Of a stretch of DNA of 46,576 nt, positions 1-46,576 are shown in pieces. Numbering within the stretch: position 1 is the stretch's first letter; the number at the start of each line of letters is the position of its first letter. The notes below the pieces were generated by a model. It was not told the DNA's origin, did no database searches, and saw only the letters and a list, made by a program, of their open reading frames with translations. This DNA comes from a virus: positions 1-46,576 of the IMG/VR virus record IMGVR_UViG_3300020448_000015, one strand, 5' to 3'. Made by a program: the position numbers and the translations under genes.

Positions 1-21
1 GGGAGTTAATCCCCCCTTTTT

Positions 22-981
22 TTATAATCCGTTGGGTACTATAATATAATGAATAGCGAGTACTACTCCTACAGATGCACCTAGACCAACCATCATTTTA
101 AGAAAATCTTTTCCAATAAGTGGAAATACCACCTTGAATTTTTCCTTGCCAGTCATAGTTGCCATTGCAAGTTCTCTACCACAAAGTAGACCTACGAACA
201 CCCATGTTGTTGACATAGGAATATCATTTAGTTCTTTGAAGAAGAATAGGATTATCCAATATACACCATCAATGATAGTTGCACTTCGGACATAACGAGT
301 GTTGTGTTTTTCCAGAACGATATTCTGAATCTTACCACCACCCTCTCTAAACATATACCAAAGTCCAGCAACAAATACTGCACTTATGACCAACATTAAG
401 TCCACTGGTATTTCTCTAGGAAGAAACACAGCGATATTTGCCATATCATGTGATAACCATGTCCACCAAAGAAAACCAGTAGTGAACCACTGACCTACTC
501 TCCAATACATCTTGTGTTCTTCTTTAACAGGTTTCGCTTCGTCAAGTATCTTAGTGACACCAATCCATATTACATATGCAGCTACAGCTGCAACTGCATA
601 TCCCATCATTGATTTCATCAACATTTTCTCTAGTATAAACGTAGATGCAAATGCAGATAAAACTAAAAAAGATGTACTTACTGGTACGCCTACCCTAGTT
701 AGTAATAACAGTAGTCCAGGCGCAGCCGCATGATACCACTGTATCTCTTGAAATGGTATTTTGTTAAGTCTACCATACGATATATCACCACCGTACATAT
801 ACCAACCATACCATAATGCCCATAATAAAACAGATGATGCAGCTACCCACATCACCTTCCAATTTACTTTTTCGTTATTTGATGCAATCCATGTACCAAG
901 AGTTTGTACTGAATCGTTTGCGATTACAGAATAGGCAGCAAAAAGAAATCCGATACCCATCCATAGAGTTACTAGTTCCAT
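22..981 (-). CDS. PiT/PHO4-family phosphate permease-like membrane protein (phage-borne metabolic gene)
   Basis: A 319-residue polytopic membrane protein with about eight to nine hydrophobic segments. It carries the internal duplication typical of PiT (PHO4) phosphate transporters. Repeat 1 has ANDSVQTLGT (residues 21-30), matching the family GANDVANAFGT signature, and PVSTS (100-104). Repeat 2 has SHDMANIAVFLP (177-188) and PMSTT (255-259). In the known family these Asn/Asp and Ser/Thr loops bind phosphate and the coupling cation, so the expected role is phosphate uptake across the host inner membrane during infection. It is shorter than usual bacterial PiT proteins (about 400-500 residues). 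Shine-Dalgarno GGAG lies at 990-993, eight bases before the ATG. It is the last gene of the leftward arm and has its own promoter region. The fold assignment rests on motif symmetry; substrate specificity is inferred. Confidence 0.75.
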   Translation of the reverse strand: MELVTLWMGIGFLFAAYSVIANDSVQTLGTWIASNNEKVNWKVMWVAASSVLLWALWYGWYMYGGDISYGRLNKIPFQEIQWYHAAAPGLLLLLTRVGVPVSTSFLVLSAFASTFILEKMLMKSMMGYAVAAVAAYVIWIGVTKILDEAKPVKEEHKMYWRVGQWFTTGFLWWTWLSHDMANIAVFLPREIPVDLMLVISAVFVAGLWYMFREGGGKIQNIVLEKHNTRYVRSATIIDGVYWIILFFFKELNDIPMSTTWVFVGLLCGRELAMATMTGKEKFKVVFPLIGKDFLKMMVGLGASVGVVLAIHYIIVPNGL

Positions 982-1035
982 AGTAATTTCTCCAATAATT
1001 GTAATTGAGTTGCTTAGTTAACAACACATAATTAT

Positions 1036-1068
1036 TTATTGGAAAGTAATGTGAAAGTTTTGTGAAAA
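1036..1068 (-). promoter_or_regulatory. PhoB-box-like triple 11-bp direct repeat upstream of the phosphate permease
   Basis: On the minus strand three tandem 11-mers follow one another exactly: TTTTCACAAAA (1068-1058), CTTTCACATTA (1057-1047) and CTTTCCAATAA (1046-1036). The bacterial Pho box is built from 11-bp direct repeats of CTGTCAT plus four A/T bases; these units match with T for G at position 3. An A/T-rich stretch able to serve as a -10 (about 1028-1038) follows, then a leader of about 40 bases to the permease ATG at 981. The site begins right after the stop codon of the 62-residue gene. The repeat pattern is seen directly; binding by host PhoB is inferred. Confidence 0.6.
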
Positions 1069-1070
1069 AA

Positions 1071-1259
1071 CTATTCTGTATCGATGAATATCCTATACAG
1101 ACCATAGGCTATCATTGCAACTGCAATCCATGTTGCTACAGACTTAAATACGAGAATGGCTACTCCACCCAATAATAATCCAGTTCCATCTAATGATGAC
1201 CTAGATGCAATTAGGTAGTCAATCATATCGATTGATTTTTTAAACATATTCTTAATCAT
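1071..1259 (-). CDS. Small membrane protein, unknown function
   Basis: A 62-residue protein with a charged N-terminus (residues 1-25) and one long hydrophobic stretch (about 27-58) that could be one membrane helix or a tight pair. A strong Shine-Dalgarno (AAGGAG) sits a few bases before the ATG, so it is very probably expressed. It lies between the tape-measure candidate and the phosphate permease, and the permease promoter begins at its stop codon. No family is recognised. It could be a partner of the permease or an unrelated small phage membrane protein. Confidence 0.55.
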   Translation of the reverse strand: MIKNMFKKSIDMIDYLIASRSSLDGTGLLLGGVAILVFKSVATWIAVAMIAYGLYRIFIDTE

Positions 1260-1403
1260 TTATTTCTCCTTTTTTAGACAATACTAAGCACAGGACATCA
1301 TTGATATTATCAATCATGCCCTTGGATTTTTATCTACTGAACTCAAATGGTTCTCACGAGCATTATGCACACATGATATAAAATATTAGATAAAAACTAC
1401 TTT
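1260..1403. other. 144-bp intergenic region between the 789-residue and 62-residue genes
   Basis: This non-coding gap holds the Shine-Dalgarno of the 62-residue gene at its left end and a short palindrome, ATTGAT-att-ATCAAT (about 1300-1314), that lacks a G/C stem or T-tract. No TATAAATA box and no convincing terminator were found. A host-type promoter for the small membrane gene could lie here, for example around the CATAAT on the minus strand near 1360, but nothing decides it. Confidence 0.4.
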
Positions 1404-3773
1404 TTAGAATGACCCAGCCAGAGCAGCTTGTGCTTCTTTATAGGACGATTCTTGATTTCTTAATGGACTTCCAATAACAGTTTTTTGTTGATTGTTATTT
1501 ACTGTATTGTTAGTTGATGTTTTGACGGCAAAATTATTTGTAGAACTATCATTATTTACAGGCCCCATTTCTCGTTCTGCCATTTGACCTACTGCGGCTG
1601 TTTTATTCTGAACAACTCCTGTATCTGGTGTTATATTACTTGATGGGGTTACTCCACCAACTGGCTGTACGCCATTAACAGAATTTACACCATCTGCGCC
1701 AGATGCCCCTGTGGCTCCTGTGGCACCCATTCCTGTTTCACCAGCTGCAGAACTAACAAGGTCTTGTTCTGATTTACTTAGATTCATTACTTCACCAGTT
1801 GCACCATCAACACTTGGTTCTTCACCACCATCTTTGGCTGCATCTTGACCAATACCCATTTGTTCCATTGCATAATCTTTGAGTTGTGCCATTTTAGCAT
1901 TTGCTTCTGTGGGATTTGATATTAAATCTTTTTCATAATCTGTTCCATGTATATCTTTGTACATGTCCTTTGCAACTAAGGCTGCATCAACAGGAAGACC
2001 AGCAACTGAAGGTAAGAATATTCCACCAGCCTCCATAGCTGCACCAGTGTAATCTCCTTTGAATAATCTACCTAATGCAAAGATTCCACCAGCAACTGCT
2101 CCTGCTATCGGTATCATCTTTAGTCCAAACTTTGCACTATTTTTTAAGAATGATTTTGCAAGAACTTTGGGTGCAACTTTAGCTGCCGTTTTTCCTGCCT
2201 TGGATGCCCCTTTAGCTGCATCTAATGTTGTTTCAGCTGCCGTTGCAACTTTCTTTGCAACACTTTCTCCTGGCACACTGGTAATTTTTGGACTTGCAGA
2301 TACCTTTGGTGCATCGGGCATTACTGGTGCTTTGGCAGAAGATACTGGTGCATCAACTTTTGGTTTGAGGTCTGGTGCGTCCATTGGTTTAAGTTTGACA
2401 TCTGGTGCATTTGGGGCTGTCACCTTTGCACTTGGAGCATTACCCAGAATCTTTTTAGTTTTATTTGCAAGAAACCCACCAGTAGCAACTGCAGCTGTTC
2501 CAGCAAGAAGACCACCTCTCTTTAATAAACTTCCGCCACTTTTAAATAAACCACCAGTTTTTTTAAGTGCTCCACCTATCCCTTTTTTAGCACCACCAAG
2601 TATACCCCCAATACCAAGAGCACCAGCGATTCCGCCAATAACATCACCAAGCAAACCACCTTCACCGTCACCAGTTTCTTGGTTTGCAGTAATTGTATTA
2701 TTTTCTTTTAATAAATCTCCTTGTCTTTCAATTTCTTTTAATTGTCTTTGTGCAAGTCGTTTCGCTTCTCTGTCTGCTTCTATTTTTGCGAGGTCAGAAT
2801 TTGCTTGTTCATTAATCATGAACTTTAATAGGTCTCTTATCTGTTCTAGATATGGTGGGTTTTCAAACAATCCTTCTTTTGTTAAATCGTGTAAAGCTCC
2901 ACCATCTTCTACTCCTTCTACTTTTGCTTCTACCTTCTCTGGAGCAGAACTTTCTACAGGAGAATCAACAGGGGTTACTTCTGCTTCTGGTTGTGCGACA
3001 TCAATTCCAAATTTTTCTTGTAGTTCTTCAATTCTTTTCTTTTCTGCTTCTGCATTATCTCTTCGTAATTTTTCTGTTTTTGATTGTTCTATTAGTTGGT
3101 CTTTTAATCTATCGATATAATCTTGTTCATTTATTCCTAATTCTTTTGCCTTATCTACAACTTCTTGTCTTTCAATATTTAATTTTTGTAATGTTTGTTC
3201 ATTAGTAATTTGTTCTCTTAATACTGAATACTCTTGTTCTTGTTGCTGTTGAGCAGCCGTAATTCTTTCTTCTCTTTCAATTTGTTCTTGTCTTTGTTGT
3301 TTCTTTTTCTCTCTACTTTCATTAAACTTATCACCAATAAATTTTGTTGCTAACATAAGAGCAGGACTATCTGCTAATACACCAGAAGCCACACTTGCAA
3401 TATCAACTGAATTTTCTGATATAGTCTTACCTATCAATTCTTTCGCTCGACCCATAATTGTGGCATTTTGGTTAACTACATTTTCTTGATTATTAAGTAG
3501 ACTTAAAATATTTCCTCTATCTTTTTCGCTTATTCTATCAGATTCAAGTATCTTTTGTTTTAAACTTTTCAAATCAGAACGTGAACTTTTCAATTCTTTC
3601 ACGCTCATCTTGCCTTGTTCTTTTATTAGATTTGAAACTTCATCAAATGCCACATTAGCAGTATCACCTTCCAATGTTCCTGATAGTTTTTCTAATTCGC
3701 CTGATAAATTATTCAGTCCACCATTATATGAACTTAAATTTTCTATTACATTGTCGAGTGATTGAATAGCCAT
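1404..3773 (-). CDS. Large coiled-coil and Gly/Ala-rich tail protein, tape-measure candidate
   Basis: A 789-residue protein. Residues 1-120 are helical with polar spacing. Residues 150-255 are a highly charged Gln/Glu/Lys/Arg coiled coil. Residues 300-360 are a second coiled coil. Residues 371-435 are Gly/Ala-rich and hydrophobic, 445-500 are Pro/Ala/Lys-rich, and 545-605 contain another hydrophobic segment. The C-terminus is Asn/Thr/Gly-rich. Long helices plus membrane-active Gly/Ala segments just downstream of the gp26 frameshift pair match the usual position and make-up of a tail tape-measure protein. T4 gp29 is shorter (about 590 residues). At about 1.5 Angstrom per residue, 789 residues would span about 118 nm. 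The start directly abuts the stop of the 96-residue membrane gene (TAA then ATG), implying coupled translation. An injected inner-virion protein is an alternative. Confidence 0.5.
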   Translation of the reverse strand: MAIQSLDNVIENLSSYNGGLNNLSGELEKLSGTLEGDTANVAFDEVSNLIKEQGKMSVKELKSSRSDLKSLKQKILESDRISEKDRGNILSLLNNQENVVNQNATIMGRAKELIGKTISENSVDIASVASGVLADSPALMLATKFIGDKFNESREKKKQQRQEQIEREERITAAQQQQEQEYSVLREQITNEQTLQKLNIERQEVVDKAKELGINEQDYIDRLKDQLIEQSKTEKLRRDNAEAEKKRIEELQEKFGIDVAQPEAEVTPVDSPVESSAPEKVEAKVEGVEDGGALHDLTKEGLFENPPYLEQIRDLLKFMINEQANSDLAKIEADREAKRLAQRQLKEIERQGDLLKENNTITANQETGDGEGGLLGDVIGGIAGALGIGGILGGAKKGIGGALKKTGGLFKSGGSLLKRGGLLAGTAAVATGGFLANKTKKILGNAPSAKVTAPNAPDVKLKPMDAPDLKPKVDAPVSSAKAPVMPDAPKVSASPKITSVPGESVAKKVATAAETTLDAAKGASKAGKTAAKVAPKVLAKSFLKNSAKFGLKMIPIAGAVAGGIFALGRLFKGDYTGAAMEAGGIFLPSVAGLPVDAALVAKDMYKDIHGTDYEKDLISNPTEANAKMAQLKDYAMEQMGIGQDAAKDGGEEPSVDGATGEVMNLSKSEQDLVSSAAGETGMGATGATGASGADGVNSVNGVQPVGGVTPSSNITPDTGVVQNKTAAVGQMAEREMGPVNNDSSTNNFAVKTSTNNTVNNNQQKTVIGSPLRNQESSYKEAQAALAGSF

Positions 3774-4064
3774 TTACTTGTTACTTTTACTAGACCCTAG
3801 ATACAAACCAAACCAAGCTGCCCCAGCGCCAACAACGATACTGACTAATCCAGATTGTTCTAAATTTGGTGTAGGCAATGTCATAAACCATATTACCACT
3901 TTATATAATAGCACTATGTATGTTGTGATGAATATTCTTGGAAAAATTCTCCAAGAATCTATTGCTTTTGCGAGATGTATTAACCATTGAAATTGATTCT
4001 TAGAAGAATCTACAGTTGAGGTATCAACCTCTAATTCGATATTTACTTTTTTAGTTTCTGTCAT
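3774..4064 (-). CDS. Two-helix membrane protein (holin-like candidate)
   Basis: A 96-residue protein. Residues 1-38 are soluble and acidic at first, followed by two hydrophobic helices at about 40-62 and 71-90, the second being Gly/Ala-rich (VVGAGAAWFGLYLG), and a short basic tail. This size and topology fit small phage holins, but the gene sits inside the tail operon between the gp26 frameshift pair and the tape-measure candidate, so a role in tail assembly or injection is also possible. Shine-Dalgarno GAGG precedes the ATG. Its stop codon touches the next ATG. I recall similar small proteins in marine T4-like phages without a proven function. Confidence 0.6.
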   Translation of the reverse strand: MTETKKVNIELEVDTSTVDSSKNQFQWLIHLAKAIDSWRIFPRIFITTYIVLLYKVVIWFMTLPTPNLEQSGLVSIVVGAGAAWFGLYLGSSKSNK

Positions 4065-4075
4065 GATTACCTCTT

Positions 4076-4264
4076 TTATTTTTTATTTTTTTGACGAGCC
4101 TCTTCCTCACGCAAATATCTCATTAACATGTTTATATAAATCTCTCTCTCCCACGGTAGCATATTTTCAAGTTCCGTCAAACTATATTTATGATATTGCA
4201 TTAATGCGAAATTAGTTTGATATAGGGAGTATAATGTTTCATGATATAGGCTTAGACGAAAAAA
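4076..4264 (-). CDS. -1 frame extension of gp26 (gp51-like / tail assembly chaperone C-terminal part)
   Basis: This open frame lies in the -1 frame of gp26 and runs from the slip site to the stop at 4076. It reads as protein without a break right across the gp26 stop codon: RLSLYHETLYSLYQTNF, then MQYHKYSLTELENMLPWERE, then a charged helical tail. The only nearby ATG (4201) has no Shine-Dalgarno, and the residues before it look equally coding. I therefore infer expression as a gp26 fusion by -1 frameshifting (product about 4076-4980), in the manner of lambda gpG-gpGT. The less likely alternative is a free 42-residue protein from the 4201 ATG. T4-like genomes carry baseplate-assembly gene 51 near gene 26, which this may represent. 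Confidence 0.65.
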   Translation of the reverse strand, partial: FFRLSLYHETLYSLYQTNFALMQYHKYSLTELENMLPWEREIYINMLMRYLREEEARQKNKK

Positions 4265-4980
4265 TCCGTGATTCCTCGCAATTGAAAACTGGTAGACCAA
4301 CCACAATTTTTACATTTGACTTCAGCATTAGTCATTGTAGTTGGCATTGTTGCAAAGAAATTGTTTATTTTTTCGAACTGTTCATTAGTCAATTCTTCAA
4401 GGAACTCTATTACCTTTTCCTTTGAATACTCCTTAACATCATGAGAATCTTCTCCATCATATATTTGCTCTATACAATCTACTACTACATCTAACACTTG
4501 TTCAAAATTATCCATTTTTGAAATAGTAGATAACAATTTAAAATCTGGGTATTTCATAATTAACCCGATTTTGTCAGTTAGTAGAATATTGTTAGTATGG
4601 TCTGCATTATTTTCAATAATAACATTATCAAGATTGATATCAAATCTGATATCAACTTTTTTTGATTCCTGTCCTTCGGGTGGTTCGTGCGTACAGTCAT
4701 GTTTGTAATTCAACTGTAAAATCTTTCCTACAGATTTACTTCTAATATTGACAAACAACCATTCAATATCAAAGGTGGCCAACTTATCTACATTAACAGG
4801 TGTAAGAATACAGTTGGTGATTATTTGTTTTACTGCACGAATTTGTTCATCTTGGTCTTCGCCTTCCTGTGCCATCAGAAGAATTTTTTCTTCTTTTATC
4901 AGGAAGGGTCTGTACTGGATTTTTTGATTGTTCGATGGGAGCGTAAGCTCGTACATCGGCGTATCGATTTTAGGTAACAT
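4252..4980 (-). CDS. gp26: Baseplate hub / tail assembly protein gp26
   Basis: A 242-residue protein that resembles the T4 gp26 family. The N-terminus has the typical LPKIDTPMYELTLPS lead and FLIKEEKILLMAQE (26-39). Residues H94, C96, H98 and C223, C226 could form a small zinc site (HDCTH and CKNC). T4 gp26 is about 208 residues. In T4 it is assigned to the central hub. Its small size, its place upstream of a tape-measure candidate and the -1 frameshift site at its end also match tail assembly chaperones of other phages. The ATG at 4980 follows an AGGAT Shine-Dalgarno, 21 bases after the stop of the upstream gp54-like gene. Confidence 0.8.
   Translation of the reverse strand: MLPKIDTPMYELTLPSNNQKIQYRPFLIKEEKILLMAQEGEDQDEQIRAVKQIITNCILTPVNVDKLATFDIEWLFVNIRSKSVGKILQLNYKHDCTHEPPEGQESKKVDIRFDINLDNVIIENNADHTNNILLTDKIGLIMKYPDFKLLSTISKMDNFEQVLDVVVDCIEQIYDGEDSHDVKEYSKEKVIEFLEELTNEQFEKINNFFATMPTTMTNAEVKCKNCGWSTSFQLRGITDFFV
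4258..4277 (-). promoter_or_regulatory. Programmed -1 ribosomal frameshift signal
   Basis: On the minus strand the heptamer T TTT TTC (4264-4258) is in the gp26 zero frame (GAT TTT TTC GTC TAA) and fits the classic X XXY YYZ slip pattern. An internal Shine-Dalgarno-like GAGGA (4277-4273) lies eight bases upstream, an arrangement known to promote -1 slipping in the E. coli dnaX gene. The gp26 stop follows two codons after the slip. No strong downstream hairpin is visible; the following sequence is A/T-rich. Confidence 0.65.
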
Positions 4981-5001
4981 ATTTTAATATCCTATAAAAA
5001 A

Positions 5002-5841
5002 TTATCCAATGAGATTTCTAATCCCACTGGAAAGGTTTGCAAAGCTACTTCTAACTGTTCTATTTACATCAGAAAAGGAACTAGTAGCACTTTCAAATTC
5101 AGCTCTTCTTTGTTCAATATTACTTGGTATGTTCGACATAATCATAGATTCTGGTGACATAGATTGCATCGCCAGTAATTGGTCAAAGTTAGGTCTAGGA
5201 CTGAATGGTGCTGTTAAATCTACTGGTTGAGTAACAGTAGATGATTGTGGATTTGGTTGTTGTGGGTTTCCAACTTGACCCATATTTGCACCAGACCTAG
5301 TATGATATTCTTGAGACCATTTAGTATATGCAAATGTTATTTGACAAGTCGCTGGAGCTTCTGCCTCGTAAGAATACGCAATTTGACCTATCTGGATAGG
5401 AAATGCATCTAGAAAACTACAAGTAAAAACAGATTGTCCTGTGGGGTCGAATGAATGAAATTTTGCATCTATTGTATACATATTTGCATATTCAACTAAT
5501 GCATCATTATAACCAATAATGTGGTCAACCCATTTGGTGAAATAATTTCTTTCTCTGGCATCGTCACTTAACATCACGGTAAAATTTAAATCTTCGTATA
5601 ATGTTGCATATGGAGATTTTCTAAAAGGCCCATAGTATTTAACTTCAGATGTTGCTAATTGTTTTCCAGGCAACTCAAGTGACGATACTCTAACTGCAAT
5701 TTGTCTCAAGTCGTTTTGGTCTCCACCAGCCAGAACAGGGGGTGCTGGTATTTCCATCACATACTTGTTAGGTATCATTACTCCTTGTTTATTAATTGTA
5801 GATATAAAAGATGATGGAGAAAACTGGTCTTTATCTAACAT
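5002..5841 (-). CDS. gp54: Tail-tube initiator gp54-like (tail-tube fold) protein
   Basis: A 279-residue protein. Residues 20-175 show the alternating beta pattern of tail-tube proteins, with elements seen in the C-terminal part of T4 gp54 and in gp19: SSLELPGKQLA (53-63), then YEDLNFTVMLSDD, the RNYFTKWVDHI helix, and a closing CQITFAYTKW strand. Residues 185-279 are Pro/Gln/Ser-rich and probably flexible. gp54 sits on the gp48 cap and starts tube polymerisation. T4 gp54 is 320 residues. The start lies one base after the upstream stop (TGA-T-ATG) with GAGAGG upstream. A plain tail-tube paralogue is the main alternative. Confidence 0.65.
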   Translation of the reverse strand: MLDKDQFSPSSFISTINKQGVMIPNKYVMEIPAPPVLAGGDQNDLRQIAVRVSSLELPGKQLATSEVKYYGPFRKSPYATLYEDLNFTVMLSDDARERNYFTKWVDHIIGYNDALVEYANMYTIDAKFHSFDPTGQSVFTCSFLDAFPIQIGQIAYSYEAEAPATCQITFAYTKWSQEYHTRSGANMGQVGNPQQPNPQSSTVTQPVDLTAPFSPRPNFDQLLAMQSMSPESMIMSNIPSNIEQRRAEFESATSSFSDVNRTVRSSFANLSSGIRNLIG

Positions 5842-5842
5842 A

Positions 5843-6445
5843 TCAATTTGCCTCTCTTAATGAATCAGACCAAACTTTGGACTGAGATGCTTTCTTGAAA
5901 TTCGCAACTGGTAAAAATATCGCAATATCCCATTCATCAGCATTAATATGTACAAATCGACTCCTAACTTGAGAATACAAATATCGTTTTACTGTTGGTT
6001 TTATTACACCAAATTTACTCAAACCTTTCAAAGTTTGATATGTTACTGCAAGTTTAGTTGTCTCATTGTACGATTTATTATTGGTTATTTTACTCAAACT
6101 ATCCATTATTACCATTCTATATGTAGGTGAAACATAATGAAGGTTGATTCCTAAAAATCCACCACCATAAGTATCTATACAAAATATCAGAGGAAACTCA
6201 TCATAATATGGTAATTCATTTTTATATTTTGGATTATAACTATAACAATACATCCTTCCAACAGTAGGTACGGCTCTTGCTCTTTCAGATGCACTAAGAA
6301 GTTTTTTTCTGCCTGGCTGTCGAGAAAATAATCTTCCTAGTATGCTCGTCCTAACCTTTTTGAAAAACCATTCTCTTGCCGCTGGAGAATTGGGTCTTAT
6401 ACCCTTTTTTTCTAATTGTTTTAATAGTGGTTCGAAATTTGCCAT
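5843..6445 (-). CDS. Conserved T4-like phage protein of unknown function
   Basis: A 200-residue basic protein. Residues 1-60 are helical and rich in Arg/Lys. Residues 65-110 are aromatic and glycine-rich with LPYYDEFPLIFCIDTYGGGF (78-97) followed by LGINLHYVSPTYR, a combination I associate with a protein found near gp4 and tail genes in T4-like myoviruses, although I cannot give it a function. The rest alternates strands and helices, ending in a Lys/Ser/Asp-rich tail. It is four bases downstream of gp4 and one base upstream of the gp54-like gene, so it is co-translated with head- and tail-completion genes and is likely a virion assembly or minor structural protein. Confidence 0.6.
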   Translation of the reverse strand: MANFEPLLKQLEKKGIRPNSPAAREWFFKKVRTSILGRLFSRQPGRKKLLSASERARAVPTVGRMYCYSYNPKYKNELPYYDEFPLIFCIDTYGGGFLGINLHYVSPTYRMVIMDSLSKITNNKSYNETTKLAVTYQTLKGLSKFGVIKPTVKRYLYSQVRSRFVHINADEWDIAIFLPVANFKKASQSKVWSDSLREAN

Positions 6446-6449
6446 ACTA

Positions 6450-6899
6450 CTATTTATTTCTCGTATCTATGTGGTCTTCGGTTAAAATCTTAAATTCCCA
6501 ATTTTTATTTTTACAATATAATTTTGCAGCTGCCCATTTTGCAGAGTTTATACCCCAAGTTTTTGTTTCATACATATATCTTACTTTGTTCTTTGTTTTT
6601 CTTGGTGGTTTAGTTTCTCTTTTTGGTTTAACTTCTATGACTTTTGTATTAATACCATCCTTTCCTTTGACTTTGATAATAAAGTCTGGATAGTATCTAT
6701 GTAATCTATTGTCGATAGGAGACATATAGGGAATAGAAAGTTCTTCACTACTCCATGCTATGATTGAGGAGTTCGTGTCACAGTATTTCATGAATCTTCT
6801 TTCCCAGAGAGAACGGAATATAATATTTGATATATCACCTTTGTATTTTTTAGGATTTTCTGGTATATACCTACCTTTGTAAGTAAACCTTTTTGCCAT
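6450..6899 (-). CDS. gp4: Head completion protein gp4 (PD-(D/E)XK nuclease-like)
   Basis: A 149-residue protein closely matching the size (about 150) and motifs of T4 gp4, also called gp50/4. This protein finishes the filled head before tail joining. Visible motifs are NIIFRSLWERRFMKYCD (25-41), SPIDNRLHRYYPDF (60-73) and VIEVKPK (87-93). Together E33, D72, E89 and K91 make a PD-(D/E)XK-type nuclease core. It is the first gene of the leftward unit. Its Shine-Dalgarno AAGGA (about 6906-6910 on the minus strand) lies next to the bidirectional late promoter. Confidence 0.88.
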   Translation of the reverse strand: MAKRFTYKGRYIPENPKKYKGDISNIIFRSLWERRFMKYCDTNSSIIAWSSEELSIPYMSPIDNRLHRYYPDFIIKVKGKDGINTKVIEVKPKRETKPPRKTKNKVRYMYETKTWGINSAKWAAAKLYCKNKNWEFKILTEDHIDTRNK

Positions 6900-6912
6900 G
6901 TAGAAAAATCCT

Positions 6913-6920
6913 TATAAATA
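6913..6920 (+). promoter_or_regulatory. T4-type late promoter for the rightward gp48 unit
   Basis: TATAAATA followed by G, identical to the T4 late promoter -10 consensus. It lies 44 bases before the gp48 ATG at 6964. Confidence 0.7.
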
Positions 6921-6930
6921 GTTTCGTTAC

Positions 6931-6938
6931 TATTTATA
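6931..6938 (-). promoter_or_regulatory. T4-type late promoter for the leftward gp4 unit
   Basis: TATAAATAG read on the minus strand (6938 to 6930). It lies about 32 bases before the gp4 start at 6899. No other consensus late box was seen in front of the leftward genes, so this promoter probably drives them all the way to the tape-measure candidate. Confidence 0.7.
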
Positions 6939-6963
6939 ACACACTAGAGGAAGAGTTGATTCG

Positions 6964-7818
6964 ATGGAAATAGGTAGAGGTATAAAAACACCAGACCAAG
7001 AGATGAGGGAAAGTGCTGCCACAATGACAGGGAGTTCTTCAGACTTAAGATTTCCTTTGAATTTGTCTCAGGGCGAACTTCAACATTATATGACATTCGA
7101 AATTAGTGAATTTCAGAAACTTGCATATCAGCCTGGAGATGTTGCCTCAGACGGAAGCACTACTCCACACAATCCTCATACCACTATTAGTTTATATATT
7201 CCAGAACAAATTGCAATGAAATCTACGGCCTCATATGAAAACATGGGACTTAATTTTGCAAATGAATTTTTTGTTAACCAACAGGGAGAAGAGGGAGGCA
7301 TCAGCAACTTTTTTGCTGATACTGGTACAGAAGTAGGGAGTAAACTCTTAACAAAGACTTTAGATTTTGTTGCTAATGAGGGTGGAGAAATTGGCCGGCA
7401 AAACCTTACTGGTACGGCATCAAATGCTGGCAAAGTTGTTCTTTTTAGGGGAATTGATTTTAGAACTTTTAATTTTAGTTATAAGTTTGCACCAAGAAAT
7501 CAAGACGAATCAAATGCAGTTGCAAATATAATAAAACAATTTAGAAAAGGTATGTTGCCATCTATTGAGGGTGGTGGAATGTTTTATACAATACCTGATA
7601 CGTTTCAAATAACATATAAAGTATTGGGAAGTGGTGATACTGGTGCAAAGTATTTACACAAATTTAAAACTTGTAGTTTACTAGATTGTGATGTTCAATA
7701 TGGTGGAGATGGAACTTTTGGTGTTTTCAGAAGTGGAGCTCCTACTAATGTGGCGATGACATTGACTTTCCAAGAAACATTACAGGTAACAAAAGACGAT
7801 GTTGAGGTGGATTACTAA
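6964..7818 (+). CDS. gp48: Baseplate tail-tube cap gp48
   Basis: A 284-residue protein with the tube-cap pattern. A variable loop-rich first half is followed by FRGIDFRTFNFSYKFAPRN (161-179), the helix ESNAVANIIKQFRK (182-195), GMLPS (196-200), and final strands (FKTCSLLDCDVQYG). This layout is shared by gp48/gp54-type tube initiators. The protein should close the central hub and start the tail tube. T4 gp48 is longer (about 364). GAGGAAGAG (from about 6947) precedes the ATG. Its stop overlaps the gp53 start (TAATG). It stands first in the rightward baseplate operon. Confidence 0.78.
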   Translation: MEIGRGIKTPDQEMRESAATMTGSSSDLRFPLNLSQGELQHYMTFEISEFQKLAYQPGDVASDGSTTPHNPHTTISLYIPEQIAMKSTASYENMGLNFANEFFVNQQGEEGGISNFFADTGTEVGSKLLTKTLDFVANEGGEIGRQNLTGTASNAGKVVLFRGIDFRTFNFSYKFAPRNQDESNAVANIIKQFRKGMLPSIEGGGMFYTIPDTFQITYKVLGSGDTGAKYLHKFKTCSLLDCDVQYGGDGTFGVFRSGAPTNVAMTLTFQETLQVTKDDVEVDY

Positions 7819-8501
7819 TGCCTAGTCACTTTAAATATCTTCCAAAAGTTGAATACGATATCAACAACGATGGTAAAAGTAAAAAAGAATTAACCAACAT
7901 CTTTACTGTGATGAGGGTTGCTGAAAGTTTTGCTAAAAATCCTCTTGCATATTATGAGTATCAAGTAAAGGATAGTGAAACCCCAGAAATGATTGCGTCA
8001 TTATATTATGGGTCTCCAACTTACAGTTGGGTGGTATTGATGTTAAACAATATTATCAATGTAGAAGATGAGTGGCCAAGAAATTCTAATGTTACTGATA
8101 AAGTAATTCTTGGTGAATACGGAAGTAGACTGGCTGCAGATCAAGATATTTTATATTACATAAAAAAGAATACTACAGAAGATTATTATGTTGTAGTTGA
8201 GTGCGAAAGTCCAGATATAAAAAAAGGAGTTCTTTACAATTCTGATACATGGAGAAGTAAAATTTTTCCTATAATAAAATTTAATGATATTTGGTCTGAA
8301 TTTAAAATTACATCCCCAAATCATAAAATATCAAAAACAACATATGACAATTTAGAAGGAACGGAAAAAAATCAATACGAAGTCTTTACTGGATTGGATA
8401 AAATATTACAAGCAAACACAGGAAGTCGAATTATAAAACTTCTTGCAAAAGACAAGTTAAAAGAATTTTTAGATGAAGTTGAAAGAGTTTCTAAGTTATG
8501 A
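7818..8501 (+). CDS. gp53: Baseplate wedge protein gp53
   Basis: A 227-residue protein, close to T4 gp53 (196). The diagnostic segment ETPEMIASLYYGSPTYSWVV (54-73), followed by LMLNNIINVEDEWP, is the LysM-like gp53 core that joins wedges to the hub. N-terminal residues 1-50 carry FKYLPKVEYDIN, typical of the family. It overlaps gp48 by one base and gp27 by four (ATGA), showing tight translational coupling. The C-terminal half (residues 110-227) is less familiar and includes lysine-rich strands. Confidence 0.85.
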   Translation: MPSHFKYLPKVEYDINNDGKSKKELTNIFTVMRVAESFAKNPLAYYEYQVKDSETPEMIASLYYGSPTYSWVVLMLNNIINVEDEWPRNSNVTDKVILGEYGSRLAADQDILYYIKKNTTEDYYVVVECESPDIKKGVLYNSDTWRSKIFPIIKFNDIWSEFKITSPNHKISKTTYDNLEGTEKNQYEVFTGLDKILQANTGSRIIKLLAKDKLKEFLDEVERVSKL

Positions 8502-9754
8502 GTACAAAACCAGGCGGATTTAAATTTAATAAATTAAATATTACGTCACACAATGGATTTCAACTAGATTTAGTTAACTTGTGGAGTATTGTTGAGCTTT
8601 ATGAAGATATATACAGTTCTAGTGTTAGTATGCGTATACAGATGCTAGATACAGGTAATAATATTCGTGCGTTGCCAATCATAGGTCAAGAAGATGTAGA
8701 AATTGAATTTGATTTATTATCAGATGGTTCTTTCTATGCACCAATATCATTATCAATGAAAATAGTTAAAATATCTGATCTGGTCAAAGAAGGTCAAAAT
8801 CAAACATTTGTTTTAGAATTAGTAACAAAAGATTTCATGCAAAATTTTGATACAAGAATTTCAGAATACTTTGAGGGCCCTGCAAGTCAGATAGCAGCCC
8901 AAGTTTATGGACAATTGGGTTCTTCTAAAAATTTAATGATTAGAACTAGTGATGACCAACATGAACTGATTGTTCCTAATTTTACTCCATTAAAAGCCTT
9001 GGGTTGGTTGGCAGGAAGAGCCTATCAAGCAGATAATGCTTCCTATCTATTTTTTGAAAATAATAGAGAGTATGTATTTGCACCCTTTCCTGTACTAATA
9101 GAGGCACAAGAAAAAAATAAATTTTTGGTCGATGCAAAATTTAATACAGGAGAAGACCAAAATGCAGAAGATAAAAAGACAATTTATTTTAGATGGCACT
9201 CAACTTTTGATAACATAAAAAATATTACTAGTGGATTTTATAATGCTACTGTTTTTTCTCATGATATAGTCGGAAGAGAAATGAAAGAAATAGTTCATTC
9301 TTTTTGGGATAATTTTTCAGATTATAAAACTATTACTGGGAAACCATTTCAAGATGTGTCTGGTACTGGATATCAGTATAAACCAGAAGTTCAATTTTAT
9401 GTTCCAGAAAATAGTTTAGGCGTAGGTTCTGGTGATGCAACTGGCGGACTTTTTCAAGAAGAAATTTTTATGAGAAGAAAGTTTCACATGCAACTATTTA
9501 ATAATTTAAAGTGTGAAATTGGAATTTTTGCAGACCCAAAACTAGGAGCTGGTGATACCATAGAACTTAATTTTAATTCTAACTTTGATGAAAAAGATGA
9601 AAAACTTCATTCTGGTAAATGGTTAATAAGTGCAATCAAACACGAAATTGATAGAGGAAAAAATGATTATAGAATGAGACTAGAATGTGTCAGAGATTCA
9701 GTAGGAGTTGACTATCCACAACCGATACCAATTCTTAAGCAGGAGAAGGCATAG
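8498..9754 (+). CDS. gp27: Baseplate hub protein gp27
   Basis: A 418-residue protein with the size and position of T4 gp27 (391), the trimeric ring that holds the gp5 spike. The N-terminal beta domain contains LVNLWSIVELYEDIYSSSVS (25-44), a usual start of the hub domain. A second barrel-like part (residues about 115-200) has FTPLKALGWLAGRAY. C-terminal residues 330-418 close with GDTIELNFNSNF and GKWLISAIKHEI, as in hub proteins of contractile systems. Its stop is directly followed by the gp5 ATG, with AGGAG inside its last codons serving as the gp5 Shine-Dalgarno. Confidence 0.8.
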   Translation: MSTKPGGFKFNKLNITSHNGFQLDLVNLWSIVELYEDIYSSSVSMRIQMLDTGNNIRALPIIGQEDVEIEFDLLSDGSFYAPISLSMKIVKISDLVKEGQNQTFVLELVTKDFMQNFDTRISEYFEGPASQIAAQVYGQLGSSKNLMIRTSDDQHELIVPNFTPLKALGWLAGRAYQADNASYLFFENNREYVFAPFPVLIEAQEKNKFLVDAKFNTGEDQNAEDKKTIYFRWHSTFDNIKNITSGFYNATVFSHDIVGREMKEIVHSFWDNFSDYKTITGKPFQDVSGTGYQYKPEVQFYVPENSLGVGSGDATGGLFQEEIFMRRKFHMQLFNNLKCEIGIFADPKLGAGDTIELNFNSNFDEKDEKLHSGKWLISAIKHEIDRGKNDYRMRLECVRDSVGVDYPQPIPILKQEKA

Positions 9755-11308
9755 ATGGATACTTTTATGGGAAGACAGGGCCTTGTATGGTGGGAAGGTG
9801 TCGTAGAAGATGTAAATGACCCAGAATATCTTGGTAGGGTTAGAGTTAGAATATTTGGTGTTCATACAAAAGATAAGTCTAAAATACCTACTGAAAAGTT
9901 GCCTTGGGTATCACCTATAATGCCTATTAATAGTGCATCAGCTGGTGGTTTAGGAACATCTCCCACAGGAGTTATTACAGGTTCTAGAGTTGTTGGATTT
10001 TTTAGAGATGGACAAAATCTTCAAGACCCAATAATTTTTGGAACAGTGCCTGGAAAACCAATATCAGCTGCAAATACAACTGAAGGATTAAATGACCCTT
10101 CTGGAACATATCCCCCCGAAGCAACCCCCCCTTGGAAGGGCGGTAGTGACCTTGGCGAGTCAGATGTCAACAGACTTGCAACTGGTCAAAGAAGTTCCGA
10201 AACCATTACACAGGTCAAGAAAGACGGTGTAGATACGAACATGGCATTCTCAGAACCAGCGAGTCCAGCAGCACCTCAATATCCATATAATCAAGTAATG
10301 AGTACGATTGCTGGACACCATCAAGAATTTGATAGTACGCCTGGCGCTGAGAGAATACACACATACCATACTGCTGGTTCATTTGAGGAATATCATCCAA
10401 ATGGAGATGTTGTACGAAAGTGTGTTGGAGATAGTTACGAAGTTGTACTGGGTGATAAATTTGTTTCGGTTAGTGGAAACTGTACTGTTGTTGTGGCTGG
10501 AGATGTTACTGTTAAAGCTGGTGGAAATGTTGATATCAATGCTGGAGGATATGCGTATGTAACTGGAGGCCCTAGTGTTAAACTTTGGGGTGGAAGAATT
10601 GATTTGAATAGTGGTTCTTCTCCATCTCAGGCATATAGTTCTGGAACTCAGGCAAAGAAAGAAGCAACTCAACAAGCAATTGGTTGGCACGAACCAATTA
10701 CTCTCTCCGATTCAGAGGTTGAAGATATACAATCTGGTCAAGTTATAGAGATACAGAACGGTTCTGACCCATATGACAAAGAGGCATTAGAATATGGTGA
10801 TGGTGGTATTGAAGATGGAAGAAGAAATAATAAGAGTCCAGTAAATGATGTAGTCGGGCCACAGGATGCAAATGAAGAAACTGACTCTACATTCGACCCA
10901 GCAAGTTCTGATTTGTTAATATTCTTACCACATACAGACCCAAGAGTATCTTCAAGACTAATAAACGTGGCAGAAAATATTGCGAGAAAGGTTGGTTATC
11001 CTCTTACCATTACAAGTGCATATAGGTCTCCAGCTTACAACAAAAAAGTTGGTGGTGTTAAAAAATCAATTCACATGAAAGGATTGGCATTTGATGTTGT
11101 TATGAGTGGTAAGTCTTCTGCTCAAAGAGCTGCATTTATTAAGGCTGCATGTGACCTTGGAATACAAGGAATTGGTGTATACAGTTCGTTCACTCATATA
11201 GACCTTGGTGGTAAAAGATGTTGGGGCCCCAATGGAAGTAGAAGTTCATTACCCAGATATCGTTGGGCCCAACAAGCACTAAGAGATAAACAATGGCCTG
11301 GCGCTTAA
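9755..11308 (+). CDS. gp5: Baseplate spike gp5 with C-terminal M15-type peptidase
   Basis: A 517-residue spike protein. Residues 5-105 form an OB-fold (WWEGVVEDVNDPEYLGRVRVR; DPIIFGTVPG). Residues 105-215 are a linker. Residues 215-290 form a triple-stranded beta-helix seen as alternating Val/Gly repeats (VSVSGNCTVVVAGDVTVKAG). Residues 290-385 are a second polar linker. Residues 386-517 are a D-Ala-D-Ala carboxypeptidase-like M15 domain with SAYRS (421-425), SIHMKGLAFDVV (438-449) and THIDLG (480-485). The likely zinc ligands are H440, D447 and H481. T4 gp5 instead carries a lysozyme between the OB-fold and the helix; here none is visible. The domain should cut peptidoglycan cross-links during tail penetration. 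Confidence 0.85.
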   Translation: MDTFMGRQGLVWWEGVVEDVNDPEYLGRVRVRIFGVHTKDKSKIPTEKLPWVSPIMPINSASAGGLGTSPTGVITGSRVVGFFRDGQNLQDPIIFGTVPGKPISAANTTEGLNDPSGTYPPEATPPWKGGSDLGESDVNRLATGQRSSETITQVKKDGVDTNMAFSEPASPAAPQYPYNQVMSTIAGHHQEFDSTPGAERIHTYHTAGSFEEYHPNGDVVRKCVGDSYEVVLGDKFVSVSGNCTVVVAGDVTVKAGGNVDINAGGYAYVTGGPSVKLWGGRIDLNSGSSPSQAYSSGTQAKKEATQQAIGWHEPITLSDSEVEDIQSGQVIEIQNGSDPYDKEALEYGDGGIEDGRRNNKSPVNDVVGPQDANEETDSTFDPASSDLLIFLPHTDPRVSSRLINVAENIARKVGYPLTITSAYRSPAYNKKVGGVKKSIHMKGLAFDVVMSGKSSAQRAAFIKAACDLGIQGIGVYSSFTHIDLGGKRCWGPNGSRSSLPRYRWAQQALRDKQWPGA

Positions 11309-11314
11309 TTTTGG

Positions 11315-11322
11315 TTATAAAT
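11315..11322 (+). promoter_or_regulatory. Late promoter box upstream of gp25
   Basis: TATAAATA in the 44-bp gap after gp5, 31 bases before the gp25 ATG. The base after the box is T, not G as in most other boxes here. It would allow separate late transcription of gp25-gp6-gp7. Confidence 0.6.
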
Positions 11323-11352
11323 ATTATAAAATTAAATTTTTAGGAATAACTC

Positions 11353-11796
11353 ATGGCAGTGCAATTTTCAGAAGAAAAGCTCGGGGATTTACCAGAGAAA
11401 CAAAATCAATTTCGTGATTTTGACCTAAAAATGATGTTAAATGTTGCAACAAGAGATGTTGTGATTAAAAAAGATGTCAATTCAATTAAACAGTCTTTGA
11501 AAAATTTGATATTGACTAATGTATTTGATAGAAAGTTTAATCCAGCATTTGGTGGTAATATTTACAAAGAATTATTTGAACCTATGGATCAGATAACCGT
11601 AGGTATTATGGAAACAAGATTGAATAATATAATAGAGACTTTTGAAAAAAGGATAATCAGTTCTACAGTTAAAGTTATACCTATCTATGGTCAACGGGCG
11701 ACTGACCAAAATAGAGTCCGTATCGTTATAAATTATGCCATCCCAAGGGTTTCTAAAGAACTACAAACAGAATTTACAATAGAGAGATTACGATAA
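11353..11796 (+). CDS. gp25: Baseplate wedge protein gp25
   Basis: A 147-residue member of the GPW/gp25 family (T4 gp25 is 132). Visible features are the early DFDLKMMLNVATRDVVIKKD segment (23-42), the SIKQSLKNLILTNVFDRKFNP motif that includes the conserved turn before FGGNI, and closing strands RVRIVINYAIP. gp25 nucleates sheath assembly and links to gp6 in the wedge. Shine-Dalgarno AGGA lies before the ATG. Its stop overlaps the gp6 start (TAATG). Confidence 0.9.
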   Translation: MAVQFSEEKLGDLPEKQNQFRDFDLKMMLNVATRDVVIKKDVNSIKQSLKNLILTNVFDRKFNPAFGGNIYKELFEPMDQITVGIMETRLNNIIETFEKRIISSTVKVIPIYGQRATDQNRVRIVINYAIPRVSKELQTEFTIERLR

Positions 11797-13706
11797 TGGC
11801 CAAAAATATAAGAGTTTCGGAATTAGATTTTGATACGATAAAACAAAATATCATAAATCATATGAAAAATCTGGACAACACAAATACGTTTAAAGATTAT
11901 GATTTCGAAGCATCTGGTCTTAATACCATGATTGATATTCTTGCCTCGAATACTCATTATCAATCATATTACTTAAATATGATGGCAAACGAAATGTTTC
12001 TTGATACTGCGAGACTTCGTGAAAATGTAGTATCTAAAGCAAAACTCCTTGGTTATACTCCTACATCAGCAAGAGCATCCGAAGCTACTCTATCAGTTTT
12101 GTTTAGGAAAACTGTCAACACTGAGGAAGAAGTAAGGTCTGGTATTAGAATTACTAGAAATATTAGTTTCTCTACAAACATAGATGGAATTTCATATAAC
12201 TTTATTCCCAAAATAAACAGGGTCGCAATGAAGTTTGGTGAAACATTGCCTGGAACTGGTCAAAACGCTGGTAAGTTTGAAACAAGATATTTGATAGAAG
12301 ATTTGGTTGTTATTCAAGGAGACCAAGTTACAGAAACTTACTTTGTTGATACCAATGACCCAAATCAAAAATTTGTTCTTTCAAATGCAAATGTAGATAC
12401 AGAAACCATCCAAGTTATGGTTCAAGAAAATCCAGACGAAGATACTACTATCGCATTTTCGAAAGAAACTAATAATATGAATTTAACTGATGTGTCTACC
12501 ACATTTTTCTTACAAGAATCTTCTGGATATTATGAAGTATATTTCGGTGATAATGTTTTAGGTAAAGGTGTTCCTAGTGGAAGCAAAATAACAGTTACTT
12601 ATCTAATAACTGGTGGAGCTGGTGCAAATGGTGCTGGTGTTATTGCGTTAAGAAGTCATAATCTAGAAGATGTTGATACTAGTGGTGGTGTTAGGGAAGT
12701 TAAAGTTATTCAAAATGCATTTGGTGGGTCTGACCCAGAAACTTTGGAGTCAATAAAGTTTTATGCACCAAAAAGTTTTGAAGGACAAAACAGAGCTGTA
12801 ACTTTAAGAGATTATCAACAAATTATTCCAAAAGTTTATCCACAAACAAAATCCGTAAATGTTTGGGGTGGGGAAGATAACATTCCAGCTGCATTTGGAA
12901 GAGTTTATATTTCTATTAGACCTAATGTTGGAACACTTCTTTCCGATTTGGAAAAAGAACAGGTAAGACAAAAGTTAAAAAAAGATTATTCAGTGTTGAC
13001 TATATTACCAAATTTAGTTGACCCAGACTATACAAAAATTATTATTACTTCTACGGTAAAATATGATGATGAATCTACACTATTAACATCTGATGAATTG
13101 AAATCTAAAGTCGAAGATGTCATTAAAAATTTCAATGACCAGTATGTAAGTGAGTTTAATAATTATTTTCGATATTCTAATTTAGTATCTAGAATTGATA
13201 ATACAGATGCAGCTATAACAAATAACGAAACAACAGTAGAACTTATGAATACTTCTACTCCATTACTAGATACAAAATTTACATATACTTTTTATTTTAA
13301 TAATCCAGTAAAGAAAGGAACTTTAAGTTCTAATGGATTTTTGTTGTCTGGAAGTACTAATTTAATTTATGCAGAAGACGGTGAGGATGGAAAATTGAAA
13401 TTTTGGTATATGGATGGTACAACAAAAAAATATTTAACAACTGGTATTTCTGGGACTATAGATTATACTAGTGGACTAGTAACTATTAGTGATGCAACAA
13501 TTACTGGTATCGCAAGTGGAACTGGTAACGATTTATATATTAGATTGACCCCAGAAAATTTTGACGTTTTCCCAAAAAGAAACCAGATATTAATTATAGA
13601 TGATGTAAATCAGTCAATAACAATGGAGGCTGATAATGACCTATACAACAACAATTATTCAATTAGTGACCAAACAGCAGTAACCCTTAGAACAACGAAT
13701 AGTTAA
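11796..13706 (+). CDS. gp6: Baseplate wedge protein gp6
   Basis: A 636-residue protein, close to T4 gp6 (660). The N-terminal helical region (DFDTIKQNIINHMK; NTMIDILASNTHYQSYYLNMMANEMF) and LRENVVSKAKLLGYTP at about residues 74-89 are typical of the gp6/gpJ wedge family. The middle is beta-rich, with EVYFGDNVLGKGVPSG (about 248-263) as the family landmark, and a helix-strand domain (TLRDYQQIIPKVYPQTKSV) follows. gp6 dimers form the continuous ring around the hub and change shape on contraction. The last 120 residues are less conserved. Confidence 0.9.
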   Translation: MAKNIRVSELDFDTIKQNIINHMKNLDNTNTFKDYDFEASGLNTMIDILASNTHYQSYYLNMMANEMFLDTARLRENVVSKAKLLGYTPTSARASEATLSVLFRKTVNTEEEVRSGIRITRNISFSTNIDGISYNFIPKINRVAMKFGETLPGTGQNAGKFETRYLIEDLVVIQGDQVTETYFVDTNDPNQKFVLSNANVDTETIQVMVQENPDEDTTIAFSKETNNMNLTDVSTTFFLQESSGYYEVYFGDNVLGKGVPSGSKITVTYLITGGAGANGAGVIALRSHNLEDVDTSGGVREVKVIQNAFGGSDPETLESIKFYAPKSFEGQNRAVTLRDYQQIIPKVYPQTKSVNVWGGEDNIPAAFGRVYISIRPNVGTLLSDLEKEQVRQKLKKDYSVLTILPNLVDPDYTKIIITSTVKYDDESTLLTSDELKSKVEDVIKNFNDQYVSEFNNYFRYSNLVSRIDNTDAAITNNETTVELMNTSTPLLDTKFTYTFYFNNPVKKGTLSSNGFLLSGSTNLIYAEDGEDGKLKFWYMDGTTKKYLTTGISGTIDYTSGLVTISDATITGIASGTGNDLYIRLTPENFDVFPKRNQILIIDDVNQSITMEADNDLYNNNYSISDQTAVTLRTTNS

Positions 13707-13709
13707 AAA

Positions 13710-16700
13710 ATGGACGTACTAAATTTAAAAAATTTGTCGAGTACCATTATCACTCAATTGCCTCATTATTTGGCAAATGATGATGATTATACTAAGTTTG
13801 TCAAATTTATGCAACTCTATTATGAGTATTTATCTGTCGGGGGAAATCCTACTGACGTTGCCACAAGGATGGCAGATTATGGAGATTTAGATAAAACTCT
13901 TGATACATTTGTTGATGAGTTTAAATATGAAATCGCCAGTGTCTTTCCTTCTATAACCAGAATAAAAGAAATACAAGATGACAATGCAGAAATGCAAGCA
14001 CTTTTTAATGCAACTGGTGTTACAAATGCAGACACAGTAAAATACCAAACAGACACATATACTGGAAATGGTGTTGTATCAGAATTTTTATTATCTTATT
14101 TTGCACCATCATATTATTTTGGTAGAGATGTTGCACTGAGAGTTACAGACCTAAAGGTATATTCAAATCCAACTCTTTTCGAATCGAGTATGGATACTTA
14201 TAGGGCAAGTAATCCACTCGCTGGTCTTACATTTCCAACAGATTATTCTTTATTGACAGAAGGTACTGATTATGTTATAACAGGTCAAAGAATTAAATTT
14301 TATAATAATGATACTCTCACAGCTCCTTCAGACCAAGTATCTATAAAAGTTGTTTATCAATTAAATTTAGACCTTGGTGCAACTGCATCCCAAATACAGA
14401 CCCAAACTAAAAAGGCAAGATATTCAAATAAAAAACATTTTTATAAACTTTTAAAAGATTTTTATCAATCAAAAGGTTCAGTGCAATCTTTTAAATTTAT
14501 TTTTCGTGCATTTTTTAATGAAGATATAGAAATTTATTATCCCAAAGAAAATATATTAAAAACAAATGAAAATACATGGGCGCAGTCAGTAAGTCTTAGA
14601 ACAACAGGAATAGTTGATTCTTTAAATCCGCCAGGCAAAACAACAGAAATAACTGCATTAGTAGGCGAGACTAGTGGTGCAACAGCGATTCCAGAAAGTA
14701 ATTATCACGCAATACAAGATTCAGTTGCATTTACTGAATATGTGGTTACAAATATAAGTGGAACTTTTCAATCACAAGAATTTCTTTTAGTACATGTTGA
14801 GGATACTAACAGTCGTGGAGAAGTTGAAAACAGAATTATTAGAGCTCAATTGTTTGATGTAATTACTGGATTTAATATTACTAACCCAGGCACGAATTAT
14901 CCTAGAAACGTGTTCATACAAAACTATGAATCAAATGGTGGTTCTGGTGTTGGGATGAAAGCAAGAATTGAAGGTACTACTAATGGAGAAATTTCAAGTG
15001 TTGAAGTTGTAAATGGTGGAACGAATTATATAACTGGAGAGTTAATAGAATTTAATGATACTGGAACAGGCGGTTCTGGTGCTCTTGCGAGAGTGGCCGA
15101 AGTTACAAATACAGAACAGAAATACGATATAACTTGGGTACAAGATATTACGGATGCATTATATCCAAAAACTCAGTTCGAAATCAGTGATGCAAATTCT
15201 ACTTATGGCCATGCAGTTCAATATTCAGAATCCTTATCAAGAAATACCAAAGTTACAATAAAAAATCATGACCCAAAGTTTGATGATGTTGTTGCACTTT
15301 TTGACTTTGAAAATTTGGTGCCTGGCACTTTGCAGTTTCAAGAATATAAAAATGACTTAGAAAATAGTAGACAAAATGCAACCAGAGATAACCCAGATAT
15401 CGGGCCGAAGATTGGTAATTTTAGTTTAAGAGTTAATGATACTGGTTATGTAAGAATACCAAATCTTCCATCTCTTCTTACAGGAAGTACAGACTTTACA
15501 GTAGATTTTTGGTATCATGGTTCTGGATTCGCTGGAGATACAGGAGATGGTGCTGCTGTTTTTGCAATAAATGGAACTGAAGCTGGTTCACACGATAATC
15601 AATTGGTTTTGTTTCATCGGTCAGATGGAAAATTTACAGTTGCAGTAGACGATACAAATAAAACAAGTACTGGTTTATTAACCGATACTGCCACCACAGA
15701 TGATTGGAATCATATTGCATTATATTATAACACATCAAGTGGCGTTAAGGTCTACCAAAACGGAGAACTTAAAGAAGATATTTTTGGTATTGGTCAATTT
15801 GGTGGAACAATTGATGGAATACAGACTTCATCTCATTTTACTATTGGCGCTGATTTTGATAAAAGTCTTGATGCAACTGATGACGGAAATAATGCATATT
15901 ACTCAAGTTTTAGAGTTACTAAAGGACAAAGATTTACAGAGTATGTTGATGCAACTGATGGGAATAAAACAAAGATACTTTATTCAGATTTAAATCCAAT
16001 TCCAAATGAAGAAGAATTACAACCATGGCAATATGAAATTGCAAATAATAGATTGACATTAAAAGAATATAATGCACAAGGATTTCTTGCAACAAGAACT
16101 CTTCCAGATTGGTTCTCTGTAAATTTATATTTTAGAAATCTTCCAATAGGTTCTATTAGTAGAGTTAATCTAATTTCTGGAGGCTCAGGATATGTTAGAA
16201 ATCCTATAGCAAGAGTTGCAGACGAAAGTGAAGGTTATACTTCTTTAGGAAACGGTGCAAGTTTTAATGTTATAACAACAAATATTGGTGGAATTTCTAG
16301 AATAAAAATTGTACAATCCAGCACGAATCCAACTGCTCATGGTTTTGGAATCGGTTATGGAACTGTTCCTACTTTAGATTTATCAACTCTTGGAGATGGT
16401 AATGCAGTAGTAACTCCCATAAAAGGAATTTTGTGTGAAAGAGAAGGAAGATTTTTAAATGACCAAGGATTTCTTTCAGATAATAATAGAATACACGATG
16501 GATATCTATGGCAAGACTATTCTTATGTTGTAAGAGTTAATAGAATAGTAAATGAATGGAGAGACATAATTAAAAAAGTTGTTCATCCATTGGGAATGGC
16601 ATTGTTTGGTGAGTTAGTTTTACTTACAAAAGTAGAAGGAAAACAGTTGAAGCGATCAATTCTTTATATTTTCTATGAAATTATAAAGAATTTAGATATT

Positions 16701-18083
16701 AAGTCTAAAAATATGGATGGTTTGGGTGTGTGGACATATCCAAATTCTGGAGATTCACAAATTGATACCAAACAATTGTTATCTCATGGATATTCTATAA
16801 CCTACGATAATCGTCAAGATGATGCGGCTTCTCTCACAGGTGCAGATGATGATACCCCAGCTGGTCAAAATGTTGATGTTGGTGAAGGTAGATATGCATT
16901 ACAAAAATCTGACAATACTACTGCAACTTCATGGAGTAATGTTGCAATCGTATCAGTAAACAATAAAGATAAATTCTACACAGATTATAGATTTTTTTAT
17001 GAAGACAGTGAAGATATGATTAGTAGAGAGTTTGTGATTTACAATACGTCAGACGCATTTATTACTAGTGCAGAACATACAGTAACTAGACCATACGCAA
17101 GATATAGAGTTACACAAGTACAAAATGTAGATACAGATAATGATGGTATATCTAATATATCAAAATTTACCGTGACTCTTGTTTCAAGTGTTGGTGACCT
17201 TCCACTTACTACCCCAGATGATGTTATTGAATTTAGATGGGATAGAGTTTTTAGGGGCAATGTTGAAAGAAATCCATCGTATTGGGTAGGTTCAACAAGA
17301 GATGGTGCAGACCCAAGTGATGACAAATATGTTATTAAAATAGGAAGTAGAAGAGTTCCCACAGATTATATTCCATCTATGGGTACAACCTACAAGTCCT
17401 TAGAAAGATTCAAATTCTTTTTCGATGAAGCATATCCATTTGATAGATTAGTTAGATATCGTATGAGTCCAGAGGAAGAGGTTGCAGCTTCTCCATATAA
17501 TCAGATGTTTGCACCAAATGGAACATTTAACACCATGAAAATGCTTCCTACAACAACAAAATTTATTACAATAAGAAATCCAAATGGAAAAAATGAATAT
17601 GCAATTGTCCCAGCATATCTTGATACTGAAGTACTTTCTCTTACTGGAAGACCAGATGGCGGATTTGTTGGGGTAACAGATGGAACAGACCATGAATGGG
17701 GAACTACCACAATTAAAAGAGTACAAGACCTTTTTGACAGAGATTATCATGCAGTACTTGATTCTCATGTCAATATTGGGCCAAAAGTTCTAGTAATTAC
17801 TGAAGAGTCAAGAGGACAAAATGGACAAACAGTAAATGGAATTACTAACTTATCAGTGGAGAGAAGAAAGTTTAATGATACTTCTCCACAGGGGCTGGAT
17901 AATGACCTATATAACTATAAGATAGAAACGATTAATCAATATACTGACAGAAGTAATATTGCACAAGAAAGTGCGATTAGAAGGTATATGAAACAGGGTG
18001 AAGATGCGACTTCAATTGCATCTGCCTATCCAACATCTATAAGTGAATGGGAGTCCATACCAGAATTATTTTCCCCATCGTAA
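13710..18083 (+). CDS. gp7: Baseplate wedge protein gp7 with lectin-like insert
   Basis: A 1457-residue protein placed between gp6 and gp8 as in T4, where gp7 is about 1032 residues. The N-terminus (FVKFMQLYYEYLSVGGNPTD, then a helix of acidic residues) and the KKHFYKLLKDFYQSKGS segment (about 242-258) followed by FKFIFRAFFNEDIEIYYP match gp7-type proteins of marine T4-like phages. Residues about 527-755 form an extra domain resembling the concanavalin/LamG fold, with STDFTVDFWYHGSG, DDWNHIALYYN and VYQNGELKE, which could bind surface sugars. Two short GSGYV-type glycine-rich beta repeats flank the insert. The C-terminal third (about 980-1457) is beta-rich. The family call rests mainly on position and N-terminal motifs. 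Confidence 0.72.
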   Translation: MDVLNLKNLSSTIITQLPHYLANDDDYTKFVKFMQLYYEYLSVGGNPTDVATRMADYGDLDKTLDTFVDEFKYEIASVFPSITRIKEIQDDNAEMQALFNATGVTNADTVKYQTDTYTGNGVVSEFLLSYFAPSYYFGRDVALRVTDLKVYSNPTLFESSMDTYRASNPLAGLTFPTDYSLLTEGTDYVITGQRIKFYNNDTLTAPSDQVSIKVVYQLNLDLGATASQIQTQTKKARYSNKKHFYKLLKDFYQSKGSVQSFKFIFRAFFNEDIEIYYPKENILKTNENTWAQSVSLRTTGIVDSLNPPGKTTEITALVGETSGATAIPESNYHAIQDSVAFTEYVVTNISGTFQSQEFLLVHVEDTNSRGEVENRIIRAQLFDVITGFNITNPGTNYPRNVFIQNYESNGGSGVGMKARIEGTTNGEISSVEVVNGGTNYITGELIEFNDTGTGGSGALARVAEVTNTEQKYDITWVQDITDALYPKTQFEISDANSTYGHAVQYSESLSRNTKVTIKNHDPKFDDVVALFDFENLVPGTLQFQEYKNDLENSRQNATRDNPDIGPKIGNFSLRVNDTGYVRIPNLPSLLTGSTDFTVDFWYHGSGFAGDTGDGAAVFAINGTEAGSHDNQLVLFHRSDGKFTVAVDDTNKTSTGLLTDTATTDDWNHIALYYNTSSGVKVYQNGELKEDIFGIGQFGGTIDGIQTSSHFTIGADFDKSLDATDDGNNAYYSSFRVTKGQRFTEYVDATDGNKTKILYSDLNPIPNEEELQPWQYEIANNRLTLKEYNAQGFLATRTLPDWFSVNLYFRNLPIGSISRVNLISGGSGYVRNPIARVADESEGYTSLGNGASFNVITTNIGGISRIKIVQSSTNPTAHGFGIGYGTVPTLDLSTLGDGNAVVTPIKGILCEREGRFLNDQGFLSDNNRIHDGYLWQDYSYVVRVNRIVNEWRDIIKKVVHPLGMALFGELVLLTKVEGKQLKRSILYIFYEIIKNLDIKSKNMDGLGVWTYPNSGDSQIDTKQLLSHGYSITYDNRQDDAASLTGADDDTPAGQNVDVGEGRYALQKSDNTTATSWSNVAIVSVNNKDKFYTDYRFFYEDSEDMISREFVIYNTSDAFITSAEHTVTRPYARYRVTQVQNVDTDNDGISNISKFTVTLVSSVGDLPLTTPDDVIEFRWDRVFRGNVERNPSYWVGSTRDGADPSDDKYVIKIGSRRVPTDYIPSMGTTYKSLERFKFFFDEAYPFDRLVRYRMSPEEEVAASPYNQMFAPNGTFNTMKMLPTTTKFITIRNPNGKNEYAIVPAYLDTEVLSLTGRPDGGFVGVTDGTDHEWGTTTIKRVQDLFDRDYHAVLDSHVNIGPKVLVITEESRGQNGQTVNGITNLSVERRKFNDTSPQGLDNDLYNYKIETINQYTDRSNIAQESAIRRYMKQGEDATSIASAYPTSISEWESIPELFSPS

Positions 18084-18101
18084 ATGAGGGAGTAAAAAAC
18101 T

Positions 18102-18109
18102 TATAAATA
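18102..18109 (+). promoter_or_regulatory. Late promoter box upstream of gp8
   Basis: TATAAATA followed by G, in the 60-bp gap after gp7 and 35 bases before the gp8 ATG. Confidence 0.7.
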
Positions 18110-18143
18110 GAAGAAACGAATTTCAATTCAAAGGGTATATTAC

Positions 18144-19865
18144 ATGGCAGCTATAATCACAAACAAATTAAGAATTTTTAACGCTCAACAATTTTTAGAG
18201 TCTCTTGCAGAAGAAGCAGCTCTCTGGCAACAGAATTATGCGTATGTAGAGGGAGATGTCGTACTCAATAACACAAACCTATATGTGTGTGTTGAGTCAG
18301 GAACAAGTGACTCAAGCGGTACGGGCCCTAGTGGTACTGGTACGGAAACCGATGGTACTGTAAAATGGGCATTTTATAATGTCTCTCTATACAACAATTT
18401 ATATATGGGTATCGGTAAACATACAGCTTGGTCAGACGATGCAAATCCACCAACTCCGATAGATTCAGTAGAAGGAAATAATACAGTAAAAGATGACTTG
18501 GTAGCCATGAAAAAAGTCGGTTCTAATACTGTATCTCTCGCAATCCCAAGAATTGATTGGACAACTGGTAGAACTTATACAATGTATGAAGACTCAAATG
18601 CAGAAGCAATTATTCCTAATGGATATATTATAACACAAGGAACAAATCAGTATAACGTATACAAATGTATTAATAACACTCAATGGCAAGATGCTAGTGT
18701 GGGGGTTCAACCAAAACCATCTACTGAACAACCAACAGGTACTTCCACAAATTCTCTAGAAGAAACTTCTGATGGATATGTTTGGAAATTTATGTATAGT
18801 GTCAAGTTAGATGATGCACTTAAATTTTTGACAAAAGATTATGTCCCTGTAAAAATTATTTCAGATGCTGTTGGTTCAAATCTTGCAGCTACTAGTAACG
18901 ATTTTCCTCAATATCAAGTTCAACAAAACGCAGTGACTAATAATGGTTCTATCCAGTGGATAAAAATTATTGATGATGATACAAACTCTGGACATGCTGG
19001 TGGTCAAGGATATCACCCGAATTTAGTAGGAACACATAATGTTGCAGCTGGTGATTTGAGTCCAGCAATAACTACTGCTGGATTGGCTGGAACAGAAGTT
19101 CAAACAACTGATGCATATAAGGGATATTCCTTAATTGTAACTCCAAGTGGTGGTGCAGCTTCTTTCCAAAGAAAAATTACTGGTAATACCTATTCTGGTG
19201 GAGTTCTAGAATTGACTCTAGAAAGTGCATTTGATTCTGCAAATGATTATGCCAATGGAAACGGTGCAAGTATTGTTATTGCACCAACTGTTGAGGTTAC
19301 CGCTGGTTCTGGTACACAAGGAAGTGGATTTAAAGGATATGCATTAGTACAAGGAGACCAAATTAAAAAGGTAGTTATAACAAGTGGGGGTACTTTATAT
19401 ACAACTGCAACTGCATTAGTAATAGCTGACAATGTTCCAGCAAGTACTACTTCATGTAAAGTAAAACCAATAATTTCACCAAATAAAAATCATGGGTTTA
19501 ACCCAGTAGAAGAATTGGGTGGATATTATGCGATGATTGCCATGAAATTAGAATATGATGAATCAGATTCTAGAACAAATGACAGCACACAAGAAGCTAC
19601 CACACAATCTGTGTTTCCTGTAAGTTTGGCAGAAGGTGTATTTAGACAGATAAGTATTATAACAGACCCAACGGACAAGAATACAAACAGATTGGCGTAT
19701 AACACAACATACAAAGGGCCGAAACACCCAACATATGGAACTGCAAACTTAACAAAATTTGATATCGTTAGTGGCTCAGGAAAAGTATTATATGTGGAAA
19801 ATCGTCAACCAGTAGCAAGAGCAATAGACCAGATTGAAGACATAAAAGTTGTATTTGAGTTCTAG
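18144..19865 (+). CDS. gp8: Baseplate wedge protein gp8
   Basis: A 573-residue protein. The N-terminal part has NLYMGIGKHTAW (89-100), the middle has YNVYKCINN (about 170-178), and DGYVWKFMYSVKLDDALKF (210-228) completes the typical gp8 wedge pattern. T4 gp8 is only 334 residues. The extra length comes from a Ser/Thr/Gly-rich beta region of about 200 residues (about 255-460). The final part, PVSLAEGVFRQISIITDP and the YVENRQPVARAIDQIEDIKVVFEF end (split here), is again typical of gp8. It has its own late promoter. gp8 binds gp10 and gp7 at the wedge periphery. Confidence 0.85.
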   Translation: MAAIITNKLRIFNAQQFLESLAEEAALWQQNYAYVEGDVVLNNTNLYVCVESGTSDSSGTGPSGTGTETDGTVKWAFYNVSLYNNLYMGIGKHTAWSDDANPPTPIDSVEGNNTVKDDLVAMKKVGSNTVSLAIPRIDWTTGRTYTMYEDSNAEAIIPNGYIITQGTNQYNVYKCINNTQWQDASVGVQPKPSTEQPTGTSTNSLEETSDGYVWKFMYSVKLDDALKFLTKDYVPVKIISDAVGSNLAATSNDFPQYQVQQNAVTNNGSIQWIKIIDDDTNSGHAGGQGYHPNLVGTHNVAAGDLSPAITTAGLAGTEVQTTDAYKGYSLIVTPSGGAASFQRKITGNTYSGGVLELTLESAFDSANDYANGNGASIVIAPTVEVTAGSGTQGSGFKGYALVQGDQIKKVVITSGGTLYTTATALVIADNVPASTTSCKVKPIISPNKNHGFNPVEELGGYYAMIAMKLEYDESDSRTNDSTQEATTQSVFPVSLAEGVFRQISIITDPTDKNTNRLAYNTTYKGPKHPTYGTANLTKFDIVSGSGKVLYVENRQPVARAIDQIEDIKVVFEF

Positions 19866-19895
19866 GTCGGTAGAATTTTAAAATAGAGAGAAAAC

Positions 19896-22800
19896 ATGGC
19901 CACAAATTTCAATGTTGCACCTTATTATGACGATTTTGATGTAAATAATGGATACTTGAGGATTCTCTTCAAGCCTGGCGTTTCAGTCCAAGCAAGAGAA
20001 CTTACTCAACTACAAAGTATCCTTCAAAATCAGATAAAAAGTCTTTCAGACCACTTTTTTAAAGAAGGTGCAATGGTTGTGCCTGGACAATCTGCTGTTG
20101 ACTTCAAAGCAACCTATGTAAAAATTGATTTGAACGGAACTGGTTCATATACAAATGCAAGTGATTTTGTTGGAAGAACATTAACAGGTGGTACATCTGG
20201 TATCAAAGCGGTGGTTGTTCATGCAGAAGCATCTACAGGAACTGAGGCAACTGATGACCCCGATACAATTTATGTAAAATATCTTAAAGGAACTTCTGGT
20301 TCTGGTACAAACGAAGGTGAGACATTTGTACAGGGAACAAGTCTTTCGTTTTTCTCTGATGAAGTTTTAAGTACTGAAGCTGTAACTGGTCAGTCCGATT
20401 TTTCTTGTGTTGTAAGACCAACAAACGAAACTCCCACAGGTGTTGGTTCTATTGCATTTATAGAAGCAGGGATTTATTATGTTCAAGGACATTTGGTTAT
20501 AGTTGATAGTCAGTCTATAGTTCTTGACAAATATACGAATACTCCATCCTACAAAATAGGTTTACAGATAAACGAAAGTACGATTGATTACACTTCTAAT
20601 AGTGGACTTCTAGATAATGCTCAAGGGACTCCAAATTTCAATTCGCCTGGCGCTGATAGATATAAAATTCAATTAACTCTTCACAAAAGAGGTATTGATG
20701 AAATTAATACAGAAAATTTTGTATCTCTAATAAGTGTCAGAACTGGTCAGATTGAGTCTGCTGTAAGAAGTACAGAATACTCAGTATTGGAAGATACTCT
20801 CGCTAGAAGGACATATGATGAGTCTGGCGACTATACAGTAAGACCATATAGATTAGACATTAGAGAACTTCTAAATGAAAATGGTAATCGTGGTGTAAGA
20901 ACAGTAAATGATTTTCAATATAACACAGAGGTAGAAGCAAAAGCAGCCGCAATTAAAAACTTTAGTGATTCTGTTGGTATGCAAGATTCCATCACTAATT
21001 CTGGTCTTGCACATACAATATCTCCAGCAGATATTCAAAAATACCCAGACCAAAACTTAGATGATACAGGACAAAAATTCTATCCTGGCCGAACTCATGA
21101 CAATCTTGTAAATGCTCTAAGAGCTAGAATGGGTTTGGGAGTCGAAACTGGTAAAGCATATGTTCGTGGATATGAATTAGAAAACCTCTCTACAGTATTT
21201 GTAAATTATAAAAAGGCAAGAGATGATGTTCAAGAAAATAACTCGTATTTATTAACAGACCTTGGAAATTGTGTTTATGTCACAGATGTTCATGGACTTC
21301 CATCTTTAAATTCTAGTGTGAACTTATTGAATATTCATGCTGAAGGAATTACTGGATATATAACTGCAAACTACAATTTGTCTACTACTAGTCAATATGC
21401 AAGTGACTATGACCCAGATGGTGGAACATTTGCAGATGCAAGTAATACTCATGGAGCAGATGTTATTGGAACTGCAAAGGTAAAATATATTCAATATTAC
21501 AGTGCAGCTGGTTCTTATCAAGGAAACGATTCTTTTACAACTGGTGCGAATAAATTCGCTCCTGCTACAAATTCTGTAAATGCAGCCATTTACAAAGTAT
21601 ATCTCTATGACATAAAATTTAATCAAAATCCAACAACTTTGAGACCATATCAAATAACTGATATGAGGTCTATAACTTCACAGACAGATGTAACTGGAAG
21701 TTCATTAGTAAAAACTTTTAGTGGAAATACTCTAGTAGAATATACATTAACAGATGTAGATACCATGCCGACTGTTAATAATATGATATATTCTCAATTC
21801 CAAGATATAACTGTAAGAGGTATGGTATATTATGTGGATGCTGGACGCCAGAATATTTTAGTTAAAAACATTGGTGGTGGTAATTTCACAGATTTCTTCC
21901 CTGTTAATAATTTTTTAAATCCCAGACTTTTTGAATTAAACGAAATTGTACAAGAAGTTGCTTATAATGCGTCTGCTGGAACTGATGTACGATTCTCTGG
22001 AACAACTGTATACGAAAGAAAGACTGGCAATGCAAGAATTATTAATAGACAAGTTCTATTTGGTGCAAATGGTAACAGTCTTGTAGATACTGGAAAAGAT
22101 TTTGTAAAAACAAATAGATTTGTTGATGATGAAAGTGGAAATACCACAGTTGATACTACTTATACAGTTTTAAGAGAAGTTCAAACTACTGTTTTTGCTG
22201 GTGGGTCAGACAATAGAGTAGAGATACAGATTGGTAATTCTATTCCAGAACAATTTATGTCGTTCAATCAAGCATATTATTTTGTTTATATACCATCCGA
22301 TAGTTCAGCGTCTTCTGCACAATCACTTGCTTGTACTAATGCGAATGTCATAATCTCTTCTGATTTTAAGACTTTGACAATTACTGGATTCCCAGCTGGT
22401 TCACTTGCAAAATCTGTAAGTGTATTTTTTCCTGTTATCAAACAAACTTCAAGGGAAAAAACTAAAACTCTGAATGATGATACTGTAATCTTTCCATATA
22501 CTGGTAAAGGAACAAATGGTCAAGACTTGGGAATTTTAATCCCATTTGGAACAAATACTGATGTTGCATGGGCAGGAAATAGTGGAGATGTTATTGGTCA
22601 AAGTGCAGTCAATAATGTTGTAAATCAATTTTCAGATGCTGCCAATGAATTGATTGATATGAAAACATTTCAATTACAACATTCAGATATCTACAAATTT
22701 AAAAAAATATATGACACAAATCTTACTACAAATGTAATATATCAAGTTGATGTTATAGGAACACAAAAGTTTATCCATGAAATGAACGCTGCTGAACTTG

Positions 22801-25800
22801 AGTTCGCAGCTAAGGCATATGAATGGTCGATACAAAACTCTGGCGCAAGTCCTTATACAACGACAAGTACTGGTGCTCCATTTATAACAGAAATTAATGC
22901 TGCTACAGCAGCTGGACAAACCCCTGCTGGTGAATCAAATCAACCTATGCAAATTTATGATATTACTGAAAGGTATGAATTTGATGATGGTCAGAGAGGT
23001 GGATTTTATGACATAGGAACAATTAATATACTGCCTGGTCAACAAAAAGTACAAGGTAGAGCTGCAATTGTTTATTCATATTTTTCTCACGGTGATGGGG
23101 ATTATGCATCAGTTGATTCTTATGTTCCAAATTCTGGTATCACATATGAAGAGATTCCAAGTTTCCAAAAAAGAAGATTGTCTGATGTTTTAGACTTTAG
23201 ACCAGCAACAACTTTTTCATTTAATACAAATTCTTTATTGGGTAGGGGTGTTTTATCTGGTGACCAACCAGAGTTGCCTCTTGATACGTCAAACGTAATT
23301 ACAGATTTTAGATATTACCTTCCAAGAAAAGATTTACTATATCTTAACAGAAACGGTCAATTTTTTATAAAATATGGTGCATCTGACGATAACCCATCAT
23401 ACCCAGAAAATCCAGATGATGGAATGGTTCTATATCGTATAGAGGCAAATGCATATACTCTTACTGTTAAAGATGTTCGTGCAGAAATGCTTGATAACAA
23501 AAGATATACTATGAGAGATATAGGTAAACTTGAAGAAAGAATTAAAAGAATAGAATATTATACAAGTTTAAGTCTTCTTGAAAAAGAAACTGAAGACATG
23601 TCTATTACAGATGAAAACGGTGTTGATAGATTTAAAAATGGATTTGTTGTAGAACCATTTAGAGGATTCCAGATAGCAGATGTATTTGATAGAGACCTTC
23701 AGTGTTCTATTGATTCTGCAAAGGGAGAATTAAGACCAAAGGCAAGTGAAAAGAATGTTCCTATGAAGTTCTGGCAAGCTGGTTCATCAGATTTCGCAAA
23801 TAAAGATGGAAATCTGATGTTACCATATATCAGTATATCTTCTATTAAACAGAATAAGGCATCAAAAACTATCAATGTAAACCCATTTGCAATTTTTGGA
23901 TTTCAAGGAAATATGAGATTGATTCCAGAATCGGATGAGTGGAGAGATGTAGAAGCAAGACCAGACTTGGTTATTGATAGAGATGGTCAGTTTGACCAAA
24001 TACAAGAACTTGCCGAAGAGGCTGGTATTTTGGGTACAGAGTGGAATAGTTGGCAAACAACATGGACAGGTTCTGATACAAGTACAAATACTTTTAACGA
24101 AACTAGACAACAATGGGATAGAAGAGGAAGACAAAATGGTTGGTCAAACCAATCAAGACAAGTAACTCAAACAATAACAACTAATTCTGGTTTTAATAGT
24201 AGGGATGGAATACAAACTGAAGTAGTTCCTAGAGTTGTAACAGAAAATCTTGGTGAAAGGACTCTATCAACAGAAATTATTCCGTTTATTCGTTCTAGAA
24301 CTATTTTCTTTAGGGTTTCTGGACTTAAACCACAAACAAGAATGTATCCATTCTTTGATAGTGTAGCTGTCGGGGCCCATTGTTTTGTTGCAGAAGAAGT
24401 TGTTGTCTCTAGTATGACCCAATCTGCTGCTTCCTTTATAACTGCACAAGAAGATGCAATACGTTCTGATAGTGGTCAAGTATTTTTAAGAGGAAATTCA
24501 AGTGGCCACCAAACAAGAGTTTTTGACTTTGAGTATCTAGATACAAACAGTGTTAGGTTCTTTTGTTTAAGTAATATTGATTCTTTATCTTTCACATCAA
24601 GTGAACCTATGTTTTTTGTAACTGATACAGGTACTTCTGTTCGTGTCGGTAATTTTAGTACCAGCATTAACTCAACTCCGAATCAAACTCTTTTAAGTGA
24701 TGAAGGTGGAAACTTGAGGGGATTATTCACAATTCCTAATAACGAAAACTTAAGATTTAGAACTGGAGATAGACTCTTTAGATTGACAGACCAACTGTTA
24801 GTGACATCAACAGATTCTGATACAGAAGCAGAGGCAAGATATACTGCAAGAGGATTGTTGGAGACTACACAACAAACAATTGTCAATACAAGAATGGCAG
24901 ACATTGTAAGAACTGCTAGAACACAAAGAGGAAACTCAGTAACTAATCAGTCAACCACAAATAGTACTGGTGGTTGGGAAGAAACTGGATTCCAAACTGT
25001 ATTTTGGTCAGACCCACTTGCAGAAACTTTCTTAATTGATACAAAGGGTGGAGAATTTATAACTGCGATTGATTTATTTTTCTCAACAAAACCAAGTACA
25101 GATAATGGGATACCTGTGAGATGTGAAATTAGAAATACCGTAAATGGATATCCAGGCCAGAAAGTATTGGCGAAAAAAGAATTATCTCCAAGAGAAGTTT
25201 CTATCTCTGAGGATGGTTCTATTGCAACTACATTTACTTTTGACTCTCCAGTACATGTTCAAGAAAATGGAGAATATTGTTTTGTAGTTCTCGCAGATAC
25301 ACAAGATTATAGAATGTGGATTGCAAGATTAGGAGAAGAAGATACTGGTGGTACTGGAATTATTTCAAAACAACCTTATGCTGGTGTTTTCTTTAAGTCT
25401 CAAAATGCTTCAACTTGGACAGCAGACCAGATGGAAGATATGAAATTTGAGATTTATAGAGCTCAATTCGATACTACTAAACAATCAACTCTTTATTTCC
25501 AAAATAATCCAGTAGATAAAAATGGTGCAAGAACAGATTTTCAAGAATTAAGGGGTAATTGTATAGAAACTACTGCTGGTTCTTCTGTTGTTAAATTTTA
25601 TGTGAAGAATCATGATTTAGTCCCATCAAGATACAACAACAATCATTATTGGGTAACAATTGCAAACTTAAAAACTAATGCATACTTTGGTGGAGGCCCA
25701 AGTGAAGGATTTTCTGGTGTAGAATTAAATGCAACTCATAAAGTTGTAGACACCACTTTAGATTCTTTTAGTATTGATATGAACAACCCAAGAAAGTTAG

Positions 25801-26828
25801 ACGCAGCTGGTATTGGTATGGGTCTTCCTGTAGAACCTACATTAACAGAAGCAACTGGTTTAGGAAGAACGGCAGTAACTTCTGGACTGTTTCCTGCTGA
25901 AGCACAAGCATCAGATGGTTCTTCGGCTGGAAATCTAGTAGGTCAAAATTTAACAAGAGAAGTTACTAACGCAGATGGAACTACAACAGATGTTCCAATT
26001 GCAGTTGCATTTACGAATAAAAAGTTTGATGTCATGATGCCTATTGTTCAAAATGTACAACTTCCAGAAACAAATATTAGTATGTCAATGAAAACAACTT
26101 CTGGAACATCACAACATAGTGATTTGCCAGCTGGTGTTAAAGACCCACTATGGAATAGTTTTGTAAATATGGAAAATATTTATTTTAAAACTCCAAGATT
26201 TATTGCAAACCGATTCAATGAACTTCAGTTTGGTATTGGTAGTAGTGATTTTGATAAACGGTCATTAACATATAAGATACAATTAAGTTCTGATAAAGAT
26301 AATGTTTCTCCTATGGTAGATACAAGAAGAAACAGTGCGATATTAGTTTCTAACAGAGTAAACAGTCCACAATTTACTACTACAACTGATGCTCAAGGAA
26401 ACGCAACTGACTCAGGGGTTTCAATTACTAGTACTGGATACATGTACAACGGATTTATATCAGAAAGAGAACCCCAAGGTGGTTCAGCTGATGCAAAATA
26501 TATCACAAGAGAAATTGTATTGAATAATCCATCAGTTGCATTGAAAGTTGCAATGACTGTAAATAGACCACAGGATGCAGACATTGACTTATATTATAAA
26601 ATAAAAACTACTGATGGACAAAATTATAGAAAACTTAATTATGATTATGTTTCAAGACCTTTGGGATATGACAATCCAGACTTGCCTGGTTCTTGGTCTG
26701 AGTGGGAATATGACATAGAAAACCTTGAAGAATTTAGTTCTTTTGGAATAAAAGTCGTATTACGAAGTAAAAATTCTGCTACTGTTCCAAAAGTAAAAGA
26801 TTTAAGAATAGTTGCACTTGCTAGCTAG
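19896..26828 (+). CDS. Giant baseplate/tail structural protein, DUF4815-like
   Basis: A 2310-residue protein directly after gp8, where T4 has the peripheral wedge genes 9-12. The N-terminus (YYDDFDVNNGYLRILFKPGV, then SVQARELTQLQSIL) is the hallmark of DUF4815-type virion proteins of marine T4-like phages. Around residues 1325-1395 lies FAIFGFQGNMRLIPESDEW, followed by an aromatic GTEWNSWQTTWTG segment also typical of these proteins. Residues about 1690-1850 (WSDPLAETFLIDTKGGEF, PVRCEIRN, YCFVVLADTQDYRMW) look like a beta-sandwich. It probably forms the baseplate rim to which fibres attach. No catalytic motif is seen. No late box is found in the 30-bp gap, so it is likely read through from gp8. 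Confidence 0.7.
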   Translation: MATNFNVAPYYDDFDVNNGYLRILFKPGVSVQARELTQLQSILQNQIKSLSDHFFKEGAMVVPGQSAVDFKATYVKIDLNGTGSYTNASDFVGRTLTGGTSGIKAVVVHAEASTGTEATDDPDTIYVKYLKGTSGSGTNEGETFVQGTSLSFFSDEVLSTEAVTGQSDFSCVVRPTNETPTGVGSIAFIEAGIYYVQGHLVIVDSQSIVLDKYTNTPSYKIGLQINESTIDYTSNSGLLDNAQGTPNFNSPGADRYKIQLTLHKRGIDEINTENFVSLISVRTGQIESAVRSTEYSVLEDTLARRTYDESGDYTVRPYRLDIRELLNENGNRGVRTVNDFQYNTEVEAKAAAIKNFSDSVGMQDSITNSGLAHTISPADIQKYPDQNLDDTGQKFYPGRTHDNLVNALRARMGLGVETGKAYVRGYELENLSTVFVNYKKARDDVQENNSYLLTDLGNCVYVTDVHGLPSLNSSVNLLNIHAEGITGYITANYNLSTTSQYASDYDPDGGTFADASNTHGADVIGTAKVKYIQYYSAAGSYQGNDSFTTGANKFAPATNSVNAAIYKVYLYDIKFNQNPTTLRPYQITDMRSITSQTDVTGSSLVKTFSGNTLVEYTLTDVDTMPTVNNMIYSQFQDITVRGMVYYVDAGRQNILVKNIGGGNFTDFFPVNNFLNPRLFELNEIVQEVAYNASAGTDVRFSGTTVYERKTGNARIINRQVLFGANGNSLVDTGKDFVKTNRFVDDESGNTTVDTTYTVLREVQTTVFAGGSDNRVEIQIGNSIPEQFMSFNQAYYFVYIPSDSSASSAQSLACTNANVIISSDFKTLTITGFPAGSLAKSVSVFFPVIKQTSREKTKTLNDDTVIFPYTGKGTNGQDLGILIPFGTNTDVAWAGNSGDVIGQSAVNNVVNQFSDAANELIDMKTFQLQHSDIYKFKKIYDTNLTTNVIYQVDVIGTQKFIHEMNAAELEFAAKAYEWSIQNSGASPYTTTSTGAPFITEINAATAAGQTPAGESNQPMQIYDITERYEFDDGQRGGFYDIGTINILPGQQKVQGRAAIVYSYFSHGDGDYASVDSYVPNSGITYEEIPSFQKRRLSDVLDFRPATTFSFNTNSLLGRGVLSGDQPELPLDTSNVITDFRYYLPRKDLLYLNRNGQFFIKYGASDDNPSYPENPDDGMVLYRIEANAYTLTVKDVRAEMLDNKRYTMRDIGKLEERIKRIEYYTSLSLLEKETEDMSITDENGVDRFKNGFVVEPFRGFQIADVFDRDLQCSIDSAKGELRPKASEKNVPMKFWQAGSSDFANKDGNLMLPYISISSIKQNKASKTINVNPFAIFGFQGNMRLIPESDEWRDVEARPDLVIDRDGQFDQIQELAEEAGILGTEWNSWQTTWTGSDTSTNTFNETRQQWDRRGRQNGWSNQSRQVTQTITTNSGFNSRDGIQTEVVPRVVTENLGERTLSTEIIPFIRSRTIFFRVSGLKPQTRMYPFFDSVAVGAHCFVAEEVVVSSMTQSAASFITAQEDAIRSDSGQVFLRGNSSGHQTRVFDFEYLDTNSVRFFCLSNIDSLSFTSSEPMFFVTDTGTSVRVGNFSTSINSTPNQTLLSDEGGNLRGLFTIPNNENLRFRTGDRLFRLTDQLLVTSTDSDTEAEARYTARGLLETTQQTIVNTRMADIVRTARTQRGNSVTNQSTTNSTGGWEETGFQTVFWSDPLAETFLIDTKGGEFITAIDLFFSTKPSTDNGIPVRCEIRNTVNGYPGQKVLAKKELSPREVSISEDGSIATTFTFDSPVHVQENGEYCFVVLADTQDYRMWIARLGEEDTGGTGIISKQPYAGVFFKSQNASTWTADQMEDMKFEIYRAQFDTTKQSTLYFQNNPVDKNGARTDFQELRGNCIETTAGSSVVKFYVKNHDLVPSRYNNNHYWVTIANLKTNAYFGGGPSEGFSGVELNATHKVVDTTLDSFSIDMNNPRKLDAAGIGMGLPVEPTLTEATGLGRTAVTSGLFPAEAQASDGSSAGNLVGQNLTREVTNADGTTTDVPIAVAFTNKKFDVMMPIVQNVQLPETNISMSMKTTSGTSQHSDLPAGVKDPLWNSFVNMENIYFKTPRFIANRFNELQFGIGSSDFDKRSLTYKIQLSSDKDNVSPMVDTRRNSAILVSNRVNSPQFTTTTDAQGNATDSGVSITSTGYMYNGFISEREPQGGSADAKYITREIVLNNPSVALKVAMTVNRPQDADIDLYYKIKTTDGQNYRKLNYDYVSRPLGYDNPDLPGSWSEWEYDIENLEEFSSFGIKVVLRSKNSATVPKVKDLRIVALAS

Positions 26829-26836
26829 TATAAATA
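26829..26836 (+). promoter_or_regulatory. Late-promoter-like box overlapping a start codon
   Basis: TATAAATA begins one base after the stop of the giant gene and its last A is the first base of the 26836 ATG. If used, transcription would start inside the small gene and serve the fibre gene at 27056 instead. Confidence 0.35.
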
Positions 26837-27054
26837 TGAGTATGAACAATAAAAAATATTTACTTGTAGAAGATAATCCAGACTTAGTTCGGGATAAATA
26901 CTCTAAGGCAATTATTAATACAAATAAAAACGCTTATCATACTTACATGAAAAAGGCGAGTTTGAGAAGTCAACAAAAAATGGAAATAGAAAAATTAAAT
27001 GCTGAAGTTAGTGAATTAAAAACAATGATAAAACAACTTTTAGAGAGAAAATAA
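26836..27054 (+). CDS. Small coiled-coil protein, unknown function
   Basis: A 72-residue protein if started at 26836 (or 70 from the ATG at 26842). The first part (KKYLLVEDNPDLVRDKYSKA, IINTNKNAY) is polar, and residues about 35-70 form a heptad-like coiled coil (MEIEKLNAEVSELKTMIKQL). Small proteins of this make-up are common next to structural genes in T4-like phages; the role is unknown, possibly as an assembly chaperone. There is no clear Shine-Dalgarno. The upstream stop at 26826-26828 suggests coupled re-initiation. A TTG start at 26812 is possible but would overlap the previous gene. Confidence 0.6.
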   Translation: MSMNNKKYLLVEDNPDLVRDKYSKAIINTNKNAYHTYMKKASLRSQQKMEIEKLNAEVSELKTMIKQLLERK

Positions 27055-27055
27055 A

Positions 27056-28435
27056 ATGTCAAATTACCCATCACTAGTAGAAGTCGCATTAACAGATACT
27101 TTCGATTCTTGGAGAGGAAAAACGAATGTTGCAATTCAACACACAGACCGTGTAGCAACTGTTATTGGTGAAGTGACTCCAGCGAACATGGGAACAACTG
27201 CTGGAACTCTTGTTACTGCGATAAAAGAAGTAGATACGGAAACTACTACAAATACTACAAATATTGGAACTATGGCCAATATAAATGTATTATTCAAAAA
27301 ACCAACAGTTGTTGAAACATTCAATGAATTAAATGACACATTGCGTGTTCATATTAATACAGAAGTATCGACAGAAAGAAATGAAAGAGAAGCTGCTGAT
27401 GTTGTATTACAACAAAAAGTAGACCAAGTAGAAGCTTCTTCTGGTCTCGCTGGAAATGGTAACTATATTGTACAAACAGGTTCTAATTATTTAACAACTG
27501 CAAATACTCTTGCAGCTGCTGATACTGCACTTGATACTACATTAAAATCAATTTCTGATGAATTAAATACAACACAAACAACACTTGGAACTGGAGCAGA
27601 TGGAACTAAAACCTTCAGTGGAACATACATTGGTTCTACGATGTCATATGCAGAGGCGATTGAGTCTTTAGACACACAGGCAAATGCAAATAATATTAAA
27701 ACAAATACAAATACAACTAATATCAGCACTCTTGATAGTAGAGAAACTAGTCGTTACAATGAATTAACAACGAAAACTGATAATACTCAGGCAGAATTAG
27801 ATAGAGTTGAAGAAGTTATTGGAACTATTTCAAATGGAACAATGACTATCTCAGGAACAAATTATATCAATGGAGTTACGGTAAAGGCTGCCCTTATTGC
27901 ACTTGACGAAAAGGCAAAGGCAAATGCAGATGGGGTTGTTGCAGCTTCTAGTGGAAGAAATACTTTACAACAAGAATTAAATACAACTCAAAACGGTGCT
28001 GGATTAAACAATCTTGGAACTTACTCAGCAAATACTGGTGCAAATTACATTAATACTGCATCAAGTTTAAAAAATGCAGATAACTTACTAGATGGGGCGG
28101 TCAAAGCAAATGCAGATGCTATCTTGGCACTTCAAGGAAGAGCTGATAATGTTGATACCGATTTAGGAAGTACTATTACTAGAAATAGTCTGTCTGCTGA
28201 TGAGGTTCATATTTTTTACAATTCTGGAACAGGGAAATTCACACACAATACTATTTCTTCAGCTGCCGTTTCAACATCAGGTGCAACAATTATAAGTTCA
28301 CTGACAGTAGATACTGCTGGACACCTTACAGGAAGTTCAACAAGAGTTTTAGGAAATCAATCATTATTTAATCAGACAATTAGTACGTCAAACCCCAGCG
28401 GTGGTGCAAACGGTGATGTTTGGTATAAAGTATAG
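27056..28435 (+). CDS. Fibritin/tail-fibre-like coiled-coil protein
   Basis: A 459-residue fibrous protein. Residues 1-60 form an N-terminal attachment region. Residues 85-375 alternate coiled-coil stretches with loops in about four units, each with a Tyr-containing loop, then A..SL..AD..LD, then a helix (about 137-172, 189-230, 268-300 and 322-362). Residues 380-459 form a beta tip with TVDTAGHLTGSSTRVLG and end in GDVWYKV, a short cap that recalls a foldon-type trimer end. The coiled-coil-loop pattern resembles T4 fibritin (wac), but sequence identity is not claimed; a side tail fibre is equally possible. It starts one base after the small coiled-coil gene. Confidence 0.6.
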   Translation: MSNYPSLVEVALTDTFDSWRGKTNVAIQHTDRVATVIGEVTPANMGTTAGTLVTAIKEVDTETTTNTTNIGTMANINVLFKKPTVVETFNELNDTLRVHINTEVSTERNEREAADVVLQQKVDQVEASSGLAGNGNYIVQTGSNYLTTANTLAAADTALDTTLKSISDELNTTQTTLGTGADGTKTFSGTYIGSTMSYAEAIESLDTQANANNIKTNTNTTNISTLDSRETSRYNELTTKTDNTQAELDRVEEVIGTISNGTMTISGTNYINGVTVKAALIALDEKAKANADGVVAASSGRNTLQQELNTTQNGAGLNNLGTYSANTGANYINTASSLKNADNLLDGAVKANADAILALQGRADNVDTDLGSTITRNSLSADEVHIFYNSGTGKFTHNTISSAAVSTSGATIISSLTVDTAGHLTGSSTRVLGNQSLFNQTISTSNPSGGANGDVWYKV

Positions 28436-28446
28436 GATAACTCATC

Positions 28447-31400
28447 ATGCCTGTATACGTCAAGGATAAGAGTATAGGAACAACTCCAGTTTCTTTTACT
28501 GCAAATATAGATACCGAATGGCAATATTTTGCGAATCAAGACAAAAGAACTTCTAGAGGTCTTCTTTCATCTGATTCTAATTCTACAGCAGTATCACTCT
28601 ATGGGCCCAATCCATTACCAATAGTTGACCAGACTGCAACTCCACAACATATTTTCACTCCGCCATTTAGTTTGCAAAATGCATCAAGTAACAGAGTAGA
28701 ATTTGATTTGCAATACCCAGCTACGCCAGGTGGGGGGAGAGACACAGATAGAATATGTACAATTCAAGGTTCAAATAGTCTGACTCCAGCAGATTGGCAA
28801 GAAGTAGCATATTTTAATGGAAAAGATATTAAAACACAAACTGTTACACAAGAAGTTTTAAATCTAGATGTTGGAAATAAAAGATTCAAAAGTAATGGAG
28901 ACAATTCTGGTTTCAGAAGATTTGGACAATTTGGAGGTGTTCCAGATAAATTTCAAAACTATTTGTTTCTTGACAGAGATGATAGTTCTTTTAGAACTTC
29001 AGTTTTCCAACTTGCTGATATATCAGAATTAACTTTTTTTATAACTAGTGGTAGATCTGGAACTGGTAATGCAGCCACAAATACAGAAGATGGAGTAAGT
29101 TGGCAGTTTGGAGATAATAATGGAGTTACAAGATCAGATTATGATAGTGGTGCTAAATCATTACTTGTATATCTTGTAAAACAAGTTGGTTCACAACCTT
29201 CTCCTAATGATATAGTCGCTTCTGCTGTTAGGGCTCAAGGAAGAAATAATGAATGGTCTAGAGTTAAATTTCAAACATCTGACATTAGTGGAACACATTA
29301 TTTTATTTTTACAAAACAAACAAATTCAGGCGATGAAAAAAGACATGCTGTATCTGCAATACAGGGTGTAAGACATAGAATAGCAAACTTTGCAGCTTCT
29401 CAACGAGTAAAATTAGATTTCGACCCTCAAGGTGGACTTAATTCAGTTACTGCTGCTAGTAATAATGCAAGGCCTTTTCTTGCAAATTATGATTTGTCTA
29501 GGAAGTATAGATGGTATAGAATTGGTGTAAAGGGGCCAACTGCAAATGACCTTGAAACAACTGGTTCAATAGTGAATTGGGTAACAAAAAGTGTCACTGG
29601 TCAAAGTGATGATAGAGAAGGAATTGAACAATGGTTTCCCCCACAAGAACTTTATGTCAAACAAAATTCGTGGAAACCTGTCAAACAAGTATTTATTAAG
29701 AAAGATAATAGTTGGGTAAATGTCTGGCCTGATGTAGGACAAGGTGCTGCTACATTACCACCAGAACAAGAAGGTGGTGGAGTATTTATCAATAACCCAG
29801 ATGATGCACCAGTTACTTCACTAACTGTTAAAGGATTTGATGATTATGAGAATGGGTTATTTGGAAGAAGATATAATGGTGATTGGAATGATGATCCAAA
29901 TTTCTTTATTCCATCTAGAAGAACTGGTCAGACAAATTCTATTCAAAAATGGGATGAATTTACCAGTAATGCATATAATTATTCATGGGAATGGCAAGGA
30001 TATGCAAAAATTGGAACAAGTGGAAACTATAATATAAGAATTAATTCTGATGATGCGTCTGCTGTATTTTTTGGGGATAATGCATTAAGTGGTTCGCCAC
30101 CGAATAATTCTGCATGGGTCTCATATTTGGGACATCATGGAGCAGACGGATATAGAACATCAAACAGTAGATATTTGACTGCTGGAGAGTTTTATCCCAT
30201 TAGAATAAGATTTGGTCAATGGCATAAAGGCCCATCAGAGTTTAATTTTCAAGTTAAACCACCAAACGCTTCCGTACCAACATCAGCGGGAATATCACAA
30301 TATGCCTTCTATTATAATGATAGTGTAGTTGATGACCCACAAACCCAAGGTAATGATAATAGATATCACGTTTATCAATTACAAAATGGTAGATACGAAA
30401 GAACAGCAGTATTTAATAATGAAACTGATGCAGCTGCCTCTGTATCGACAAAAAATGCTAATGTTGATATTCGTTTACGATTTCCTACTGCCTATGCATA
30501 TCAATTAGGTGGTAATGAATCGAACATGGGGGAAAATTATACAAATACTGGAAAATATAGAGTTGTTAGAAATTCAGCACATGTAGGTTCTGATGGTAAA
30601 ATACGTTCTGGTCAATTGACAACAGGAAATAAATTTACACCTATACATGTTTGGGCTCAACTTGCTCATCCAACAAATCTAGATGCACCAGCTTCTGGTA
30701 TTGTAGAAGACCAAATATTTGATACCTTAGCACAAGCACAGGCGAGAGTTGAATTTTTAAATTCTCAAGCGTATCAACTATCTCTTGATGGATATTATTT
30801 TGAACATCCAGATTTTGATTTGGTTCATGTTGGTCAAGGATTTAGAAAAGTTCCTGCTAGAAGTAACTTGCCAAGACAGGGTGTAGTATCTACCGAATCA
30901 ACTGATAATACATATCCACATTCAGTATTTGAAGAATTAACAACAGCGCCATCTATAGCAGATGGAAAACTTATCAATAACACAGTTGATGTGGGTGGTG
31001 GTATTGGAACAATATCAGCGAGTAGAGGAATTGGTACTGGAAATAATCCTTCTATGATGCCACTAATAAAGAACTATACACACAATTCTTATCCAGATGC
31101 AAAAGCTGGTTCAATGATTAGAGACTGTGCTGTTAGAGGAGCTGCTGTCAACGATGTAAAATTAAAAATTATGGGATTAACTCCAAGTGAGGTTGATTTT
31201 TCCACTACAGATATTACTGTCAGAATACAGTGTAGACCAAGAGGGCCGTTTGCATTAGGAGTTTTACGAGTTAATTTAGATGATGATTATTTTACTGGTA
31301 AATCAATTTCTCAATGGTTTAGAAATTTGGATGCAGTGAGAAAGTGGGCAGTAGTAAAACATACTGGATATTCTGAACCATTTTTTCACGAATATTTTGA

Positions 31401-32451
31401 TGTATCTAACGTAGATCCAAAAGTTGGTGTAGACGCACTTAATATTAGAGGAGAGTTACTTAACAGTTTAAATTGGACATATAGAGATGTATTTAGTCCA
31501 TATAGTGGAACACTAGCATATAGACAACTTGTAAGTAAAGAATTTACTGTTACAGCACCAGCACAAAATGAAGTATTAATTCCTTTTGTGACTGACTTTG
31601 GCGATTGGGTTGGTGGAGAGACTTCATCAAATACACTTACAGGAATGGATAGAGTTCGTTGTGAAATGACATACAATGGATATAACATTGCACAAGAGGA
31701 TATAGATGCTACTTTACCAGTATTAACTGAAATTAATTTTGATTCTCATACTTCTTATGTGGGAGCAAATGCTCCATCTATTCTTCCTATCGTATTCCCC
31801 ATTCCATCTGCAAGAATCCCACCGCCTGGTGATGATGAGGATGATGATGGAGTTGAGGGGTATGTTTATTATCCATATGATGATGAGGATGATGATGGAG
31901 TCGATTTTTGCCCAACTCCAACGTATGACCCATTTAATTTAAATTCTATAGACAATGATGATAGAGACCTGTTTAGTGATTGGGACTCTGGTTGGGATGG
32001 GACAAACTCTGGGGTAAGTGTAGCCAATTCATGTACTTTTAATGGAAACAGTTTTGATTATAGTGTTCCCTCTTCAAGTTCTTCGGACGATGGTGAGAGC
32101 TCGGGCTCTTCCAGCAGTGGTAATGACACTAGCAGTTCTGGAGATGGATGTGTTATCGCAACTCACGCTATAAGTACTGGTGCATTTAGACATAGAGATA
32201 GAGCAAATGCGATTAATTGGTGTGAAAAGAATTTACATGGTAAATGGTGGGGAGAAGCAATGAGAAGAGGATATCGCCATTTAGGTCGTAGATACATTTC
32301 AGAAGGAAAAGCAGAAACAGTCTATGATGAGTTCAAAGAATGTATGGAATGGGCAAATGGAAAGCGTCCTTTTGAGTTGAGAATTGCAACAAGATATTTT
32401 TACCGTGTCGCACAAACATTTATTATTGGTCTTTGTGTGCGTGATAAATAG
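28447..32451 (+). CDS. Large adhesin-like virion protein with PA14-like region and Cys-containing C-terminal domain
   Basis: A 1334-residue protein. Residues 1-440 are beta-rich, ending in WKPVKQVFIKKDNSWVNVWP, a short motif used in phage fibre proteins. Residues about 447-620 resemble a PA14/GLEYA-type sugar-binding domain (WQGYAKIGTSGNYNIRINSD, then DASAVFFGDN). Residues about 1128-1152 carry a twice-repeated DDEDDDGV acidic motif, and residues about 1200-1228 form a Ser/Gly/Asp linker. Residues 1230-1334 are a separate domain starting GCVIATHAIS, with WCEKNLHGKWWGEAMRRGYR and ending in hydrophobic helices; its start recalls the CFI-box (CxIATAxxG). The role is likely adhesion to the host surface. 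AGGATAA precedes the ATG. Confidence 0.6.
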   Translation: MPVYVKDKSIGTTPVSFTANIDTEWQYFANQDKRTSRGLLSSDSNSTAVSLYGPNPLPIVDQTATPQHIFTPPFSLQNASSNRVEFDLQYPATPGGGRDTDRICTIQGSNSLTPADWQEVAYFNGKDIKTQTVTQEVLNLDVGNKRFKSNGDNSGFRRFGQFGGVPDKFQNYLFLDRDDSSFRTSVFQLADISELTFFITSGRSGTGNAATNTEDGVSWQFGDNNGVTRSDYDSGAKSLLVYLVKQVGSQPSPNDIVASAVRAQGRNNEWSRVKFQTSDISGTHYFIFTKQTNSGDEKRHAVSAIQGVRHRIANFAASQRVKLDFDPQGGLNSVTAASNNARPFLANYDLSRKYRWYRIGVKGPTANDLETTGSIVNWVTKSVTGQSDDREGIEQWFPPQELYVKQNSWKPVKQVFIKKDNSWVNVWPDVGQGAATLPPEQEGGGVFINNPDDAPVTSLTVKGFDDYENGLFGRRYNGDWNDDPNFFIPSRRTGQTNSIQKWDEFTSNAYNYSWEWQGYAKIGTSGNYNIRINSDDASAVFFGDNALSGSPPNNSAWVSYLGHHGADGYRTSNSRYLTAGEFYPIRIRFGQWHKGPSEFNFQVKPPNASVPTSAGISQYAFYYNDSVVDDPQTQGNDNRYHVYQLQNGRYERTAVFNNETDAAASVSTKNANVDIRLRFPTAYAYQLGGNESNMGENYTNTGKYRVVRNSAHVGSDGKIRSGQLTTGNKFTPIHVWAQLAHPTNLDAPASGIVEDQIFDTLAQAQARVEFLNSQAYQLSLDGYYFEHPDFDLVHVGQGFRKVPARSNLPRQGVVSTESTDNTYPHSVFEELTTAPSIADGKLINNTVDVGGGIGTISASRGIGTGNNPSMMPLIKNYTHNSYPDAKAGSMIRDCAVRGAAVNDVKLKIMGLTPSEVDFSTTDITVRIQCRPRGPFALGVLRVNLDDDYFTGKSISQWFRNLDAVRKWAVVKHTGYSEPFFHEYFDVSNVDPKVGVDALNIRGELLNSLNWTYRDVFSPYSGTLAYRQLVSKEFTVTAPAQNEVLIPFVTDFGDWVGGETSSNTLTGMDRVRCEMTYNGYNIAQEDIDATLPVLTEINFDSHTSYVGANAPSILPIVFPIPSARIPPPGDDEDDDGVEGYVYYPYDDEDDDGVDFCPTPTYDPFNLNSIDNDDRDLFSDWDSGWDGTNSGVSVANSCTFNGNSFDYSVPSSSSSDDGESSGSSSSGNDTSSSGDGCVIATHAISTGAFRHRDRANAINWCEKNLHGKWWGEAMRRGYRHLGRRYISEGKAETVYDEFKECMEWANGKRPFELRIATRYFYRVAQTFIIGLCVRDK
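31831..31901 (+). repeat. 23-bp direct repeat encoding DDEDDDGV twice
   Basis: GATGATGAGGATGATGATGG plus AGT occurs at 31831-31853 and again at 31879-31901, a 48-bp (16-codon) offset. It encodes two Asp/Glu clusters separated by a Tyr-rich stretch, a possible calcium-binding or spacer element. Confidence 0.8.
32443..32450 (+). promoter_or_regulatory. Late-promoter-like box upstream of the 675-residue gene
   Basis: GATAAATA followed by G, one mismatch from TATAAATAG. It overlaps the stop codon of the preceding gene and lies 24 bases before the ATG at 32474. Confidence 0.5.
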
Positions 32452-32473
32452 TATGTAATCAAGGGAAAAATTC

Positions 32474-34501
32474 ATGGCGACATTAGAAGTAAACGCAGCT
32501 GATTTTAAAAACTACGGTATATCTGTAGGAAGAAGTTCTTTCACCACTATGACAGGCGCTGGCGGATTTAGTGCCAGTACCAATGAACCTTTTGGTGGAC
32601 TTTTGAGAGCTCTTGTTACTGATATGACTAAAGGTCAAGGAGCAAATGAAGTTGGTTGGCAGATGTATAACGGACTGCCTGTCGCTGGTAATGAAATACG
32701 AGATGTTTCAGATCTTTCAAATATAACCAAAAACTTTTTTACTGAGACAAATTTATCTTCAACTGGTACTCCATATGCTGGTACTGGTAATTTTGGTGTT
32801 GAAGTTTCGGGACAAAGACCAGCTGGAACACAGCATGTTGTTTTATTAGATAGTACTGATACAAATGCACCAAACAGGGGTGTAGTATCTAGAGGTGTAG
32901 ACCAATCTTATAGAATTAGATTTGAATTTGATGAAAGACCAAGACTTTTTGTTGTTGATGCAGAATTTCCACAAGAATTGTATCAATTGAATTTACGACT
33001 CAGAGAATTGGGAAGGCCTCAATACACAGGTGGAAATGTTATTGATGAATCTGACCCTAATGCACATTTGTTAGACCCAACATTAAATGGAACTAGTACT
33101 ACTGTATACGCACATCCAGGCTATCAATCTGCATCATTTACTTTATCGGCAAATGGAACATGGGAAGGTACACAAGGCATTCCAAATCCAATGTATGGTT
33201 GGTTTAAAGTAAACATTGGTACAAAAAATCAATTATTAGATACTGGATTTATAAGTCAACCAATTGTTAGTTCAGATGGACTAATTACATTAGAAAATGG
33301 TTCTACATTAAATAATTCAGTTATAAGAAATCCAGGCGAATGTGTGGACGTATTTTTTGAAGATACTATATTGTCTGCAACAACACAATCTTTGGCATTA
33401 GAAAGTGTAACTAGTGGTAATGGTGGTGGAAGTATTAATGACGCTGGTTCTATTGTTGGCGGAACATCTGGAGGCGGTGGTACAGTAGATGTAAATAATT
33501 CTACTGGAACAGTTTTGAAATATGCAGCTACTACTACAACTAATTTTGCAGATGGAGAAACAATTACACACTCTAATGGTGCAACAGCTGTAATTACATC
33601 TGCGTCTACCACACATGATATTAATCGTGCTAGAAGATTTAGAAATAAAAGAAAAGGGAAAGGTTGGTTCAAGAGATTCCCAAAAGTAAGTTCGGATGTT
33701 GGGCCATCTTATCCTATGTCATACAGATTAACGATGACAGAAAGAGGAGTTCTACTTTATATTTTCGATGATGCAGCTGCCGACCAAGCAGATGATTACG
33801 CATGGTTTTGTGCCCAGAGAACAGTTGACAATCAGACAGGAATTACAAGAACTGATGAAGCTTCTCGTTTTCCTCTTCATGTATTATATTCATGTTCTAG
33901 AGAAAGTGTATATCCAAGAGACTTTGGTGTATACTTTTCTACACAAGCAGCCAATCTACAAACTGTGGAAAATACATTAACACAAGTATTTGATGCCGCT
34001 GGAACGTCATATAATATAGATACTATTGGAAATGACGCCTTTTATATACTAAATACATATGACAGAGAAGATTCACTTGCAGACGAATTTACTGCAAAAA
34101 ATATTTGGAGATTTTGTGCAAGAGAATTTGATGTTTTAAAACCTTGGGATGTACATAAATTAGCAACTGCCCACCAGACAGATAGTAATGCAGTTATAAA
34201 TCCATTAGAACAATTAGCGATAACAGATGATAATAGATTTGTAATCACTTTTCCTACAGGATTAACCTCGCAGAGATTTATGTATCCTAAAGAAGAGATG
34301 GATATGATTTGTTTTTCATCCGCTGAAGTTGTTGCTGAAGGAAGTAATGTTCCTATGCAAACCTATAAACCAGACGGTGTGACAGCAGACCAAAGAAGGT
34401 ATACTGGTTTAAGGGCAACTCTCGCAAATGGAAACGGTATGAGATTGCTTGCCTTAGTAAATGGCCAGTATATTTTTAACAGTGATATTAACTTGGACTA
34501 A
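32474..34501 (+). CDS. Virion structural protein, paralogue 1 of 3
   Basis: A 675-residue protein, the shortest of three related proteins in a row. Shared blocks: GWFKRFPK, then YPMSYRLTMTERGVLLYIFDDAAADQADDYAWF (split here) at about residues 395-445, and the C-terminal WRFCAREFDVLKPWDVH (about 544-560) with QLAITDDNRFVITFPTGLTS and RFMYPKEEMDMICFSSAE. Between them lies a Gly/Ser/Thr-rich linker (about 315-375). This copy lacks the N-terminal domain and the long insert of the other two. Similar sequences, to my recollection, occur as large virion proteins (sometimes named VrlC-like) in marine T4-like phages; that link is tentative. AAGGG precedes the ATG. Confidence 0.65.
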   Translation: MATLEVNAADFKNYGISVGRSSFTTMTGAGGFSASTNEPFGGLLRALVTDMTKGQGANEVGWQMYNGLPVAGNEIRDVSDLSNITKNFFTETNLSSTGTPYAGTGNFGVEVSGQRPAGTQHVVLLDSTDTNAPNRGVVSRGVDQSYRIRFEFDERPRLFVVDAEFPQELYQLNLRLRELGRPQYTGGNVIDESDPNAHLLDPTLNGTSTTVYAHPGYQSASFTLSANGTWEGTQGIPNPMYGWFKVNIGTKNQLLDTGFISQPIVSSDGLITLENGSTLNNSVIRNPGECVDVFFEDTILSATTQSLALESVTSGNGGGSINDAGSIVGGTSGGGGTVDVNNSTGTVLKYAATTTTNFADGETITHSNGATAVITSASTTHDINRARRFRNKRKGKGWFKRFPKVSSDVGPSYPMSYRLTMTERGVLLYIFDDAAADQADDYAWFCAQRTVDNQTGITRTDEASRFPLHVLYSCSRESVYPRDFGVYFSTQAANLQTVENTLTQVFDAAGTSYNIDTIGNDAFYILNTYDREDSLADEFTAKNIWRFCAREFDVLKPWDVHKLATAHQTDSNAVINPLEQLAITDDNRFVITFPTGLTSQRFMYPKEEMDMICFSSAEVVAEGSNVPMQTYKPDGVTADQRRYTGLRATLANGNGMRLLALVNGQYIFNSDINLD

Positions 34502-34503
34502 TT

Positions 34504-34511
34504 TATAAATA
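34504..34511 (+). promoter_or_regulatory. First of two tandem late promoter boxes
   Basis: TATAAATA followed by G, three bases after the preceding gene ends. It is 33 bases upstream of a second identical box. Confidence 0.65.
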
Positions 34512-34536
34512 GATTAAACAACAAGAGATTTTTTTT

Positions 34537-34544
34537 TATAAATA
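34537..34544 (+). promoter_or_regulatory. Second of two tandem late promoter boxes
   Basis: TATAAATA followed by G, preceded by a run of T. It gives a leader of about 57 bases to the 34607 ATG, which has a strong AGGAG at 34593-34597. Confidence 0.7.
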
Positions 34545-34606
34545 GTTCTGAATCTTGAATAGATAACGAAATTATTATATACATATAAACATAGGAGAAT
34601 CGAAAC

Positions 34607-37600
34607 ATGCCAGTAGCAAGCGGTTACAGTATTCAAAGGAACGAGATTATAAATCTCGATCATAGACAAAATAGGGAAGAACACACTGGTAGTTCTACTA
34701 CAGTAGTATTCTTCTTACGTTCACTCCCCGATTATTCGGATAGAGCATGGAATTGGGATATTCGTGTTGGTGGTGTGAAATTTTCAATCAACAGAAAGAC
34801 AGGGGTGAACTCTGAGTCAACATATGTTACGGACGGTAACAAAGGAGCTGCGACTGTGGCATCTGACGGTAGTACACTTCTTAGTTCGTTAACAGATGCA
34901 CAAATCTTCGAAGAAAGACCTCAAGACGTATTTAGTGAAGGTGTTCTTGATGCTGGATATGGTGCAGTAAGATATCGTCAAGACCTTGGTACATTTGGTG
35001 CCATAGAATTTGACCCAGCATATGCTCCACCAGACGCAGCTAAAGTAGAAATCACTTATCGTGAACATTATACTCAATGGACAGGACTTAATGGCGGACT
35101 GATGTATCAACTCGCAAGAGATATGTGTGTACATCCATATTCTTCTCCAGAACTTTTGAGAGTAAGTACTGCTCTTCCTCTTAGTGCATCTGATGTTCCA
35201 GCTACTGACACTCCAACTCAAATAGTTCCAATTACAAGCAGCGACCCAGCTGTAGTCGCAATGAGATTGAAATCTTCTATTAGATTTAATACAGACTATG
35301 CAGAAGCTGGTCAACAGACTACTCAAAGACAAGGAAAAAGAGTATATAAGATTGTAAGACAGTTCAAAGCAACTTCTTCAATTAAAAATATTACTTATGG
35401 TTCTACTGGTCTTGATGCTGACAGAGATGCAGCTCAAAACTATGTTTACACATCTGGTACGGATCCTATCGGCCCGACCAATCAATTGACAATTTCTACA
35501 TTAACAAATGGTCTTGAAGGTAATGCTGAAAAAATTGCAACTAAATTTCCTTTTACTAAAAGAGACTTGGGTTCTGGTGAATTTAGAGTTGCAATTAACA
35601 ACAGAGTTATCAGAGATGACCAGTTTGTTGTTGTATCAGACCTCAAAACTAGAACTTCTAGAATTGACCTTGTAGTTGATTCTGCTGATTTCAATTGGGT
35701 GTCCGATACTACTAACGTAAATATTACAATTTCATACAATTGGGGCCCAAGTTTGGAAGTGCCATATGGTGCTCTTGTAGGTAAGAATGGTCTTGCACCA
35801 TATTCACATGAAACAGACAACAATGCACTTACTGGTGGATGGAATTATGTACCCGCCGCTGAAACAGGAAACGCAAACGTAGACCTTACAATTGCATCTA
35901 ATACTGGTGCAACAGTAAATGGAAATCCAGACCTTTTAGATATCAACAGTACGACTTTTGGTGGTCATGTAGAAGACATAACAGCTGCAGCTGGTGGTCT
36001 AAATCACGTTGCTGATGTCACGATTGATACAGCAACTGAATTAAGAATGATTGGCCCAGCATTTGTTGGATATGGAGACTTATTACTCCTACAATTCGAT
36101 GAAGAAGCCGCATACAAACCAGCATTTCAACTGGTAAATCCTAAACCAGTAAGTAATACCGAAAATGATGTTCTGGATGCATTATCGCAAATTACAGATA
36201 GATTTCTTGTAGAATCTTCTGCTGGTTGTGACCTAAACTCAGACCCAGAACTCGTAACAATTTCATATGACCCATCTTCTAATAAAGTTACTCCCCAGAC
36301 TTTCAGAGTAAGAATGGAATATCTTCCTTCAACTTCTGAATTGAAGGTGAATGTCGCAACAGAATATCAATTAAGAGATGATATGTCTATTACACAGGGT
36401 CAGTCTAGAGATGGTGCAAAATATCCAATCTTTAGAGAACCAGGCGAACTTTGTGATGTATATGAAGCTCCTGCCATTGGTAGAGGTGCTACATATAAAC
36501 TTACAAAAGGTAAGTCGCAATGGTTTAGACGTTCAATGAAAACTGATGATGTTGTTTCAAGAACATATCCAATGTCTTATAGAATTTCTACAACCAATCA
36601 TGGCTTTGGACTCTTTGTATTTGACCAAGCATCAGTTGACCAAGATGACGATTACGCATGGTTGGTAGTACAGAGACACGTTGACCAAACAACAGGACAA
36701 CCAGAATTTACTGGTAAATCGCCTGTACACTGTGTCTATTCTCCAGTGAAGAGACCAGTAGAATTGGCTGACCTAAACGCATATTACTCCTCTGGAGATG
36801 TTGCAGACCTCACAAAGGCACCAAATCTATATGGTACATTTGGTGACGAATTAGAAACAGAAGCTCCTACAATCTTTATCGACCAGACAGAATCACTTTT
36901 CTCTGGTACAGTTAACTCAATTGACCTTACAGGTGATGGTTATAGATCACCTGATGCACAGCAAGGTGACCCATTGGGTGCATTGGGTGAACTAGATGTC
37001 GGTTGGTTAGGTGGTGCTGGTGCTACAGATGTTGAAATGGCAGATTACTGGACATTAGACCCATCCACTGCTGGCCCATCATACAGAGTTTCAGAATTAG
37101 AAATTCAAGGATTTAATGCACTCCCAAGAGATGCAAATGGTGCTACTGCACAACTTGTCGGTAATAACATTGCATCAAACGCCATTTGGTTGAACCCTGC
37201 TTCTACAGAAGTTGCAACTTCAGTTTCTGGTAACCAAGTTTTCCAAAAATTACGATTGAACAGAGTTTCAACATTTGTCGCTGCTTCTGTATCTGGTACT
37301 GGTCTCGGCCCTACCACTGCAGCTCTAGGAGATTGGTTAGACCCATCATACGCACTTTTGGATATTCTATATACAGAAATTCCAGAAAACAAAGAAAAAG
37401 TTTTGGAATCATTACTTGTCGCACTTGACGGTGTACAAGTTCCATTGTCTCAAGGTGCATATATTCTTACCTATGATGAGTGGGTGAGAGATGGTGACCC
37501 ATTGACCTCTGGAAGATTTGTAGAAGGTCTCGACCTTGCTGGTGCCGGTGCATTAGGTTCTAAGTTTAGACTACCAGATGATGCTGTTTCAGCAACGTCT

Positions 37601-38596
37601 AATACTACAATTGGTGCTGCTAATGATATGGGAACTGCTGGTACTGCACTTGGAGCATTAACCAATACAAGTATCAACACAACTACTGGACAAGCATTCG
37701 GTCAACACCTTGGTACTTCACCATATACTGGTACTCAAAATGCTGGTGTTCTGATAACTGCACTACAAGCACTTGACCCACAAGATGTATTTGTATTATC
37801 TACACAAAAAGATGCACTCAAGGGTAAGTTGCCTGGAGATGTGATTTGGCCTGAACAGGGTGGCCCCAACGTATTCATGTATGACTACTTCAACCAAACC
37901 TTGTTCTTCAGAGATTCACCAAGACCAAGTGCAAGTTTGACTATTAAATTGATTAACTACAATCAAGGTAATCCTTCTGCGAATGTTTATGTCATATCTG
38001 TTCCACCAGATCGTGACTTCCCAGAAAGAAACTTGGGTAAAATCAAGGCAATTAATAGATTCGTTGTACGAGAGGCCGATGTATTTAAACCTTGGGATTA
38101 TCATGTATCTGCAACGATGCACGAAAAAGATTCCAATGCGATTATTAATCCAAGAGAACAACTCTCTATCACTCAAAATAGAGACTTTGTGTTTAGTTTC
38201 CCAACACAGTTAACTTCACAAAGATTCTACTATCCTAGAAGTGAATTGGATATGATTGCTGTTTCGTCTGCTGACTTCTCAACGCAGTCTGGTCATATCG
38301 AAATTGATAAGTACTCTGACTCCAACGCATTGAATACTGCAAAACTTTCAATTACTGTTGGTGGTACATCTCATGATTTCGAACCAGTAACTGGTGCTAC
38401 AGACTTTGATTATGGTGGTCATGTTGGCCCCGATAACTCTAAGTACTACTGGGCAAGAAATAAGAGAAAATATGAAGGTATGATGTCAACAGAATCTTTC
38501 GGTAATGGTATGAGAGTATTCTTGCAAGTTACAGGTTCAAGTATTAGATTTAGTGACGTTGTTGATGGAACGGCCCCTAGTGCTACTGGTCAGTAA
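34607..38596 (+). CDS. Virion structural protein, paralogue 2 of 3, probably highly expressed
   Basis: A 1329-residue protein. The N-terminus (GYSIQRNEIINLDH, 5-18) is also found in paralogue 3. Shared block 1 (about 637-690) has QWFRRSMK, YPMSYRISTTNHGFGLFVFD and DQDDDYAWLVVQRHVDQTTG. Shared block 2 (about 1150-1200) has NRFVVREADVFKPWDYH, EQLSITQNRDFVFSFPTQL and RFYYPRSELDMIAVSSADF. The region between blocks is much longer than in paralogue 1 (about 450 versus 100 residues). Codons for Asn, Tyr, Phe and Asp end in C more often than in neighbouring genes, and two tandem late promoters plus a strong AGGAG precede it, all consistent with an abundant virion protein. The exact role is unknown. 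Confidence 0.65.
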   Translation: MPVASGYSIQRNEIINLDHRQNREEHTGSSTTVVFFLRSLPDYSDRAWNWDIRVGGVKFSINRKTGVNSESTYVTDGNKGAATVASDGSTLLSSLTDAQIFEERPQDVFSEGVLDAGYGAVRYRQDLGTFGAIEFDPAYAPPDAAKVEITYREHYTQWTGLNGGLMYQLARDMCVHPYSSPELLRVSTALPLSASDVPATDTPTQIVPITSSDPAVVAMRLKSSIRFNTDYAEAGQQTTQRQGKRVYKIVRQFKATSSIKNITYGSTGLDADRDAAQNYVYTSGTDPIGPTNQLTISTLTNGLEGNAEKIATKFPFTKRDLGSGEFRVAINNRVIRDDQFVVVSDLKTRTSRIDLVVDSADFNWVSDTTNVNITISYNWGPSLEVPYGALVGKNGLAPYSHETDNNALTGGWNYVPAAETGNANVDLTIASNTGATVNGNPDLLDINSTTFGGHVEDITAAAGGLNHVADVTIDTATELRMIGPAFVGYGDLLLLQFDEEAAYKPAFQLVNPKPVSNTENDVLDALSQITDRFLVESSAGCDLNSDPELVTISYDPSSNKVTPQTFRVRMEYLPSTSELKVNVATEYQLRDDMSITQGQSRDGAKYPIFREPGELCDVYEAPAIGRGATYKLTKGKSQWFRRSMKTDDVVSRTYPMSYRISTTNHGFGLFVFDQASVDQDDDYAWLVVQRHVDQTTGQPEFTGKSPVHCVYSPVKRPVELADLNAYYSSGDVADLTKAPNLYGTFGDELETEAPTIFIDQTESLFSGTVNSIDLTGDGYRSPDAQQGDPLGALGELDVGWLGGAGATDVEMADYWTLDPSTAGPSYRVSELEIQGFNALPRDANGATAQLVGNNIASNAIWLNPASTEVATSVSGNQVFQKLRLNRVSTFVAASVSGTGLGPTTAALGDWLDPSYALLDILYTEIPENKEKVLESLLVALDGVQVPLSQGAYILTYDEWVRDGDPLTSGRFVEGLDLAGAGALGSKFRLPDDAVSATSNTTIGAANDMGTAGTALGALTNTSINTTTGQAFGQHLGTSPYTGTQNAGVLITALQALDPQDVFVLSTQKDALKGKLPGDVIWPEQGGPNVFMYDYFNQTLFFRDSPRPSASLTIKLINYNQGNPSANVYVISVPPDRDFPERNLGKIKAINRFVVREADVFKPWDYHVSATMHEKDSNAIINPREQLSITQNRDFVFSFPTQLTSQRFYYPRSELDMIAVSSADFSTQSGHIEIDKYSDSNALNTAKLSITVGGTSHDFEPVTGATDFDYGGHVGPDNSKYYWARNKRKYEGMMSTESFGNGMRVFLQVTGSSIRFSDVVDGTAPSATGQ

Positions 38597-38662
38597 TAGG
38601 GACTAGGGTTGTTCCTCGTTGACTAAATACATTGTAGGAACTATAAACTTTGAGGAAGAAGC

Positions 38663-41600
38663 ATGCCATCGACATTAGGATCGCCATTTCAGTCAGCAGG
38701 ATTTTCAGTTGAACGAAACGAGATAATAAGCATATCACAACCCTTGGTTTCAGATAGGTTTATATCTGATGGCGTTACTACTTCATACCCTCTAACAAAT
38801 TTTGCAGATATACAATTGGTTGACCTTCAACCTTTTCGTGTATTTTCAATTGCTATCGATGGTTCTCAAACAGAACTTAAACTAGACAACATAGAAGGTA
38901 ATTCAACTAATCATTTAACTGACCCATCATTATTTGTTAATGGGGGTCAGTATTATTTTGACCCAGATGTTGGTCAATATGGAACAATATTTCTAAAAAG
39001 GTCTATTGCAACAGGAAAAACTATTGCAATTTTCTACTATACTAATACAGATGCCTATCAACACTTAGAAGATGGTGTTTTACAACAACTTGCAACTGAT
39101 TTAGTTCTTCATCCATATGGAAATGATTATTCTCAAACATATAGTAGTCTTCAACAAAAAACACAAACTTTAACATTCAATTACAATTCTGGAGATGGAA
39201 CAGCTGTTGGCGATTCTGGAAGTGCATCTTTTGGTGGTTCGGTAGATTTTACTGGAAATGATGTAGGTAAAAGACTGCGTGAAATGAATGGTTCTGGAAT
39301 ATGGACAATCTCACAAGTATCTGGTGGTGTTGCGTCTGTTACTGTTTTAACTGCTCCAAACGATTCTTTATATCTTCCAGCCCCCAGTGTTACTGGAGAA
39401 GCAGTAGGAACTGCAAATGGTGATACAACAAGATTTACATTAACAACATCTCATAAAAATAGAGCGGTCACTGTTAAGGTGGATGGGAGTGCTGTAGACG
39501 CATCAACATACGTTTTGAGTGGAACAAATACACTTATTTTTAATACTGCCCCAGCATCTGGTGCAATTACTGTTGATATAGCTGCAAGAACTGATATAAT
39601 TTATCCAACATCTACTTGGGCAATGATTATACCAAGTACTGATGTTGAGGTTCAACCTTATAGTTTGATTTATCCATATACCACTACAGGAACTTCTCCT
39701 ATTACACCAGACCCAAACTCTGGTCAACAAGACCAAACAGATGTCATGGACGCTATTAGAAGAATTGGTAGTGTTTTTGTCGTAGAATCTGAAAAGGCAA
39801 CAGATATTTTATCATCTCTTAAAGATGTAAACTCTTCAGCTGCTTCAAAAATTATTCCTACAGATACGACTCTTTCTTCTGCAAAAAGAGGAAAAAGAGG
39901 CCCACAAAAATGGAGAATTAAATTCTCATACGATGTCGTAACTGGTTATCTGAATGTAAATGTTGGAACAAATCTTCAGATTGGTGATGACGGAGAATTA
40001 TCAAAAATTCAAGGACAAGATGGATTAAGTTCAGCGGTTATTAGAACACCAGGCGAACTTTCTAATGTGTATTATAAATTTGATAGAAAAGAAAACAAAT
40101 CTAAATCTGGTTGGTTTAGAAGAGCAACAAAAACTGCTGAAGATAGACAGGGAACTTATCCATTAACTTACAGACTAACATGTACAGACCACGGTACAGG
40201 ATTATTTATTTTTGACCATGCTTCGGTTGACCAAGATGACGATTATGCATGGTTTGTTGTTCAAAGACATGCAAATAATGTTTCTGGTAAAATTGCATTA
40301 GAAGATGGAAAATCTCCAGTACATTGTATCTACTGCCCATCTAAAGTTCCCCTAGAGGCTGGAAATTATAATTTTGGTTATTACGGTAGTTATAACAGAA
40401 ATCTTTCTGCTTCTGGAACTACGTCTATTGATACAACTGGTTTAAGTGATATCTTTGATGTAAGTGGTGCAAAATTACAAGCAAATCTGGCAACAGAAGT
40501 AACTATTGTAACAGATAAAAATTTAGTTAGAGGTGGATTGTACGGAAGAGGTGCATCTTATCTGACTCCCCCAAATACATATACTCCAGTAGTTGCTGGA
40601 AATGATAATAATCTAAATCCAATAAACGGAAATATTGCAAATGATTCTGTAGGACTTTCTGGATATAAATTAGACTCAGAATTTACTGATGTAAGCGTAA
40701 CCTCAGTGATAGGCCCGACAGACTTTTCTACATATGTAGACATGTTGAAATTCTCTCAAGATACCACGGGCAACCTTGCTCCAACTGGTCATGCAATTGG
40801 AGCCATCTCAACTGATCCCAGCGCTCCCATCTCTCAATTATCATCAGATGCACTTTTAGCTGGTAAAACTAGAACTACACAGTTTAATACCGACAACTCT
40901 CTAGAACCACCTAGAACAGCAAACACATTAGAAGATGCATCTAGACCAGAACAATATTTTTATCCTTTCAGTGAATTTCCAAATGATGCAACTGTATCAA
41001 ATTTAGGTTCTAACTATTGGGTGCCTAAAAGACTTGAATTATTAAACAAATCAAAAGAAGAAAGATTGGGGCCAGCAGAATCTGGTTTAGGTATTGCAAG
41101 TATATCTGTTACCCCACTTCTTGGTAATACTATTGGATTTTCAAACATCCAATTGGTAGAAAATACAGACTACCAAATAAGAGAAGAGGGGGGAACACAT
41201 TTCTTTGAATGGCTTGCGCCTCTCCCAAATCCAGAAGTCGCAAATTTAAATGTGATTGAAGAATATACTGGTGCAGATTTATCTAATAACGCAATAACAA
41301 CAACTCAAGAAGCTTGGCAATATATCTATGAAGGAGTTCATAAATTTAGTGATGGAACAACAGTAACACCTTACGGAAAAACTATTGATGATGACATTGC
41401 TGGGACAACTGTAACAGGATATAAAGGTGTAGAACCATCTGTTACTGTAGATGGGGTCGCACAGACTAAAGGTACTGATTATTTACTGACATTTTCTGGT
41501 CAGACAGGAGTACAAGAAAAGGCAATTATTACATTCCAAGCAGGAAAAATTCCAACTGCAAGTCAAAAAATTGTTGTTAAAGTTCCTGTAAATCCTATGA

Positions 41601-42565
41601 ATGTAAGTGTACAATTAAGTTATTCATGGGATGGTGCTGGATATAATGGTGTATATAAAAACGTATATGGAAGAACTTCAGATACACCGCCAACGCACAG
41701 AGGAGAAGATAGAATACCACTACAAAGTTTGAGTAAACTTGATGTTTATGTTGGAAATGAAATCGATGCAGCTCTTTTCCCAGAAGAATATAACATTGAT
41801 TCAAATGGATTTGTTCAATTCACTGCAACTTCAAGAACTGGTGTATATGTTTATTCTATGCCACAAGATAAAATTTATATAAATGGTGGTGCTCCACAAG
41901 GTACACAAGTAAGATTCTCATATGAACAGTACAATACTGAACGGTCTGATGGTGGTGTTGATACTTATTTAATTAAAACTCCAGTTGATAGAGAGATGCC
42001 TCTTTCTAGTTCTATTGAAGAAATGGCAAAACAAAAAGCGATATACAGATTTTGTGTTCGTGAGGCAGATGTATTCAAACCTTGGGATATTCATGTTTCT
42101 GCGATTGTTTCACAGACAGATAGTCCAGCATTAATTAATCCAATGGAACAACTTTCTATCTCTCCAGATAAAACATTTGTTTTTAACTTTCCTGGCCCAA
42201 TGACAACACAAAGATATATCTATCCTAACACAGAAATGGATTTGATATGTTTTTCTAGTGCAAATTCTAGTGCTCTTGGTGGATTTACTTCTATAACAAG
42301 TAAATACGACTTAGACAATGGAACAGTCACTACTATAGATGACGGCACTCCAGCATCTAATAACGGTGGGGTTTCTTCTAATGGAGATACTTTGAACTTT
42401 AGAGATGTATACTCATGGAGTACAGGAACTGATTCTGCAACAACATCAAACGGCAGAACATATGCTGGTTTGGCTGCAACTCAACCATTCGGTAATGGAA
42501 TGAGATTGTTCATGTTAGTTCGTGGTGGCCCTATTCGTCCAGAATATACTGACTTCCAAATATAA
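38663..42565 (+). CDS. Virion structural protein, paralogue 3 of 3
   Basis: A 1300-residue protein sharing the N-terminal AGFSVERNEIISI element (12-24), block 1 (GWFRRATK, YPLTYRLTCTDHGTGLFIFD and DQDDDYAWFVVQRHAN, about 482-540) and block 2 (YRFCVREADVFKPWDIH, EQLSISPDKTFVFNFPG and RYIYPNTEMDLICFSSANS, about 1128-1175). N-terminal residues 25-150 look like a fibre or tube-attachment beta domain (SDGVTTSYPLTNF; QLATDLVLHPYG). The region between blocks is about 590 residues and includes further beta repeats. GAGGA precedes the ATG by six bases. A degenerate late box (ACTAAATA, 38622-38629) lies upstream. Likely a peripheral virion or adhesion protein. Confidence 0.62.
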   Translation: MPSTLGSPFQSAGFSVERNEIISISQPLVSDRFISDGVTTSYPLTNFADIQLVDLQPFRVFSIAIDGSQTELKLDNIEGNSTNHLTDPSLFVNGGQYYFDPDVGQYGTIFLKRSIATGKTIAIFYYTNTDAYQHLEDGVLQQLATDLVLHPYGNDYSQTYSSLQQKTQTLTFNYNSGDGTAVGDSGSASFGGSVDFTGNDVGKRLREMNGSGIWTISQVSGGVASVTVLTAPNDSLYLPAPSVTGEAVGTANGDTTRFTLTTSHKNRAVTVKVDGSAVDASTYVLSGTNTLIFNTAPASGAITVDIAARTDIIYPTSTWAMIIPSTDVEVQPYSLIYPYTTTGTSPITPDPNSGQQDQTDVMDAIRRIGSVFVVESEKATDILSSLKDVNSSAASKIIPTDTTLSSAKRGKRGPQKWRIKFSYDVVTGYLNVNVGTNLQIGDDGELSKIQGQDGLSSAVIRTPGELSNVYYKFDRKENKSKSGWFRRATKTAEDRQGTYPLTYRLTCTDHGTGLFIFDHASVDQDDDYAWFVVQRHANNVSGKIALEDGKSPVHCIYCPSKVPLEAGNYNFGYYGSYNRNLSASGTTSIDTTGLSDIFDVSGAKLQANLATEVTIVTDKNLVRGGLYGRGASYLTPPNTYTPVVAGNDNNLNPINGNIANDSVGLSGYKLDSEFTDVSVTSVIGPTDFSTYVDMLKFSQDTTGNLAPTGHAIGAISTDPSAPISQLSSDALLAGKTRTTQFNTDNSLEPPRTANTLEDASRPEQYFYPFSEFPNDATVSNLGSNYWVPKRLELLNKSKEERLGPAESGLGIASISVTPLLGNTIGFSNIQLVENTDYQIREEGGTHFFEWLAPLPNPEVANLNVIEEYTGADLSNNAITTTQEAWQYIYEGVHKFSDGTTVTPYGKTIDDDIAGTTVTGYKGVEPSVTVDGVAQTKGTDYLLTFSGQTGVQEKAIITFQAGKIPTASQKIVVKVPVNPMNVSVQLSYSWDGAGYNGVYKNVYGRTSDTPPTHRGEDRIPLQSLSKLDVYVGNEIDAALFPEEYNIDSNGFVQFTATSRTGVYVYSMPQDKIYINGGAPQGTQVRFSYEQYNTERSDGGVDTYLIKTPVDREMPLSSSIEEMAKQKAIYRFCVREADVFKPWDIHVSAIVSQTDSPALINPMEQLSISPDKTFVFNFPGPMTTQRYIYPNTEMDLICFSSANSSALGGFTSITSKYDLDNGTVTTIDDGTPASNNGGVSSNGDTLNFRDVYSWSTGTDSATTSNGRTYAGLAATQPFGNGMRLFMLVRGGPIRPEYTDFQI

Positions 42566-42586
42566 ACAAAATCTTTCATACAGACT

Positions 42587-42594
42587 TATAAATA
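42587..42594 (+). promoter_or_regulatory. Late promoter box upstream of the 285-residue gene
   Basis: TATAAATA followed by G, 22 bases after the preceding stop and 34 bases before the ATG at 42628. It probably also transcribes the repetitive gene at 43488. Confidence 0.7.
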
Positions 42595-42611
42595 GGGTAA
42601 TAAGCCCTTTT
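42594..42611 (+). terminator. Weak hairpin with T-tail, possible terminator or leader structure
   Basis: AGGGT-AATAA-GCCCT followed by TTT. This is a five-pair stem (one G-T pair) with a five-base loop. It could stop transcripts from the upstream gene, but the adjacent late promoter would place it at the start of the next mRNA, where it may instead protect the 5' end. Confidence 0.3.
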
Positions 42612-42627
42612 AGAAGAGTAGTCATAT

Positions 42628-43485
42628 ATGGCAGATTTTTATTCAATATTTAATTTTAATCCTTTTGTTCGTGCAAATACTTTTGCAACAGAAAAGGATG
42701 TAAATTCTCAAACCCTAGAAACTGAAGGAATAAATGCCGCTTCTAATGTTGCGTATACAGACGGAACAATTGAGGGAGAAACTTCTGGAGCAATGGGAAC
42801 TGTTGACGGTTCTACAAGTGGAAATGGAATTTTAAATTTTGTATTGATACCCAGTTTTCAAGATATGAATCCTCAAAGATTTTTTACTGGTACAGAACTT
42901 TCAACTAGAAGGGGTTCTGGTTCTGGTGTATTTACACACGGCAAAACTCTTAATTTGAGCGATAAAGTTTTTCAAAGTGGAGAAATTTTAAAACATTCAA
43001 GGGGTGGTCGGTTAACTGTTGTATCAAAGGCTCATATATTTTCTGAAGAAATTACAATAACAGGTTTAGACGAATCTACAACTATATCTACAGATTCTTC
43101 TATCGGAAGTCTAATAATAAATGGTGGAGATGAAGTTAGTTCTGGAACTGTTTCAAATAGTGATACTTTACAATTAAAAATGTTTGAGGGGTATTCATTA
43201 AATACTACAAATTTTATGTATTTAACTATATCTGATTCTAATCAATCAAATGAGATTACATGGACAGTTATTATTAATAATGGTGAGTTGGGGAAAGACC
43301 CCCTAGATAGAAAAACTTTTGAAATAGAAAAAATAAGTGTTCCTACTATAACAAAGCAAAATGTTTCACAGATTGATTATAAATCAATGTCTAAAATACT
43401 TGGGGAGAAAAAAATAGAAGAAAAAGAATTGATAGTAAAAGAAGAAGGTTATGACCGTACATTTGATAGTACAATAAGGATTTAA
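42628..43485 (+). CDS. Beta-rich protein of unknown function
   Basis: A 285-residue protein. Residues 1-15 (MADFYSIFNFNPFVR) are aromatic. Residues 20-75 are Gly/Ser/Thr/Glu-rich, 80-225 alternate short strands with Ser/Thr loops (GKTLNLSDKVFQSGEIL; SIGSLIINGGDEVSSG), and the end is a charged tail (KKIEEKELIVKEE). No family is recognised. It stands behind a late promoter and two bases before the large repetitive gene, so it is likely a late virion protein that works with that product, for instance as its attachment or assembly partner. Confidence 0.55.
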   Translation: MADFYSIFNFNPFVRANTFATEKDVNSQTLETEGINAASNVAYTDGTIEGETSGAMGTVDGSTSGNGILNFVLIPSFQDMNPQRFFTGTELSTRRGSGSGVFTHGKTLNLSDKVFQSGEILKHSRGGRLTVVSKAHIFSEEITITGLDESTTISTDSSIGSLIINGGDEVSSGTVSNSDTLQLKMFEGYSLNTTNFMYLTISDSNQSNEITWTVIINNGELGKDPLDRKTFEIEKISVPTITKQNVSQIDYKSMSKILGEKKIEEKELIVKEEGYDRTFDSTIRI

Positions 43486-43487
43486 AA

Positions 43488-46400
43488 ATGGCATTACCTT
43501 TTGATATTCTAACACGAATTGTAGTAGATAAAGTTCGTGAAAAACTACAAACTAACAATAGAATTTCTTCTTCTGAAACTGAAGTTTCGGAACAGTCCCT
43601 TGTTGAGCTTACAAATCTTGTTCAAGAAAAATTTGAATTAAAACTTAAAGAAAGTTTAACTGAAACTTTAAGTGATGAAACAAAACTCCAACAATTAATA
43701 TCAGAAAAAGAAACTGAATTAACCAGTGTCATTCAATCTGCATTTGATGATATAAAAGATGAAATAAAAGAATCATTATTTAATGAAATAAAAGAGTCTG
43801 AATCTCTTAAAGACTCAAATTTTGCAGATACCGTAGAAACATTATTAACTTCTGCACTAACATCAGCAGAAACCAGTGAAATACAATCAACTCAAAATTT
43901 GGTTACTGGAGAGTCTACAGAGACTATATCTGCTCAGGATATAAGTGTTGGGGAGTCTACAGAGACTATATCTGCTCAGGATATAAGTGTTGGAGAGTCT
44001 ACAGAGACCGTAGCGACTCAAAATATAACTACTGGTGAATCTACAGAAATAGAATCAACACAGAACCTTGCCTCTGCTGAGTCTACTGAGACTGTAGCTA
44101 CACAAGACTTAACTTCTGCTGAGTCTACTGAGACTGTAGCTACACAAGACTTAACTTCTGCTGATATTGTAGAAACTCAATCAGTACAAAATCTTGCATC
44201 TTCTGAATCCACAGAAACGGAAGCAACACAAACACTAGTTCCTGCTGAATCTACAGAAACTACGTCAACTCAAGATATAACTTCTGCTGAGTCTACAGAG
44301 ACTGTATCAACCCAAGAATTGTCTACAGGAGAAACGACAGAAACTGCATCTGTTCAAGATTTATCAGCAGCTGAAACATCAGAAACTGAGAGTACTCAAG
44401 CTCTTACATCTTCTGAAACATCTGAAACTGAAACTTCTCTCACCCTGGCCCCAGCAGAATCTACTGAAACTGCATCTGTTCAAGATATAACTTCTGCCGA
44501 GTCTACAGAGACTGCATCAACTCAAGAATTGTCTACAGGAGAAACAACAGAAACTGCATCTGTTCAAGATATAACTTCTGCCGAGTCTACAGAGACTGTA
44601 TCTACGTTAGAATTTACACAAGATGAATCAGTAGAAACTGTATCTGTACAAGAATCTATTTCAACAGCAGAAGATAAAGATATCGTTGCAACAACTGCTG
44701 TAGAACAGGAAGAAACATCAGAAGTTACGACTGAAACAAATTTAACATCTTCTGAAACATCAGAACAAATAGACTCTAATCCTATACAGTCAATTGTTTC
44801 TGATATTCTTGACAGTACATTACAACAAGTAGCTGCTAATATAGAAGAAACTATAGATTCCATTACTCAAGAAATAGGTAATTTTGTTGAAACAGAAATT
44901 ACATCTGCTCTATCGACATTTACTGAAGATACCATTGAAGATACTTTAGATAAAATTTCAGCACAAGTTACTGAACAAGATACTACCACTGAAATTCAAA
45001 CTTTAAATATATCTGAAATAGAAGATGCAGTTGCAACAGCACTATTGGAAGGTATAGAATCTGAAGCCATAACAGAACAACAATTTTCTGAAGATAAAAC
45101 CATTGATACTCTTCTTGATATCGGTTCTGAGTCTCTTGCAGAAAAACTATCAACCACCTTAATAGGACAAATACAAGAAAAAGAAATATCCTCTCTAATT
45201 TCCCTTGCAGTAGGAGAATCTTTAGAAACTGTTACTACCACAGAAAAACAAACAGCATTTGATTCTGTAGTGGATTCTATTCTCAATTTAGATAGTGCAG
45301 AATCTAGTGAGGTAGAATCTATACTTCAAATATTAAAGGCAGAAACATCTGAAGACGTTGAAACTTTTGCACAAGAGATTGCAGATATTACAAGTGGAGA
45401 AGGTCAGGCAGATATAATAGACGAAGCAACAACTTCTGCTGATGGTGCTGAATTAATTACTGATGAAACTAGTCAAAGTGCATCTGGTGCTGAATTAATT
45501 ACTGATGAAACTAGTCAAAGTGCATCTGGTGCTGAATTAATTACTGATGAAACTAGTCAAATTGCATCTGGCGCTGATACTATTACAGATGAAACAAGTC
45601 AAACAGTATCTGGTGCAGAATTAATTACTGATGAGACTAGCCAGACAGTTGCTGGTTCTGATACAATAGGAGATGAAACAAGTCAGACAGTTGCTGGTTC
45701 TGATACAATAGGAGATGAAACAAGTCAAACTGCGTCTGGTTCTGATACAATAGGAGATGAAACAAGTCAAACAGTATCTGGTGCTGATACAATAGGAGAT
45801 GAAACAAGTCAAACAGTATCTGGTGCTGAATTAATTACTGATGAAACAAGTGCTGTTCCTACTGGTGAGTCTCCACCTTTACCAGAAGTAGGTGCATCAA
45901 CTTCTGTTCAAGAATCTAGAAGAGATGTCTCTTCTGTCGATGCATCAATTCAAACAGAAGAAACTGATATATCATCTGCTGAATCTGGGGCCCAGACAAC
46001 TAGAGCAAGAAATTTAAGTTTATCTACTGATTCTCCTTCAGAAACGGCAGAAAACTTATCAATAGAATCACAAGGACAAACATCTCAAGCAAACAACTTA
46101 AGTCTTGATATCGATAGTTCGAATACTCAAGCAAACAACTTAAGTCTTGATATCGATAGTTCGAATACTCAGGCAACAAACTTAACTCAAGAGACAGATG
46201 CACCAACTACTCAAGCAAATAATTTGAGTATTGAAACTGATTCTTCAAACACTCAATCAAATAATTTAAGTATTGATGCAGAGATATCTTCTACACAGGC
46301 TAATATAGCGTCACTCGATATTGACTCTTCAAATACTCAGGCGACAAACTTAAGTCAAGAAACTGATTCCTCAAATACTCAAGCAAATAATTTAAGTCAA

Positions 46401-46576
46401 GATACTTCTCTCGCAGATTCACAGGCAAATAATTTAAGTCTTGATATTGATTCATCTAATACCCAAGCAAATAATTTGAGTCAAGAAACGGATGCCCCAA
46501 GTACTCAAGCAAATAATCTAACTCAAGAGACAGATGCCCCAAGTACTCAAGCAAATAATCTAACTCAAGAGACAGA
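43488..46576 (+). CDS. Very long acidic repeat protein, three families of 14-residue repeats (partial, open at window end)
   Basis: The frame from the ATG at 43488 (AGGA upstream) stays open for 1029 codons to the window edge, so the C-terminus is missing. Residues 1-126 are helical with charged residues. Residues 127-392 hold about 19 copies of a 14-residue unit of type AESTETVATQDLTS. Residues 393-649 are non-repetitive, helical and acidic. Residues 650-789 hold 10 copies of type TVSGAELITDETSQ. Residues from 838 hold at least 13 copies of type TQANNLSQETDAPS. All three classes have the same period and a Ser/Thr-Gln pair or similar anchor. The repeats are almost free of Lys and Arg. It is probably a long fibre or a decoration protein. 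No known family is recognised. Confidence 0.7.
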   Translation, partial: MALPFDILTRIVVDKVREKLQTNNRISSSETEVSEQSLVELTNLVQEKFELKLKESLTETLSDETKLQQLISEKETELTSVIQSAFDDIKDEIKESLFNEIKESESLKDSNFADTVETLLTSALTSAETSEIQSTQNLVTGESTETISAQDISVGESTETISAQDISVGESTETVATQNITTGESTEIESTQNLASAESTETVATQDLTSAESTETVATQDLTSADIVETQSVQNLASSESTETEATQTLVPAESTETTSTQDITSAESTETVSTQELSTGETTETASVQDLSAAETSETESTQALTSSETSETETSLTLAPAESTETASVQDITSAESTETASTQELSTGETTETASVQDITSAESTETVSTLEFTQDESVETVSVQESISTAEDKDIVATTAVEQEETSEVTTETNLTSSETSEQIDSNPIQSIVSDILDSTLQQVAANIEETIDSITQEIGNFVETEITSALSTFTEDTIEDTLDKISAQVTEQDTTTEIQTLNISEIEDAVATALLEGIESEAITEQQFSEDKTIDTLLDIGSESLAEKLSTTLIGQIQEKEISSLISLAVGESLETVTTTEKQTAFDSVVDSILNLDSAESSEVESILQILKAETSEDVETFAQEIADITSGEGQADIIDEATTSADGAELITDETSQSASGAELITDETSQSASGAELITDETSQIASGADTITDETSQTVSGAELITDETSQTVAGSDTIGDETSQTVAGSDTIGDETSQTASGSDTIGDETSQTVSGADTIGDETSQTVSGAELITDETSAVPTGESPPLPEVGASTSVQESRRDVSSVDASIQTEETDISSAESGAQTTRARNLSLSTDSPSETAENLSIESQGQTSQANNLSLDIDSSNTQANNLSLDIDSSNTQATNLTQETDAPTTQANNLSIETDSSNTQSNNLSIDAEISSTQANIASLDIDSSNTQATNLSQETDSSNTQANNLSQDTSLADSQANNLSLDIDSSNTQANNLSQETDAPSTQANNLTQETDAPSTQANNLTQET
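43866..44663 (+). repeat. Class A 42-bp repeats (about 19 units)
   Basis: Units of 42 bp encode variants of AESTETVATQDLTS. Units at 43908-43949 and 43950-43991 differ by a single base, as expected of recent duplication. Other units differ by several codons. Confidence 0.85.
45435..45854 (+). repeat. Class B 42-bp repeats (10 units)
   Basis: Ten consecutive 42-bp units encode variants of TVSGAELITDETSQ and TVAGSDTIGDETSQ. Several neighbours are near-identical at DNA level. Confidence 0.88.
45999..46576 (+). repeat. Class C 42-bp repeats (at least 13 units, continuing past the window)
   Basis: Units of 42 bp encode variants of TQANNLSLDIDSSN and TQANNLTQETDAPS. The first two are diverged; those at the window edge are nearly identical, so the array continues to the right. 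Confidence 0.85.

Follow-up and report, generated by a model that had tools for sequence, protein, structure and literature searches.

Two versions of a tail assembly helper are very probably made from gp26 and a gp51-like -1 frame in an uncultured marine T4-like phage

In the T4-like phage studied here, an uncultured marine relative represented by a 46,576-nt stretch of DNA (the window), two versions of one tail-assembly helper, short and longer, are very probably produced. The gp26 gene ends just behind a slippery heptamer, and a gp51-like frame continues in -1 past its stop codon (Table 1). Taken together, gp26 and this extension are read as a tail assembly chaperone pair of the lambda G/GT type made by programmed -1 frameshifting, a reading to which a probability of roughly nine in ten is given (0.88). 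By analogy with lambda, gp26 would be the short chaperone. A minority of ribosomes at T_TTT_TTC would slip back one base, both Phe tRNAs re-pairing on TTT TTT, and pairing of the GAGGA element with 16S rRNA may aid the slippage. These ribosomes would then read past the gp26 stop codon for another 60 residues, and a 301-aa long form would result. As for gpG/gpGT of lambda, the tape measure protein would be coated by many copies of the short form and a few of the long one, the added tail would recruit tail tube subunits, and both forms would leave before the tail is finished. In T4 the same two proteins would come from two genes, gp26 and gp51, the latter a gp26 paralogue with the same tail.

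Table 1. Features of the gp26 region in the window, with the basis of each assignment.
Feature	Positions	Strand	Basis
gp26 zero-frame ORF (putative TAC-N, lambda G-like short protein), 242 aa	4252..4980	minus	PF12322, phrog_150, AlphaFold2
Slippery heptamer T_TTT_TTC, in the zero frame, 10 nt before the gp26 stop	4258..4264	minus	read from sequence
Probable stimulator GAGGA (Shine-Dalgarno-like), 8 nt ahead of the heptamer	4273..4277	minus	sequence; anti-Shine-Dalgarno pairing peak of relatives
-1 frame extension, gp51-like (putative GT-specific C-terminus), 60 aa + stop	4076..4258	minus	phrog_634 match; pN/pS 0.17
Predicted frameshift product gp26-gp51, 301 aa	4076..4980	minus	slip conservation, selection, T4-type gp51 alignment
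Tail tube protein gene, directly upstream of gp26	5002..5841	minus	phrog_45 tail tube, E 3.5e-33
Protein of 96 aa, encoded between extension and 789-aa protein	3774..4064	minus	phrog_10198, unknown function, E 1.5e-23
789-aa protein, candidate tape measure	1404..3773	minus	position and composition (inferred)

The product of gp26 covers the full PF12322 (T4_baseplate) domain with its residues 8-241 (E 1.2e-59; 202.1 bits, cut-off 24.5) and matches the baseplate hub family phrog_150 (E 2.8e-62); its AlphaFold2 model has a pLDDT of 90.9. On the minus strand the gene closes with ...TTG CGA GGA ATC ACG GAT TTT TTC GTC TAA, the stop lying at 4254-4252. An earlier note, made from the letters alone, had seen a TTTTTTC in the zero frame just before this stop, a GAGGA eight bases upstream of it and a -1 frame that reads on as protein, and each of these observations was borne out. 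Relative to gp26 the heptamer (4264-4258) is phased as X_XXY_YYZ, as tandem -1 slippage requires, and it precedes the stop by ten bases; the GAGGA is found at 4277-4273. After the slip the -1 frame reads RLSLYHETL...NKK up to a stop at 4078-4076, and these 60 residues match phrog_634, the baseplate hub assembly catalyst gp51 (E 9.7e-25). A second match of theirs, to positions 238-277 of phrog_150, the profile of the gp26 family, suggests that in some proteins of this family the tail is part of a single chain. Of the 15,068 codon positions in the genes of the window, four carry an in-frame T_TTT_TT, and the one in gp26 alone is adjacent to a stop.

Relatives were gathered from annotated phages and IMG/VR contigs, and 105 loci carry the extension behind gp26 in the -1 frame; a mixed gp26 alignment used for collecting distant relatives held no stretch conserved enough. 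With gp26 identities from 98% down to about 20%, the relatives include cyanophages, KVP40, Sinorhizobium phiM12, Caulobacter Cr30, Pseudomonas Astolliot, Methylophilales phage Melnitz, a Nitratidesulfovibrio phage and an Aeromonas phage. The earlier note had proposed a comparison of gp26 regions as the check on its idea, with loss of the slip site behind a retained -1 frame counting against it. An in-frame T_TTT_TTN was found at the join in 101 of the 105 loci, and the four exceptions (Kuja, D524, K364 and Klebsiella phi1_146029, all Ackermannviridae-type) keep a weaker T-run, CTT_TTT, CTT_TTC or ATT_TTC, at the same place. This conservation is far beyond chance. When the 101 loci were grouped into 75 clusters at 85% identity, the codon preceding the slip was seen to differ (AGT, GAT, AAT, TCT, GCT) while its final base was always T, and an internal Phe-Phe of the same protein (motif FF..MP), taken as a control, has the T_TTT_TT pattern in just 4 of 53 clusters. 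Moreover, in seven loci the stop right behind the slip is gone and gp26 ends about 7 codons later, with the slip site kept.

Several loci in this collection deserve separate mention. The gp26 3′ ends of seven Ackermannviridae-type loci (L022, L025, L026, L028, L125, L126 and L128) have CTT_TTY or ATT_TTC in place of T_TTT_TTC; in those traced (L022, L025, L026, L028 and L126) the frame of the -1 extension stays open past the gp26 stop, and in some records the extension is unannotated. Aeromonas phage P19 (L023:2699-2866) likewise has an unannotated -1 extension with TTTTTTC behind gp26. The gp51 of another Aeromonas phage, Aeh1, was reported missing (PMC3037559) and may be the same annotation oversight. 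One IMG/VR contig (L083, 440-560) appeared to break the rule with a +1 relation, which is due to a deletion of the end of its gp26; it probably reflects an assembly fault or a defective phage and was set aside.

Further support for a ribosomal event came from the sequence upstream of the slip. Among the relatives, pairing with the anti-Shine-Dalgarno peaks sharply around position -12 relative to the slip (mean -5.1 kcal/mol), and the share of clusters with pairing below -4 is 69% at the peak vs 16% in the control interval; a conserved Gly of the encoded protein imposes part of this signal. For this reason the GAGGA element is described as a probable frameshift stimulator. The stimulator of E. 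coli dnaX is located close to the same position, -12. A downstream RNA structure acting as stimulator was also looked for, and no consistent signal was obtained across the 75 clusters (mean z -0.8). The two frames could instead be joined by RNA polymerase slipping on the T run, which counts six or seven T and in some relatives seven or eight. This explanation is very improbable, as most relatives have exactly six T, a length that is short for slippage by bacterial polymerase, and the run always keeps the X_XXY_YYZ phase despite a varying preceding codon (AGT, GAT, AAT, TCT). The Shine-Dalgarno-like element, at the distance expected of a ribosomal stimulator, also speaks against it.

That the extension is a protein, probably translated as the continuation of gp26, is indicated by its pattern of substitutions. 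Over 1106 pairs, the extension region has a pN/pS of 0.17 when read in the -1 frame, against 0.93 for the gp26 frame and 2.5 for the remaining one, and the -1 frame is thus under selection at the protein level. Conservation sets in with the very first codon behind the slip (R in 83 of 101 loci, followed by I/L/V and later by L/F and H), and an internal start further on would lose these residues. In deposited GenBank records gp51 is annotated as a gene of its own with varied starts, and it could accordingly be a separate small protein with a weak start inside or after gp26, or one made by translational coupling, which can reach stop-proximal starts that have no Shine-Dalgarno. The loci speak against this at several points. 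No start codon is conserved, many of the annotated starts would remove the conserved residues just behind the slip, and in 36 of 101 loci a stop closes the -1 frame no more than 12 nt upstream of the slip, which leaves little or no room for an upstream start there. A functional ribosome binding site for the short protein, which the earlier note had named as evidence that would tell against frameshifting, did not emerge in most relatives either: a start backed by a Shine-Dalgarno is absent in 72 of the 75 clusters. In the window the candidates are TTG at -42, TTG at -36 and ATG at +63, all of them lacking a Shine-Dalgarno. The same note had called that ATG the only one of the frame; it is the first after the slip and does lack a Shine-Dalgarno, but "only" was loose, as further in-frame ATG codons follow within the extension from residue 33 on, and another ATG, located upstream, meets a stop immediately. 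Since a separate gp51 would also leave the conserved heptamer and the T4-type fusion gene unexplained, it is regarded as having only a slim chance of being correct.

The T4-type phages provide a natural control for programmed frameshifting. In these phages gp26 and gp51 are separate genes in opposite orientation, and gp26 is followed by gp25. The C-terminus of their gp26 often still reads ...EFF, with codons such as GAA TTC TTT, and the slip site, when looked for there, was absent. The slip site thus accompanies an out-of-frame tail and is missing where the long form is encoded separately. T4-type gp51, of about 250 aa, matches PF12322 with residues 1-201 (E 1e-55); hhalign pairs gp26 with gp51 at 98.4% (E 1e-14), and predicted helices and strands follow one another in nearly the same order in the two. 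Its last ~45 residues align with the -1 extension (hhalign 93.6%, E 2.1e-7; reversed control, E 0.36). Judged by these profile alignments, T4-type gp51 is a paralogue of gp26 carrying the same C-terminal tail, and the predicted frameshift product of the window accordingly can be aligned to this gp51 over nearly the full length (99.3%, E 8.8e-21). It might be that the gp26 family ancestrally makes its long chaperone by frameshifting, that the T4 lineage lost this through the gene duplication leading to gp51, and that the Ackermannviridae retain the -1 extension behind a degenerate site (CTT_TTY or ATT_TTC), where slippage would mainly involve a single tRNA. This history is tentative and stands somewhat on the doubtful side.

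The lambda gpG/gpGT proteins and other tail assembly chaperones were reportedly treated by Xu, Hendrix and Duda in 2004. In lambda, V comes before G/GT, and the window has the same order, a tail tube gene directly upstream of gp26. As in lambda, a short protein is accompanied by a product of -1 frameshifting near the 3′ end of its gene (minor in lambda, predicted here), and a large protein is encoded just downstream. Unlike lambda, the slip site is T_TTT_TTC rather than G_GGA_AAG, and the short protein is longer and belongs to PF12322, with its chaperone function proposed by analogy. The large protein, of 789 aa, has an N-terminal coiled coil and a Gly-rich hydrophobic middle. It matched no tape measure family and gave a single 9% match in 50,697 phage records; its position and composition make it a candidate tape measure protein. 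In the relative Caulobacter Cr30, the downstream gene carries the annotation tail tape measure protein, and it has a match to such a family (E 3.5e-9). A Foldseek search of the PDB with the gp26 model returned 69 matches, none significant by E-value. Among the matches listed, by far the highest probabilities were those of 2OB9 (HK97 gp13; 0.63, rmsd 2.7 over 61 columns) and 3FGX (Rbstp2171; 0.60), both with E > 1. Both proteins have been described as phage tail assembly chaperones (PMC9603447). The less confident model of T4-type gp51 (pLDDT 80) gave no chaperone match in a structure search, and searches of solved structures with gp26 or gp51 sequence profiles found no credible relatives. The likeness to lambda G/GT raised in the earlier note therefore draws support from the two-protein layout, the upstream tail tube gene, the tape-measure-like protein downstream, the Cr30 gene and the weak structural match.

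The frameshift could also be real with both proteins serving assembly of the baseplate hub only, and not as chaperones of the tape measure. The T4 tape measure, gp29, is a hub component itself, which speaks against such a restriction. The gene order of tail tube, protein pair and large coiled-coil protein, the family match of the annotated Cr30 tape measure gene just downstream and, as relayed by citing papers, the published identification of these proteins as chaperones (Vladimirov et al., 2022) make a role restricted to the hub unlikely. In its favour, the similarity to known chaperone structures is weak, and from genetics T4 gp26 and gp51 are known as factors in the assembly of the hub and not as chaperones of the tape measure (PMC3004832).

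The chaperone interpretation is very probably not new. The earlier note had regarded the link as seldom stated for T4-type hub genes, a view that gives way to work which, according to two citing papers, named the T4-like tail assembly chaperone genes gp26 and gp51 (Vladimirov, Gautam and Davidson, 2022, Virology 566:9-15; via PMC10885494 and PMC12846349). The first of these, on PRFect, cites it for T4-like phages with a short gene and a fused long gene in place of frameshifting (PMC10885494), and the second credits it with poly-T slip signals in T4-like chaperone genes (PMC12846349). As far as these citations go, the genes of the window are very probably the same, and chaperone frameshifting in T4-like phages had very probably been published; the window, of low novelty, is then an added example of that idea, from an uncultured marine relative, while in T4 itself a separate gene supplies the long form. 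A 2016 review had described the G-T frameshift as widespread "except T4" (PMC5009743). In the Vandenendeviridae and Andersonviridae (phage Adele, PMC12846349), the short and long chaperones are likewise linked by a -1 shift on a poly-T stretch, in a system that differs from the window in its GTTTTT motif and its phage families.

Annotation lags behind, as none of the gp26 genes in the annotated records examined is marked as joined to the extension. The gp51 of cyanophages and marine vibriophage was found to lack the first ~200 residues of other gp51 proteins, frameshifting not being mentioned (Sullivan et al., 2010; PMC3037559). These "short gp51" genes of cyanophages and KVP40 are the same -1 frame extension behind gp26 as in the window, annotated as an independent shortened gene, whereas the present reading has gp26 supply the missing residues by way of the frameshift. 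The "shortened" gp51 of cyanophages and vibriophages would then not be truncated, its first 200 residues coming from gp26, and many deposited genomes would carry a mis-annotated gp26/gp51 pair. Likewise T4 gp51, an essential hub protein whose function was long unknown, would be the long chaperone expressed from a separate gene. The slip site may further offer a simple handle on the short-to-long ratio in a contractile-tailed phage.

Two other parts of the window were noted. Beside the baseplate and tail genes, positions 22-981 (minus strand) encode a 319-aa protein with many hydrophobic segments and no PHROG match. At the other end, a large ORF of 42-nt tandem repeats (43488-46574, plus strand) is open at the contig end. 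Its 14-residue units are rich in Ser, Thr and Glu (e.g., ESTETASTQ, GADTITDETSQTVS and LSLDTDSSNTQANN) and fall into at least three successive repeat types, and the product is possibly a fibre-like or adhesin protein.
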